Assembly: GCA_028751875.1 (NCBI GenBank)
Contig: CM054140.1
Location: 25,336,646-25,400,645 of the forward strand
DNA from: Rapana venosa
Taxonomy: Eukaryota; Mollusca; Gastropoda; Neogastropoda; Muricidae
Direction: 5' to 3'
DNA: 64,000 bases
Under the pieces are notes generated by a model. That model saw nothing but the letters and a program-made list of their open reading frames with translations, did no database searches and had not been told where the DNA came from. Both the position numbers and the translations under genes were made by a program. Positions 1 to 64,000 of this stretch are shown piece by piece (position 1 is the first letter of the stretch; every line of letters starts with the position of its first letter).

Positions 1-3000
1 TGGGCGCAGATGAGGGGAGTTCTTCAGGTTGTAGGCAAAGTCTGGCCTCTTCAGCAGCCAGGGACTGTCCTTGGAGGTGTGGTTCAACACCAGGTCGGTC
101 ATCGACATGACACGCCATTCATTGTGCATTTTTTTCACCAGCTGATCCAGGTCTGCCAATGTCCGTTGTCTGCAATCACATCCACACACACAGCAGTGTG
201 AAATGCTACATATAAACCTTTTGCAAAAGTTTTCTAAAATTTTTAATGATTTCCATCCCCAAAGTCGAAATGGAGCTACCTTAATGGTAGGTAAAAACGG
301 TCGCATACACAAACTCTCACCATTGGTAAACTCGACACTCTAGCCAAAGAAGAACAAAAACAAAGACAAAAAATAAGAATTTCTAAGTCAATGTTCATTT
401 GTAATACATTCATACACAGATGGTTATTCAGTAGTAAACACAGAAGATGGTGATAATGATTACCAAAAGGTTCAATAATGATTACCCCCAAAAAAGTTCA
501 AAACAATTTTTGTCTTTTTCATGTGTGTTTTGATTTTCACTTTTACTGGATTTTTTGCCATCATGTGCTGACATTTTTTCTACTTTCACTTGGTATACAG
601 ACAAACAATTGGCTTTTAAGTGCTTCACAAGACCTTGGAACATTACTGTGTGATCAATATCAACTCATTTTACCCAGTGGATTAGGAGGTGGATACTGCT
701 TGCCTTGTAGAGTAAGCATACCTACATTTTGTTTGTAACATTTTTCTGTATTCACTACTACCACTAAAACATTCTGAAAAAAATATCATTAAAACATTCT
801 ATAAAAAAAAAAACACCCAAACAAACAAAAGCATCCATCACAAAGTGTTTATTACTTACAAAAGAAGACATAATAAACTTTTTAATCATAAATAATTTGC
901 ATGCTTTTATCATTTTCTGTTGGTGTCTGTTAAATTAGGCAGGCAGGCCAAAATAGCCCGTCACAGTATAATTAACTAGTTAGTTTCATAGTGACTCTAA
1001 AGAATTAACAAGGCAGACCATAAAAACTACACGACTGAATGAAAATCAGAAGAAGAAAAAAAGGGGGGGACTAGGCCTTTAATCCAAGTACACATCTTGA
1101 AATCACTGAACTTGAATCTAGGTGGAACCTGAAGGATGAAAAGTAATGGAAGCCAAACAGAATGAAACAGCGAAAGTTAAAACCCTCTCCACAATTTGCA
1201 TTTGGATGGTATACTTATCTACCTCGTCAAATTATTGTAGTAGTCCCAACCTTGTATGCTGCATACATTGTAGGGGCTAAAAATCCAGCTTAGGTGACTA
1301 CCCAAATAAACCGACCAACCAACCAACAATAGAACAGACCCCATCCACACCCACCTCCAAAACCAAAACAACAACAAAATCCCCGTGAACAGATACAACC
1401 AAAAAGCTAGGTTAACTTACTGTGATCCAGGTGGGGAGTAGGCAGGGCTGAGCACATGTTGGTTGCGGATGGAGTAGGCAGAGTTGGATATCCCAAGCTC
1501 CTGAATAGGGGTGAAGTGGATCATGTTGTAGCCGGTCTCTCGGGCCACAGCCAGTTTGCTCTCCCACGAGTCGAAAGGTCCCAGCAGTTTGGTGATGACC
1601 GTCTGCACCTGCAGGCAATCCATGGTGATCTCCACATTCTCCTTGGGCCCCATGTCCAGGGTGGGGTCCACCAAGAAGTAGCCCTGCCCATTGGCCTTGC
1701 TGATGCTCACACTGCAACAACCAACCCAACCCGTCACACTTCTTGAGGGGAACAAGGAAAGAATGAGCGTTTAACTTACAGAACATAATGACTGAATAAA
1801 CGTGTAGTCTGCAGAAGGCATACAAATCTCCACACCATTATTGGCGTGATAGCAGTGCTCAGCAAAATCACTGCCACAAATCTGTTCTTTCCTCAAAAGA
1901 AGGAAAAGAATGACAAAATTCAACAGATATTAAAACAAAATAGCTTTATAAAAAAACCTATATGCTTCAAAAACAAACAGCACGACACAAGAGAATAAAC
2001 CCTTTAGAAAGGACAACCCCAGATTTCATACCAAAAGGAAAAAGATAAAGTTAAAGGTGTCCCATCACCTATGTGGTCATTGGGGAGCAAGGCGTCAGAG
2101 ACCTCAGCTTCTCTAGGAGCCAACATATTGAGGGTGGCTCCCATCTGCTCTCCCTCGCTGCTTTACCTTCCCAGACCCTAAAGAGGCAGGTACCCATTTA
2201 CAACTGGGGGAACTGTACTGAAGCCAAAGCACGCAAATGGTCGCCCATCCCTATTTCTCATCTTTTTTGTTCTTTCTTGGCCAGAGCTCTGAGGTTAAAA
2301 TTGTGAGATTTTGCAACAGCAACAATTTTTCCCACAATAAAGGTAGCCGCATTGCAACTTCAGGGATGGTGTCTAAACACAGCATCAGTGTGTGCACGTT
2401 TTTAAAATCTTGTAATCCATTCATACAGGCATCAAATGGCCTCCTCTTCCAAAAGGCGTAATGCGTTTTTAACCGGTACACAAGATGTTTTGCGTGAATT
2501 CACATATATGGGGCCTCGGTTTATAGTCTCATCTGAAGACTTTTGGGGGAGTGGAGTCAGTACTGATGTTGACTCCAGGGTAAAATTCTCTAAGACAGGC
2601 TCCTCCATGGTGGCTAGATCCTAGGCACCACACTGACAGAGCTGTACAGTGTGCACAGCACTAACCCTGGTTTTAAAGTACAGATAATTTGTGTATGTGC
2701 GTGCATGCGTGTGTGCGCATGCATGAATACGTGCATATGTGTGTGAGTGTGTCTCAGACACATATGCACGTAAGCATGTATACACACGCATGCACGCATA
2801 TACACAGATTATCTGTAATTTTAAACAAGGATTGTTTTGTGTGTGTGTGTGTGTGTGTGTATGTGTGTGTGTGTGTGTGTGTGTATGTGTGTGTGTGTGT
2901 GTGCACGCGTGTGCATGCATGCGTGCGTGTATATGTGAGTGTGTGTGTGTGTGTACAGCCAGCTATGTTAATGACTATAAATGCATCATTATTTTGTACT

Positions 3001-5948
3001 GCCTTGGCTAGAACTCAGAGGTTCCTTAATGGTGAGATTTTGTGTACGCAATCATTTGTACTCATCATTAAGGTAGCTGCATTCTGACATCAGGGGTGGT
3101 GTCTTACCATCTGTGGGCATGCTTTTTTATAAAGATATGTGGTCATCTGGTCCCACTGGATCAAAACGGCCTACTCTTTTGAAAGGTGAACAGGTTTTTT
3201 AACATGTGCGCAAGATGTTCTGCATGCATTCACATAGACGGCCTCAGTTTATAATATAGGCTCTCATTCGAAGGACTTTTGGGGGAGTACAGTAAGTACT
3301 GATATGAACTCCAGGTGAAAATCCCCTAAAATGGGCGCCCACATGGTGGCTTGACCCCAGGATGTCAAAATCATGAGTGCAAAGCTCTAACCACTTAGCT
3401 TTCCTGCCCTCTTACTATATCATATAAATCAAAAGTTTTTCTACCCAAACTGGGGGGTTGGAGTACCAATTTAACTAACTTACTTCAGGCCAGAACACGC
3501 TAAACATAAACACCATCAAAACCCTTACCTCTCATCAATGGTGTAAAAGTAGTTGAAGGAGCCGGATCTGACCATTTTGATATCCGCATACACGTCTGTG
3601 AGATCGGACCGCATTCCTGTGGGACAATGCCATTCTAGCTCACGGTAGGTGTGACGATCATAGGGCGTGTTCTCATCTGGGGGGTGGTTGCAGAAGAGCC
3701 GGACCACAGAGGAATGGAGGGATGGCCCCAGGAGAAACCTCAGCACATATCCTGAATAATGAAAGCACACATGGCAAAACAACCAGTTAGATTACAGCAG
3801 TAGATTACAGCAATCTCTAATGAATAATACACGAATGCATGCATGCACACACTCGCACACACACATACACACACTGATGAATATGAAGGTGATCACATTT
3901 ACATAGCAACCGATGGTATAGGAGTAACATGACATATAATCAATAACCCCTAACTGAAAGCTGGAAGTAAATACTATTTTAACATTTAACAAGAGGACAC
4001 TTAGTTAAAGACTTGGGCAGAAAGAGAAGACAGTAGAAAGAGGCTAGTCAAACTGAGGTTGTGCTCTAGAATCAGTAAAACTACTTCTGAGAAGGTGGTG
4101 GGGGGGGGGGGGGGGGGGGGGGTTGTTCCAAAAGATTGGTAATGGCTTAAAATGGCTTGGGGGGAGAGGAAGGGGGGGGGGGGGGGTAGGAAGAGGTGGC
4201 ATATGTTCTCTTTTCTTAAAATAAAACGTTAGTAGGACTTTACAAAAAACAAACCCAACATCACCAACTACATACCATGCAGCTGGGGCTTAGAGACTCA
4301 TGAAAAGTTTCACCGTGAAATGGTCTTTAATTAAAATATAGTTTTGAATTGACAAGAGAGGGAATTCTTTTTCCCTTTTGTGTTTCTCAACTCTTAATTA
4401 CATCCACAAAAGAGATGAGAGATCTTTTGTTTAACACACCTCAGCTGCAAAATACAAGAATCTATCCCACAAAACAAGTGTTAGACACACAAAAAAAACC
4501 CACCAACTTCCAAAGGACAAAAACGAAATACCCATCTCAGTCCCAAGTTCCTTAACAAACTACATGTAATACTTTCAGATTCAGGTACCAGTTTGACCAA
4601 CTGAAATTAAGTTGTGTCATACAGTTCTTCAAACATCTGCTAAATGCATTCTTTTGGCAAGTGTCTGTTCACATCATGTGGCCATTGGAACATTGCCTAT
4701 GCTGTGATTTGGCAAAATGGAAAAACTGATCAGAAAGTACCTAGACTACAGATAAATGCTTTTACATGGTCTACTGGCAATGAGGACCGGATAGCTCAGT
4801 GGTCGGAGCACTCGCCAAGGTTAAGCAGCATCGAGCATAATTACCAGTTGGATGGGTGACCATTTGCACGCCTTGGTTTCAGTCCAGTCCCTCAGTTCAC
4901 CCAGATCTAAATGGGTACCTGCCTCTTTAGGGTCAGGGAAGGTAAAGTAGCGAGGGAGAAGAGATGGGCGCCGCCCTCAATATGCTGGCCCCTAGAGGTC
5001 TCTAATGCCTCGCTCCCCTACGACCTTATAGGTCATGGGACATATTTACCTTTTACTTTTACAGGCAATGAGCACACATGAAGGACAATATCTCCATTCC
5101 CCCCCCCCCCCCCCCCCCCCCCCCCCAAAGCATTAGTTTACAGAATGGTGACATTTTGAAATATAAAACTGTTTACCCACTAGTGACCATTAAGGTAGCC
5201 ACATTCCAACTTTGAGGATGATGTCTAAACAGGATACCAGTGTCATCTGTTCCTACCAGTACACAATGGCCTATTCTTCCAAAAGGTGGAATGGGTTTTA
5301 ACATGTGTGCAAGGTTTCTAAAAGCAGACAAGTAAAAAACACAACGACCAAGTGTTTGGCAGAGCAAATTTTTTGGTTTATTGAAAACCTTCTCCATGCG
5401 AAAAGATTGGCCAACAGTGCAAGATTTCTGTCATTTCACACACAGGACCTAGATTTGAAAAAGTTTCATCTGAAGGACTTTCCAGGTACTGGAGTCAGTA
5501 TTCACGTTAACTCCTGGGGGAACAAATCCCCTCAAATGGGTGTGCGGTGGCTCAGATTGCAAGCGCAACAATCTAACCACTAGGCTATCCCACCCCCTAA
5601 CAGTTCTGTCTACAGTTTTTGTCACAAATCATTTTCAGCAGTGTGTACTCAAATCAGAATGTTAAACCAGTCCTTTTTTTCCCCCAGTGATGTATGTACT
5701 AAAACGAAGAGACAAGACCCACCTTTTTCCAATCTGTACACGGTGTCTTCCTTGTTGTCCCCATAGTTCAGGTGATGAACACGGACCTGGTGATGAGGCA
5801 TCTCGTAGCGATCTCTGCAAGCAAGTACACAGATGATACCAGTCATTTACTGATGTAATGTAATTATAGATTATGCTTTCTCTGAGCGTGTGTGTGTGTG
5901 TTAGCCCACAACTTTCATACTGCATGTGTGCATGCATGCATGCATGCA

Positions 5949-5979
<31 letters not shown>

Positions 5980-8900
5980 ATGTGTTTTTGTGCGTGTTAT
6001 CCTTCAACTCTCATACTCTGCTTCAAACAGTCTTCCCAAACAGTTGGCTGCTACTACGAAAAACAAACTTCCAACTCACACTCATGAAAAAGAGCATTGG
6101 TCAATTTATCTTTCTTGCGAAATTTTACTCTCTCTCTCTCTCCTCATGCTGGAAGATGGCGGTTTTACAGGCATACAACCAGAGCTTATGCCTTTTCAAT
6201 GCCTTAAAGGTATGACGGATTTTGTTAAAAATTCGGGGAGTTGACAAGAATATGATCGGTTGAAATAAGCCTATATATGTCTTGATTTAGAAGCACCCAT
6301 GTCCACATTTGTAATGTTTTGGCAGTGACCACATATGTCATTAAGCTTTGCTTTGTTTTTGCTTTGCTATGTTTTGCTATGCTTTGTTTGATGCCATTCG
6401 GGGGACTGGAGGCCTGAAGAATATCTTGTTCACTGCTCTCTCTCTCTCATCTTCATGAATTATTGGACTTTATTACCCTGAAATGTGATTCCCTTGAAAA
6501 CTGCAGCAAAAGAAACAATCTGCTCTTCTTCGGAATCCAGAAGAACCAGGAATAAGAAAGCTGGGAGTATTGTGAGACTTAGACAAGACAGAACAGTGAT
6601 CAGGGAGGTGATGGGAATCAACAACGACTGGAGACAGACAAGTCAGAACAGTGATCAGGGAGGGGATGGGAATCAACGACGACTGGAGACAGACAAGTCA
6701 GAACAGTGATCAGGGAGGGGATGGGAATCAACAACGACTGGAGACTGAGACAAGTCAGAACAGTGATCAGGGAGGGGATGGGAATCAACGACGACTTCAT
6801 GATAGAGCTCACAGAACACAGACAGGCAATGCTACTGCTGTCAAATCTCTTTCCTATAATCAGAAAGACAAAATTTTGAGAAGTGCCTGGAATCAGGAGT
6901 CATCCGACAAGTTGTCAAATGTGTATATCAATTATCAGGGAGCATTTTTTAACCATGGTACAACAGAAATGCCAAGGACTGAGAGACAAAGCACAGGAAT
7001 TGTACAAGGCTGGTCAGAAACCCAACTCCACTTTGACAAACTGATCATCTGAGGAAGGAGTTTTTACAACATACGACATCAGCCAGAGCAAAGTGACACT
7101 TCTGAAGGAAAAAAACAGACCGTGTGGACAACAACAGAGACAGCACAGAAACAAATGAACGACAAACACGAAGAGCAACTGATCAGAGAGCAGCCCTCGA
7201 TGATGACAGCCATGACTGTTTACCAACTTCCCTCCGCCTGATTTCTGTAGATGTCATGATGAAGATGACGACTCCATGCCCTCTTTACAGCCAAAAACAT
7301 TTTGCTCCCAGTGTTGAGAGTACCTGCAGCTGTATGAATCAGGATCACTAAGGCCATCTGACTGGTCACCGCAGCACAACGCACGGGACAAACGGCGAAG
7401 CAGCACCTCTGTCATGTGTTTGGGTCAAGGAGCCCTGTCAACACACGCCACAGAGCGCGAGCGGTGTCAGCCACAGGGCCTGGGGAACTCCGCGTGCGCG
7501 CACACACACAAACGCACTTACTACAACAGAGGGTTAGACCAGTCCGCAGAGGCCAAAACAACAGCACAGTAGGGGCAGTAATATGAGAGGGCAGATAATA
7601 CTAAATAGGGGTGTGGCCAAACTGTTGAAAGCCCCGGAGAGATAAAAATATGTACCTGGAATTGCAATGGCTGGTTGCAAAAGCTGGACATCAAAGATGT
7701 AACCCAGTCTTATCTTTGCATTAGACTTTTTTTTGAATTCAGAGAAATATACTTATTCTGCATTTAATGATTATGACATACATATATCAAATCCAGTGAA
7801 ACTATCAAACAGTTACACTATAAATTCTGGTGGTGTGCTTGTTTTACATAAGATTTTGTCAACAGTTGTATGCAGAATGAAGACGAGATAAAAACATACG
7901 GTAGTTCTAGAAATAGATAAATTGCTATTTAACAATGAGAAAAATGTCTGTCTGGTCTGTCTGTACATCCACCCAAATGACAGTAAATATTGGTACACAG
8001 CTGACAACAGTTATAGAATAGAGGTGCTGGTGCAGTGTATTGTGGATCTGCATGAAATGACAAGGGACTTTTCTCTAATTATAATTGGTGACCTGAATGC
8101 ACAAACAGGTGGTATGAATTGAATGCTTTGCCTACAAGTGTGGATGTGGACGAGGAAATCTGGAACCATGGAGGTATGGGTGAAGGAACAGACACGTCAT
8201 TTGAAAGAAAACCTGATGACAATGAAGCAAATGCTTTTGAAAAAGAACTGTTGAATGTGTGTTCTATATTTCCTTGTGTGGCGTTAAATGGTTTGTGTCA
8301 GTTTGGTTTTGATGAGTCAAAGACATTTAATTCACCCACTGGGGGAAGAACTACGGATTATATCATTCTGTCTAGAGAACTGTGCGTTACTGATTTGGTT
8401 CACTCTTTGAATATTGACTATTGTTGCTTTTATTGATTCACCACGTTTTCCTGTTACGCTGACATCAAATATAAATGAAAAGGTTTCCTGTACTATAAGT
8501 GCTGGCAAAAAAAAAAGGTCAATAATCTGATCTGGGATAACATTAAGGAGGGTAGGATATTTTATTTATCCACTCTTTATTCATATGTAATCACTAATGC
8601 AGCATATGCGTATGTATGCATGCTTTGGAAGATGAGAAGCATTTCATAATGAGTTGTGTTCTTTACAGTGATTTAGGACATAATCTAGACTCTATTAAGC
8701 AAACATAATGTGAATTTGCTGAAGTATGGTTCTGTTTCAACTGTTCACCTCCCTCTCTCCCTCCCCCCCCCTCCCCCCCCCCCCCCCCACCCCACACAGT
8801 AAAAGCAGCATGGGCACACATCTTGGCAAAGAGAGGGGGAATACATCCTGGTTCAAAAGGATTAGGAGGAGTGTTTGATAAGGCCTACTGCACACAAGCC

Positions 8901-11900
8901 ATAACGGATGTCCGGGGTGACCAAAGATTTAGCACTGTCCGGGGTGACCAAAGATTTAGCACTGCCAGCCGATTACTGTCAAACCTTTCCCACCTACAAT
9001 GGGACAAATTTTTATTAACTAAGCAGCTCTCTTCCTAGAACGTTATATGCAATTAAAATAAGGGCCAAATCATAGTCAAGACACTAACAAGAACTCTTTT
9101 TTTTTAACTCCTGGAACAACGACAAGGCTTTGCAAACAAAACCGACAAATCATTTTTCCCCATTCTTTGGCTACATCTCCAAGGTTTACTAACGGGGAGA
9201 ATTTTTGTGACCCTTAACCCATCATTAAGGCAGCCGCATTCCAACTTCCAAGATTGTATCTAAGCACGACACTAGTGTCCATGTGGGTTTTCTTTTTTTA
9301 TCTTGTCATTCTTTCCTACAAGTACGCACTGGCCTACTCTTCAGAAAGGCGGAGCACGTTTTTAACATGTATGCAAGATGTTCTGCAAGTGTTGGCACAC
9401 GGGACCTTGGTTTGTAGACTAATTCAAAGGGCTGTTGGTGGAGTGAAGTCAGTACTGACGTTAACTCCAGGGGAAAATCCCTTTAAAATGGGTACTTCGA
9501 AGGTGGTTCAAACCCAGGTTGTCAGATTACAAGCACAACGCTCTTTAACCACTAGGCTATCCCACACCCCACTGTCCTTGTTAAGGACAATGTTGCCCAA
9601 CCAGAAAATGAAAAAAAGTTGGGGGGGGGGGGGGGGGGTTCCCACAAATGAAAAGAATTTGTTGAAGTCAAGTCACATCACACTTAAGGACAAGAACACC
9701 TGTAGGCAAACAACAAAACACTCACCATCTCTTACAAAGGACAAATTTATGTGACATATCCAAAAATTGTCTACTTCATGAAGCTATCATACTGTGCAGA
9801 GCAGATAATAACTGTACAACTCTCAGAAGAAAAAATAGAGAAACAAAGAGAACAAAAATAATATTAATGTCAGTTCTACGGCTCATTTTCAGTGGACTCA
9901 AAATGCCGTTGTAAAAGTAAATCAATTACAAAAACTTTTGTCATGTTTTGAATCAGGAGGAATCTGTGAACACTGTAAAACTTAGTTAATTAACTGTGTG
10001 GCTAGCCATACTGAGAAACCAACCACTGCTGTAGTCCAAATAATCCAAGATAGTTACAAGAATCATGGAGTCTGTGATTTGATTTTCAAATACTATTCTC
10101 CAGTTTTATTGCTGCTTGACGAGAGTCCATTTTCTCCTGATCACACACTTCCTTACAGCTCTTCTTTTGTTATCTTTAGTTTCAGAGGTGATATACTCAA
10201 CCCCAGGTCTAACTGAAAATTGTCCAAATACATATGCTTACCTATAAGTGTGGAAACATACATGTACAAACCTGTCTAAGGGATGCTTTATAACGCTTTG
10301 TAACTTGAAGGAGGGGGGGGGGGGGGGGTCAGAACAGCCTATTGGTTAGAGCATTGTTCTCGTGATCTGACAGCCTGGGTTTGAGACATCACCACAGCAC
10401 CTCTTCAAGGGGACTTTTTCCCTGGAGTTAACATCAATATGAACTCCACTCCCCCAAAAGTCCTTCAGATCAGACTATAATTAGGCAAGTACCATGTGTA
10501 TGAACGTATGCAGAACAACTTTTCGCACATGTTAAAACTAGTTCTGCCTTGTGGAAAAGTAGGCCACTGTATGCTGGTAAAAATGAATGACATTATTTCA
10601 AAAATGCTCTACCTTACTAGTGGGCAAAAACAGTCACATACTCCAAACTCGCCATTGGCAAACCCTGCAGCTCTAGCCAAGGAACAAAAAGGAAGAATAC
10701 AAAATATCTCCCCCCAGCCCCAGCCCCCACCCACAAAAAAAACCAGCCTGGTAGCTTATGGTGTCAAATGAATGTCACAAACATGACAGCTCAGCTCCAT
10801 TGGACTCTTGGTTTATACTTAAAATACACCACAAACTTTTTCCATGGTTTTTTAATGTAACTAAACTTTGAAAATCAATTATTTGGGGCCAACTTGTCAG
10901 TTACCTGAATATTCCTGTAAATTCTAGATATTATATCTATAATTGTGTTGCTCAACTAAGGATTTTCAAGCAACTTAATTCTACAAGAACTTTTCATTGG
11001 AAAAAAAATTTTAATTAAAAAACCAAAATTTTTTATTGGAACACAGCTATATTATGGCTGTACAATCAGTTAAAAACTAGATCTACAATTTAATAAATAA
11101 TAATTATAAAAATGTATGGAATTTATATAGCGCTGTATCTTGTAAAGCAACAAGTTAAAAACTAGATCTACAATTTCAAAAATAGAAATCAATTATATTT
11201 TTGGCCTTTATCATTTTCATAATATCCAAAAATAAAAGGCAAATTATCCCTCAGCCTTTTCAACCCCCTCTCCCTAAAAATAAATCACAGGTTTTAAGAT
11301 TGAAATGAACCTGTACTTACTTATAAATCACCATGATTATGCACTTAACCAACTTGGAAAAAAAAAGTCACGGATGATGAATGGCATTCAAAAAAATTGA
11401 GACAGCACATACTGCATACTACCCCAATACACACTGACAGTGAGAGCTTCTCTTGAAAAACTATGTGCAGTTTTCAGTTTTAAAATGTTAATGTGACATA
11501 TGCCTAATCACTGAAACTCAATTGTACCACATGACTCTACTTTTTGCTGAATAATCTTACACATACAGAGAGAGCATAAATCTGGTGGTGGTGGTGGTGG
11601 TGGTGTGTGTGTGTGTGTGTGTGAGTCTTTGGGGGGAAGGGATTAACCAAATAATGCCTCAATAAACAAAAAGTGTTTTCTGTCAGCAAGACGAAGATAA
11701 CCCTCAAAGAAGGACGTTGCATGCCAAATTTGACACTGTAGACCAATACTCTTCTTCCACATCGGATCCGAGTTGTATGATATATACTTCACTTTATTAC
11801 AAATAACACTACACATGTGGGGTGCTCCTTAACTGACACTGCACACAGGCGCCAGGTGTAAACATTTTCGTGCGGGGAAAGCTGGACTCCTTGAAGGGCA

Positions 11901-12752
11901 AACCGGGAGGAGAAACTAACTGAACTTCCTTTTCGTTGCTTTGGCGTTTCCACTTGCTAAAACGATATGTCGGCGATCTCTATTCTTTCCTAGCAAAGCG
12001 CAAATGGACATCGCATTTTTAAAAAAAAATCCCGACATATAATCGTACATAGCTATCAATGATTATTCCGAGAAGAGTAGAATGGTGTGCCGGTGGGAAC
12101 GGATGACAAAAGTTGACAAAACCTCATACACACGGGAACTGGTTGTAAAAAAAAGTAACGAGTGTTTATTCCATTATCCTCGAAATAAAAAGAATAAAAC
12201 TGTTCGTTTTTTTTTAATCCTATATCAGCACAAACCGGAAAAAAGATTCGGCGACGAAAAAACAGATCAGTAGACTAGTGACAAAATGTTTCTCCTTTCT
12301 TCGGCCACTGCGAGTCTAAATTTTCCCCAGAAAATTCCTCCAAAGAAAATCAGCACCGAGTCTACAGTAACTATATTTTCCATGATTCAATCGAGATTGG
12401 ATAATGGCGAGTTGTGTTTTAAATGGTTTAGGCTAGCGAGTCGTGAAAAATAAATTAAGTGTAAAATCAGGTACCTCTGCAGAACGGAGGTGAGAGACAG
12501 CCGACAAAACGTTTCGCCTACGGTTTTCCATGGCAAAACACACACACACACACACACACACCCAAAACAAATGAAAAAAACAACATACCCAATATTGCCA
12601 AGATTATCATATAGACCGAAAGGAACGTTGTTCCAGTCAAAGACGAACAAGTCCTCTTCTTCTCTTGTCATGTTGCGAACGGTAAAATTCCTCGATCTTT
12701 TAATGACGTTAGCCTTCCGTTTCCAGCGTTTTCCACTAGGCCCTATGTCCAC
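1..12752 (-). CDS. AGL: Glycogen debranching enzyme, 5' part (five coding exons, continues past base 1)
   Basis: The bifunctional debranching enzyme (4-alpha-glucanotransferase plus amylo-1,6-glucosidase) removes branch points from glycogen in the cytosol. Coding exons read on the minus strand are 12589-12752, 5723-5814, 3529-3751, 1421-1711 and 1-169 (cut by the window edge), giving 313 residues. All junctions are GT-AG and the phases agree at every join. From about residue 60 (MPHHQ) onward the protein follows the N-terminal AGL domain seen in animals (YRLEKGGYVLRFLLGP, YFLVDPTLDMG, GYNMIHFTPIQELG). TDLVLNHT near residues 281-288 is GH13 conserved region I. The first exon (MDIGPSG...) adds about 59 residues before the usual start; it is placed in the gene by matching phase and a TATA box, not by homology, so translation could instead begin at MPHHQ. 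The enzyme identity is firm; the extension is inferred. Confidence 0.93.
255..350 (+). repeat. SINE fragment (family II tail)
   Basis: The 3' tail segment of a SINE recurs here (AGCTACCTTAATGGTAGG, then CTCACCATTGGTAAAC). The same tail is at 14285-14395 and 59365-59465 and, in the opposite direction, at the ends of the fuller copies near 2.3, 3.0, 5.2 and 9.2 kb. It lies in an AGL intron. Confidence 0.6.
351..1420. other. AGL intron, no recognised feature
   Basis: AT-rich intronic DNA between coding exons 1-169 and 1421-1711. I see short A runs and a few C/A-rich stretches near 1310-1390, but no repeat family, RNA gene or credible reading frame. Confidence 0.6.
2035..2250 (-). repeat. 5S-like SINE, 5'-truncated copy
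   Basis: On the minus strand this begins at a GGATGGGCGACC motif resembling box C of 5S rRNA genes and then follows the same body as the fuller copy at 4786-5070 (GGGTACCTGCCTCTTTAGGG, GGAAGGTAAAG, CTCAATATG). It ends at GTGATGGGACACC. The 5' end is shorter than the 4.8 kb copy. Confidence 0.6.
2285..2640 (-). repeat. SINE, family II copy
   Basis: On the minus strand: a degraded tRNA-like head, a TTAACTCC/ACTCCAC segment, the shared central domain (TAAACCGAGGCCCC, AACATCTTGTG) and the family II tail ending in a CTCA/GTGAGATTTT motif. Equivalent copies are near 3.0, 5.2, 9.2 and 28.0 kb. Confidence 0.65.
2690..2965. repeat. (GT)n microsatellite block
   Basis: Alternating GT with CA- and GCAT-containing interruptions, purest at about 2838-2910. 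All long reading frames here are runs of Val/Cys or His/Thr forced by the repeat. Potential Z-DNA former. Confidence 0.9.
3005..3411 (-). repeat. SINE, family II copy with tRNA-like head
   Basis: The minus-strand read starts near 3411 with a head containing TAAGTGGTTAGAGC (A-box-like), followed by the ATTTTCACCTGGAGTTC segment, the central domain and the family tail. It sits directly downstream of the coding exon that starts at 3529 and belongs to the AGL intron. Confidence 0.7.
4090..4185. repeat. Poly-G tracts
   Basis: Two G runs: about 4098-4122 and a shorter one near 4169-4184. Such runs can form G-quadruplexes and their lengths are unreliable in assemblies. Confidence 0.9.
4786..5070 (+). 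repeat. Chimeric tRNA/5S rRNA-type SINE
   Basis: The head carries a tRNA A-box-like stretch (GATAGCTCAGTGGTCGGAGC, about 4789-4810). It is followed at once by a block matching the internal control region of 5S rRNA genes: GGTTAAGCAGCATCGAGC, then AGTTGGATGGGTGACC (about 4819-4862). A GGTTTCAGTCC motif near 4875 could be a decayed tRNA B box. The body then runs to about 5070. A truncated opposite-strand copy is at 2035-2250. It lies in an AGL intron. Confidence 0.7.
5098..5126. repeat. Poly-C tract
   Basis: About 28 consecutive C residues between the chimeric SINE and the next family II SINE copy. Confidence 0.9.
5165..5600 (-). repeat. SINE, family II copy with tRNA-like head
   Basis: Read on the minus strand, the head near 5597 has GGATAGCCTAGTGGTTAG (A box), then TTAACGTGAATACTGACTCC, a diverged central domain and the family tail ending near 5165. 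The coding exon of AGL at 5723-5814 lies 120 bases beyond the head. Confidence 0.7.
5885..5990. repeat. (TG)n/(TGCA)n microsatellite
   Basis: Two TG blocks joined by a GCAT repeat (about 5927-5950) and a GTGC repeat. Lies in the large AGL intron just upstream of the exon at 5723-5814. Confidence 0.85.
6590..6800. repeat. 56-bp tandem repeat (about four units)
   Basis: Units carry CAGAACAGTGATCAGGGAGG, GATGGGAATCAAC and GACTGGAGACAGACAAGT. The array reads open on both strands, giving the repeated peptide NSDQGGDGNQ on plus, and the frame continues to about 7052. No protein family is recognised. It may be the start of the LINE fragment that follows. Confidence 0.8.
7630..8440 (+). mobile_element. 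Decayed LINE, AP-endonuclease domain
   Basis: Broken frames spell an endonuclease of non-LTR retrotransposons: TWNCNGWLQKLDI at the start, LIIIGDLNAQTGG (catalytic Asp/Asn motif, about 8077-8118), then FDESKTFNSPTGGRTTDYII (8300-8370). Stops and frameshifts show it is dead. The segment upstream (6480-7620) may be its 5' portion, but nothing diagnostic is seen there. Confidence 0.7.
8905..8966. repeat. Short tandem duplication
   Basis: A 27-base unit beginning GTCCGGGGTGACC and ending ATTTAGCACT occurs twice back to back inside an AGL intron. Confidence 0.85.
9205..9575 (-). repeat. SINE, family II copy, nearly full length
   Basis: One of the best copies. On the minus strand: GGGATAGCCTAGTGGTTA (A box), GGTTTGAACC (B box) near 9515, the TTAACGTCAGTACTGACTTC segment, the central domain (AACATCTTGCATACATGTT) and the tail reaching CATTCC/GCGGCTGCCTTAATG. 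Use this copy as the family reference. Confidence 0.75.
10312..10700 (+). repeat. SINE, family II copy, plus orientation
   Basis: It follows a poly-G run (10312-10328). The head has CAGCCTATTGGTTAGAGC and GGGTTTGAGAC (A and B box-like), then GGAGTTAACATCAATATGAA, the central domain and the tail (CTCGCCATTGGCAAACC, about 10650). It is opposite in direction to the neighbouring copy at 9.2-9.6 kb. Confidence 0.7.
10715..12080. other. AGL intron with microsatellite and SINE-tail scrap
   Basis: AT-rich. The bit at 11110-11155 (ATGGAATTTATATAGCGCTG) is the tail of the family I SINE. At 11582-11624 there is a (GGT)n/(GT)n run. The rest shows no gene or RNA that I can support. Confidence 0.6.
12085..12200 (+). 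repeat. SINE fragment (family III tail)
   Basis: GTGCCGGTGGGAACGGATGA followed by a CACACGGGAACTGG and GTGTTTATTCCATTATCCTC tail. The same tail is at 15960-16060, 26940-27000, 51340-51425 and 54305-54395. Confidence 0.65.
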
Positions 12753-12789
12753 TTCTCAAAGACGGATCCCTTACACTCAAGCTTCGCAC

Positions 12790-12830
12790 AACACATGGGA
12801 GTCTGACCAAAGTGTGTTGCTTTTATAGGG
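12790..12830 (-). promoter_or_regulatory. Core promoter (TATA box) of the AGL gene
   Basis: Reading the minus strand, CTATAAAAG lies at about 12828-12820. A start site some 30 bases downstream would fall near 12795, leaving a 5'UTR of about 40 bases before the ATG at 12752. The spacing suits a TATA promoter. No transcript evidence is available. Confidence 0.55.
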
Positions 12831-12834
12831 GCAA

Positions 12835-14280
12835 GCTTGCTGTCTTCGAGCAATGAAATTGCAGCATCGAATCTGGCTTAGCCTAATCTGATAAACAAAC
12901 GAACGGCTTCGTTCTCATTGATCGTCCATTAGTTGGATGGAATAAACAGCAAAGGCCAATCAAGCTTGCTGATAATGTACGTTAGGCTAAAGGTCAGTTC
13001 CAATTTCTCCAAAAAATTTAATCGGTTTCTGGTGATAAACTTTATGCATTTAAGATAGTTGAGACAGAGTGAGTAATTCTTGCTGCTGGAAATCAAATAC
13101 CTAAAGTTTGGGGAGGGCTTTTGTTAGTTTTGTTGTTGTTGGGGTATTTTAGGAGTGGGGTGGGGGTGGGGGCATATGCTCAGCTATACAATCATGTGTC
13201 AAAGATGGATCAATCGCTAATGATAAGCAAGCAAACAGAAAACAACACACACACACCTCAAGAGCAAAAGTTAATAAACAAAAGGTCTAATGTTTTGAAA
13301 TTTGTTTTTTGTTTTTAAATTTAAAACACACACACATTTCAACATAACTGTTTAAATTTGCCTAATTTAAGAAAAAAAGTTGCCTGACCAAATGAATAAA
13401 AAGCCACATTAGCTTTGTATGAGGAAAAAAAACAACAACAAAGGAACAGACCCCTTTTTAAAAAAATTTTTAAAAGGTTACTTTTTTTATGCATCAGTCA
13501 TACCATATTCTCCATTGCTGTTAAACTAAAGGACAAAACATTCTCAAAAGAAAATGATAAAGTTCTCAAAGAGAGAGAGAGAGAGGGGGGGGGGGGGTGT
13601 AGAGTTTATCACCATACAGCCTGATATATAGTTAATGGAAGGCAATCTCTTATCTTATTTGATATCATGGTCCAAAGTGCGGTTTAATGAGTGTAATCTC
13701 TTATCTTTTATGATGGAAGGGTCCATGCTTCCTTAACTACAGTCTCCTATCTGTTGGAAACTTTGTGTGTTGACATTGGCCATTAGTGAAGTTTCTCATT
13801 AATGATTCTCTTTCAGTCTTTAGTTGTGGCTTGTCATCTACAGCATGTGTGATAAAATATTGATAAGTTGTAAAAACACCCAGTGAGGATCTGCATAGGT
13901 GAAGGGGATTGAGAAAATGATCACTATTGCTTCAAGCACTCATGTCATTGAAGAGCAAAAGTATGGAATAAATACTTTTTTTAAAGTGTTTGATGACAAA
14001 CAGAAACAAAAAAAAAGCTGAGCTGACAGACTAAATGCATGGCAAAAACCTTCGACTATTCTTAGAAACTTTATTGACAAAATCTGGAGAAAAGCATCAC
14101 CTACACAGGCCACATATTGCGCAGTGTACACTTATGTATGTTTCAGGACAGAAGGCTTATACTTCAAATTCAACACACATATGGCTTAGTCTGTTTTGTT
14201 TTCTTTCTTCTCCATAACCCAATTTACACTCCATTATATTTATTTACACACATTATTTCCATTGGTTATGTCTTGCACAT
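12835..14280. other. Intergenic region upstream of AGL
   Basis: Upstream of the AGL TATA box. It holds CA and GA runs (13570-13600) and AT-rich DNA. No convincing coding sequence is visible on either strand. Confidence 0.55.
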
Positions 14281-14284
14281 TATC

Positions 14285-14395
14285 TGATGAAGTTCCTGGA
14301 GGTTGGAATGTGGCTACCTTAATGGTAAGCAAAAATGGTTGTATACATAAAATCTCACCATTGGTGAAGCTCACAGATCTATCTCAAGAAACAAC
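14285..14395 (+). repeat. SINE fragment (family II tail)
   Basis: GGTTGGAATGTGGCTACC, TTAATGGTAAGC and CTCACCATTGGTGAAGC match the family tail. No head is present. Confidence 0.6.
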
Positions 14396-14788
14396 CAAAA
14401 TCTGATGAAATATCATCATTAAAATGAAAACTTCTTTTCACTTTAATATGGAAGCAACCCAATGATTTAATATATGAGTGTAATCATTCTGGAAGAGAAA
14501 CTGCCAAAATGATTCTTACTTCCGATGTCAAACCCCCTAAAACTACACTGGAAAGTGATGGGGGTTATCAGGATGGCAAGTCTTAGAATAGCAAAATTAA
14601 TTTAAAGCTTTAAAAAAAGTTACACAGTTTACACACACTGTTTACAAGCAAGTTTGAAAATAAGCAAGTGAACAGACCAAATACCCTTTCTTACCCAAAT
14701 TCTGCAAGAGAAATGCAACAGTTTTTCCTGTTCAGTTCATAAAAACAGCAACAAGCTCACAATCAATGTCTTTTGTTGTAGCAGCAGC

Positions 14789-15005
14789 TCATAAATAAAT
14801 ACCAACAGTACCAAGCGGTATAATCGAACCAATCAAGCTGTGTCCCGAGTGAAACCTTTTCGATCCCGTGTTATCCAAACTCGTTGCCTTCAGCTTCACT
14901 TGACTCAATTCATTTCTCACAGTGTGCAGAATCGGGTAGGATAGCAACCATACAATGAAGTTCACTTCACTCTTATGGCACGAGTAGCGACAACTCTGAT
15001 ACAAT
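14789..15005 (-). CDS. Possible exon of unknown gene
   Basis: Reading minus, a strong 3' splice site (pyrimidine-rich, ending TTGTATCAG) at about 15006 leads into 71 open codons beginning SCRYSCHKSEV and ending GTVGIYL before a TGA at 14789. The stretch from GSKRFHSGHS to the end is faintly like the start of the membrane part of succinate dehydrogenase subunit D, but the match is too weak to name it. No downstream exon was found. It could be fortuitous. Confidence 0.2.
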
Positions 15006-15389
15006 GGGAGGGGGAAAAACAAAACAACAGGAACAAGGTCATTTTCTTTCTTTCTGCTGAGTCGTGAAAAAAGCACAGCTGCACATCAACTGTGACCTTC
15101 TAACTCTCAAGCAGCTGCAGAGAAGTTTACAGGGATGTGAATTACAGTATGAATACACGTATCACACAGTGCAGTTTACCAAAGAAAGGACTCCATCCTG
15201 TGGAACAATGAAACCTGCTAATCTTTCTGTCACAAGGCCATGGTAAGGAACAATACACAACCACAAGGTTAAACGACACTCTCTTTCTTATGTGTTCAAG
15301 CTCTGTTTACACAGAAGATGAAAAAAAGAAAAGCAATGAAACAAAGAGAGAACCCCCCTCCCCTTTGCCCCCTCTCCACTTCCACCTTC

Positions 15390-15470
15390 TCTGTGCGTGT
15401 GCGTGCACATGCGTGTGCGCGCATGCATGCATGTGTTGTGTGAGGGAGTGAGTGAGTGAAAGCAAGAGTG

Positions 15471-15507
<37 letters not shown>

Positions 15508-15520
15508 AAGCGCTCGTGCA
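15390..15520. repeat. (GT)n microsatellite
   Basis: GT/GCAT-rich block, purest at 15477-15506. Confidence 0.85.
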
Positions 15521-15785
15521 CATGCGCGCAAAGGTTAATCTTCCAATATTCACTCAGCAATGTAATTTTATAACTTACTTGCCTAAACAATTAGTCTATA
15601 TATGGCTATGGTTTCAAAATACTATACACATTCTAAAAAGCATAAAATTTGTATGCATGAAGCAGAAGTGGAGACTTCTCTTTTCTCTAAAAAAAAAATT
15701 GTTTACCTACTTCTTGGGCAGCTCAGTCTTTACTACAAGACCTTTGCCACTTGAATCACTGACCCGGATCACCGACTGTAGGAAT

Positions 15786-16385
15786 TTACAAGTCAATGAT
15801 TTTATAGTTTGTACCATGCCTGAAAATGTCCACACTCCTGTATGACTGCCCCTCACTAAAGCCAGTAAAGGGGACAATGGACAAAAAAGCTGATAGCATG
15901 GTAAGGAAAAGAATGTTGACATGCATGAACACACTCACACACACACACACACACACACACAGGAAGAAACGGATGACAAAATTTACAAAAGGACACACAC
16001 ATGGGGACTGGATGTAAAAAAGCACATGAGTGCTTATTCCATCCTCTTCGAAGAATTAAAAAAAAAAAGTTTAAGAAAACAACACACACACACACACACA
16101 CACACAAGCCCCAAACTTTCATGCAAACACATATGCATGCATAAGAAATCTTTGCCAGTCAATTTCTCCATAAAAGATTCAAGCCACTCCTACCCCTCTT
16201 TTTTTTCTTTTGTCAATGGAAGCATCCTATGCTCATTTTCTAAGAGTAAGTTTTTCTACATTGTAAATAGAAACAATTCTCTTGTTGCTGTGAATTCTTT
16301 TACATTCACTTAACAATGTATATTACCTAGAAAACTTGCTTTTTAGCATTTCGTCCATAAGAAAAGTTCCAAGAGCACTTCTAAA
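15786..16385 (-). CDS. Possible two-exon 3' end of an unknown gene
   Basis: Two short minus-strand blocks splice together in frame. Exon 16327-16385 (59 bases) has a CTACAG acceptor and a GTAATA donor and is open in one frame only, reading FRSALGTFLMDEMLKSKFS. Exon 15786-15837 follows an ATACAG acceptor and completes the split codon to read RSVDIFRHGTNYKIIDL and a stop. Together they look protein-like, but I do not recognise the family. They could be the 3' end of the MLCC gene at 20.6-21.0 kb; at least one connecting exon would be missing, because the phases do not join directly. An alternative frame in the downstream block ends at TAG right at a GTAAAC donor (15708-15717). Confidence 0.3.
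15925..16060 (+). repeat. (CA)n run and SINE fragment (family III tail)
   Basis: (CA)n at 15932-15961 runs into GGGGACTGGATGTAAAAAAG and GTGCTTATTCCATCCTCTTC, the family III SINE tail. A further (CA)n is at 16082-16106. Confidence 0.65.
16240..16315. repeat. Family B SINE scrap
   Basis: TTTTTCTACATTG, CTCTTGTTGCTGTGAATTC and TTTTACATTCACTTAAC match the inner part of the family B elements at 32540-32935 and 59830-60145. Confidence 0.5.
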
Positions 16386-16877
16386 CTGTAGACAAATTGG
16401 AAAGAAAAATGATGACTATGTTTTCTAAACTGAAACTTGAGATTCTCTTTGATTCTCTTGCCTGCTTTTTCCCCCCAGGAGATATATTACTTTCAATCAC
16501 ACTTTCAGTGTTCACACACATAAAATAATATGCCATTTGAAGGAATAAGATTTCAAAGACATTTTTTAGTCATTTTGTATAATTTACTGATGATTCAGTC
16601 TCAGATATATATGCCTTTGGCAGAACACTGCACGCATTAGCTTATAATATATTATTAGTGACAATATCATCATTACATATTTATAACTTAAAATCCACTC
16701 CACGCAGTTCTCTCTCTTACTCCTAATAAATACTCCAAGAAAAAAACAACTAAAACTGGCAAGCTGAACCTCAGTACAATTTGCACCTTACGGCATCAAC
16801 TTTTAAAATAAAACATCATCTTGGCAACAGTACAGATGAATGGAAAGGTTACGGCTAGAAGAAAACCATTCAACTAT

Positions 16878-17020
16878 TTAATCCCTTAAAATCTGACACT
16901 TGGATCACCTAGGCACCATTTGTAATATTTTACAATCAATCACTTATTCAATCCCTTAAAACCTGACTTTTGGATTACCTAGGCACCATTGTCAAGTTTT
17001 ACTATCATTCATTCAATCCT
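16878..17020. repeat. Tandem duplication of about 65 bp
   Basis: Two copies of AATCCCTTAAAA followed by CTGAC, TTGGAT and ACCTAGGCACCATT, side by side and moderately diverged. The wider stretch 16390-17500 is otherwise AT-rich with no gene seen. Confidence 0.75.
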
Positions 17021-17226
17021 CTATCATTCCTGTTGAGCCACTGCTGCTCTCTTAAAGCCATGAACAGATTTTTGTTAAAAGAAGATAAAGACTGTCAAAC
17101 ACAATGTGCAGAGCTCTACTTGTTTAAATTTACATTCTGACTTTGACAAAAGCAGTGCTCAAAACTGCTACAAGATCCGGTTGGAGTAAATAATCTTGAT
17201 GATACAAGCAACTTTGGGAGGCAAGG

Positions 17227-17230
17227 GAGG

Positions 17231-17268
<38 letters not shown>
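17227..17268. repeat. Long poly-G tract
   Basis: Around 40 nearly uninterrupted G residues. The Pro-rich frame on the other strand is an artefact of this run. Confidence 0.9.
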
Positions 17269-17269
<1 letters not shown>

Positions 17270-17514
17270 AAAAACAAACAAAACAAATGAACAGCAAAGA
17301 AGGGGGGAAGTATAGAAATCCAGCCAAAGAAATTGTTCTATGAACTTCTAAAACCTTTATTGCATTCATCAAAATGTAAATTTGTGCAGTCTCTTGTGTA
17401 CCATTTTGACACTATTATGTCTTCAAGAGTGGATGGCGTTTGACATAACCTTTTATCCCACAATCAAGCCTCATCCACTTTGTGGATGTGATTTTGAGTG
17501 TTACTCAAATTACA

Positions 17515-17935
17515 TGACCAGCACAAGAGGTGTCTGTATCTCTTGGGCCCAGTTGACACCAGGATATATTTTGGCAAAAAGCGTACAGTACAACCCTGTC
17601 ATGGGGTCCAAAAGCACATGCACTTCCACAGCAGCATCATTACATCACCCCCACCATCAATGATCATCATGCACACCAAAAAAAAAGCCTGATTCAGTGG
17701 CCAGCCCCAGTTGCTCTGGTCTCATGTTGACGTCATCTTCAGTTTCCCCTTACACTTCTGTGACTGTGGTGAGCTTGTTTTAAAGCCTTTGGCCAAGTTA
17801 GGGTTGGAGATTCACGGGGAAGGTGGATGAGGGGATGATGTGCAGGTTGCCACCTCAAGGGGGCAACTTTGTCAGTCTGGCTCTGCGACTGAGCTAATAC
17901 TGGTATTAGCAGGTGGCATAATATGTGGTAAGGCA
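17515..17935 (+). repeat. Long SINE (family IV) fragment
   Basis: Shares GTGTCTGTATCTCT, CCCAGTTGACACC, ACAACCCTGTCA, AGCACATGCACTTCCA and CCCAGTTGCTCTGGT with the copy at 27295-27910 and, on the other strand, with the copy at 38480-39240. Only the latter keeps a tRNA-like head. Confidence 0.6.
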
Positions 17936-17957
17936 TCTTCTTCATCTTCCTTTTTAG

Positions 17958-19070
17958 TCATGTTTCTCTCAGCGGAGGTTTGACATTGATGAGCCATCTC
18001 CATCTCTCTCTGTTTTGAGCTTCCTCCTTATTTGTGCCCCTTTCTCTAAGATCATCTGCAATACAGGCAGCCCAGGTCTTGCTAGGTCTTCCCTTTAGTC
18101 TCTTTCCATCCACTACGAAGTTCATTGCTCTTTTTATGATGTGGTGGTCTGCTTTCCGTTGAACGTGCCCAAACCATCGCAGTCTATTGGTACTAGCTAC
18201 AGACTTCAGATCATCAACTTTGCATATTCTCCATAGTTCTTCATTTGTGATCCTGTCTTCCCATTTGATCTTTGTCATGTAATAATAATAATATTTTATG
18301 GAATTTATATAGCGCTGAATCTTGTAAAGCAACAAATCAAAGCGCTCAGATGACTTTTTTGCGTGTGTATGCGGTTTTTAAAATTTTGTCATCTGTTCCC
18401 ACCGGCACACAATGGCCTACTCTTTCGAACAGTGGAACAGGATTTAACGTATGCACAAGATGTTCTGCATGCGTTCACACACGGGGCCTCGGTTTATAGT
18501 CTCATCCGAAGGACTTTGACATTCAGTTCGATTTTTTTGTCAAACTGGGAAGAAAGGGCGAGGCTGGGAATCGAACCCAGAACCTCACGGTTTACTTGTT
18601 GGCAGGCAAAACTCTTAACCATCCTGCCACCTTCCTTCACCTTCTCTTCAACAAACGTTCAACGGTTTTTGTGAAAACCCATGTCTCCGAGCCATACAGG
18701 AGAACAGGTCTGATGCAGGCCTTATATATCAGACAGCGTCTCTCCAATGGGATTTTCTGATTTCCAGCAGACTTGCCAATACTTTCCATTTCTTCCAAGC
18801 ACTCGCAATCCTGGTTCTGACAGCTAACTCAGATTTTGCTTCGCAGCTCGTCATCTCTCCCAGGTAGCAGAATCCGTCTACCACTTCTATCTTCCCTTGT
18901 TCAAATTCTAGCTCCTCCTTTCCTGCATCAGTATTGTCTTCACCCTTCTTATTCATACAACTGGGGCAGACAAATACTCTGTCATCCTTCTTCAGACTTC
19001 TGAGCCTACTATTAGAACAAAATCGGCAAGTAATTATTACAGCACTTGAAGCAGCTGAAAAAAGGCTTTT
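17958..19070 (-). mobile_element. LINE relic, post-RT C-terminal region, split by a SINE
   Basis: On the minus strand, 19070-18645 encodes a Cys-rich knuckle (CRFCSNSRL...CPSCMN), then FCYLGEM...ARIASAWKKWK and YKACIRPVLLYGSETW-like sequence (with substitutions). 18280-17958 continues with KIKWEDRITNEELWRIC, RLRWFGHVQRK and GRPSKTWAACIADDL. These are the typical C-terminal motifs of animal non-LTR retrotransposon polyproteins. The 360-bp SINE at 18281-18640 separates the two parts, and stops are present, so it is inactive. Confidence 0.75.
18281..18640 (-). repeat. Full-length SINE (family I) nested in a LINE
   Basis: On the minus strand it starts at about 18637 with GTGGCAGGATGGTTAAGAG (A box) and GGTTCGATTCCCAGCC (B box, near 18585). 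Next comes the central domain (GATGAGACTATAAACCGAGG, GTAGGCCATTGTGTGCC) and a LINE-like tail, TTCAGCGCTATATAAATTCC, ending in an ATT microsatellite at 18283-18295. Tail-only copies are at 11.1, 41.95 and 49.9 kb. Confidence 0.8.
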
Positions 19071-19099
19071 TAAAAAAGTCAGGGAAAAAGCATTGTGCA

Positions 19100-20170
19100 T
19101 GCGTGCGTCTTACTGTGTGTGAAACTGGAAGTCAAATGTTCATTTTGGGAGGGTGCACTGAGTAAGCAATGCTTTTTATTCTTTTCTTTTTTTTTGGGGG
19201 GGGTGTCACCCTTTATTAAAAAATAATGCTTTTAAAATATCACATACACACACACACTCTTACACATACACACAAAATAAATAAAATCATGTGTGTGGTG
19301 TGTGTTCAATTTCATTTTACGTCTCTTCACAAACTTTGATATTAGACAAGGGGGTGCTGGATCTGTGTTTGAGGGTGGAGGCACACATATTTTGAATACC
19401 AGTGGACAAGTAAATGGAAATCAAAATTTAATGACTGACCTATGATATAATTAAAAAATCCACTACAATGCAACTCCTGAATTATACTTAAGAAGTTAAG
19501 TATGATAGGCTAAAAAAGTAAATACACAACCCTAAAATAATCCCATTTGTAACAAGATCTAACAAGTGAACAGTTAAAACCATATGTCTCTAACAAGTAA
19601 CAATAACCAATGAAAGGAAATATATTCCACCAAAAGAGAATGTCTTCAAAGACCGTAATAATCATAATAAAGAACCAACTGGACTATGCCATAATGATTT
19701 GACAAAATTATAATCAACAGAGGGTCACTGAAGACTGCCGATGACGATAGAGGTAAGAATAGTACATTGGTAGTAGTCTTTCAGCATCTGGCATATTAGT
19801 ATAATTTATATGTTCAGTTAAGCTGTGATCACATATATGCAAAAATATTAAATGTGTGTGTTGGTGTTGGTGTGACTGGGTGGTATAATTTTTAACTCTG
19901 TGTGTTTAACTCTAGATATTAATCACTATCAATCAGTGCAATGTATCATGTACATGAAAATTGAAATGCACAATGTGTGGCTATGTGTGCACATCCTGTC
20001 AGAGCAAGAGAGAGAGAGACTAGAAAGGGGATTGGGGGGAAGGAAGAAAACTCCGAATAATGAATGTACTGAATTGATTTTATTTTTCAAGGGTTATAGA
20101 CTTATACTATAGTATAGATATTAATCAGATTTAAGCATTCACATAGTTTTCTCATCCAGCCCTTGCCTTA
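19100..20170. other. Intergenic or intronic AT-rich DNA
   Basis: No repeat family or exon stands out. If the MLCC gene extends past its first exon, this is its first intron. Confidence 0.5.
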
Positions 20171-20176
20171 ACTAAG

Positions 20177-20179
<3 letters not shown>

Positions 20180-20266
<87 letters not shown>

Positions 20267-20500
20267 AGTGTAATCTAGAGAGAGACAGAGAGAGAGAGAC
20301 AGAGAGAGCTCTAGACTAGAAAGACACTGAGAGACAGAGTGATGAGATTGACAGACAGACACTGAGACAGAGAGGGGGAGAGAGACACAGAGAGAAAGAA
20401 AGAGTGTATGAGTGTGTGTTGTGTGTGTGTGTGTGGTGTGGTTCATCATGTGTGGTGCATGTGTGTATGATTGTGTGAGTGTGTGTGCTTGCATGCCTGT
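20180..20500. repeat. (AG)n then (GAGACA)/(GT)n microsatellites
   Basis: An AG run at 20180-20262 followed by interrupted AGAGACAG repeats and a GT run around 20405-20445. Ser/Leu-rich frames here are artefacts. Confidence 0.9.
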
Positions 20501-20598
20501 GTGCATACATATGCATGTAAGTAGATCTATGTTTAAAAGTCGATTGGAATTACCAGGCAACCTGGATAAAACTTTAAAATGAAATAAATATGTTTCAC

Positions 20599-20975
20599 CT
20601 AGGTGGCAGATCCATGTAATGAACATTTCCTGCAAACTTGTCTTCTTCCACATCTTCAACCACTTCTTCAACCTCTGCCGGCGGCTCTTCTTCAACCTCT
20701 GCCGGCGGCTCTTCTATAATTTGCGGCGGCTCTTCTATAATTTGCGGCTCTTCTATAATTTGCGGCGGCGGCTCTTCTTCAACCTCCTTTACCAGCTCTT
20801 CCGTTTGCGGCTCTGCTGGTGCCTCTTCGATCGTATCCAAAACTTCTTTTTGAGGCTCCTCAACTATTTCAGTTGGCACGGGCTCTGGGGGTAGCTCAAG
20901 TGGTTCTACATCTTCTACTTCACGTGTCTCCAATGCAATTCCTGTGTCTGATTCGGTAGGACGACAGCACAACAT
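20599..20975 (-). CDS. First coding exon of an acidic Pro/Glu-rich protein with an MLCC N-terminus
   Basis: The minus-strand ATG at 20975 opens 125 codons and stops being coding at a clean AG/GTGAAA donor (20598), leaving a 2-base overhang. The protein starts MLCCRP and is then dominated by Glu, Pro, Val and Ile, with internal repeats EEPPQI, IIEEP and EEPPAEVEE between residues about 68 and 110. It ends AGNVHYMDLPPR. The Cys pair right after Met-Leu resembles the palmitoylated N-terminus of GAP-43, so peripheral membrane attachment is possible. No family is recognised. Later exons are not identified; 15786-16385 is a candidate. Confidence 0.6.
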
Positions 20976-21127
20976 TTTTCAGTGCACTCAACCATTTACT
21001 CACTTGATTCTTGTCTTGGGCCAAAAGGAATAATGAAGCAAAAAACACACGCCTGATTAAAACCGTCAGACTACTGAAGTAGAATGTAACCGACCATCAT
21101 AGTAGCCCCCTATTCCATGCAGACCGT

Positions 21128-21136
21128 TATATATAG
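21128..21136 (-). promoter_or_regulatory. TATA box of the MLCC gene
   Basis: Minus-strand CTATATATAACGG, about 150 bases upstream of the ATG at 20975. A start near 21100 would give a 5'UTR of about 125 bases. Confidence 0.45.
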
Positions 21137-21139
21137 ATG

Positions 21140-21808
21140 CAAAAAAACTACAAGAAAATAAACCCGTGCAAAAATCAAAATCATAACTTTTGCTTACCCC
21201 AAACAAAGAAAGTTCAACTAAACAAATGCAAACAGAAAATGCATTTATCTATTCGTGAACTTTCCGTGCTTATCAACAACATTCACGTCCCGTTCACGGT
21301 CGTTCACAGCTCTGGAGTGAAGTTGACTCGCGTGAAAAAAGGTAATTCGTTGAAGGTCAAACGGAAAGTTCAATTGAGGTCAAGGACGATTAAATCAAAA
21401 CATTAGTTTAGGCAAAATTGATGTTTATGCACATCTAAGTTGCTTTAATTGTTGCCGTATTTTATTTATTTTTCTTTTCTCCGATTGATATATAACGATT
21501 TAGACCCGCAATTAAGTAATGTGGTGGCATATGGTCCTTACGAAACTGTCGCTGCTAAGTCTGTTGGTTTCCGCCACAGTGTGTGTAGTCTGACGACAAC
21601 GACGACGAAAGAGTCAATATGGTATTTATCTCATTCATATTTTCTTTTTTTTTCTTTTTCATTTCCCTTCATCACTTTTCCCGTGCTCGGCCAACTCTAA
21701 CTAGCTGTCGTGATCTCACTAGTTCAGTGCTTTAGCTTATTTTGTGTTTCGGTAGCCTTCCCTAGTCCAAAAATGAGCGGACGGGAACTTAACCCTGAGA
21801 ATTGGACC
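21140..21808. other. Upstream region of the MLCC gene up to the transposon
   Basis: Unique-looking, AT-rich with TC-rich patches. A short plus-strand reading frame starts at 21774 (MSGRELNPENWT) and runs into the transposon end; it has a fair start context but no recognisable homology. Confidence 0.4.
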
Positions 21809-21810
21809 TA

Positions 21811-21970
21811 CTATAAGGACCCGAATAACGGTGCAGGCTGGAATAAGAGTGCAGGGTGGAAGTTGTAGTCAAAATTAATAACAGTGCAGGCTGGAATAAG
21901 GGTGCAGGGTGGAATTTTTTAGTAAAAAAGAATAAACGTGCAGGCTGGAATAAGAGTGCAGGGCGGACAT
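21811..21970. repeat. Left terminal inverted repeat and subterminal repeats
   Basis: The 18-bp TIR is followed by three units of GTGCAGGCTGGAATAAG plus GTGCAGGGTGGA or a close variant (21831-21967), in direct orientation. These are likely transposase binding sites. Confidence 0.8.
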
Positions 21971-22291
21971 TTAATCATTAATAAGAAGAGTGCTTGCTCA
22001 CCACAGATACTGAAGCAAAAAATGAATATACATGTATTTTTTCTTATATTTATTTAGTGACACAAATTTAATGTTCCTTATGAGGCACTAGAGTATTCAA
22101 GCAAGTATGACAAATCACAATTCCAAGGACACCAAAGTGAAAGGTCATCAACCTATTTTGCAATGTACGTAGGGACACAAAAGTCAGAACTGACTAGAGG
22201 CATCAATCATTACAAGTCACAAGTATTCAAATTTACAACAGGACATACACAATATTATGTTACATAGAAGATCTGTGTGGAAAGCTTACTA

Positions 22292-25200
22292 TTAAATATG
22301 AAATTTATAAAAGACTTTCCTAGAACCAGCAGCTGCAATTTCTGGTTCAGGCAACCTTTCCACTATGTCCTCTTGCACGATGTTGCAAACAGGTCCTGGC
22401 TCATAAAAGTCCTCATGTCCACTCACCATTTTAAAATGGCGGACTGCCAAGGGCTCTGTTGTAATAACAACTGCAGGAGAGACATAGTTGTTGGCATTGA
22501 TTTTAACATAAGTCCCAATGTCAAAAGCAGTGCCAACAATGTCAGGCTGCGCCTCTTCTTCATCTTCAACTATTTGGGCTGGTGTTTCTTGCTCGGCTGC
22601 CTCACTACTTTGACTTTGAGACAAGATTCTTTTCTTTAAGCTTCTCCTAGCTTCAGTTAAGGTATGTTTTATCTGGCAAACATAAGGCAGAAGCAGTCTC
22701 GAGGTCTCTGATTTTCGTTCATGAAAAACTTTTTCTAGTTCATTGATGAATGATGCGTCTTTCTGTATGTCTTCATTGTTTGTTTTATCTGGAATTGGTT
22801 CGAAGGGCAAGCATGAAGCAGTTGGACTTCTTGACTGTGAAGTAGATGATGGACCTGCAATTTGTTCTTCACTTTCTGTTTCTTCTTCCTCTTCTTCCAA
22901 ATCATCATTTTCATCTTCAGGAATTTCATCTCCTTCACAGTCAAGAAGTTCTCTGCCCTCGTCAAGTAAACAGTCACTTGGTTTTGAGTGAACACCTTTA
23001 GGGGGTGTGATTGTCTTAATCAGTTCTTTGAGAGATTTTGGTGGTTTGCTTTTCAAAATGTCTGCCCTAGCTGACTTCACTTCAGCACCAACAAGCTCCA
23101 TCAATTTGTCAGAGACAAGGTAGTCTTCTTGGCCATCAAGGGAATTGAGAATGAAGTTTTGCTTCATTGCCAAGGTTGGATCTATGTTTGTCTCTTTCCA
23201 AGCTGCTGTCAACATCTTCATCATGTCATCTCTGGATGGTGACGGGACTTTGTTTGGCTCTGCTCTCAGCTGTTCATGCATCAGCTCACATCTCTCTGTC
23301 TATATTTGGCCTTGAGCTGGTGGTGAAGGTGAGTGTCATTGATCTGCAGATCTCCTGTAGAATACAGACACACAGAAAAACAAGATTCAAAATAATAAGA
23401 TGGTGCGAGTAATGCTTGTGGCATGACAAAATGTTTTTCATAACATCAAAACAAAACATTGTGTTCACTATTGTCTCTTCAAAATATGTACATGTATGTA
23501 GCACTCCTTATAAATGATTGAATCAAGAAAGTTTGTGCTCTTGTTGTATACACATTTAATTAAAGATTCAAGTTGTTTACCCTCCTGGTCTAGTAAGAGA
23601 ATACATTAAACTCTCCCAATTATGATGGCCTAAAATGCCAGACCAAAAGTGTAACTGGGAGGTGGTCTTAATGAAAATAAAACAATTTTGAAAGGGTCTC
23701 CATTCGGAGAATTGTAATTGGTAGAGTTTATTGTATCATTTAAATGTTTGTTTTACCTGTGATTCCTCCACCCATTATTACAAGAATGTACCCTTGGTCC
23801 AGGAGCTTTTTCCTGACTTCTTCCTGGCAGTGCACAGAGTAATCGTCCAAGATGTAGATACCAAAGTCCTTGTGGGAGAACATGTTGATCTGTTCTTCAA
23901 GTGTTTGATTGTCTCCAGCATGTTTTCAACTCTGAAAATGAAATATGTCATCTGCATAAGTATATGATTCATAATACACATTTACATGTACTGTAAATAT
24001 GTGCACAATTTGTTATAGGCAGGTAAAGTAGATGCCATAAATGCAAGTGAGTGTAATGCACAATATCACATTGTTAAAAATACTATTTCTTATAAAAACA
24101 TGTAATAATGCCTGTTTATTGCCTGTTTATTAAAATTTCATATTGGAAATCAATTTTAATGTTTACTTTACTAAACATCAGTTCATTAGTGTTTATAAAA
24201 ACAAATTAAAAGAAACGCTTACTGACTGTTCATGTGTACCGAACTAAATATATAGATCTATATTTGCAACATGTATTAATTTAGAATTTGGTTAAAATTA
24301 AAAAGGAAAAAAAGGGAGGGGTGGGCAACTAGTGCCGGTACACTTACCTGTACGATCCTTTTGGTGCAAACTGTGTATGCACACCTTGGGGTGGATCAAG
24401 TTTGATTCGCACACCTTTCCCTTTGAATACGAATTCAGGCAAAGGCATTGACTCCTTGGTGCAAGTAGAGAGCTGTGTGAAGACAGTCACCCTCTCCCGT
24501 GACAACATATAGTTTTCTTTGACAAAGACGCTTTGATTCTTTAATGTCATTGTCGGCTGCTTTGCCGATTCGTTTCGGTGAAGTGGCATTTGGTCACCAT
24601 TGATGACAACAGGCTCTTTCTTAAAGTTTTCAAGAAAGTAGTGGCGAATTCTCATTACGTTCACTATGAATTCTATTATTCTTGTTTTGCGTTGTTCTTG
24701 TGGCAAAGCAAACCTCTTGTTTGGTTTTGCCAGACTGACTTTGTATTCTTTCATCCAGTCGCTTACCCAATGTTTGGAGATTTGCAGCTGGTCTTTCTCT
24801 GGTACCTCTTCCTCTTGTTGTTGTAGCCAGTTTGCATACAGTTGTCGACATTTTTCTTGAAACACTTTCAAGGGCAAGCGTGCTTTCAGTGCTCCTCTTA
24901 CATCCAAAAACCACTCAAAAGCAGCCTCTCTTACGGAATGGCCTTTTGTTTGCGTCCTCCACCTTCAGCTCTGAACTTTTTCTTCAAACTTGGCCCTGGC
25001 TCATCTTCCAACCCTTCACTTTCACCTTTTTTCTCCATGCATCTTCTTGCTACTTGTAACGCTTTCCGAAACTTATCATCATCGTGTTTGCAGTCCTTCA
25101 GTGAGGGATACATTTCTCGAACAGCTCTTGACAGGAACCCTTCTTTCGGCATTGGTTTTACAAACTTCTTTCTTTTTGCATTCCATGTTGGCTTAGCATG

Positions 25201-25296
25201 CGCAATTTCTTTGTCGTATTCCTCCTTATGCTTCTGAATCAACTGTATTAATTGTTCCTTTTCATGAAAAGAGTATTTTTCCTGTTTCTTTTCCAT
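22292..25296 (-). CDS. DDE transposase, three exons with frame breaks
   Basis: It cuts and pastes the surrounding element. The start is ATG 25296 (MEKKQEK). Exon 1 runs to 24348 with a perfect GTAAGT donor, exon 2 is 23931-23757, exon 3 is 23354-22292; the introns are GT-AG. Order: an N-terminal basic region (likely DNA binding), HSVREAAFEWFLDVRGALK, the first catalytic Asp in VVINGDQMP, the second in IYILDDYSVH and the third in LQINDTHLHH after the signature MGGGITGD (second to third spacing 35 residues, DD35D). An acidic Ser/Glu-rich C-terminal tail follows. The frame is lost near 24950, near 23890 and near 23285. Splice sites stay intact, so the copy is either recently inactivated or carries indel errors. 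Annotated as a broken gene. Confidence 0.8.
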
Positions 25297-25299
25297 GTT

Positions 25300-25960
25300 G
25301 TCTCATCTGTATCAATCAACATGCATAAGGCGCTAGATCTAGATCTAGATCTCTAGTAGTAGTACTGTATGCTACCGGCTAGCAGCAGACGAAACCAAAA
25401 CAAAGACCCCCTTCTCTCAATTCTTGGAAAAATCGATAGCAGAGCTCGCTGCCTCTCGCCGTCTAGTGTCAACGGGCCTAGGCCTAAGATAACAGCGCAG
25501 AATCGGCCAGGGTTGCGAGATCCGATTGGACCAAAAAGGCCCCAAAATCCTCTACAAAAAAGGCCAAACGAGATTTTAAAAGACCAAATGTAAAGATTCA
25601 ACTACAAAGCTGCTCCCACAACAAAAACATCAGTTACTTTCAAAAAAGGCCAATGTGGCCTGAAAAAGGCCAATATTGGCAACCCTGGAATCAGCAAAGA
25701 GCCTGTAGGCCTAGGCCTATTATTGGCCTGTCACAGTTCTGCGCAGAGCTTGCTGCCTCTCGCCGTCTTGTGTAGCCGTAGGCCGCTTGGCCTAGTTCCA
25801 ACCAAGACAACGTGACGGCGCAGATGGGCAAAGAAACTGCGTATTGGCCTGCGCAGATCTAGAGATAGGCCTAGATCTAGAATCTAGATCTTTTTTCTTT
25901 TTTTTTTACGGATTTTGTTAGTTTATTCAAGACTTTTGTAGATTTCGACGGACCTCTATT
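25300..25960. other. 5' flank of the transposase inside the element
   Basis: It contains AGATCT/CTAGATCT-rich stretches at 25335-25355 and 25855-25890. A segment with GCTGCCTCTCGCCGTCT occurs twice (about 25450 and 25752), on either side of the nested MITE. Confidence 0.6.
25508..25687. mobile_element. hAT-type MITE nested in the transposon
   Basis: 180 bp with inverted ends CAGGGTTGC (25508-25516) and GCAACCCTG (25679-25687). It is flanked by an 8-bp target duplication with one mismatch: GAATCGGC before and GAATCAGC after. Both fit hAT elements. The interior has repeated AAAAAGGCC words and no coding capacity. Confidence 0.75.
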
Positions 25961-25964
25961 TTTA

Positions 25965-26056
25965 ATAAGCGTGCAGGCCCGAATAAGCTGCGTGCAGGGA
26001 GGAAAATCTACTGGAAAAAAATAAGCGTACCGGTACGCTTATTCGGGACCTTATAG
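25965..26056. repeat. Right subterminal repeats, 24-bp palindrome and right TIR
   Basis: GCGTGCAGGCCCGAATAAGC and GCGTGCAGGGAGG mirror the left-end units in the same direction. Positions 26020-26043 form a perfect 24-bp palindrome centred on GTACCGGTAC and overlapping the inner part of the right TIR (26039-26056). Confidence 0.8.
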
Positions 26057-26059
26057 TAG

Positions 26060-26511
26060 TAGAGAGGCTTAGTTATAGTTATAAAGATGTCTACTCAGTT
26101 GAGTAAGAATTTTGTAGTTTAAATACAGTTTAGTACTTAGTAGTGTTGGTTGTAGAAGTAATTAACAACTTAATAGTGTTAAGGACTGGATAAGTTTTAT
26201 TTTATGGCTTATTTAGATGTGACTGATGTCCCATCTTTGTTCTCAACTTGAGTTTTTCCTATCAGATTCTGAGATTGCTTTGCATAATTATATAATATTA
26301 ATAATAATATAGTATCAATGCACTGAATATAGGCATAAAACATTCCTTTATTGATATTAGATAATCAGTCATTAAAAAGTTTAAATAGGATCAGGATTTG
26401 GGGCATTGTTCAAACACAAGTTAAACAATTTCTGATTTGGGGCTTGTTCAAACACAAGTTTAACAATTTCTGCTTTCTTTGGTATTATTCCATGTGCTTC
26501 CCCACCATCAC

Positions 26512-26549
<38 letters not shown>

Positions 26550-27015
26550 AGTTTACTATTGCTGTTGCCTCCCATAAAAGCACAAAGAACTTTTGACGTT
26601 TCTTTCTGTTACAAATAAAACTATTTACGTGGCTTGTTCTCCTTTATTTTATAGAGTTTTTGCTTTGTTTGGTTCTGTTTTGGTTTGGGTTTGGGGTTGT
26701 TGCTTTTTTGAGGGGGGACTATTTGGTTGTTCCCTCTCCCCTTGTTGTTGCCGTTTTGTTTTGCTCTTGGTTCTTGCTATTTTTTCGTTTGTTTCTGTGT
26801 TTTCTGTTCTGCTTTCTTTCTTACTTGTTGCTACTTTTTTTTTTCAGTAATTTTTGTGGGGATTTTTGTGTAGATATTTTTTCCGTAAGCTGTGTAAGTG
26901 TATTGCTATGGGCTTTATTTTATTTTATTATCATATATATCCTTAAGGTGGGGACTGGATGTAAAAAAGCACATGGGTGCTTATTCATTATCCTCAAAAT
27001 AAAAAAATTTGTCAT
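26060..27015. other. Spacer with CT microsatellite and family III SINE tail
   Basis: (CT)n at 26516-26547, T/G-rich stretch 26640-26900, and a SINE tail at 26940-27005 (GGGGACTGGATGTAAAAAAG, GTGCTTATTCATTATCCTC). No gene seen. The first exon and promoter of YJU2B should lie somewhere in 21.1-28.4 kb but were not located. Confidence 0.55.

Positions 27016-27017
<2 letters not shown>

Positions 27018-27074
<57 letters not shown>
27018..27074. repeat. (CT)n microsatellite
   Basis: Uninterrupted CT run of about 56 bases at the end of the family III SINE tail. Confidence 0.9.
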
Positions 27075-27075
<1 letters not shown>

Positions 27076-27159
27076 AGGCAGAGATTGCTTATGAAGAACT
27101 GAAATTAATTCAAGGAGAGACTTTTTTAAAGGGTAGAATTGCTTAAAATTAATTTTTTT

Positions 27160-27256
27160 TAAAACCTTCAGGGGTATTGGCCCCTGACACCCACAAGGGG
27201 CTCTGCTCCTTGACCCCGCCAGGGGGCAAATTCCCCCTGGACCCCCAAACCATTTC
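27160..27256. repeat. GC-rich hairpin-like repeat
   Basis: GGGGTATTGGCCCC and CAGGGGGCAAATTCCCCCTG are local palindromes in an otherwise AT-rich setting, ending ACCCCCAAACCATTTCC. A distantly similar GC-rich block is at 36995-37100. Confidence 0.55.
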
Positions 27257-27294
27257 CAGGAAAACTCTTTTCCTTCAGTACCATGCCTGCCAAC

Positions 27295-27910
27295 ACTACA
27301 GTCTACAGCCATGTACAGGTGTCTGTATCTCTCGGACCCAGTTGACACTGGGATATTATGATAGGAGGCGTACAACCCTGTCAAGAAGTCGCAAAGCACA
27401 TGCACTTCCATAGCAGCAGCATTACATCATCCGCATCATCATTGATCATCATACAGTTAAAAAATTGTCTCAAATTTGGTATCCCAGTTGCTCCGGTGTC
27501 ATGGTGACCTCAGTTTCCCCATACACTTATAAAATGTGCCTGTGGTGAGTTTGTGTCAAAATCTGTGGGGTTGGAGGTTGATGGGGAAGGATTGTTGGAG
27601 GAATGTTGTGGTGGTCGCCACCTCATGTGGGTGACTCGTCTGGCTCTGCAGCTGAGCTAATACTGTCGTTAGTAAGGGGATTTGTGGATGGTATCCTGCA
27701 TATGTTAGCTCAGAACAGGCACCACTGAACACTACCAAAGTGATGCAGCAGCAGTGCAGGCCCCCTCTGGCTGGTGGCCCTACCATGACCTGACATTGAT
27801 GGACTCCATGTGGACTTCTGGCCCTGACGATGCGACATGACGAATCTAGATATGGCTAGGGTGGAGAAATTGAAATGAGCAGTATGGGTACAGCAGGACA
27901 GAAACATCAC
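27295..27910 (+). repeat. Long SINE (family IV) copy
   Basis: Same words in the same order as 17515-17935, extending further to ATGGCTAGGGTGGAGAAATT and CAGGACAGAAACATCAC near 27900. A head is not present. Confidence 0.6.
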
Positions 27911-27999
27911 AAAAGATAAGACAGCTCCACCCCCCCCCCCCCCAAAAAAAAAAAAAATGTCACGTGTATGTGCATTTCTTTTTTTCTTTACACACTGAC

Positions 28000-28380
28000 T
28001 CTGGGGATGATGTCCTAAAAACATGACACCAGTATGCATGTGGTTTTATTTTTTTCATCTGTTCTTACCAGCACAAATGGCCTACTCTGCTGGAAGGCAG
28101 AATGGGTTTTAACATTTGTGCAAGATGTTCTGTGTGCTTTTGCACATGAGGCCGCAGTTTACAGTCTCATCCAAAGAATTTTTTGGGGCACATGGCGCTT
28201 CAGTTTAGTCGTTTTTTGGACTCCTCTGAAGAACTTTCAGGAGAGTCAAGTCAATACTAATGTTAACTCCAGAGGGAAATTCTTCTTGATCAGGGGTCTC
28301 TGTGGTGGTTCAAACCCACGCTTGAACCCAGGCCATTAAACCGCAAGTACAATGCGCTAACCACTAAACAATCTCGCCCC
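28000..28380 (-). repeat. SINE, family II copy
   Basis: On the minus strand: GGGGGCGAGATTGTTTAGTG head with GTTAGCGCA, GGTTTGAACC (B box) near 28311, a GTTAACATTAGTATTGACTT segment and the central domain. It lies just upstream of the first visible YJU2B coding exon. Confidence 0.65.
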
Positions 28381-28441
28381 CTTGTGGAGATAAAAAATAC
28401 AAATTGCTATTAAATTCACTACTGCTTGTGTCTGTTTCCAG

Positions 28442-29055
28442 GGTGAACGCAAGGGAGTGAACAAGTATTATCCGCCAGATTTTGATCCATCCAAAGGGTC
28501 ACTGAACACATGGCTGGGGACCCATCCACTGCGCGACAGGGCCCGCAAACTGCACAAGGGAATCCTTGTGATCAGGTATTCATTAATACAGGAGTGCAGT
28601 CCTCATCACAATGGGCAGACAGTCTGCAGTAGTGAGGAATGCACTTTTTTTTTCTTTCTTTTATCTTGTTACCTACCCTCCACAACCTATTCCCCTCCAC
28701 TCATTTCCCCCAATCATGCTGTCTGATTGTACTGGAAGAGATAGCTATTGGTTAATTTGATAAAACATTTTGCCTGGCAACATTTATACATGAAATAAGT
28801 TGCAAACCGTGTCACAGTGCTTTCTCACAAGTTAAGAATTTATGTTCATGAAAATCTGAACATGGACAAGGAAGGAAGGAAGGAAACTATGGAGCCTTAC
28901 AAAAGCAACAAACGATGAAAAACCTTCAACAGTTTCTGTAGTCTTAGAAGTTAATGATGAAGTCCTCACTGGCAAGCAGGCTGCTGACCACCTCATCAAC
29001 ACCTTTGAGGAGATCAGCAGCATCAACGTCCCCAAGGACAGAGAGGGGCTGTCTC

Positions 29056-29113
<58 letters not shown>

Positions 29114-30189
29114 GAGTTTCACTGCCGCTTGTAAGGACCTTTCTAGTAGGGCAAAGAATGCGTTGGTATATATAATGCAAAGGTTGTATACACTTAACAA
29201 CAATTCTTTTGGGCTGTTAATGAAGCTATTTGACTCGCAGATTCAACCAGTTCTTCAGTATGGGTCAGAATTATGGGGGTTGGACAAAGCAGCAGTACAC
29301 TGTGAATCCGTTCATTTGTTTGCAATAAAGAAATACTTAGGAGTTGATAGACGAACACCCAATGATATCATCTATGGTGAAACTAACAGATATCCTTTGT
29401 ACATAAATTCTGCAGTTAACTGTATTCGTTATTGGATTAAGTTGCTACAAATGGAAGATCTGAGACTACCACATAAGGCTTATAAAATGTTGTATAATTT
29501 AGATGCAAGAGGAAAGACAAATTGGGTATCAAGGGTGCGTGTCTGTTTAAATGAAAATGGTTTTGGAGATGTGTGGTTGAATCAAGGTGTGGGTGATGCT
29601 TGTGTGTTCATTAAAGTTTTTCGTCAACGATTAATTGACTGCCGGTGGCAAAACTGGAACCATCACATTGATACTAGCCAAAGGTTTGAAATTTATAGAA
29701 CATACTGTAATGGTCATGACTTAAAATGCTATTTACAACTTGACATGAATCGACAACTGAAACACATCACAGCAAAATTTAGACTCGGTATATCTGATCT
29801 GAATGTACATCGTTTAAGATACAGAACATATAATGATCATGATTTGTTATGTCCTTTATGCAATGTGTCACAAGAAGATGAAGTACACTTTGTTCTATGT
29901 TGCCAACAATTGCATGACCTTAGATTGAAATTTATTCAACAAAAATATTATAGGAAACCATGCTTGTTTAAATTGAATTTATTGATGTCTTGTACAAATC
30001 CTGAAGTTATACAGAACTTTTCTTTATATTTGTACAAGGCTTTCAAAGTTAGAGAAATACTCACTTCGTGAAGTAACGTACAACTTCGTGATCAAACGAC
30101 TTTTCATTGTATTTATGTTATGTATAATATTGTTCACATTCCCCTTCATAAGGGGCTGAGGCCTATTTGAATAAATCATCTGCGTCTGC

Positions 30190-30286
<97 letters not shown>

Positions 30287-30303
30287 CTCTCTCTCTCTCT
30301 CTC

Positions 30304-30343
<40 letters not shown>

Positions 30344-32065
30344 GAGATCAGATCTTCAGTTTTCCCATTGTGCAATTATGAAAGGACAGAGAGTAAGGAG
30401 TACTGAAAGTAGGTAGGACCACGGCTGCCACTAACCGGGTAAGTAATGGGGAAAGTGGCAAAATTGACTAACTTTACGACCCAATTTCTCCATACAAATC
30501 TTAAAGAAAACCTTTCAAAAATATACCAATAAAAAGTTCAATGCATCAACTCAACGTCTATAATATTATTTTGCACGAATGGTGACTGTATAAGAGCAAG
30601 CGATGTGTTAAATATCGGTCATAAACTGAAAAATCCCCGCTGCCGGAGCCTCGCTCACAAAAAACGCAACTCGGTGAACTTTCGTGCTTCGTCTTCTATC
30701 ATGATCGGGGAGCTTTCAACAACACAAAACCTATTCATAGCGCATACCATTGGAAAGAAGAAACTTCCCGCTAACCGAATATATGATGGGATTTTTTGTG
30801 AATTTTTTCAAAGATATAGTATTATACGTTTAAAAATTACCTGCATTTTGCGGAAGTTGTAGAAATTTCGGTATTAATCGTAGAAAAAATCCTAAAGCAC
30901 CATTAGAAAGCTCTTTTTTTTCAAGAACAAATACCTCGTTTCAGTTTATCGCTTAGTTCCGCTGATGACGTCCCGTTCTCATTAGCATACAGTACCCCCC
31001 CTTTCTCTTAGTGAAAGAACAGGAACAGTACAGGACTGCTGACTCAAGGGAAGAAATCTTGAGAGCCTTTTACAAAGAAAGAATTTGAAGTATGTCATTA
31101 TTACGCATATAGGGTGTTCGTGTGTTAAATTATATCATGATAAATATTACTGTACATAAAGGGGTGTGTGTATGCCATGTATGTGTGTGTATACGGATAA
31201 TTAGGGGTGTATTGCTTATTATTTTCAGCCACAGACCTTACTGTTTTTTGTCGTTAATGTTAACAAAATAATCGCTAAACTTAGTCTGTTATATTTTTTT
31301 CCCCTCTAAGGGTTTTGGTGACTTTTAATGTTTTAGATTTTAAAATGAACTGGGAAGAGGTCTCATTGAAACTGAAAGTAAAATATTGGATTACTACATT
31401 TTACCCAAACAGAAAAGGTGTACTGTGTTTGCTAATAATGTATACAAATCACATCAGTAATTTGAAATGTGTTATGGCAATATCATATTTGTCTTTTGTG
31501 GTCATTGTGTGGTAAGTCAGTAAGAAATGGACTGTGTGTGTTTTTGGGTAGGTTTGAAATGCCCTACAACATCTGGTGTGGGGGATGCAATAACCACATC
31601 GGCATGGGTGTACGGTACAATGCAGAAAAGAGTAAAGTGGGCAACTATTACACCACCCCTATCTACAAGTTCCGCATGAAATGTCACCTTTGTGACAACT
31701 ACTTTGAAATCCAGACAGACCCAAAGGTAAGAGTCCTTGCTTTCTCATTATCTGTCACTTCTCTCTGATTGGGGGTGGGGGTAAGGGGGGAGGGGGGGTG
31801 TCAGGATCGGGATGTGTTCTTGGGGGATTGGTTTGGATTTTTTGCTGTTGTTTTGTTTTTGCTCGGGTACTTTGTTTGTTGATGGTGTTTTGTGAAATAG
31901 ATTCAAAGAAAACCCAGCTTTATGTATGTGTAATTGATGTCATTGTTTCAGTAAAAAAAAAAAATCAGTTCATTGAATGTTTGAAGTGTGTTATAATGTT
32001 GAAAATTATTTGATGTTTCTGTTTTTAATTGAAAACTGCCTATCAATCATCCAACTTACTTTATT

Positions 32066-32131
<66 letters not shown>

Positions 32132-34561
32132 CAGACTGTTTTTCTCTCCTTCATAGTGTTTCCACTTTTTGAAAAAAATCAACAAAGACTGGAAATCAAC
32201 ACAGGTCTTTATTTTGATTTTGTTTAAAGACTGATAAAACAAGCACGTTTCAGGACAGCCCATGTATGGAAATGTTTGTAACATAATTTTTTTTTAAATA
32301 TTTTTTTAATGTTTCTGACATGAAGGATGTTCAAAACCTGTCTGTATGCTGCAGAATCATGATTATGTGATACTGTGTGGTGCTCGTCGAAAGGAGCAAA
32401 GGTGGGATCCTCGGGAAAATGAGCAGATTGTGCCAGAAGGTGTGTATTATTTTTTTATATGAAATATTTTTAACTGATCGGAACTTAGTAATTGGATTGA
32501 AAAAAATACAGCAACGGAAAGAAAAAGTATGTACTTATTTATTTATTTATACCACTTTAAGTCACGGCAGATTTCTCTGTGTGAAACTCAGGCTGCTCTC
32601 CCCGGGGAGAGCGTGTCGCCACAAGAGCAGCGCCACCTTTTTTTTTTTATCTTTCCTGTCTGCAACTGTATTTGTTTCCCTATCAGGGTGGCTTTTTTCT
32701 ACAGAATTGTGCCAGGGACAACTCTCTTGTTGCTGTGGGTTCTTTTATGTGCGCTAACTAATTATGTGTAACACACGGGATCTCAGTTTATTGTCTCATC
32801 CGAAAGACTTGTGCCCAGACCACCGCTCATGGTCTAATGGATGGGGGGAAAGTTTCAGGTCCAAACAGGACACTTCCAACCTGGACTTTTCGCTTTCTAG
32901 ACAGGCGCGTTACCTCTAGACCACCGTATCTTGTCAGTATTTAACTGTATTTCCACCACTATCACCTCCAGCTCCCTCTCCCCCCCCCCCCCTTCCACCC
33001 AAATAAAGAGAATCTAGCCTTATAAGTTATAATCACAAGTAAGCATATGGTATTTACAACAACAAAAAAGGTTAAGTTTAATTTAATGGCTGTCTGTGTT
33101 GACTTTGTAATGTGTTCAGTCTAGGTACTGAAAACAGTTTCATTGTGCTGATATGTGTATGAGATACAGACTTATGTTGATTGAAGTGCTCCCTTGGCAG
33201 ACATGTATTGATTGAAATTATCCCTTTGCAGACATGTATTGATTGAAATTATCCCTTTGCAGACATGTATTGATTGAAATGCTCCCTTGGCAGACATGTA
33301 GTGATTGAAATGCTCCCTTGGCAGACATGTATTGATTGAAGTGCTCCCTTGGCAGACATGTAGTGATTGAAATGCTCCCTTTGCAGACATGTATTGATTG
33401 AAATGCTCCCTTGGCAGACATGTATTGATTGGAATGCTCCCTTGGCAGACATGTAGTGATTGAAATGCTCCCTTGGCAGACATGTAGTGATTGAAATGAT
33501 CCCTTTGCAGACAAAGCCACACAGAAAAAGCTGGCCACAGACCCCATGTATAAACTGGAGCATGGCTCTGATGACAAGCAGCGAGGACAGGTCACCCAGA
33601 TGAGTGTCAGCCAGGTCGAGGAGAAGCGGGAAGTTTGGCTGGATGACTACAAGCTCAACCAGATAGCCAGGAAGAAGTTCAGAGTGAGTTCTGTGCAGTT
33701 TTCAGCCTTGACCAGATAGCCAGGAAGAAGTTCAGAGTGAGTTCTGTGCAGTTTTCAGCCTTGACCAGATAGCCAGGAAGAAGTTCAGAGTGAGTTCTGT
33801 GCAGTTTTCAGCCTCGACCAGATAGACATGAAGAAGTTCGGATTGAGTTCTGTGCAGTTTTCAGTCTTGACCAGATAGCCAGGAAGAAGTTCAGAGTGAG
33901 TTCTGTGCAGTTTTCAGCCTCAACCAGATAGACATGAAGAAGTTCGGATTGAGTTCTGTGCAGTTTTCAGTCTCAACCAGGTAGCCTACAAGTGAGTTCT
34001 GTGCAGTTTTCAGTCTCAACCAGAGAGATAGGAAGAAGTTCAGAGTGAGTTCTATGCACTTTTCAGCCTTTCATCTCTGCTCTCAATCTGTCTTACGTTT
34101 TAAGAACATCTCCAGTATGATTATGCTTGTGACATGGTTTTTTTTAAATGTTTTAAGTGAATTCTTTTGATTAATTATTTTCCCTAATTAAAAAAAAAGT
34201 GATTTTGATTTTTGCTGGAATAAGTTGAAAGTCAACATATTTTCAAATGTATTTACTAAGTGCAAAATGTGTGAGTTGTTTGTTTTTTTTTTGGGGGGGG
34301 GGGGGGGGATATGTATGTATGGTCTTGTGAATTTGTGTGCCTTTTTACTGCTTACAGTATAGCACTCACTAGTCAGGAGGGTGGGGTTGGGGGGATTGAA
34401 GATAAATTATAACAAACAGTGTTCCAACAACAAACTTCAGCACCTGCCTCCACCAAAAAAATTTTTTTTTTAAATATCAATGTCCATCATAAAGCAGAAA
34501 CTTTAGGCTTACATTTGATGTTTTTTTTAGATTTAAACAGTAACAAAATGATAGTTTATAT

Positions 34562-34594
<33 letters not shown>

Positions 34595-36242
34595 TGCAGG
34601 AAGAAAAGAAGCAGATAGCTGCCACCAAAGCCAAAGACCAGGCATTGCTGGACAAGTCTTCCCTGGACATAGACTTGGTACCTGAAAACGAGAACGACCA
34701 AAAGATAGCCAGCCTGCTCAAGTACTCTGTCACTTCATGTAAGATCATTCCCCCTTACCTGTGCTTGTGTGTCCATTGTGTGATGTTTGTGGTTTGATTA
34801 TTACATTCTTACGGAATGAAGTAGTGTGGGTGTTGGTACCAAAATTATCTTAGTCCAAGTTGTGCTTTACTTTGAAAGCAGATAATGTAAATTGATAAAG
34901 ACTGGGGGGGGGGGGGGGGGGGGGGGGGGGGCTGGTTTCTATTTTGGGGGTGGGCTTTTTTTGTTGTTCGGGGAATTGGAAGGTTGGTTTATTCAAACTG
35001 CCAAGACAAAAAAAATTCAAGGACTTTTAAAAAAAAAGACTTTTGAAATGATATTTAAGGGTGTGTTTAACAATATCTAAGCCTTCACTCTTTTACAATA
35101 ATATTCAAGAATTTTGTTAGTCAACATTTGAAGGGGACTGCTCTTATGTTCAAAATTTTATGTAAAATCACTAAATGTACCATACAGAGAAAAGAACAGA
35201 GAAAAAAGCTGTTTGTTAAACATAACATTCTGTATTTGACTTTTATCTTATGATAAACTTTAGACCGGGACAAATCTGGTATGACAGGGGCGGAGAGATT
35301 AAAATGAGCGGTGAAGGAACAGGACAGGAATGTCACAGAAGATGAGGCAGCAAAAGAACAAAAAAAAGATTGACCTGGTATCAAACTAGGTCATTTTGTT
35401 TGGTTGTTGTTTTTTTGTGTGTGTAAAAATAACAATATCCTAGAAAGGAAAATGGTTTTCAGTAATTGTCTCCCTTGATTAGCCTCTCTGCAGGCAAGTA
35501 CTTGCTAGACACGCTCTTTGGTTCTTAGAAACATTCCGGTTAATTAAGCTGGATCCAGGATATAAGGGTGGTAGGTCTACATGGGGAAAAGATCTGGAAA
35601 TTAACCACATAAATCAAGTGATAATCCATGTAGGCCTACATTGGAATGAAGTAACTGATGACCATGTTTTATTCCACAGCGTTTGACGAAAACCAGCAGA
35701 AGAAGAGGAGAAAAATCGAGGAAGAACCAATCTTCTCCATATCAAGATTCTCCACTAAACCCGGGTCAAAGAGTTCTTTCAGTACTGATGCACTGCACCG
35801 AGTCAGGAACAAGCTGGGTATCGGCTTCTCATCACCAAAAACAAGACCATCTTCAAAAGCCTCTGCCTTGAAAGGAGTAGTGAAGACTTCACGTACACAT
35901 GCAGTTTCAAGTACGACAAAGTCTTCTTGCACGTCACAGCATGAAGAGTCTGCCTCTCAAGAAGAGGTTCCTGTCTGCACAGACACAAGTAACCATGCTT
36001 CAGAAAGTGAACAACTGTCAGAAGTAGCCAACGGTGCAAGAGCTGAGGCTGTGGAAGTGATTACAGAAAGTTCCTCTGTGGTAGAACATGCAGATTCTGC
36101 GACTACAGACTTGGTGAGTGAGAGTAAATCTGCTGATACTGAGGATTCATCAAACAGAAAGAAATGTGATGACTACCAGACAGGCATGTCTACTCTTATT
36201 GCTTCCTATGCAGACAGCGATTCGTGTGATAGTCATGATTAA
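28442..36242 (+). CDS. YJU2B: YJU2B (CCDC130), spliceosome-associated CWC16-family protein
   Basis: A nuclear pre-mRNA splicing factor of the Yju2/CWC16 family. Coding exons: 28442-28575, 31552-31726, 32355-32439, 33511-33683, 34600-34738 and 35680-36242, all GT-AG with agreeing phases. The initiator Met must be in an unseen upstream exon, since the first visible codons are GERKGVNKYYPPDFDPSKGS, which follow Met directly in relatives. Predicted length is 423 residues against about 396 in human. The conserved zinc-type Cys pairs CGGC (55-58) and CHLC (90-93) flank NHIGMGVRYNAEK. VPENENDQKIASLLKY matches the distal conserved block. The Ser/Thr-rich tail ends ASYADSDSCDSHD. Exon 33511-33683 is bracketed by tandem arrays copying its splice sites. 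Confidence 0.95.
28915..30170 (+). mobile_element. LINE fragment in YJU2B intron, C-terminal domain intact for 300 codons
   Basis: 28925-29048 encodes LTGKQAADHLINTFEEIS, the region before the RT. A CT run (29050-29112) then replaces the RT core, and 29112-30071 is an open frame beginning FTAACKDLSSR. That frame carries FDSQIQPVLQYGSELW, GVDRRTPNDIIYGETNRY and a CPLCNVSQEDEVHFVLCC zinc knuckle. The same protein order is found in the LINE at 48.3-49.75 kb. It is in the same direction as the host gene and ends TTGAATAAATC before another CT run. Confidence 0.8.
30190..30345. repeat. (CT)n microsatellite at LINE 3' end
   Basis: About 155 bases of CT with a few C interruptions, directly after the LINE terminus GCGTCTGCGT. 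Confidence 0.9.
30350..31551. other. YJU2B intron, unassigned
   Basis: 30420-31010 looks like an old insert (even base content, TGATGACGTCCCG near 30963), but I found no inverted ends or coding motifs. The rest is AT-rich. Confidence 0.45.
32068..32130. repeat. (CT)n microsatellite in YJU2B intron
   Basis: Two CT runs split by one TT step. Confidence 0.9.
32540..32935 (-). repeat. SINE, family B copy with tRNA-like head
   Basis: On the minus strand it starts near 32930 with GGTGGTCTAGAGGTAACGCG (A box-like). It then passes a CTTTCGGATGAGACAATAAA central-domain remnant and GAACCCACAGCAACAAGAG, and ends at the ACTTAAAGTGGTATAAATA side. A second copy is at 59830-60145 and a scrap at 16240-16315. 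Confidence 0.65.
33172..33510 (+). repeat. 31-bp satellite copying the 3' splice site of a YJU2B exon
   Basis: Eleven near-identical 31-base units (TTGATTGAAATG, CTCCCTTGGCAG or TCCCTTTGCAG, ACATGTA). The last unit is the genuine pyrimidine tract and AG acceptor of the coding exon at 33511. Every earlier unit therefore carries a potential acceptor. The unit is not a multiple of three, so use of the immediately upstream one would shift the frame. Confidence 0.9.
33653..34075 (+). repeat. 53-bp satellite copying the 5' splice site of the same exon
   Basis: About eight units of roughly 53 bases. Each carries the last codons of the exon (CCAGATAGCCAGGAAGAAG, TTCAGA), a GTGAGT donor (ATTGAGT in two units), and TTCTGTGCAGTTTTCAG. 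The first unit is the real exon end (33683). Each unit also contains a TTTTCAG that could act as an acceptor, so single units could be read as microexons. Confidence 0.9.
34739..35679. other. YJU2B last intron
   Basis: Poly-G run at 34903-34930, T/A-rich DNA, and a family IV SINE scrap at 35255-35345 (GGAGAGATTAAAATGAGCGG, ACAGGACAGGAATGTCAC). A second long G run at 34300-34309 and an (AT)n run at 34561-34582 precede the exon at 34600. Confidence 0.6.
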
Positions 36243-36352
36243 ACCTGCTGATACTGAGGAATTATCAAGCAGGAACATCTGTGATAACTGCCAGTCAGGC
36301 ATGCCCACTCTCGCTGCTTTCTATGCAATGATTTGTGTGACAGTAATGCTAA
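36126..36352 (+). repeat. 115-bp tandem duplication of the YJU2B 3' coding end
   Basis: The stretch from AAATCTGCTGATACTGAGGA to the stop region is repeated immediately downstream starting at 36241 (AAACCTGCTGATACTGAGGA). The second unit is diverged and untranslated, because the TAA at 36240-36242 falls at the junction. Confidence 0.85.
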
Positions 36353-36354
36353 AA

Positions 36355-38355
36355 ATGTGACATTATTATGGCATATAGCAATGTTGAGTACATGCACATC
36401 TGCCTTTACTTTTCTTCCATAATGCAGAAAATGTTTTACCTAAATATATTATCCTACTCATCTTTATTTTCAGTTTCCTGCTGAAAACAATGAAGCAGTA
36501 CATTCATATTTTAGTCTTTTGGGTTTTTTCACAATAAGCAGCGACACCAGAATGTACACACATACATCTGATGTACGAAGTTTTATGACTAAAGTTTACT
36601 TGAAATTAAATCCCTATTTTTGGTGTAATTATGTACATAATTCTTTGAAAGAAAAGTGGGGAAACAAATCTTGGAAGTAAAAAAACTATTACTTTGAGTG
36701 TTCACAATTGTGTGAGCTGGGGGTTGTTTGTGGTGGGGTTGTTTTGGGGGGTTTATTTTTATTTTATAAGGAGCCAAATTGGACTTCAGCAAAGTTTAGT
36801 TTTTCAAGATCTGTAGAAAATGCCAGTGGAATAGTTTTTTATGATCGTCAGAATTCTCTTGTACTATGGAGCTTGGGAATAATAAGGAAGAAGAAAAATA
36901 AGTTTGCTTTCATAAACAGCAAAAACCATTGTGTAGAAATGCATAGTCCATCAGAGTACATGCTTGCTGTCAAATATACTCATTCATAGGAATTGCCAAC
37001 AGTGCCTGGGGAGTTCAGAGGCCAAGCTAGGAGTCCCCCAAGCCCCAGTGGTGGATTCCAGAGCAACACCCCAGGAATTTGTGTGTGGGAGGGAGAGGGG
37101 GCATCAAGGAAGGACGGAACTCTTTGGCCAGAATTGATTTTGATCCTTTTTTTTGTTTTTGTTTTGCTTCGTTTACCAAGTTTTTACAGCTTCTCCAGAT
37201 GTCTGATGTTGATATTTGGTGTCCTGTAACCAGTTCCACTTGCAAACATTTGGGAGGGGGGGCACAGTGCTTCTTTTAGCAAGTCCAAGTGTGGTCACAT
37301 CCTGCTATAATTGGCACCAGCTGGGATGGGATGGCGTGGATAGTGGCTGACAGTAGCTGAAAGTGGGGGAAACTGACAGCTGTTGGGGGGGGGGGGGGGG
37401 GGGGGGGGGTTCAAACTGTGCTGTGAACTATAACCCCCCAGAATGCCGTCTTGAAATAGGAAGAGCAGTGAACATTATTTCATGACTGACGATACGGCAA
37501 ATAACCAGCAAGAAGTCAGAAAATGACTTTCGAGTAACTATTTGCTTTCACTGACAAGATGGGGTCTGCAAGCTGGGGTGCCATTCTGACTCTGCAGGGG
37601 TATAAGAAGGTGCGTTATTCCCATGCCAGACATGAATGTCTCAAAGCTCTCTTCCGCGCAGTGCTCCAATACTCCCAACAGAGCTAAAGGAGAAAAAATT
37701 GTTAATAATACCATGGGTTTAAATTTTTATGGAACTGCCAACGTTTACTACAGGAGTGTTGGTCAAGAACCCAACCATTTCTCGCTTGGGAGAAAGGTAG
37801 AATATGAGCCAGATGTGTGATAAGAAATACCCAATCATTTAGATTAATATTTATGACTGGTTAATATTTATGACTGTACTGTCGGTTCCAGAATAATGTT
37901 CAGCCAGTCAGTATTTATGGTGCTATGGTCATGGTAAAAACGCTAAAATAGCTCTCATTTACAAGGGGAGAAGTCTCACTCACAGCGACAAAAGCTTTGT
38001 TTTTCTAAAGCTCAGTTCATGTTTATCCATTGAAGAAAGAAGAGCTTGACTGACTTGATTATTGTAAATCATTTGGGGTGCTGATTGAAAATGCTTGTTT
38101 CAGTTCGTTTTAGAAAACTTCATTGTATGCAACACGTGTGTGTTTGCGCGTGCACACATGTTAGTGTGTGTGTGCACATGTGAGTGTGTGATATCAGTAA
38201 AAATTACCATTCAGAGCGGAATCTTGCAGTATGTTAGAAATGGAAGTCTGGTGTTTTGAATTTGTCATACTTCTTAGGCAGGTATGCACGTGCACTTTTT
38301 AATTTGATGATAAGAGTATGCTCGTCATTTCAAGTATTCTCGTCAATCACCATCT
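36355..38355. other. Intergenic region downstream of YJU2B
   Basis: Probable YJU2B 3'UTR with an ATTAAA at 36605. A GC-rich block sits at 36995-37130, poly-G at 37384-37409, and GT-rich DNA at 38130-38190. No supported gene on either strand. Confidence 0.5.
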
Positions 38356-38359
38356 TTTG

Positions 38360-38480
38360 TCTTTTTCATTCCTCAGCTAGAGCTGTGAGGTTCAAAGGTG
38401 AGATTTTTGTGTATGCAACTATTCCCCCCACCCCCCATTTGGGTAGCAGCATTCTGACTTCGGGGACATCTGGTCTTGGA
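38360..38480 (-). repeat. SINE fragment (family II tail)
   Basis: TAGAGCTGTGAGGTTCAAAG, GTGAGATTTTTGTGTATGCA and GTAGCAGCATTCTGACTTC, read here as the reverse of the tail. It passes into the family IV element. Confidence 0.55.
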
Positions 38481-39240
38481 GGGGGGGTGGCTACCTCTTC
38501 AGGGACATTCTTGTCCTGCTGTTCCCATGCTGCTCATTCATATCTCTGCCCTAGCCATCTCTAGATTTGTAGAGTCACATCCTCAGGGTAATAAGCCTGC
38601 AGGAAGTTTATAATGTTAGGTCACTATGGGGCCCATCAGCCAGAGGAGCCCTGCATGACAGATGGGTCATTTTGGCAGTGTTCATATGCAGAACACCTGT
38701 GACCACTGAAGACAATGATAGCTTAGTGACTGAACTAGACCGAGTGAGGCAACACCTGGGTTGGTGACCACATCCCTCAACCTTCTCCTATAAACCTCTT
38801 TACCCCAAAGGCTTTGACACTTAACTCACTAGAGGCACAGAAGAGCATGCAAAACCAAACAGGCTACCATGATACCAGAGCAACTGGGGCCACAAAATCA
38901 AACAATATTCTTTTATTGTATGAAGGTCAATTATGCTGTAATGTGCAGTTGATGCGATGAAAGTGCTCCTCTCTTGAGACTACTTGACAGGAATGTAGGC
39001 CCACTGTGCTTCCTTTCATTATATCCCAGTCAAACCAGACCAAGAAGTACAGATACCTCAAGTGCTGGCCATGAAACTCAAAATTGCATCCGTAATATAC
39101 TTAAGTGAAGCTTGTCCCAGTCTTTCCAATGAGCACTTGGCAAACTCATAGGAGTTTGAAATAAAACTCCAAGTAGTGTGGATTTGAACCTTTCAGCCAG
39201 TAACTTAGTAAGCTCACCACTGCACCACAGTGCCTGCCTA
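38480..39240 (-). repeat. Long SINE (family IV), tRNA-headed copy
   Basis: The minus strand from 39240 reads GGCACTGTGGTGCAGTGGTG (A box), then GGTTCAAATCC (B box, about 39186). It continues through AGTTTTATTTCAAACTCC and GAGGTATCTGTACTTCTTGG into the body shared with 17.5 and 27.3 kb. At about 750 bp this is unusually long for a SINE. Confidence 0.65.
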
Positions 39241-39249
39241 ACCGTCTTC

Positions 39250-40500
39250 CACCTTTATTACACTCTTTCTAACTAACAGAGGAAGTAAAACCTCTAAAAT
39301 GCGATTACACTGGCCAATGTAAGTGGTGACTTTGTTTCAAATGTAGAAAAATATGTGCTCACTGGCCCTTTTGCTGTGGACAATGTTACTGAAGGACTAA
39401 AGATTCAACGAGTTTCCTTACACTGTCAATTAGATTTCAACTTTCATTCATCATTTGGCTGGAAGCTGCTAATCATTTGAAATTTATTTATGTATAAAAT
39501 ATAAATGCATGTATACACAAGTAGGAAAGACAAGTGTAACCATAGAGAAAAATCAAGTGAGCATGTTTTTAAAACTAATTACTATACAGGTTCAGAACAG
39601 AAAATGGAGCATCATTCAACAGTGTGTAACTTGATGATACCTCTCTTATGTTTTTTATGTTCTATCCATTAACCTTCTGTACTTCATTATCAACCTTCTT
39701 TTACTTCACAAGTCTGTTGGATCCTTTGTCAAAATATCATTAAGAGTTAGTGTGATATTTTCAGCTAAAATACAACAGATCTCCTGGGTTCATTTTCTTG
39801 TGTTAATTCAACTGGAAAACAACCATTTTAGTTCAACTGGAAAACAACCCTTTTTAATTCAACTGGAAAACAACCCTTTCAAAAATACAGACCTCTCAGA
39901 GTGACAGTCAGCACTGACAATGTGGGTCTGGAAAAGACCCACACAAGGAACAGGGTTGTTTTGTCTATAAAGCAACATTCATTTATAATTTGTATTCATT
40001 TTGTTTTAGCAACAAAAATGAATGAACCAACAGAAATGGTTATCAACTAGAGTTGGAGGAATACAGAACAAGTCATTCTTAATCTAACAGAATCTTAAAA
40101 TGTTTTCATTGGGGGGAGGGGGTTTGTGAAAATAACGGGTGTCAGGCCCTCAAAGTAGAGTGAAGGTTTTTAAATTATACATATTACCTGTTACCGCGTA
40201 TTAGGCCAGTACTGCTTATCATGACTGGCACATCAAAGGTAGAGAGATTTTTCACATAATCATGATTGTGAGCAAGTTGCAATAAACATGTATTACCAGT
40301 TCTCTTTATCTCATCATTCATACACCAAATGCACAGTACCACATGAAGCAAAACCCCCCAAAAATTTTTTTGCGAATGTAATTTTGTTTCACATCATCAA
40401 TCATTTACATTTTTGACGATAATATGATTGTGTTATAATGAAAAAAATCCCCACATGAGAAAAAAATGTAAAAAAACCCAACAAATACAGCCAAACTAAA
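39250..40500. other. Intergenic, with a 3x25-bp repeat
   Basis: At 39805-39880 a 25-base unit (TTCAACTGGAAAACAACC) is repeated three times. The rest is AT-rich. From about 40388 onward the sequence is alignable to 62370-62500 downstream of the second carrier gene. Confidence 0.6.
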
Positions 40501-40513
40501 TGACCTTGTGCCT

Positions 40514-40676
40514 CTACACCGCTACTCTCAGACATTCATTAAATTCATCATCATGATCATGTTCCACATACAGACGACACAACCGGAACCTTATCACATC
40601 AGTAGATGAGACGCACAGTACTTCACTCACTTCATCAACAGACAAGTGTAAAATCCAGTCAAGGAAATTATGATGC
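40514..40676 (-). CDS. Possible terminal exon of unknown gene
   Basis: Minus strand: a plausible acceptor (TTCTATTCAG) at 40677 leads into 53 open codons, HHNFLDWILHLSVDEVSEVL onward, ending DEFNECLRVAV and TAG. It looks coding, but no family is recognised with certainty. It sits about 220 bases past the stop of carrier copy 1. The matching position after carrier copy 2 (about 62480-62600) is similar in sequence but full of stops. It may be the last exon of a gene that encloses the carrier, or part of the carrier 3' flank that is open by chance. Confidence 0.35.
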
Positions 40677-40898
40677 CTGAATAGAACATTTATATTATAT
40701 GCTAAAAAGTAAAAATACAGCCAGTAACTGTACACCTAATCTTATGTTAAAAACAAAGTCTGTAAACACAGCTGCAAGGAGCAATACAAAAAGATCACAA
40801 TTTAGAGTCAACCATGATGTCTATGTACCTCTGTGGAGATTTTCTTCATGCTAACAAGGTGAGGAGATGGGGACTCCAGAGCTAGAATAGGCAGAACT

Positions 40899-41810
40899 TT
40901 ACTGCTTCAGACGCCATTGAATGTAGACAGCCTTGAAGCTGTCGAAGCCAGCCAGCACACCAGCACCAGCCACGCCACGCAGGATGTTGGCACCAGCTCC
41001 CTTCATCATGGACATGAAGCCCTCGTTCTTCATGATCTGCCTGGCGCAGTCAATGGAGCCCTTGTATTTGACGGCCTGTCCAGAGGTCATCATCATGCGT
41101 CGTCGGATAGTGTCAATGGGGTAGGACATCAGACCGGCGGTCACGGTCACAGCATAGCCCAGACAGAAGGACATGAAAACGTTGGCGTCATCTCCCAACA
41201 TCAAAGGCTTCAGGGAGTCGTACAGACCGAAGTAGAAGCCACGGTATACAGCAATACCAACGCAAGAGATGACGAAGCCTCTGTAGAGACCAACAAGGCC
41301 ATCAGACTTGATGGTTTTGGAATAGACATCGATCAGACCATTGAACTGACGCTCGCCTCCGCCCTTTCCGGCAGCCTTGGCATCGTTGGCCAGACGGGTA
41401 CGTGCATAATCTAGGGAGTAGACAAAGCACAGGGACAGGGAGCCAGCAACAGCGCCAGAGACGATGTTCTTGGAGAACTTTGATGCATAGGATTCATCCC
41501 GTGAGGTCTTGAACATGGCCTTGACTTTGTCCTTGAAAGCGAAGTTGAGGGCCTGAGTGGGGAAGTATCGCAGGCAGTTAGCCAAGTTGCCACGCCAGAA
41601 TGGAAGGACACCTTCTGTGCGAAAGGTACGCACTGTGCAGTCGATCACCCCCTTGTAGGGCTCTGACAGACGACCGGCTTTGATCATTTCATCTTGGTTC
41701 TGCACCAGCAGCTTGATACGCTCAATGGGAGCAGCTGCTGTTTTGGAGATGACGGCAGCAACACCGGAGAGACCGAAGTTCTCAGCAAATCCAAGTTTCT
41801 TGGAGCCCAT
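40899..41810 (-). CDS. SLC25A4: ADP/ATP carrier (adenine nucleotide translocase), copy 1
   Basis: It exchanges cytosolic ADP for matrix ATP across the mitochondrial inner membrane. It has 303 residues in one exon, starting [12 protein letters not shown], with the ATG exactly behind a TTTGTTTCAG acceptor (41811-41812); longer upstream frames are intronic. Three mitochondrial carrier repeats are visible with PIERIK (28-33), SLDYARTR (132-139) and PIDTIR (231-236). The nucleotide-carrier hallmark RRRMMM is at 236-241. Length and order match animal ADP/ATP carriers. The symbol is the closest vertebrate name; orthology to one of the vertebrate paralogues is not implied. A paralogue lies at 62870-63778 on the same strand. 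Confidence 0.97.
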
Positions 41811-41944
41811 CTGAAACAAAGAAAATTGTACACAACTGTTACTATACCTCAAATTTTAACAACTTTGCAGTAGCATACTGTCAGCACTGTATGATGTGCC
41901 AGAGCGTTTTGTTGTATTCTTTTTAAAACACTGAACGAGGTACA

Positions 41945-42105
41945 ATCCATAATAATAATGTATAGAATTTATATAGCGCTGAATCTTGTAAAGCAACAAA
42001 TCAAAGCGCTCAGATGCGTGTGTATGCAGTTTTTTTTAATTTTGTCATCTGTTCCCACTGGCACACAATGGCCTACTCTTTCGAACAGCGGAACAGGATT
42101 TAACG
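41945..42105 (+). repeat. SINE fragment (family I tail and central domain)
   Basis: ATGTATAGAATTTATATAGC, AAGCAACAAATCAAAGCGCTC and TTTTGTCATCTGTTCCC match the family I SINE read from its tail inward. It lies in the 5'UTR intron of carrier copy 1 and abuts a LINE scrap. Confidence 0.65.
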
Positions 42106-42107
42106 TG

Positions 42108-42300
42108 TTTCCAATTGCCAAATCTTCGAGTAGCGTCATCACTGTTGTCAGCTACCAGTACTAAGTCATCAGCATACAGCAGTTCCCAGATCTCTTCTGG
42201 CCTCTCCACTTCCTTGGATATTTCATTCATCATGAGGATAAAGAGGAGAGGGCTCGATCCTTGGTGCACTCCAACTTTTATCTCAAAGCTTTCTGATGTC
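42108..42300 (-). mobile_element. LINE reverse transcriptase scrap
   Basis: The minus strand encodes HQGSSPLLFILMMNEIS and ELLYADDLVLVADN, which is the catalytic YADD region of a LINE reverse transcriptase. Confidence 0.75.
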
Positions 42301-42886
42301 CCAAATATCTATCTTTGATTGATCAAATTTCATGTTATATCATAAAGCTATAATTTCAGACAAATAAGCTAACTTTCATTCAAAACTGTTTTTCAAAACA
42401 TTTATCTTTCTTTGATCAAATTTCATACAAAGCTAAGATTTCTTTAAGGTTCATCCAACATGACCAGAACCATAGAAGATGCGTCAAATTTTTATGGCTT
42501 GTTATGTCGGATAATGGGAACCTTTAGGCAGGAAGTTTTGTTCAAAAGATATTGCACACATGTAAAACTGAATGTTACATGTCTGTAAAAACAAATACAA
42601 CTTCATTTTACAAATTACACACGTTACATAATGCAATCAAATTGTACAATTGAAAACCACACGCACAAACACACCAAATGTAAAAAGAAAACACCAGGAT
42701 ACTTTTATCACCAATACAATCAGAATCACAGGCTTGAGAGACTACTCATTTAGTCCTATATCTGTGAGCATACACTTAAGCTCAATCAGTAACTCACTGA
42801 AAACATTCTGCACAGATTTTCAAACGTGTTTTTATATAATTTTTTGTTTCTCTCAAATTAATCTGAACCACATGCAAAGCCCCTGT

Positions 42887-42995
42887 ACACTAGTAGTGGT
42901 GTACAGCAGAAGACAAACTGTACACTAGTAGTGGTGTACAACAGAAGACAAACTGTACACTAGTAGTGGTGTACAGCAGAAGACGAACTGCACCG
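42887..42995. repeat. Minisatellite, three 37-bp units
   Basis: CTGTACACTAGTAGTGGTG and TACAGCAGAAGACAAA repeated three times. Related units reappear at 44920-45150 and 46040-46110. Confidence 0.85.
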
Positions 42996-43091
42996 CACAA
43001 AACCTCTGGACAAAAACAGAGAACAAACCATCTCCCTGTAAATGCAATTTGTGTAAAACCACTGTAACAGCAACAGACAAATTCATCTAAA

Positions 43092-44580
43092 ATGTCTAGG
43101 CCACTAACTGTACAACACAACATAAAAAAAGTTGGGATTGATGGTGTCATGCCCATGAAGTGGAAACAGTCTATAGTTGTTTCTGTACATAAGCAGGGAA
43201 AGCCAAAAACAGATATAAGTAATTACAGACCTATTGCCTTGACTTCATTTACTGGCAAATTGATGGAGCGAATTATTCTTAAATGATTGATGTATTACTG
43301 TCATAGAAATAACATGATCCCAATCAATCAAGCAGGTTTTCATAAAGACTGATGTGCCATAGACAATTTGGTTAAACTTTCAACACACATTAAAAGCTAA
43401 TTTTGACGACAAAAAAATGTTCTAGCGACTTTTTTTTACATTAAAAAGGCTTATGATCAAGTTTGGCACCCTCGATTGTTGCTAAAACTAAAAAATCTCA
43501 GGTTTTCTGGACATATATATCATTACATTAAAAGTTTTCTGTGTAACAGAAGTATACAAGTCCGAGTAAATAATGCATACTCAGGTTTCAGGTCTCTTCA
43601 TATGGGTTTACCCTAGGTTCTGTAATAGCTCCTGTCTTGTTCAATATTTTATTACACGTTCTTCCAAAAAAGTTATCAAATGATGTCGTTTTAGTGCAAT
43701 ATGCAGATGACATATGTGTATGGATGAATGTTAACATGAACTTCATGAAGTGAAACACATCAAAACGGGCTATAAATTACATCCGAAAAATTTATCAAAA
43801 ACAACTTGACAACATAAATGATTATATTTTTGAGAATGCACTTTCTTTTTCTAGAGAAAAAACACACCTAGTACTTTTTAACAATGGTAGTAATCCAGAG
43901 GAGCTACCAATGTTCAGGATTGGCGGTGAAATAATTCAATATAAAAATATAATAAATTCTTGGGCGTCATTCTTACGTCTAAACTAGCTTGGAATGCACA
44001 TATCGAATATACCTTAACTAAAGCAAGAAAGTGTTTGAATTTATTTAAAATGGTAAGAACCCCACATGCGAAGGTACCTTCGCATGTGGGGTTCTTACCA
44101 AATGAGTGGGCTGACAGAGCTGCAAAGAGAGGTGCAAAGCATGGAGAGGATTCTACATGTTCCATTATCTTTACAAGAGGGCTATCATTTACTAGAAGTA
44201 GAAGAGGCATCGTGGAGCAGGGCTTAAAAAGCTTGTTATCAAAAGGAGCACCTTTTCAGACAGATCTTTAATCACTATCCCTGTTTTTAGGAATATTGAT
44301 CATTCTGAAACCTACACAAGTTTGGTCATGGCAAAAAAGGTTAGCACTTTATTTTAGGGTAAAACTGAATGCTTTTATCACTAAATATAGCAAAAATATA
44401 AAATGTTTGTGTGGTGAGAAAATTACTAGCATTCATATAATTTTTTAATGTAAGAGTGTAAAAGCATTCTTACCTTCTTTTTCTGAAAAGTCCTTGAATA
44501 AGATAGTAAAAAATATTAATTTGGCATTTCATATAACAAAATCTTTAATGAACAGTCCTATAGGACATTTGTTATAGTTA
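43092..44580 (+). mobile_element. Decayed LINE: RT, RNase H-like and C-terminal pieces
   Basis: Broken plus-strand frames give MKWKQSIVVSVHKQGKPKTD, SNYRPIALTSFTGKLMERII, NQAGFHKD, AYDQVWHPRLLLKL, VLVQYADDICVW (catalytic Asp pair), LGVILTSKLAWNAHI, then VPSHVGFLPNEWADRAAKRG (RNase H-like end) and a Cys/His-bearing tail to about 44580. Numerous stops; inactive. The RT and RNase H parts meet at the 50-bp palindrome. Confidence 0.85.
44051..44100. repeat. Perfect 50-bp palindrome inside the LINE
   Basis: Two 25-base arms with no spacer, centred on GGTACC at 44073-44078. The left arm begins TGGTAAGAACCCC and the right arm ends GGGGTTCTTACCA. Confidence 0.95.
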
Positions 44581-44919
44581 TAAGTCGCATTAGCATTTCT
44601 TATGTATTTATTTGTTATCATTGCTTAGCCTTTTTCTGTATACTGCCAAGGAAATTAAGCAACAGATAGCAATTTCACAGCACACAACCATCAACATCAA
44701 TGTCCCCTCCCCTTCCCATCGTCTAATATCACTGAGTGAACAGACGTAAAATTGAAGCAACAACAACAACATAAAAAGCTTATGATTATGTAAAATCACA
44801 GTAGAGCAGACCGCAAAATACTGATTTGCATGTAAATGAGTAAAATGAGCACAGCCGCTGTACAGCAGAAGAAACTGATAAATGCATGCAACTCTGAAAG
44901 GCCACTGAAACAGCAGAAG

Positions 44920-45150
44920 AGTAAGACAGAAACCGACTGCATGTAATTGTAACACCACTGTAGTACTAGTAGCAGAAGGTAAAAACTGACATGTAAAGTC
45001 CCTGTAACACTAGCAAAAGATGAAAAACTGAAGGCATTTAAAGCTATTGTGTCACAGCAGAAGATGAAAACTACATGTAACAACACTAGCACTGTAGCAA
45101 AGATGAAAAACTGACAGCATGTAATGCCACTGTAACAGCAGAAAGGGACA
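44920..45150. repeat. Degenerate minisatellite
   Basis: About five units of roughly 45 bases with CTGTAACA, AGCAGAAG, GATGAAAAACTGA and CATGTAA words. Related to 42887-42995. The His- and Cys-rich minus frames here reflect the repeat. Confidence 0.7.
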
Positions 45151-45164
45151 ACGTGTGTATTTTC

Positions 45165-45545
45165 TGAGGAAACTGAACTCATTTTTTGTAGACATAAAGA
45201 TTCTTTCCTTGTTTTACAAGTCTTACATAGAGAGTGTTCTAAGTTTTGCTTTCATTTGTTGGTACAATAACCTTAGTGTTAAAAACAAGAATGGCCTGCC
45301 GAGAATTGTAAGAATCTGCTAAAAAATACTTGGAGAAGAACAAGATCTCATGTCGTTCTGCAATCAGCAGCTTGTACGCAAAGCAATTGCATTTTGGCCG
45401 ATCCCTCCAATGCTTTGTTTCCAGAATTTCAGTTGTTGCCTTCGGAACGCCGTTTTCAGTGTCCCATCAGCAAAACAAACAGAAAAATACATTCTTTTGT
45501 GCCAGTAAGCAATCGAAATCTGAATTTTCAATGTTGACGACCTAG
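45165..45545 (+). mobile_element. LINE 3' fragment
   Basis: Frames spell KLNSFFVDIKILSLFYKSYI, SVLSFAFICWYNNLSVKNKN, GLPRIVRIC, then QLVRKAIAFW and a C-terminal KNTFFCAS segment. This matches the end of a common animal LINE reverse transcriptase ORF. Frameshifts are present. Confidence 0.7.
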
Positions 45546-45599
45546 ATTTTACATTTCTCTGAATTACTTACCTGACTGTCATTGTTATGAGTGTCGTCA

Positions 45600-47200
45600 A
45601 TACATTACATAATTATGTGTGTGTGTGAAATAAGTCTGTCTTCTAGTCAATGGTCTTTAAAACATTGAATTCATACATTGGTGTATGTGTGTGGGTGTGT
45701 ACACACATGCACACACGCGCATGTGTACGTGTTACGTATGTGCATGCATAAATAATAAGTTGTTATGTCTTCTAGTCAATGTTTGTTTTGGTGGTTTTTT
45801 TAAATAGCATTGTGTTCACAATTGGTGTGTATGTGTGTGCATGCGCGCATGCGTGTGTGTGTGTTTGTGACATTTTTTATTTGAAGTCATTTTGGAATGC
45901 TTTAACCATTATGAAATTAAGCTTTTTTGTGTCCTTTTTTGATGCGTATCAATCTGCCTGTCACAGTGTCTGTATTGTAATTGCCCTTCATGGGAGGATT
46001 CAAGTTTTTGACTTGACTTGAAGACAAAAAGCTGACTCGGTAACTAAAACTGATAGCCACTAGTGTAACAGCAGAAGACAAAAACTGAAAAAAGCTGACT
46101 CAGTAACTAATTGTCATATGGCATAAGACAGCAAAAGAGGTGACCAAAGACCCTTTGTGAAAAAAATGCATTACTTCAATAGTGGTTTTGAAAATGTCAG
46201 CATCTGCTGTAACAGTTACTGTACAACAAAGGCAAACAAAAAATGGATGGTGTATGATCCCCCCCCCCCCCCCACTTGATGACCTCTGTCTCAATTTATC
46301 TGTATTATGACAAAGTTTTGATGGTACTATACAATCAGTATGGTTTTTTCCTCTCTCCTTTATTTTTGCCATTGAAAAAAAAAACGCAGCATGTTACCAG
46401 GAATGTATCAGTTTTCCACTTTCTGTTTCATTTGACAATTGATGTAAAGCACATGGCCTTTGGCATGGGCGATAATCCGAAGGGCATTCATCACCTTCAA
46501 ACTGAAACTGCAAGACCACCTCAATAACTAAGAGGATCTGGGTACTGATCACCTGATTTTTTATCAGTCTAGGGTACCCCATAACACATCTTCCATGAGC
46601 TTCTAATTAAAAGAATTCTCTTAGACTCAAGCTCTTCTATTTTGAAAAGAACCTCGACTGGCGAGAGATCGGTGGTGGTCTCTCTTTGCAATTCTGATTC
46701 CTGTGACAGTCTGAGTATGACCTTTGTCTTTCAACAAAAGTACTTTCGGCAAATTTTGAAAGCTGTATATTATTCCTCATTTGTGATCAGCTCTAAAAAT
46801 AACGACTTGCAAGCTGTACCATCGAAAGATAGTAAAATTAATCAGATCAGTAAGACTAAGGTAAGAGATTTCTGACCTTAAGTAAAGTTGATTGCACACT
46901 TATTCCGGACTTGGAGACTTAGACGAGAGCAGACACTTAAAAATTGGAACGCAACATTTTTTTAAATATAAAGCAGGGCAGATATAAATCGATCTGATGG
47001 CAAATAACTTTCACTGCTTTCAAAAATTACGCCAGCGATGAACCAAGTGAGTAGCACACATGACCGGAATGCCTTTGAACGATGGCAGACACCATTTCTG
47101 CAGGATCAACACTGAAACATGTTCAAGAAAGAAAAGTAGACAGCAATTCAACAAAACGTATTGCCAGCTAACAACTATAGGTATAAAAGAAAACTCTGCA
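45600..47200. other. 5'UTR intron of carrier copy 1, proximal part
   Basis: GT/GCAT microsatellite at 45615-45870, minisatellite words at 46040-46110, poly-C at 46259-46274. No supported coding sequence. Confidence 0.5.
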
Positions 47201-47207
47201 TATTTAC

Positions 47208-47375
47208 CTTGTTCTGTGATGATGTACAGGTGCAAGCGATGTGAAAAAATGCTGCCGACAAGCCGTACTGGACCCACGTTGCGCTGGGCAAGCCGAAAGA
47301 GGAAGAGATGAGCAGACGATTGGCTTTCTATACCCATGTGACCAATGACGTCAGACGCTGGAAACTCATTGGATA
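47208..47375 (-). promoter_or_regulatory. Promoter and 5'UTR exon of ADP/ATP carrier copy 1
   Basis: On the minus strand, from upstream: CCAAT (47372-47368), a perfect CRE palindrome TGACGTCA (47346-47353), a TATA-like TATAGAAAG (about 47331), CCAAT (47323-47319), a pyrimidine-rich probable start (TCTCTTCCTCTTTCGG), then an untranslated exon ending ACAAG with donor GTAAAT at 47207. It pairs with the acceptor at 41811, giving a 5.4-kb intron. The link to the carrier is inferred from strand, splice sites and the absence of another candidate gene. Confidence 0.5.
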
Positions 47376-47889
47376 CGACCTGAAGGTCAAAAAAAAGAAA
47401 AAAAGAAAATAAAATAAGAAAGGCCTAGGCTATCCAACTTCGATCATATAGGCAGTCATGTCAGCAAAAAGAGAAGGTTATTCTTTGTGTACATTAAATT
47501 CGTTTTGTGTTGATTTTTAAACAAAAACCGTAATAAACACGCATGTTCGAGAATGTTCCCTATCAGTTGTATTATTAGCAATGTGTTGTCATGTGTATCC
47601 ATTTTGATGAGTGGGCGTGGATGAAGGTGTGTAAATGCATAATTATGTGTGCCTCTGTGTGTGTGTGGTTTGGGTGTGGTTGGGTGTCTGTGTGTGTGTG
47701 TGTGTTTGCATGTCGTGCCGTGTTAGTGTGTTGTGTTTGAGTGTGTTGTGTGGTTTGTCAATTTAACTTCTTTTCACACTAAGTGATATTAGACAAAAGT
47801 GGTGTGTGTGTGTGGCTGTGGTGTGTGTGTGTGTGTTTGGTTTAATCTTTTAATTTAACATCTTTTCACTTAGTGATATTAGACCAATA

Positions 47890-48066
47890 GTGAGTGCGCA
47901 CGCGTGTGCATGCGCGGTCGTGGCGGTGTGTGTGTGTATTTTGGACTCTTATGTCATGTTCTGTGTGTACATGTTTGGGTCAGTGTGTGTGTGTGTGTGT
48001 GTATTTTGGACTCTTATGTCATGTTCTGTGTGTACATGTTTGGGTCAGTGTGTGTGTGTGTGTGTG
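47890..48066. repeat. Tandem duplication of a 64-bp GT-rich unit
   Basis: GTGTATTTTGGACTCTTATG, TCATGTTCTGTGTGTACATG and TTTGGGTCAGTGTG appear twice in tandem within a wider GT-rich region that starts near 47660. Confidence 0.85.
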
Positions 48067-48224
48067 ACAGTGACTGGCAGGGAAATGGGAGGGAGGAGGT
48101 GATGGAGACACTGAGTCAAAGCTACACCAGCCATTGGTGGATGACAGGATCCTCAGCTTTCCTGTTCATTATTATTGTGTTTCGGTTGTTAGTCCTATGT
48201 TAACAAACCTGAAGACCTTCTCCA

Positions 48225-48250
48225 ACAGACAGGCAGACAGACAGACAGAC

Positions 48251-48309
<59 letters not shown>
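48225..48309. repeat. (ACAG)n/(AG)n microsatellite at LINE 3' end
   Basis: ACAG units then a pure AG run. It lies immediately beyond the 3' end of the minus-strand LINE. Confidence 0.9.
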
Positions 48310-48311
<2 letters not shown>

Positions 48312-49745
48312 TCGAACTCAACTCGAACTCAAAGATTTATTCACAAAAGGCCATTGGCCCATACATGATGGGGGGTTGCCAAACTGCTTAGTATTTTAGT
48401 GAGAAAAATAAGTAACACAAAAAAAACAAAATGTTATTGTATACCCACAACCAACACAATAAAAATCAGTTTTAAAAATATGACTCAGGAAACCAAGATA
48501 TCTCTTATTCTAAAGGCTTTACACAAATATAAAGCAAGGCTGCGCACAATCCACAATCGCAGGGTGACTAGATGCCATGAGTAGACAGAATCTAAATAAA
48601 TTAGGCTGTCTACTCTACTTTACCGGAATGTAATTCTGTCTTACATCTTCTAATACTTGACAGCAAAGAACAAAATGAACTTCATCTTCCACTGTTTGCT
48701 TCCATAATGGGCATAGCAACCTGAGGTCATCATCTTGTTGTTCTATATATCTACATTTATGAACATTTATGTCTGATACACCAAGTCTAAACTTAGACAT
48801 AATTCTTTTCAAATGTATGTCCATATCAAGCTTTAAATAAGGTTTGACATGCGTGAACCTATAAATTGTCTGTTCATTTGAAATCTTTCACTGTTTTGTA
48901 TAGGACCACTCCACTGCTGCCAACGGCAGTCAATCTGTCTTTGCCTGAAAATGTTGATAAACTCTCTACAATTTCCGACTCCTTGATTGAGCCAAACAAA
49001 CCCAAAGCCAAGTTCACATAAACAGGTACGTATTTGGGAAGCCCAGGTGCTTTTCCCCTTGACATCTAGATCATAAAGCATCTTGTAAGACTTAAAAGGT
49101 AGCCTGCACTCATCCATATGCAGAATCTTAATCCAATATCTAATGCATCTTACAGCAGCATTAACAGAGAGAAGATATCTATTGGTTTCACTATAAACAA
49201 GATCATTAGGTGTACGTCTATCTAAGCCTAAAAACTGCTTTAAAGCAAAGAGGTGTACTGATTCACAATGTGTTACAGCTGCATCCAGTTCCCAAATTTC
49301 CGTGCCATATAACACAGTGGGTTGTATTTGTGCATCAAATATCTTAATGAATAAGTCAAAAGCATTATTATTCAATAATCGTAATTTCAAAACAATTAAC
49401 AAGCTTCTTTTACCTCGACTTGCCAGATCTTTACATGCAGTTGTGAAACTAAGCTTTGTAGAAAAACAGATTCCTAAATATTTATATACATTAATCACAG
49501 GCATGACTTTTCCATTGTACATCCATTTTTCGTGAGCAGCTAAATAACCACCTTTTCTGAATACAACAATATTACTCTTATTCAGATTAACCTTAAGATC
49601 AAGTGCTGTTGCAGCACTGCTTAAGTTATTCAGCTGCTGTTGTAAGCCTACAACAGTTTCAGATAGCAGGATGACATCATCAGCAAGCAGAAGAATAAAC
49701 AATTGTGTGAAATCATCTTGGGGGAAAGTGGCACCATGTTTACCC
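48310..49745 (-). mobile_element. LINE, RT end plus C-terminal domain, one frameshift
   Basis: A minus-strand frame from about 49745 reads FILLLADDVILLSETVVGLQ (RT YADD-like box), IVVFRKGGYLAAHEKW, YKYLGICFSTKLSF, FDAQIQPTVLYGTEIWELD and GLDRRTPNDLVYSETNRY. After a frameshift near 48855 come THVKPYLKLDMDIHLKRI and the Cys/His motif CPLWKQTVEDEVHFVLCC, stopping at 48615. Same family as 28915-30170. The first knuckle Cys pair is altered (CPLW). The 3' end is AATAAATC then the AG/CT tract. Confidence 0.85.
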
Positions 49746-49749
49746 TTAT

Positions 49750-49817
<68 letters not shown>
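49750..49817. repeat. (AG)n microsatellite truncating the LINE
   Basis: A pure AG run directly at the 5' break of the LINE. Confidence 0.9.
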
Positions 49818-49820
<3 letters not shown>

Positions 49821-49902
49821 ACTGCATTGTCCATCTATTTTCCAGTAAATGTATAAATGAACCGATTTTGCCAAAGATAGACACCGCCAGTGTTGTCTCT
49901 TT

Positions 49903-49904
<2 letters not shown>

Positions 49905-49941
<37 letters not shown>

Positions 49942-50170
49942 TATGGAATTTATATAGCGCTGAATCTTGTAAAGCAACAAATCAAAGTGCTCAGATGATT
50001 TTTTTTTATTTATGCGTGTGTATGCGGTTTTGTAAATGTTGTCATCTGTTCCCACCAGCACACAATGGCCTACTCTTTCGAACAGCGGAACAGGATTTAA
50101 CGTGTGCGCAAGATGTTCACCATGCGTTCGCACACGGGGCCTCGGTTTATAGTCTCATCCGTAGGACTTT
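49905..50170 (+). repeat. SINE fragment (family I), tail with (AAT)n to central domain
   Basis: (AAT)n at 49905-49940, ATGGAATTTATATAGCGCTG, AAGCAACAAATCAAAGTGC, then the central domain up to CTCGGTTTATAGTCTCATCC. The tRNA head is missing. As printed, this is the reverse of the transcribed direction. Confidence 0.7.
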
Positions 50171-50483
50171 TTCCTCATTAATTGATTTGTTGTTTTCTTT
50201 AGGTGGGTTGGTTGGATGGTTGGTTGGGTTGGTTTGATTTTGTGTGTTTTGTCGTTGTTGTGGTGGTGAAGATTGCTGTTGTTGTTAATGATGATGAGGG
50301 CCGTGATGTCAGTTAATGATCATTGTGAGCAGGTGACATAGGCCTATACTGCTCAAAAGTTGACGGAGGTCATCGCCTGAATGAAGTAATCATAGCTGAA
50401 ATCACCACTGTTAAACAGCAAAGCGCAGTAGCCATGTCAAGTCTCAGACAAAAATAGTAAGCCTTCGCATCATGTCAACTAGT

Positions 50484-50670
50484 GGGGGGGGGGGGGGGGG
50501 GGGGGTTGTTTTCTTTAATGTGATATTGATGGCATGTTGGTTTTTTGTGTGATATTGATGGCATGTTTTTTGGGTTTTTTATGTGATATTGATGGTATAT
50601 TTTATTAATGCAATATTGACGGCGTGCTTCTTTTTTTAAAAAAAATGTGATATTGATGGCATGTTTCTGT
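50484..50670. repeat. Poly-G run and TGTGATATTGATGGCATG tandem repeat
   Basis: G run 50484-50505, then about five diverged units of TGTGATATTGATGGCATG separated by T-rich linkers. Confidence 0.8.
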
Positions 50671-51224
50671 CTCTGGTCAACAGCCCGACGTATTCAGATA
50701 TTGCTGATAGGGTTGTCCTCATTAAGTGTGGTTGATGCTGTTATTGCGCATCTCTCCAGCTTAACACCCTGGAGATCACCCAGAATATGCACTCTGACTC
50801 ACTCATCCCACCTGGGAAGGAATCACTATGAGATTAAAAGTACACACTGGGTAAGAAGTTTGCGCGTATGAGTCTTTTAAGTACCTCGCCATAATAGACA
50901 GCTGTACTCCGACTTCAGGTGATTTTTTTTTTCTCCTGAATAAGTAAATTCAGTGCAGTGCCCCCAACGACTTCACCAGAAGTGAAAGGAGAAGTCAGTC
51001 AACCTGATCAGCCAGTGAAATAAAGTTAAATTACAAATTAATGCCTCTGAAAATCAGTCATGGGGCATTGCTCGAAAACATCTCGGGATTCTAGGGGAAT
51101 GTAAGTCTTGCTCAGTTTTTACAGGCTGGAAAACTCCCGTCTCATGGCCATGATTATCATGTTTACAAGTGTGCCTCTCTGACAAAAGACTGGTTAGCAA
51201 TCTTTGTAGGCTACATGTAGATAG

Positions 51225-51425
51225 ATAGTCTGGATGAGACTATAAACCGAGGCCCCGTGTGCGAACGCACGCAGAACATCTTGCGCACATGTTAATCTTG
51301 TTCCGCTTTTCGTAAGAGTAGGCCATTGTGTGCCGGTGGGAACAGATGACAGAATTGACAAAACTGCATACACACGGGGACTGGATGCAAAAAAGCACAT
51401 AAGTGCTTATTCCATTATCTTCGAT
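51225..51425 (+). repeat. SINE, family III: central domain plus distinct tail
   Basis: GGATGAGACTATAAACCGAG through GTAGGCCATTGTGTGCCGG (central domain), then CACACGGGGACTGGATGC and GTGCTTATTCCATTATC tail. No head survives. Confidence 0.7.
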
Positions 51426-51799
51426 AAAAAAAACCCACATAAAATAAATAAATAAATAAATAGATCTGGTAGATCGTATCTCATACAAAGTGTCCTGGAT
51501 GTCTGCGACAGTCTTTGGCCCAAATCATTGACCTTTGCTTTAAGGTTGTTTTTTTGTTGGTTGGTTTGTAAGCAGTCATTGTGGCCTGCCAATCCAGAAC
51601 ATGGGTACCTTTTTATAGAGTCTGCCTGCCCCTTTCAATGACAAACAAGCGTGACCGCTACATTTACACCTCGCTTACATAAGCCAGGGGGCTTAGCACT
51701 AAACGGACTACGATTGACCTCTGTGACTCGGCATAGAGAGCACAAACACTGGTTCTCTCTGTGGAGAAAAAGCATAGTAAGATTTCAGAACGTAAGGCT

Positions 51800-52020
51800 T
51801 GATGATGATGATGATGACGATGATGATGATGATGGTGATGGAGAAGATGATGATAATAATGATGACGATGGCAGTGACGATACTGACTGCTTCCTCGCAT
51901 CTTCTTCCCTTTCTCTGGAGTAAAAAATCACGGTAAAATTCAGAACGCTCGGATTTGATGATGATTAGGAGGAGAAGGAGGAGAAGGAGGACCAGGAGGA
52001 AAATAACAATAACGATAATG
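51800..52020. repeat. (GAT)n and (GGA)n microsatellites
   Basis: GATGATGAC-type run at 51800-51880 and GGAGAAGGA at 51966-51995. Asp- and His-rich frames are artefacts. Confidence 0.85.
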
Positions 52021-52329
52021 ATGAATCACATGTTACACCGTGAAAACTGGAGTTTGTCTTGTCAAAGTTATGTCACCTTCAGAATGAAACGTTTTTGGCT
52101 ATAATTGATAATTGTTGTCTCTTACAACAGACCAGAAAAAGACCGACATTCTACACAAATGTATATATGAATGTGTGATAGCAATCAAACGAGCGATGAA
52201 TGGATTTTGTCTTCCAGTGCCTAGTTTTCTGAGCCAAAGGAACACGTTTCACAAAATAATGTTCGTCAGGCCTAACACTTTTAAGTTTCATCAATTTTTG
52301 TCTTATTTATCTCCTAGAGCAAAGGCACG

Positions 52330-52388
52330 GGCACACACACACACACACACACACATACACACACACTAAACAACACACACACAACACA

Positions 52389-52435
<47 letters not shown>

Positions 52436-52767
52436 ATACACGCGCGCGTGGCTCTTCAGTTATTATTATTATTATTTAATTTTTTATTGTCTTCAGTTGT
52501 CAAAAGCTGTGTATCTGCTATGTTGGTTGGACTTTGGGCACTGTGGGCCTATAAAGTGTTGTTTGTTCTGATAATAAAGTTTACAAATCATTTAAATATG
52601 GGTTGGGGTATTTTGAAAGTCGGTTATCATGATAGTGTTACTGGCCCTTCAAACTGTAGGAAATGTCTAAGCATTACACACAAACTGAATAATTATTGAA
52701 CTGAATTTTGCCGCTGAAGTCGAAGTCAATGTTTTTATTTTCAGATAGTACATGGAGTAACATTGAA

Positions 52768-52798
<31 letters not shown>

Positions 52799-52890
52799 TG
52801 TGTGTGTGCAGTGTGAACGCCTGTGTTTGTGTGTGAGAGAGTGTGCGCGCGCGAGTAGAGAGTGCGCGCGCGTGAGTGCATCATGCATGT
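52330..52890. repeat. (CA)n and (GT)n microsatellites
   Basis: CA at 52332-52436 and GT at 52768-52810, with GC-rich alternating purine-pyrimidine ends (CGCGCGCG) at 52440 and 52843-52872. The interval 52450-52760 has no gene seen. Confidence 0.9.
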
Positions 52891-52894
52891 GTTT

Positions 52895-54270
52895 TAATCA
52901 CTGAGCTATGAATATAGGCCTACATAGAGCCTATGGTTTTCATTGCTTCGCGCTGGGGCCAGAACATGTTTGGGTTCGCTCATTTGGCATAGGCCCATAC
53001 TGATCGACTGATTTACCTTTGACTGATCTTCAGTACCTCTAAGTCGGCTAATGGTAAGAGGAGTGCTTGAAGTTAGCCTACATTGTATTGTGGGAGAGGC
53101 GGGCAGATCTAGGCTTGGTTCGTCGCACCTGTCCTGCAAATAACTCAGTGCTCCAGAAATTGCGAGGGTCAGCTGTTTTTTTCTTAGAATACAGTTCACA
53201 ATAATATCACACAGAGCTGTGCTACAGTATACTTCAAGTATTGTTAGTGCGACATTGTGGTCTTTACTTTAATTTCATTTTGTCGTGTTTTTGTTAGTTT
53301 TTGTTTTGATAACACAACCGACCACAAAGGCCATATCAGCGTTCTCATCTTATTCAATTTGAGTGAACTTTGAGTGAACAGACGTAAAATCGAAGCAACA
53401 GCAACAATCTTATTCAATTCAGGAACTCCAGTGACATTCATTTCAAGATCAACGCCATCAATCCCTGTAAGTATCTAACAAAGTCAACTGGACAAAAATA
53501 AAATGGCAATATACCTAAACTTTTTCATTCCTTAAAGCCAAAAAAACCCCTAAAAACAAAACCAGGACGTGCTGAGGACGCCAGCCTTTCCGCTTATCAT
53601 CCCCATGTTAAAAAAAACCCCAACATTAAAACAGGATTATGAACACTTCTACCCACAAGAAATACAAGGTAAAGAAAAATGCAAAAAGTGGAAAATAACA
53701 TTGCAGAATGATCATCTTGTGCCTATCCCAGCGTTCACAATATCACTACCTGGTTGCTAGAACAAAACAATACAGGCAAACATGTCATATAATGAAAAAA
53801 AGACAATACTATTTGAAACGTTTGCTTGCACAGATAAAAAGGCAGGAGAACAGAATTGAAAGGCAGAAAATAAAGAGAGATGATAGGAAGGTAAAGAAAT
53901 GGCGGAAACAAACAATGATAGAAACGGAGATATTTCTAGCACAGAATTTCCAGAAGGTGGGGATTGCTATTTTCTACTGAAAGAACCCCCGACATCCACA
54001 CGGGGTGGTCTTTACTTCAGATCGTGGGTGCTTGTAGACTTTGCTCTAGACGAGAGAGTACATCCCGTCGGTCCTTGTGTACTTGTGATAAGATAGCGTT
54101 AGTCAAATATCTTTGTCAAAAATGCTACAGAATAAACCATGGAAACTGACATAAGGGGAAATGGCCCATATCTTGACTCTGCTATAACTGATTGATATAG
54201 GCCTACATGTGATGTCCAGCAGGTGGACAGAAAACACGAACAGTCTTAGGTTCAATTCCACCCCAACACA

Positions 54271-54275
<5 letters not shown>
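52895..54275. other. Unassigned region
   Basis: No confident gene. A Lys/Arg-rich plus-strand frame at 53770-53980 (KKRQYYLKRLLAQIKRQENR onward) could be a scrap of a DNA-binding or transposon protein but lacks any diagnostic motif. Confidence 0.4.
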
Positions 54276-54277
<2 letters not shown>

Positions 54278-54303
<26 letters not shown>

Positions 54304-54395
54304 TATATATCCCTAAGGGCGGGGACTGGATGTAAAAAGAGCACATGGGTGCTTATTCATTATCCTCGAAATCAAAGAATTTGCCATTGTCATTG
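54278..54395 (+). repeat. (CT)n run and SINE fragment (family III tail)
   Basis: CT run to 54303, then TATATATCCCTAAGGGCGGG, GACTGGATGTAAAAAGAGC and GTGCTTATTCATTATCCTC. The same arrangement, tail plus CT tract, is at 26930-27074 in the opposite order. Confidence 0.65.
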
Positions 54396-54939
54396 TCATG
54401 TAGGCTGTAGTGTCGGAGTACCCAGACAGTCAGCGGCCCTTTTACAAGCAGATTATCAGTCGCAAGACTTGCAGTATCTCTGTATGTTAGTGATGGGCCA
54501 CATTTGGCAATCAGTTATCTAAGTAGAACTAGGCCTACTCTGTCACATGCCGTAATAAAATTAAAAAAAACCCAACAACTTCAAAGATTGTAGAATGAAA
54601 CAGGACGCATTTTCGCTCATGTAACTGATTAGCTGCAGTGTGAGCGCTGGAGGAAGAAGAAGAAACAGAAACGACTTAAATCTTTTTTTTTTTTTTTTTT
54701 ATTGAAAAGGGCTCAAACTAGTCCAGTGGTGAATTTATTTTTGCGGCAGACCATAATCTTCTTCGTCGAACGCTCAGACAGCAACTATTGTTGTCTGTTA
54801 TATGAGCGAAAATGCGTCACGCTGCCGTTAGCGCCTGACAAGTCAGGCCCAGGGCAGACCATAATTATAATAACATTCATGCAGGCATTTCGTATTTCTC
54901 TTGGGCTTCTGTTGAAACTTCCCTATTTTCTCTGGTGCT

Positions 54940-54941
54940 TT

Positions 54942-54983
<42 letters not shown>

Positions 54984-55183
54984 TAACAGACGGGCAGACT
55001 AGGTCTACACACACACATATTGACAGACGGACAGATTAGGCAACACCGCGCCGCGCGCGCGCACACACATTGACAGAGAGACAGACAAACACACACACGC
55101 GCGCGCGCACGCGTTGACACACACACACGCGTTGACGCACAGGCACAGCTAGAGTCATAGCCTGGGTGCATGCTGATGGAACA

Positions 55184-55217
<34 letters not shown>

Positions 55218-55262
55218 CAGACAGAGACAAAGAGAGAGCGGTGTGTGAGTGTGTGTGTGTGT
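54940..55262. repeat. Compound (CA)n, (CG)n and (GA)n microsatellites
   Basis: CA at 54944-54981, CGCG-rich at 55044-55062 and 55097-55112, GAGACA at 55186-55240, and GT at 55245-55262. A poly-T run is at 54682-54700. Confidence 0.9.
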
Positions 55263-55859
55263 GTTGTGTTAGCTTGCTTACGCGTGAGTGCGTGTGCGTT
55301 CCAACCAAACCAGTACAGCTGGTGTTCCCAACAAGAAAACTCTAGCACACAGTTAAAACTGCTGAGTCAATGTCCCCATACTAAATGGACTGAACTGACA
55401 CATGTTCAGTTGATGTCATCACGAGGGTTAGGCTAAGTCTAGATAGCTTCAGCAGATCCCATGAAGATAGTGTTAAAATGGTCAGTATCGCTATCACCAC
55501 GATAAGGCTCCACTCCACACATGATAAGGCTCGACACCTAGTTCCCGTGATGACATGGGGTGATAGAACAAATTTTTCCCTGTAAAAGAAGGCCTCAAAG
55601 GTGCTTTAAACCCAAAGAAAACCAATAAAAAACAATAGCCTCCTAAAAAACCCTTTTCTATAATATAATGAAATAAAATCATGATGCTGAGCGAAAAATA
55701 TAATGAAAATAATAAAATGAACAAAAATAACAATAAGGGAAAATAACATATCATAAAAATAACAAAACGATGATAGATCAAACAAAAACCATTTACAAGA
55801 CAAAAATGATCATAATAATCACTACGACATTTCTCTACTAAGCTCTATCATCGACTCAA

Positions 55860-57450
55860 CTTTTTTGTTGTTCAGTTACCGGGGAGACTGGTCTTCTCTT
55901 ACACCAAAGGGGCATTATGCTATATTGTCCCGGGCAATTTTAAGCAGCTGGGGTTGTCCGTCCATCTATCTAATCAAACCACAGGGTGCATGCTGCGTGA
56001 AAGCCGTTCATGTCCCCCATACCACCCCTGGCATACACCAAAACTTTTACGAAAACGAATACCTAATTTTTTTAAACATGTGCGCAAGTTTTAAATCTGC
56101 GTTGACAAGCATACCAACCAAATCATCTCAAAACAGAGAACAAAGTATGGTACTGGTATAAGACAAACGGGGTATTGGCTTAAAGCATACAATAAAGTAT
56201 TGTGTGGGGGTCCGGTTTAAATAGTCATATTATGACCCCAAAAATTGTCTAAACCCAAACTGACAACCCCGAGGGGAAAATCCCTAAAGGGGAACACCTG
56301 TGCGGGGACTCAAACCCCGTCCTCACAGTACAGTCAAACGATTTAAACCCTTTTTAACCACTAAAAACCGGGAAAAAATAATTTTAACAAAAAAAGTTGA
56401 AAAACGTCTTTTTAAAAGAAAAAGGGTTGAATTGTGGGGTATTGAACGTTGGTACTTGGAAAAAAAAAAATCTCATACATGGTGGGGAAAAAATCCTTTT
56501 ATAGCTCTATGCAAACCAGGCTAAACAGGGCCGCAGGGTTTTGGCATACACTGTATTTTTTCGTGCACCACCACTGGGTTAAATGACATTTAAAGGCGCC
56601 CTGCACTCTTATAATTTTTGTACAAAACCCTTTGTTCAAAAATTTTCAATCGCTGCCTAATTTCTATTTTAGGGCAAAAGGTGGTTTCATCAGAGATTAG
56701 GGGCATTACTGATGACACACCTACAGGTGTGAATGCGTTTTTTAAAGCCTACATTCCCCTTTTACAATTTGTGCTGCCTCCCCAAACCCAGCTTGGCATG
56801 AATCAGCATCTCGAAAACTGATGTCAAGTCCAGGGATGGGGGGGCGGTTCACGCTGTTGGCCAAATGCTGGGTTTTCCCAACACCACTATTATGCCGGGT
56901 ACTGCCTGTGTTTTTCTTTTTTGCTTTATAAAGGCCCCTCCATAAACAAACACCAACGACACTTGGGGGCTGCATGGGTTTTCGCCAATGGGATGGGAGG
57001 TTTGTCAGACAACAACATGTGGGACTGCAGGGTTCTGGCCTAGGGGCTTTGATATAGCTTTCAGTTTTCTGTGGCGTAACTAACTCCCCGTGGCATGTCC
57101 TAGTATATAACCACCAAACAAAACAAAATAAAATCGTCTTATTGTCTTGGACTTTTGGAACATGTTTTTCTCTCCACCAGGGCCCAGACTATTTTCAAAT
57201 GTATGGAGAGTTACCCCCCGTTTTAATGGGGTCGGCTTGGAAGACTCATTTTAAGTGAACTTTAAAAACATATGCAGTTTTGCATTTCATTTTTTAAAAA
57301 AACACGTCACTCTTTTAAAATAAATCATTAATAATTTTTTAACAAAAGTCATTTATATCCCCACCCCACTCCCCATAAATCAGCCGGGAACTTTACACCT
57401 TATTTTAGTATTTTAAAGCATAATTTTTTGACCTAAGACCTTCATATTTT
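55860..57450. other. Homopolymer-rich region, gene-free, possibly poorly polished
   Basis: Runs of three to six identical bases are far denser than in neighbouring DNA. A tRNA-SINE head near 56260-56370 is recognisable only through altered runs (GGGGAAAATCCC, CAAACCCC, TTTTTAACCACTAAAAACCG). No gene supported. Confidence 0.5.
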
Positions 57451-57451
57451 T

Positions 57452-57478
57452 TAACCCCCCCCCCCCCCCCCCCCCCCA
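57452..57478. repeat. Poly-C tract
   Basis: About 24 C residues. Confidence 0.9.
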
Positions 57479-57479
57479 G

Positions 57480-58475
57480 AGTAATCTTGGTGGCTCCAAG
57501 CAAGCAGAGGCACAGGCTGGAGCAGAGGACACACCCTACTTTACAGTTTAGGACACACCTTACTTTACAGTTTGGCAGCACAGTATGCCAAGTCAGCAGG
57601 ACTGCTGCGACACCCTGGCTGGCTGGTCCTCACACTTGATGTCACGTTTCAACAGCGTGTGCCGATGTGTCGTCCACTGCATTGTGGTTTGGCAGTGCCC
57701 TTGGCTGTGGCCTGTCTGGGCTGACAACGGCATGTGGTGATGGTTCAAGCAGACGTGTTGATGCATGCAATCATCGAAGTGTGCAATTGTTATGTAAGTT
57801 GTGGAATCTTTCAGGGTAGGCCTATAGGACCTACTCTGTTACTGATTACTATATAATTATATAAATATATAATTATGCAGTGTAGACCTACTGGGAGAGA
57901 GAGATTTATAAGTTTACAAAAAAAACACATAGAACATGTTAACACAATTAGGCTACATGCTGCTCCCATTAACATCCAAATGCCAGAGTGAATGAGTCAA
58001 ATTTTAATAATCTTCAAGTAATATTAAAACAAAACCTTTGATAGAGAAGTATACAATCAAACCTATACATTGATGTAGCACTAACCAATCCAAAGCAAAC
58101 AGTAGCAAAACAACTGTATGGTTGAACTCTTATTTCAAGCCAGCAGGAACACACACACACTCAAACTCTCTCTTTTACATTAAAATTTTTTTTTTTTTTA
58201 GTAAGCATTCCAAATACTCAGTCAAAATTAATACTTCATTCTATGTGTTCATTTGGTCCAGCAGTAATTCTCATGATCTTATATTTCAATGTATTTTTCA
58301 GTGGTCAGTCACTTGTGACATGTTTTAAGCTTTGACATGGTGAATAAAAGACAAAAGATAGACAGAATTTTAAAAGATGATCAATTCTGTGCTCTAAGTC
58401 AAAACTTAAGTATCAGTCAAAAATATTGTTTTATTACAAAAATAAAAAAGGTGGGGGAGGACCAAAAGTACCCCC
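57480..58475. other. Unassigned AT-rich region
   Basis: A short direct repeat (GACACACC, TACTTTACAGTTT) at 57520-57575. Nothing else recognisable. Confidence 0.45.
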
Positions 58476-58479
58476 TCTC

Positions 58480-58800
58480 TCCGTTCGCCAAAAGCCTACT
58501 TATGAAGCTTTTAAATCCGGCCTCAAGACATATTTCAAACCTAAGATTCTCCCATCTTGTTCCATTTCATTTTTTGTCCCTGCCCTCAACCACCAAAACT
58601 CCATCATCCTGCCGGAGTGTACAACCTTTATGTGTGTGCGTGCGAGTGTGTGTGTATACATTTGATTTTGTAAATAAAACATCTATCAATTGTAACTGGT
58701 TGCATGTGAATGAGTAGGATGAATGAAAGCGCTTTGAATTTTTTTTGCAAGATATAGCACTATATAAATTCCATGTATTATTATTATCAAATAATCCAAG
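58480..58800 (+). mobile_element. LINE 3' end fragment
   Basis: A plus-strand frame reads AFKSGLKTYFKPK, the kind of sequence that closes L2/CR1-like LINE ORFs. The non-coding end has AAAGCGCTTTGAATT, TATAGCACTATATAAATTCC and an ATT repeat. The last part is the same as the family I SINE tail, pointing to this LINE as its partner. Confidence 0.6.
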
Positions 58801-59034
58801 CCCCACCAACCCACATCAAACCAAACCAGTGGTCATTCATTTCATAGAAACCCTTGTAGTGACAATGACGGCAAAAAAACTGTTGTCACATCATGTGAGC
58901 AGACGTAGAATTGAAGACCACTATACAACTACTGACAGCTATCTAGGCATGTTGTGAGTACCTCGCCTCACTAACTTTATGGAAGGAAACCACCGTTTGA
59001 CCCTGTACTACTGTGAGGGAAAATGATTTCTTTT

Positions 59035-59220
59035 TACATACTTCTTTTTTATTGATTCATTTCTTCTTTTTTTTTTGGGGGGGGGGGGGGGGGGATGGGG
59101 TTTCTTGCTTTAACTATCCACTCCCCCCCAAAAAGAAACAACAGATAAAGAAACAAAATATATGCCAAACAGACATACTCTAAAAACCAGCCTCCCCCCC
59201 CCCAAAAAAAAAAAAAAAGG
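59035..59220. repeat. Poly-G and poly-C runs
   Basis: G run at 59078-59095 and C/A runs near 59193-59218; further C/A runs follow at 59463-59538. The wider interval 58800-59360 has no gene seen. Confidence 0.8.
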
Positions 59221-59364
59221 CCTTTGAAGCAGATTGGGCAGACTTAAAATATCTGTGTATCAGTGTGAGCAAAAATGTGTATCATGATCAGCCCGATTGT
59301 TGCCATCTTCTACCCTGATATAAATCAGTTTCAATTTTGAGTATCCTTGATATCAGGACTCTGT

Positions 59365-59465
59365 ATCTGTGAAGTTGGAATGCAGCTACCTTAATGGTGG
59401 GCAAAAACAGTTGCATACACAAACATCTCACTATTGGTGAACCTCACAGCTCTAGCCAAAGACCC
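59365..59465 (+). repeat. SINE fragment (family II tail)
   Basis: AGTTGGAATGCAGCTACC, TTAATGGTGGGC and CTCACTATTGGTGAACCTC. Confidence 0.6.
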
Positions 59466-59829
59466 CCCCCCCCCCAACAACCAAAACCCACCCCCCCCCC
59501 CAAAAAAAAACAACACAACAACAAACCCCCCCCCCCCAAACCAACATTTTGTCAATTGTTTTTAAAAAATTTTTTAAATCATAGCTACACATTCTTTTTT
59601 ATTTTTTAAAATGGAATCAACAGCTAAACTGATTGGTTTGTTTGCTTGTGACTTGAAACAAAGGGCAAATCCTCTGGCTGTTCATGTTCTGCACATTCCA
59701 AGTTACATTGTTTATGGTTGTAGCCACAGTAACTGAAACGGGATCAGGGATTTGGAAGAAATCGTTGTTTGAATTAAGTCAGATGTGACAGGCATGCTTG
59801 ACTGATTTTCCAAGCTGAATTGAACTGAA

Positions 59830-60145
59830 TTGTATTACCACTTTCAGTCATGGCAAATTTTTCTGTGTGAAATTTGAAATGCTTTGCCCAGGGAGAGTGC
59901 ATCTTCACATTAGCAGTGCCACCATTTAATTTTTTTGACATCTTTAAAATACATTTTCCTGTTTGCAAGTGTACTTCCTTCTGAACCAGAGTGGTTTTTT
60001 TCTACAGAATTTTGCAAGGAGCTATTCTTGTTGCCATGGGTTCTTTTATGTGCGTTGAAAGCATGTTGCAAACAGGACCACAACTCAAGGGCTACTGCAT
60101 GGGGAAACAGTTTTGGTCCATATGGGGATCAAACCAGCATTTCTT
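59830..60145 (-). repeat. SINE, family B copy
   Basis: Matches 32540-32935: TTTTTCTGTGTGAAATT, GGGAGAGTGCATC, TTTTTTTCTACAGAATT and GGGTTCTTTTATGTGCG. The tRNA-like head is not recognisable. Confidence 0.65.
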
Positions 60146-60173
60146 GTGTGTGCATGTGTGTACAGATTATGAA

Positions 60174-60215
60174 CACACACACACACACACACGTGCACAC
60201 ACACACACACACACA
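60174..60215. repeat. (CA)n microsatellite
   Basis: Interrupted once by CGTG. Confidence 0.9.
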
Positions 60216-60624
60216 TTAATGCATACCATAATTGCAAACAAAAAGACACCTTTGAAGCCTTTGAACAAGTTAGTGACATCAACAATGAAACTGAATGAGG
60301 TCATAACTTTTATTTATTATTTTAGAAAAAATTCACTAAAAAAAAAATCATCAACAACCACACATCGTTTTTTTTGAAAAATTCACACAGGAAAAGAGTT
60401 TGAATCATCATCAACATATAAGATCTATCAAAATGTTCTTCTTTGAAAGCTGTTGAGCTCATCATGATTTTCAAAAGGAATATATACAATATGGAACACG
60501 ACAAAGTTTATATACACCTGATTACACTATACATGCATATATACACTTGCATATAAAATACAATCTTAGATATTTTAATGCCAACATTAAAGAACACATC
60601 ATTTTCCCCTGCTTTGTTCCTCAG

Positions 60625-61015
60625 CCCATAATCCCAGGGTTCACAAATGGTGTGCACATTGGCAAATGTAACTGTTTTTGCACCGATAAGGTCACCACAC
60701 TCTATCTTCTTGGATGGTGTCTAAACATGATACCGATAGTTTTAAAAACAAACAATCTCATTCATTCTCACAGGTATGGTGTACTATTTTTTTTAAAGAA
60801 AGAGGGGGGTGAAAATGTGAGCATGATTTGTCCATGTACACAGTGTTCATGCAGGGGAATGTGGTTTAAAGTCTTATCAGACTGACTGTAGTGAAGGGAC
60901 TAGAGTAAAGCACAAATGTGGCTCTTAAGACAACATCTCAAAACCTGGCAGCTGTGAGTGAGATTTGATCCTGATACTCTTGAATCAAATGCTAAATGGT
61001 CTATCCACTGAGCCT
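60625..61015 (-). repeat. Old, diverged SINE (family II)
   Basis: GGTTCACAAATGGTGTGCAC, GGATGGTGTCTAAACATGAT and TGGTTTAAAGTCTTATCAGA keep the order of the family. The head near 61010 has AGTGGATAGACCATTTAGC. A short direct repeat (TACACACACTACTGAATG) follows at 61050-61100. Confidence 0.5.
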
Positions 61016-61104
61016 CCTATGTGTATTCCAACACTTCATGAATGTTGTCGTACACACACTACTGAATGCGACTTGTACACACACTACTGAATGTGACTCA
61101 CATC

Positions 61105-62660
61105 TCACATACACAACACAAGCAGTTAAACAATAAACAAAACAAAACAAAAAAAGGCTGAAATCATACCTATTTGTCATCAACAGCAGCCTTACATGAC
61201 AAAAAAGAAGGAAAACAGCAACAAAGAATGGACTGAAACTATCATTAGCATGCATCACCAATACAACTAATCAACACACTCTCTGCTGACAAACTCCGAG
61301 AGAACAACAATCACGACACTTAAACAGAACAGTCAACACAATCTGGTGATTGAGCAAAAATATGTTTTAAAACCACTAAGCCATTATAAAAGATGCAGAT
61401 TCTCCTCTATCAAATTTGTGGCCCATACAGAAACTTATTAAAAACAAAACAAGAAAATTTTTTTTTTAAATGGAAACAGATAATCACGCAACCATGGAGG
61501 TCAGCACACGGGAGCTCTCAAATACATAATTTATAAACCCACTTCTCTAATATGACCTAAATTGACAGATAGGCAGGAAGTTGACTTTTCAGTTCCCCAA
61601 GGTTACTGAAAAAGTTCCAAATTATAGAAAGTGAGGGTGTGAAATAAGTGGTAGGAGTTAAAATACATAAAATGCTATTAATTTAAAATCACACTAAGAA
61701 GCAAATCTGATCCCTCTCTTAGATCTACAAAAGCTGTCTGTGGCTAACATTTGTAACTGGAGGTCTTTTTGAGTCAGATTCTTTCGCCAATGAAATATTC
61801 ATAGATTCAAAGACAATCCAAAAGTGGTAGAAAATTTTATTCATTTCAAGCAATAACAAAAAATTCATTAAAAAAAAAAAAAGTATTCATGTACTGCCAA
61901 TAGTACCCCAAATACCTCAGTACACAATTTGACTTAGTCCACAAAACCTTACACATCCACATCAGGCCACTGTTTATGGCTCTTGACAGGCTACTTTTGC
62001 ACATAATAGAAAAAAAAAATCTGCTTAGTTGTGGTAATAGTGTGCAAGTTGGTATATTCTGTCTTATTTCACACAATTTTTTGCACACACAATAGCACAT
62101 ACAGTAAGACACACAGTGACATACACATGCTTGCACAAGTAAGCATGCAAACAAAAACAAAGAAAACTTCTTGCGTATGCTATCTGCTTCTGCTGGGCGA
62201 TGATCCCATAATTCAAGGTACTGATCTTTATTTTGGTATTAAAGGATAAATAAAATTTAAGATTGGAACTGACGCTTCCTAATGGTAATGGCTATGGCTG
62301 TTAGATGATTCGAAAGTACTCTTGTTCTTTGTAACTCCCCCATAACATCCAGAGCTTTCACCTCAATAGTTTCACATCATCAATCACCTATTTTTTGATG
62401 ATAAAATGTTTGCATATGCTGGGGAAAAAATCTCCACTTGAAATGAAAAACCACCTAAAAACCCCCCACCCCACAATGACCATCTACTAATACCCTGCTG
62501 CACCCTGGCAAGTGCATTATCCTGATTATCTCTCATACAGACCAACTGTAATCTTTATCACATGACCAGATTAGACACACAATTATGAACATTTCACTTA
62601 TCTGCATCAACAATTTAAAAAAAACTATAGTCTATGAAAAAAACAAAACACCGCCTGAAA
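61105..62660. other. 3' flank of carrier copy 2 and intergenic DNA
   Basis: AT-rich. From about 62370 onward the sequence is alignable with 40388 onward, the flank of carrier copy 1. At 62480-62600 the counterpart of the exon-like ORF at 40514-40676 is present with stops. Confidence 0.5.
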
Positions 62661-62669
62661 AAGAAAGCT

Positions 62670-62691
62670 TTTATTGTTAGAAAGTTTTATT
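62670..62691 (-). terminator. Polyadenylation signals of carrier copy 2
   Basis: Two AATAAA hexamers on the minus strand, at 62675-62670 and 62691-62686, about 180-200 bases past the stop codon. Confidence 0.5.
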
Positions 62692-62869
62692 ATTATTTGC
62701 AATGATGGCAGCAACAGCAACAGAGAGTACATATAAGCTCAGTTCCAAATCACATGGAAAATATATTATATATATCAAAATCACAATTAACAGTCAACCA
62801 CAATGCTGACATTTTTGGTAAGATTTTCTTCTTTCAAACAAGATGGGCATTCCACATGAAGACAAAATA

Positions 62870-63778
62870 CTACTGTGTCACACGCCACTGAATGTAGATG
62901 GCCTTGAAGCTGTCGAAGCCAGCCAGCACACCAGCACCAGCCACGCTACGCAGGATGTTGGCACCAGCTCCCTTCATCATGGACATGAAGCCCTCGTTCT
63001 TCAGAATCTGCCTGGCGCAGTCGATGGAGCCCTTGTATTTGACAGACTCTCCGGAGGTCATCATCATGCGTCGTCGGATAGTGTCCATAGGATAGAATAT
63101 CAGACCAGCGGTAACCGTCACTGCATAGCCCAAGAGGAAGGACACAAAAACGTTGGCATTTTCTCCCAACATCAAAGGCTTCAGGGAGTCGTACAGGCCA
63201 AAATAGATGCCACGGTATATGGCCATACCAAAACAGGAGATGACGAAGCCTCTGTACAGACCAACAATACCGTCCGACTTGAGGGTTTTGGAATAGACAT
63301 CGATCAGACCTTTATACTGACGCTGACTTCCTTCTCCAGCAGCCTTGGCGTCGTTGGCCAGGCGGGTACGTGCGTAATCCAGGGAGTAGACGAAAACCAA
63401 GGACAGGGAACCAGCAGCAGCACCAGAGAAAATATTTTTGCTGAACTTTGAGGCGTAGGATTCATTGGGTGAGGACTTGAACAATGCATGGACTTTGTCC
63501 TTGAAGGCAAAGTTGAGGGCCTGAGTGGGGATGTATCGCAGGCAGTTAGCCAAGTTGCCACGCCAGAATGGAAGGACACCTTCTGTGCGAAAGGTACGTA
63601 CTGTGCAGTCGATCACCCCCTTGTAGGGCTCTGACAGACGACCGGCTTTGATCATTTCATCTTGGTTCTGCACCAGCAGCTTGATACGCTCAATAGGCGC
63701 AGCTGCGGTTTTGGAGATGACGGCAGCAACACCGGAGAGAGTGAAGTTCTCAGCAAAGCCAAGTTTCTTGGAGGCCAT
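62870..63778 (-). CDS. SLC25A4: ADP/ATP carrier (adenine nucleotide translocase), copy 2
   Basis: Mitochondrial inner-membrane ADP/ATP exchanger of 302 residues, starting [12 protein letters not shown] right behind a TTTCTTTCAG acceptor. The 5'UTR exon and promoter lie beyond the window. [20 protein letters not shown] and RRRMMM are all present. Compared with copy 1 there are only two changes in the first 82 residues. Differences cluster in the middle ([39 protein letters not shown]), and the last segment is again near-identical until VTQ. The symbol is the nearest vertebrate name only. Confidence 0.97.
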
Positions 63779-63844
63779 CTGAAAGAAAACAAATTTTGCA
63801 AGATTGTTAACTAACTTCAATCATTAAACTTATTTCTGTTGTTC

Positions 63845-64000
63845 CTTGGCTAGAGCTCTGAGGTTCACCAATGGTGAGTTTTTGCATATACAACTGTCCC
63901 ATCCCCTCCCAGTTAGGTAGCCACATTCTGACTTCGGGAATGGTGTCTAAAACATCACCTGTGTGCATGCAGTTTTTAAATTTTGTTATCCATTCCTACT
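63845..64000 (-). repeat. SINE (family II) copy, cut by the window end
   Basis: CTAGAGCTCTGAGGTTCACC, AATGGTGAGTTTTTGC, GGTAGCCACATTCTGACTTC and GAATGGTGTCTAAAAC are the reverse of the family tail, in the 5'UTR intron of carrier copy 2. Confidence 0.65.

Follow-up and report, generated by a model that had tools for sequence, protein, structure and literature searches.

Tandem arrays of splice sites on both sides of a YJU2B exon in Rapana venosa, and at exon junctions of other genes

An exon of a putative splicing-factor gene of Rapana venosa lies between two tandem arrays, each of which multiplies one of its own splice sites, and this raises the question whether the additional sites serve the gene or belong to a wider process that has also reached it. 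All positions given below refer to the window, that is, the whole stretch of 64,000 nucleotides that was analysed, unless a locus is named.

The YJU2B exon and its two arrays

The open frame of the host gene comprises 423 amino acids, derived from six coding exons and an assumed upstream exon carrying the ATG:

28442 to 28575, plus strand: coding exon; the ATG is assumed to lie in an exon further upstream
31552 to 31726, plus strand: coding exon; no junction copies found
32355 to 32439, plus strand: coding exon, 5' of the 31-bp array; no junction copies found
33511 to 33683, plus strand: coding exon of 173 nt, entered in phase 1 and left in phase 0, with the frame kept at both bounds
34600 to 34738, plus strand: coding exon, 3' of the 53-bp array; no junction copies found
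35680 to 36242, plus strand: last coding exon, with TAA at its end

A profile search assigns the protein to the Saf4/Yju2 family (PF04502, 1.7e-76), and within this family it belongs to the YJU2B rather than the YJU2 branch, as it matches YJU2B (9s2e) at 9.6e-103, saf4 at 8.9e-40 and the best YJU2 at 5.7e-18. Both junctions of exon 33511-33683 are covered by gap-free protein alignments with nine homologues, six of them from named gastropods; in one of these six, from Pomacea (P0007), the sequence differs just past the second junction. Among the named proteins in the best 120 of 2549 matches, the closest is that of Nucella lapillus (75% identity), followed by Babylonia and other gastropods, and none of these 120 reaches the identity expected of a product of the same species. 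The window also contains two long frames, one inside a YJU2B intron (28860-30071) and one at 48615-49834, which by eye resemble parts of related retroelements, as well as two similar frames on the minus strand (40899-41855 and 62870-63820), which by eye resemble ADP/ATP translocases.

The arrays on the two sides of exon 33511-33683 are built as follows:

33170 to 33510, plus strand: eleven 31-bp units (starts 33170, 33201, 33232 and so on to 33480), with a short run of pyrimidines and CAG at the end of every unit; in the last unit this CAG is the true acceptor
33654 to 33706, plus strand: first 53-bp unit, composed of the last 30 exon nucleotides (LNQIARKKFR) and 23 intron nucleotides with the true donor
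33707 to 34067, plus strand: seven further units, six of 53 bp and one of 43 bp
33737, 33790, 33896, 33992 and 34045, plus strand: GTGAGT kept
33843 and 33949, plus strand: TTGAGT in its place

Tandem Repeats Finder (TRF) reports the upstream array at 33177-33513 (period 31, 10.9 copies, 93% match) and the downstream array at 33658-34070 (period 53, 8.0 copies, 84% match), and the two have the highest scores among the 70 TRF rows of the window. With their head-to-tail, imperfect units of about 10-100 bp, both are minisatellites by form. The description in the earlier note of eleven 31-bp units before the exon, each ending in CAG and the last at the true acceptor, agrees with the unit count as well as with TRF, and its view that both splice sites of one YJU2B exon were multiplied by two separate expansions stands, the units of the two arrays being unrelated to each other. 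The AG is kept in all ten upstream unit acceptors, and one extra AG is found at 33168-33169, just outside the units. On the donor side, where about eight units had been described, eight are present; GTGAGT, however, which was ascribed to each of them, occurs in six, and unit 7 is the one of 43 bp. Five of the seven downstream donor copies thus retain GT. The other junctions of the gene yielded no copies in a junction test with 28-nt windows at 80% identity.

Tandem arrays can be mis-sized, and one could suspect an assembly artefact, or at least a gross error in array length. We regard this as very improbable, given that the units differ by variants instead of being exact copies, that a search of the 2.28-Gb genome assembly with the array block returned only the block itself, and that other loci carry arrays of other units.

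Predicted use and strength of the extra sites

Combining 12 acceptors (including the AG just upstream of the units) with 6 donors gives 72 pairs, of which 71 truncate YJU2B; only the true pair yields the full protein. Taken singly, each of the ten acceptors in the upstream units meets a stop only a few codons on, the AG at 33168-33169 likewise leads to an early stop, and at all seven unit positions downstream, two of which have no GT, the frame also ends early, with a product of 201 amino acids. The expectation that alternative use would usually shift the frame was too mild, every single alternative unit site being predicted to end in an early stop. None of the best 120 of 1483 matches to the truncated 201-aa form shows same-species identity (highest value 84%). 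One Pomacea protein (P0121), which covers this form to a high degree, was considered as a read-through product and rejected, as it continues with FREEKKQ.

It might be proposed that the extra sites add protein isoforms, either as alternative splice sites or by way of microexons. TTTTCAG, which had been pointed out as a possible microexon acceptor in the downstream units, is indeed present in all eight, but its scores are weak (-3.4 to 0.6 on an approximate matrix, versus 2.1 for the true next acceptor), and microexon use would rest on weak acceptor sequences only. Two of 20 microexon combinations keep a product of more than 400 amino acids, one of them with an in-frame microexon of 21 nt (33971-33991), and at the kinesin locus described below one of 24 decoy donors is in frame. 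Against this, every single alternative acceptor or donor of YJU2B runs into a stop, and a role in protein diversity seems to us most unlikely.

The strength of the sites was scored with simple matrices of approximate metazoan values. On this scale the true YJU2B acceptor has a score of 1.5 and its ten upstream copies range from 0.6 to 3.8, three of them exceeding the true one; the true donor scores 2.6, as do four of the intact copies, while the fifth reaches 5.0 and thereby surpasses it. All ten acceptors and all five intact donors accordingly lie no more than one unit below the true score, or higher. Intrinsic strength as judged by a simple matrix fails to single out the true YJU2B sites, and as the decoys score about as well as these, the choice between them must depend on position or context. 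Candidate cues for such a choice are exon definition and exonic enhancers at both ends and, for donors in addition, the order of transcription.

Splicing-factor genes are known for poison exons and unproductive splicing, and the arrays could constitute a regulated switch of this kind: decoys would compete with the true sites, their use would end the frame early and send the message to decay, and the level of YJU2B would thereby track the fidelity of splicing, in a form of autoregulation. At YJU2B the alternative sites are predicted from sequence to give early stops; truncation by 71 of the 72 pairs, the near equality of decoy and true-site scores, the membership of YJU2B in the Saf4/Yju2 splicing-factor family and the presence of an array in a further gene, which is DDX23-like, all speak for this possibility. 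It should nevertheless be noted that an early stop is to be expected from nearly any long extension, and that the survey below bears on the same question from the side of other genes.

Junction arrays in other genes

As controls we used exons of other genes from the same genome, 109 loci in all (90 loci and 19 RRM loci). The flanks extended over 1.5 kb for WD40, Helicase_C, AAA and Saf4/Yju2 matches, 450 nt for kinesin exons and 150 nt for RRM exons. The 20 kinesin exons (of 82 matches listed) and the 19 RRM exons (of 64) were chosen by hand, not at random. Thirteen of 103 loci were left out (matches that overlap or lie side by side in one gene, very long frames with a relative of theirs, likely pseudogenes, and a YJU2B exon), none of them with a junction copy, and some of the 90 kept loci carry stops inside the match and may be pseudogenes. 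Control junctions were placed by matrix within the open frame, some of them with uncertainty; at L046 the matrix first chose a decoy, and the junction tests were redone at the true acceptor. The test with 28 nt at 80% missed L007 and L051, and L088 was outside it; window and threshold were then loosened, to 22 nt at 81% and at 77%.

Three of the 109 loci (L046, L088 and L007) have a splice site in three or more further copies nearby, and these were confirmed by protein continuity across the junction or by homology. L046 is DDX23-like (spliceosomal), with a DDX23 match over the whole 58-residue exon. Its acceptor, TTTGCAG|TACAATGCTACAAC, is repeated upstream in units of about 63 bp, which include 14 nt of the exon, and all of the 17 upstream TTGCAG|TAC sites would give a stop in the exon frame. 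L088 is a kinesin motor exon, a name that comes from its match to PF00225, the peptide having found no match in NCBIfam. The donor junction of this exon reads GCCAAAACAG|GTGAG, after which a degenerate array of 22-bp units, about 33 in number, extends over 694 bp; of the 24 downstream GGTGAG sites, 23 would lead to a stop and one is in frame. Upstream of this exon (L088 together with L125) lies an array of 35-bp units, counted as 8.7 copies at 91% or as 11.0 at 79%, whose end is about 20 nt short of the acceptor, so that the exon is flanked by minisatellites on both sides, the upstream one not containing the junction. L007 is NLE1-like, its best single-stretch PDB match being Notchless homologue 1. 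The exon ends in ACTGGCGA|GTGAGTG, and a degenerate array, which fills most of the downstream intron, holds four exact further copies of the donor-spanning 15-mer; GTGAGT occurs another 42 times, in each case with a predicted stop. It is the weakest of the three positives, as the copies of its 22-nt junction reach only 73-77% and the arrays called by TRF start about 80 nt past the junction.

The L051 donor (copies 43 bp apart) and the L065 acceptor (74 bp apart; L065:1381-1560, gene strand) were apparently duplicated once, and L068 and L101 have one further junction copy each. From the two copies of L051 and L065 to the roughly 33 of L088, these loci look like stages of array growth. Several other candidates were rejected: L076, whose acceptor has nine copies, is by eye a TG-rich microsatellite; L009, L056, L075 and L102, all found with the 22-nt test at 81%, have a low-complexity appearance; at L044 an array adjoins the acceptor, but by eye its units are without AG; and at L023 a 119-bp array lies close to the acceptor, not at it.

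Two observations concern arrays of other kinds. One is an intronic array of units of about 26 bp (L052:2488-3114 and L085:1-120) in a DEAD-box helicase gene, some 970 nt upstream of the apparent next coding exon; most of its copies have a branch-point-like part, a pyrimidine part and CAG. At G000:C8:28509628-28511077 five RRM matches are evenly spaced by about 310 bp, as though an exon of this type had been tandemly repeated with its surroundings.

Regarding rates in the 90 loci, three or more copies were obtained for 4 of 173 junction windows (7 low-complexity windows excluded), and for 3 after rejection of L076, compared with 242 of 4349 intron windows and 2 of 1015 exon-interior windows, whereby the intron and exon windows overlap and are not independent. 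The 38 junctions of the 19 RRM loci showed no copy, at a sensitivity lowered by the short flanks. At fixed distances of 20-1000 nt from the exon the share amounts to 2.7-8.1% and does not increase as the exon is approached. In 70 loci, 23 of which contain minisatellites, such repeats account for 6.1% of the 206,157 flanking bases; under a stricter test, in which the junction has to lie inside a minisatellite called by TRF, L046 is the only one of the 70 (kinesin and RRM loci being outside this test). A 37-bp unit near a WD40 exon (L012:74-1305) is repeated about 34 times at 92% match. Junction arrays are therefore not peculiar to YJU2B; in this small and partly hand-picked sample, arrays are somewhat rarer across junctions than in introns and are hardly ever found in exons. 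This order of rates is as expected from a neutral process combined with selection on the coding side.

The special tie to a splicing-factor host, which the earlier note had implied, is not supported, since arrays are also found at kinesin and NLE1-like exons and the junction rate does not exceed that of introns; the splicing-factor identity of the host gene looks coincidental and the link weak. The same two results weigh against the switch considered above, given that kinesin and NLE1-like genes have no obvious reason to sense splicing, and we consider autoregulation by unproductive splicing of YJU2B unlikely, though not negligible.

Rows of donors could also recruit U1 snRNP and in this way keep the intron from being cleaved and polyadenylated too early, or assist transcription by some other route; U1 snRNP is known to guard introns against such cleavage. 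The 43 GTGAGT in the L007 intron and the 25 GGTGAG at L088 (the true one included in each) would fit, but acceptor arrays would be left unexplained and the donor is lost in two of the eight YJU2B units, so that we give this proposal very little credence.

Origin and meaning of the arrays

The reading which we consider probable is that of tolerated minisatellite growth, in which the true sites are mostly used, the decoys have no selected function and the YJU2B arrays are part of a genome-wide process. The genome is rich in intronic minisatellites, some of which reach up to or across exon-intron junctions. Short tandem duplications may by chance have taken in both splice sites, 3' and 5', of one YJU2B exon; the two minisatellites would then have grown by slippage or unequal exchange. 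After a duplication that spans a junction, the exon edge can still carry one complete junction, so that such a duplication should harm less than one within an exon; such events would be tolerated because the copy adjoining the exon keeps the right splice site. The additional copies would be decoys without selected function, and the majority of transcripts most likely still use the true sites, by virtue of exon definition and the closeness of these sites to exonic signals. From the open frames we infer that the exon-adjacent copy is used often enough; the duplication mechanism, the predominance of true-site use and the absence of function are likewise inferred.

Two features of YJU2B count against tolerated decoys. 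In the 53-bp units the intron-derived part is less diverged than the exon-derived part (7.0% versus 15.4%, or 7.5% versus 11.6% without unit 7). The strong decoys are the other, since such sites might have been lost from neutral arrays in a gene under constraint. Also to be weighed on this side are the stricter TRF test, which leaves L046 alone among 70 loci, the weakness of L007 as a positive, and the fact that both splice sites of a single exon are seldom affected. Sites no more than one unit below the true score, or higher, account for six of six at L007, but only for 4 of 14 intact ones at L046 and 3 of 20 at L088, and the mostly weaker decoys of the latter two could mean selection against decoys. 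One may also conceive the arrays as a standing feature of the lineage, affecting a few percent of exons and perhaps thousands genome-wide (a figure extrapolated from a small, partly hand-picked sample), with decoys drawn into control in some genes, such as YJU2B and the DDX23-like helicase, where competition between sites would set the amount of productive message and read out splicing fidelity; we hold this broader version to be rather improbable as well.

Compared with known systems, the arrays resemble intronic minisatellites or VNTRs in their tandem imperfect units (22-63 bp, 8 to about 33 copies), but differ in that the unit comprises a complete splice site together with 3 to 30 nt from the exon edge, and in that the array abuts the exon. 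Tandem duplication of pieces carrying splice signals can create new intron ends, as in cases including ATP2A1, potato RdRp and fission-yeast genes, and 24-bp AGGT repeats in two fission-yeast genes are a near precedent (PMC4974935). The duplicated piece carries splice signals in both situations, and several copies occur in the fission-yeast genes; there the copies provide the splice sites of a new intron, whereas here they lengthen an existing intron and leave the coding structure unchanged. Intron gain by tandem duplication was considered for YJU2B and rejected, the exon-adjacent junctions alone explaining the homologous protein.

Tandem alternative splice sites, for example of the NAGNAG type, likewise offer several possible sites near one exon edge, but the arrays have a spacing of 31 and 53 nt and many copies, whose use is nearly always truncating. 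With the poison exons and unproductive splicing of splicing-factor genes they share the early stop predicted for the use of a decoy, the difference being that arrays of the YJU2B type also exist in non-splicing genes. In the literature covered, which is thin for subscription journals, no description of whole-splice-site arrays bordering exons was recognised.

The wider recurrence of junction arrays is more interesting than the single case of YJU2B. Genes in which the true site has as many as 17 look-alike acceptors upstream, or look-alike donors by the tens downstream, amount to a natural experiment on splice-site choice; they must still be spliced correctly, which bears on the preference for the first, the last or the exon-adjacent copy. 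The growth of minisatellites can cross exon-intron junctions, with consequences for the annotation of genes and for variation between individuals where genomes are of this kind.
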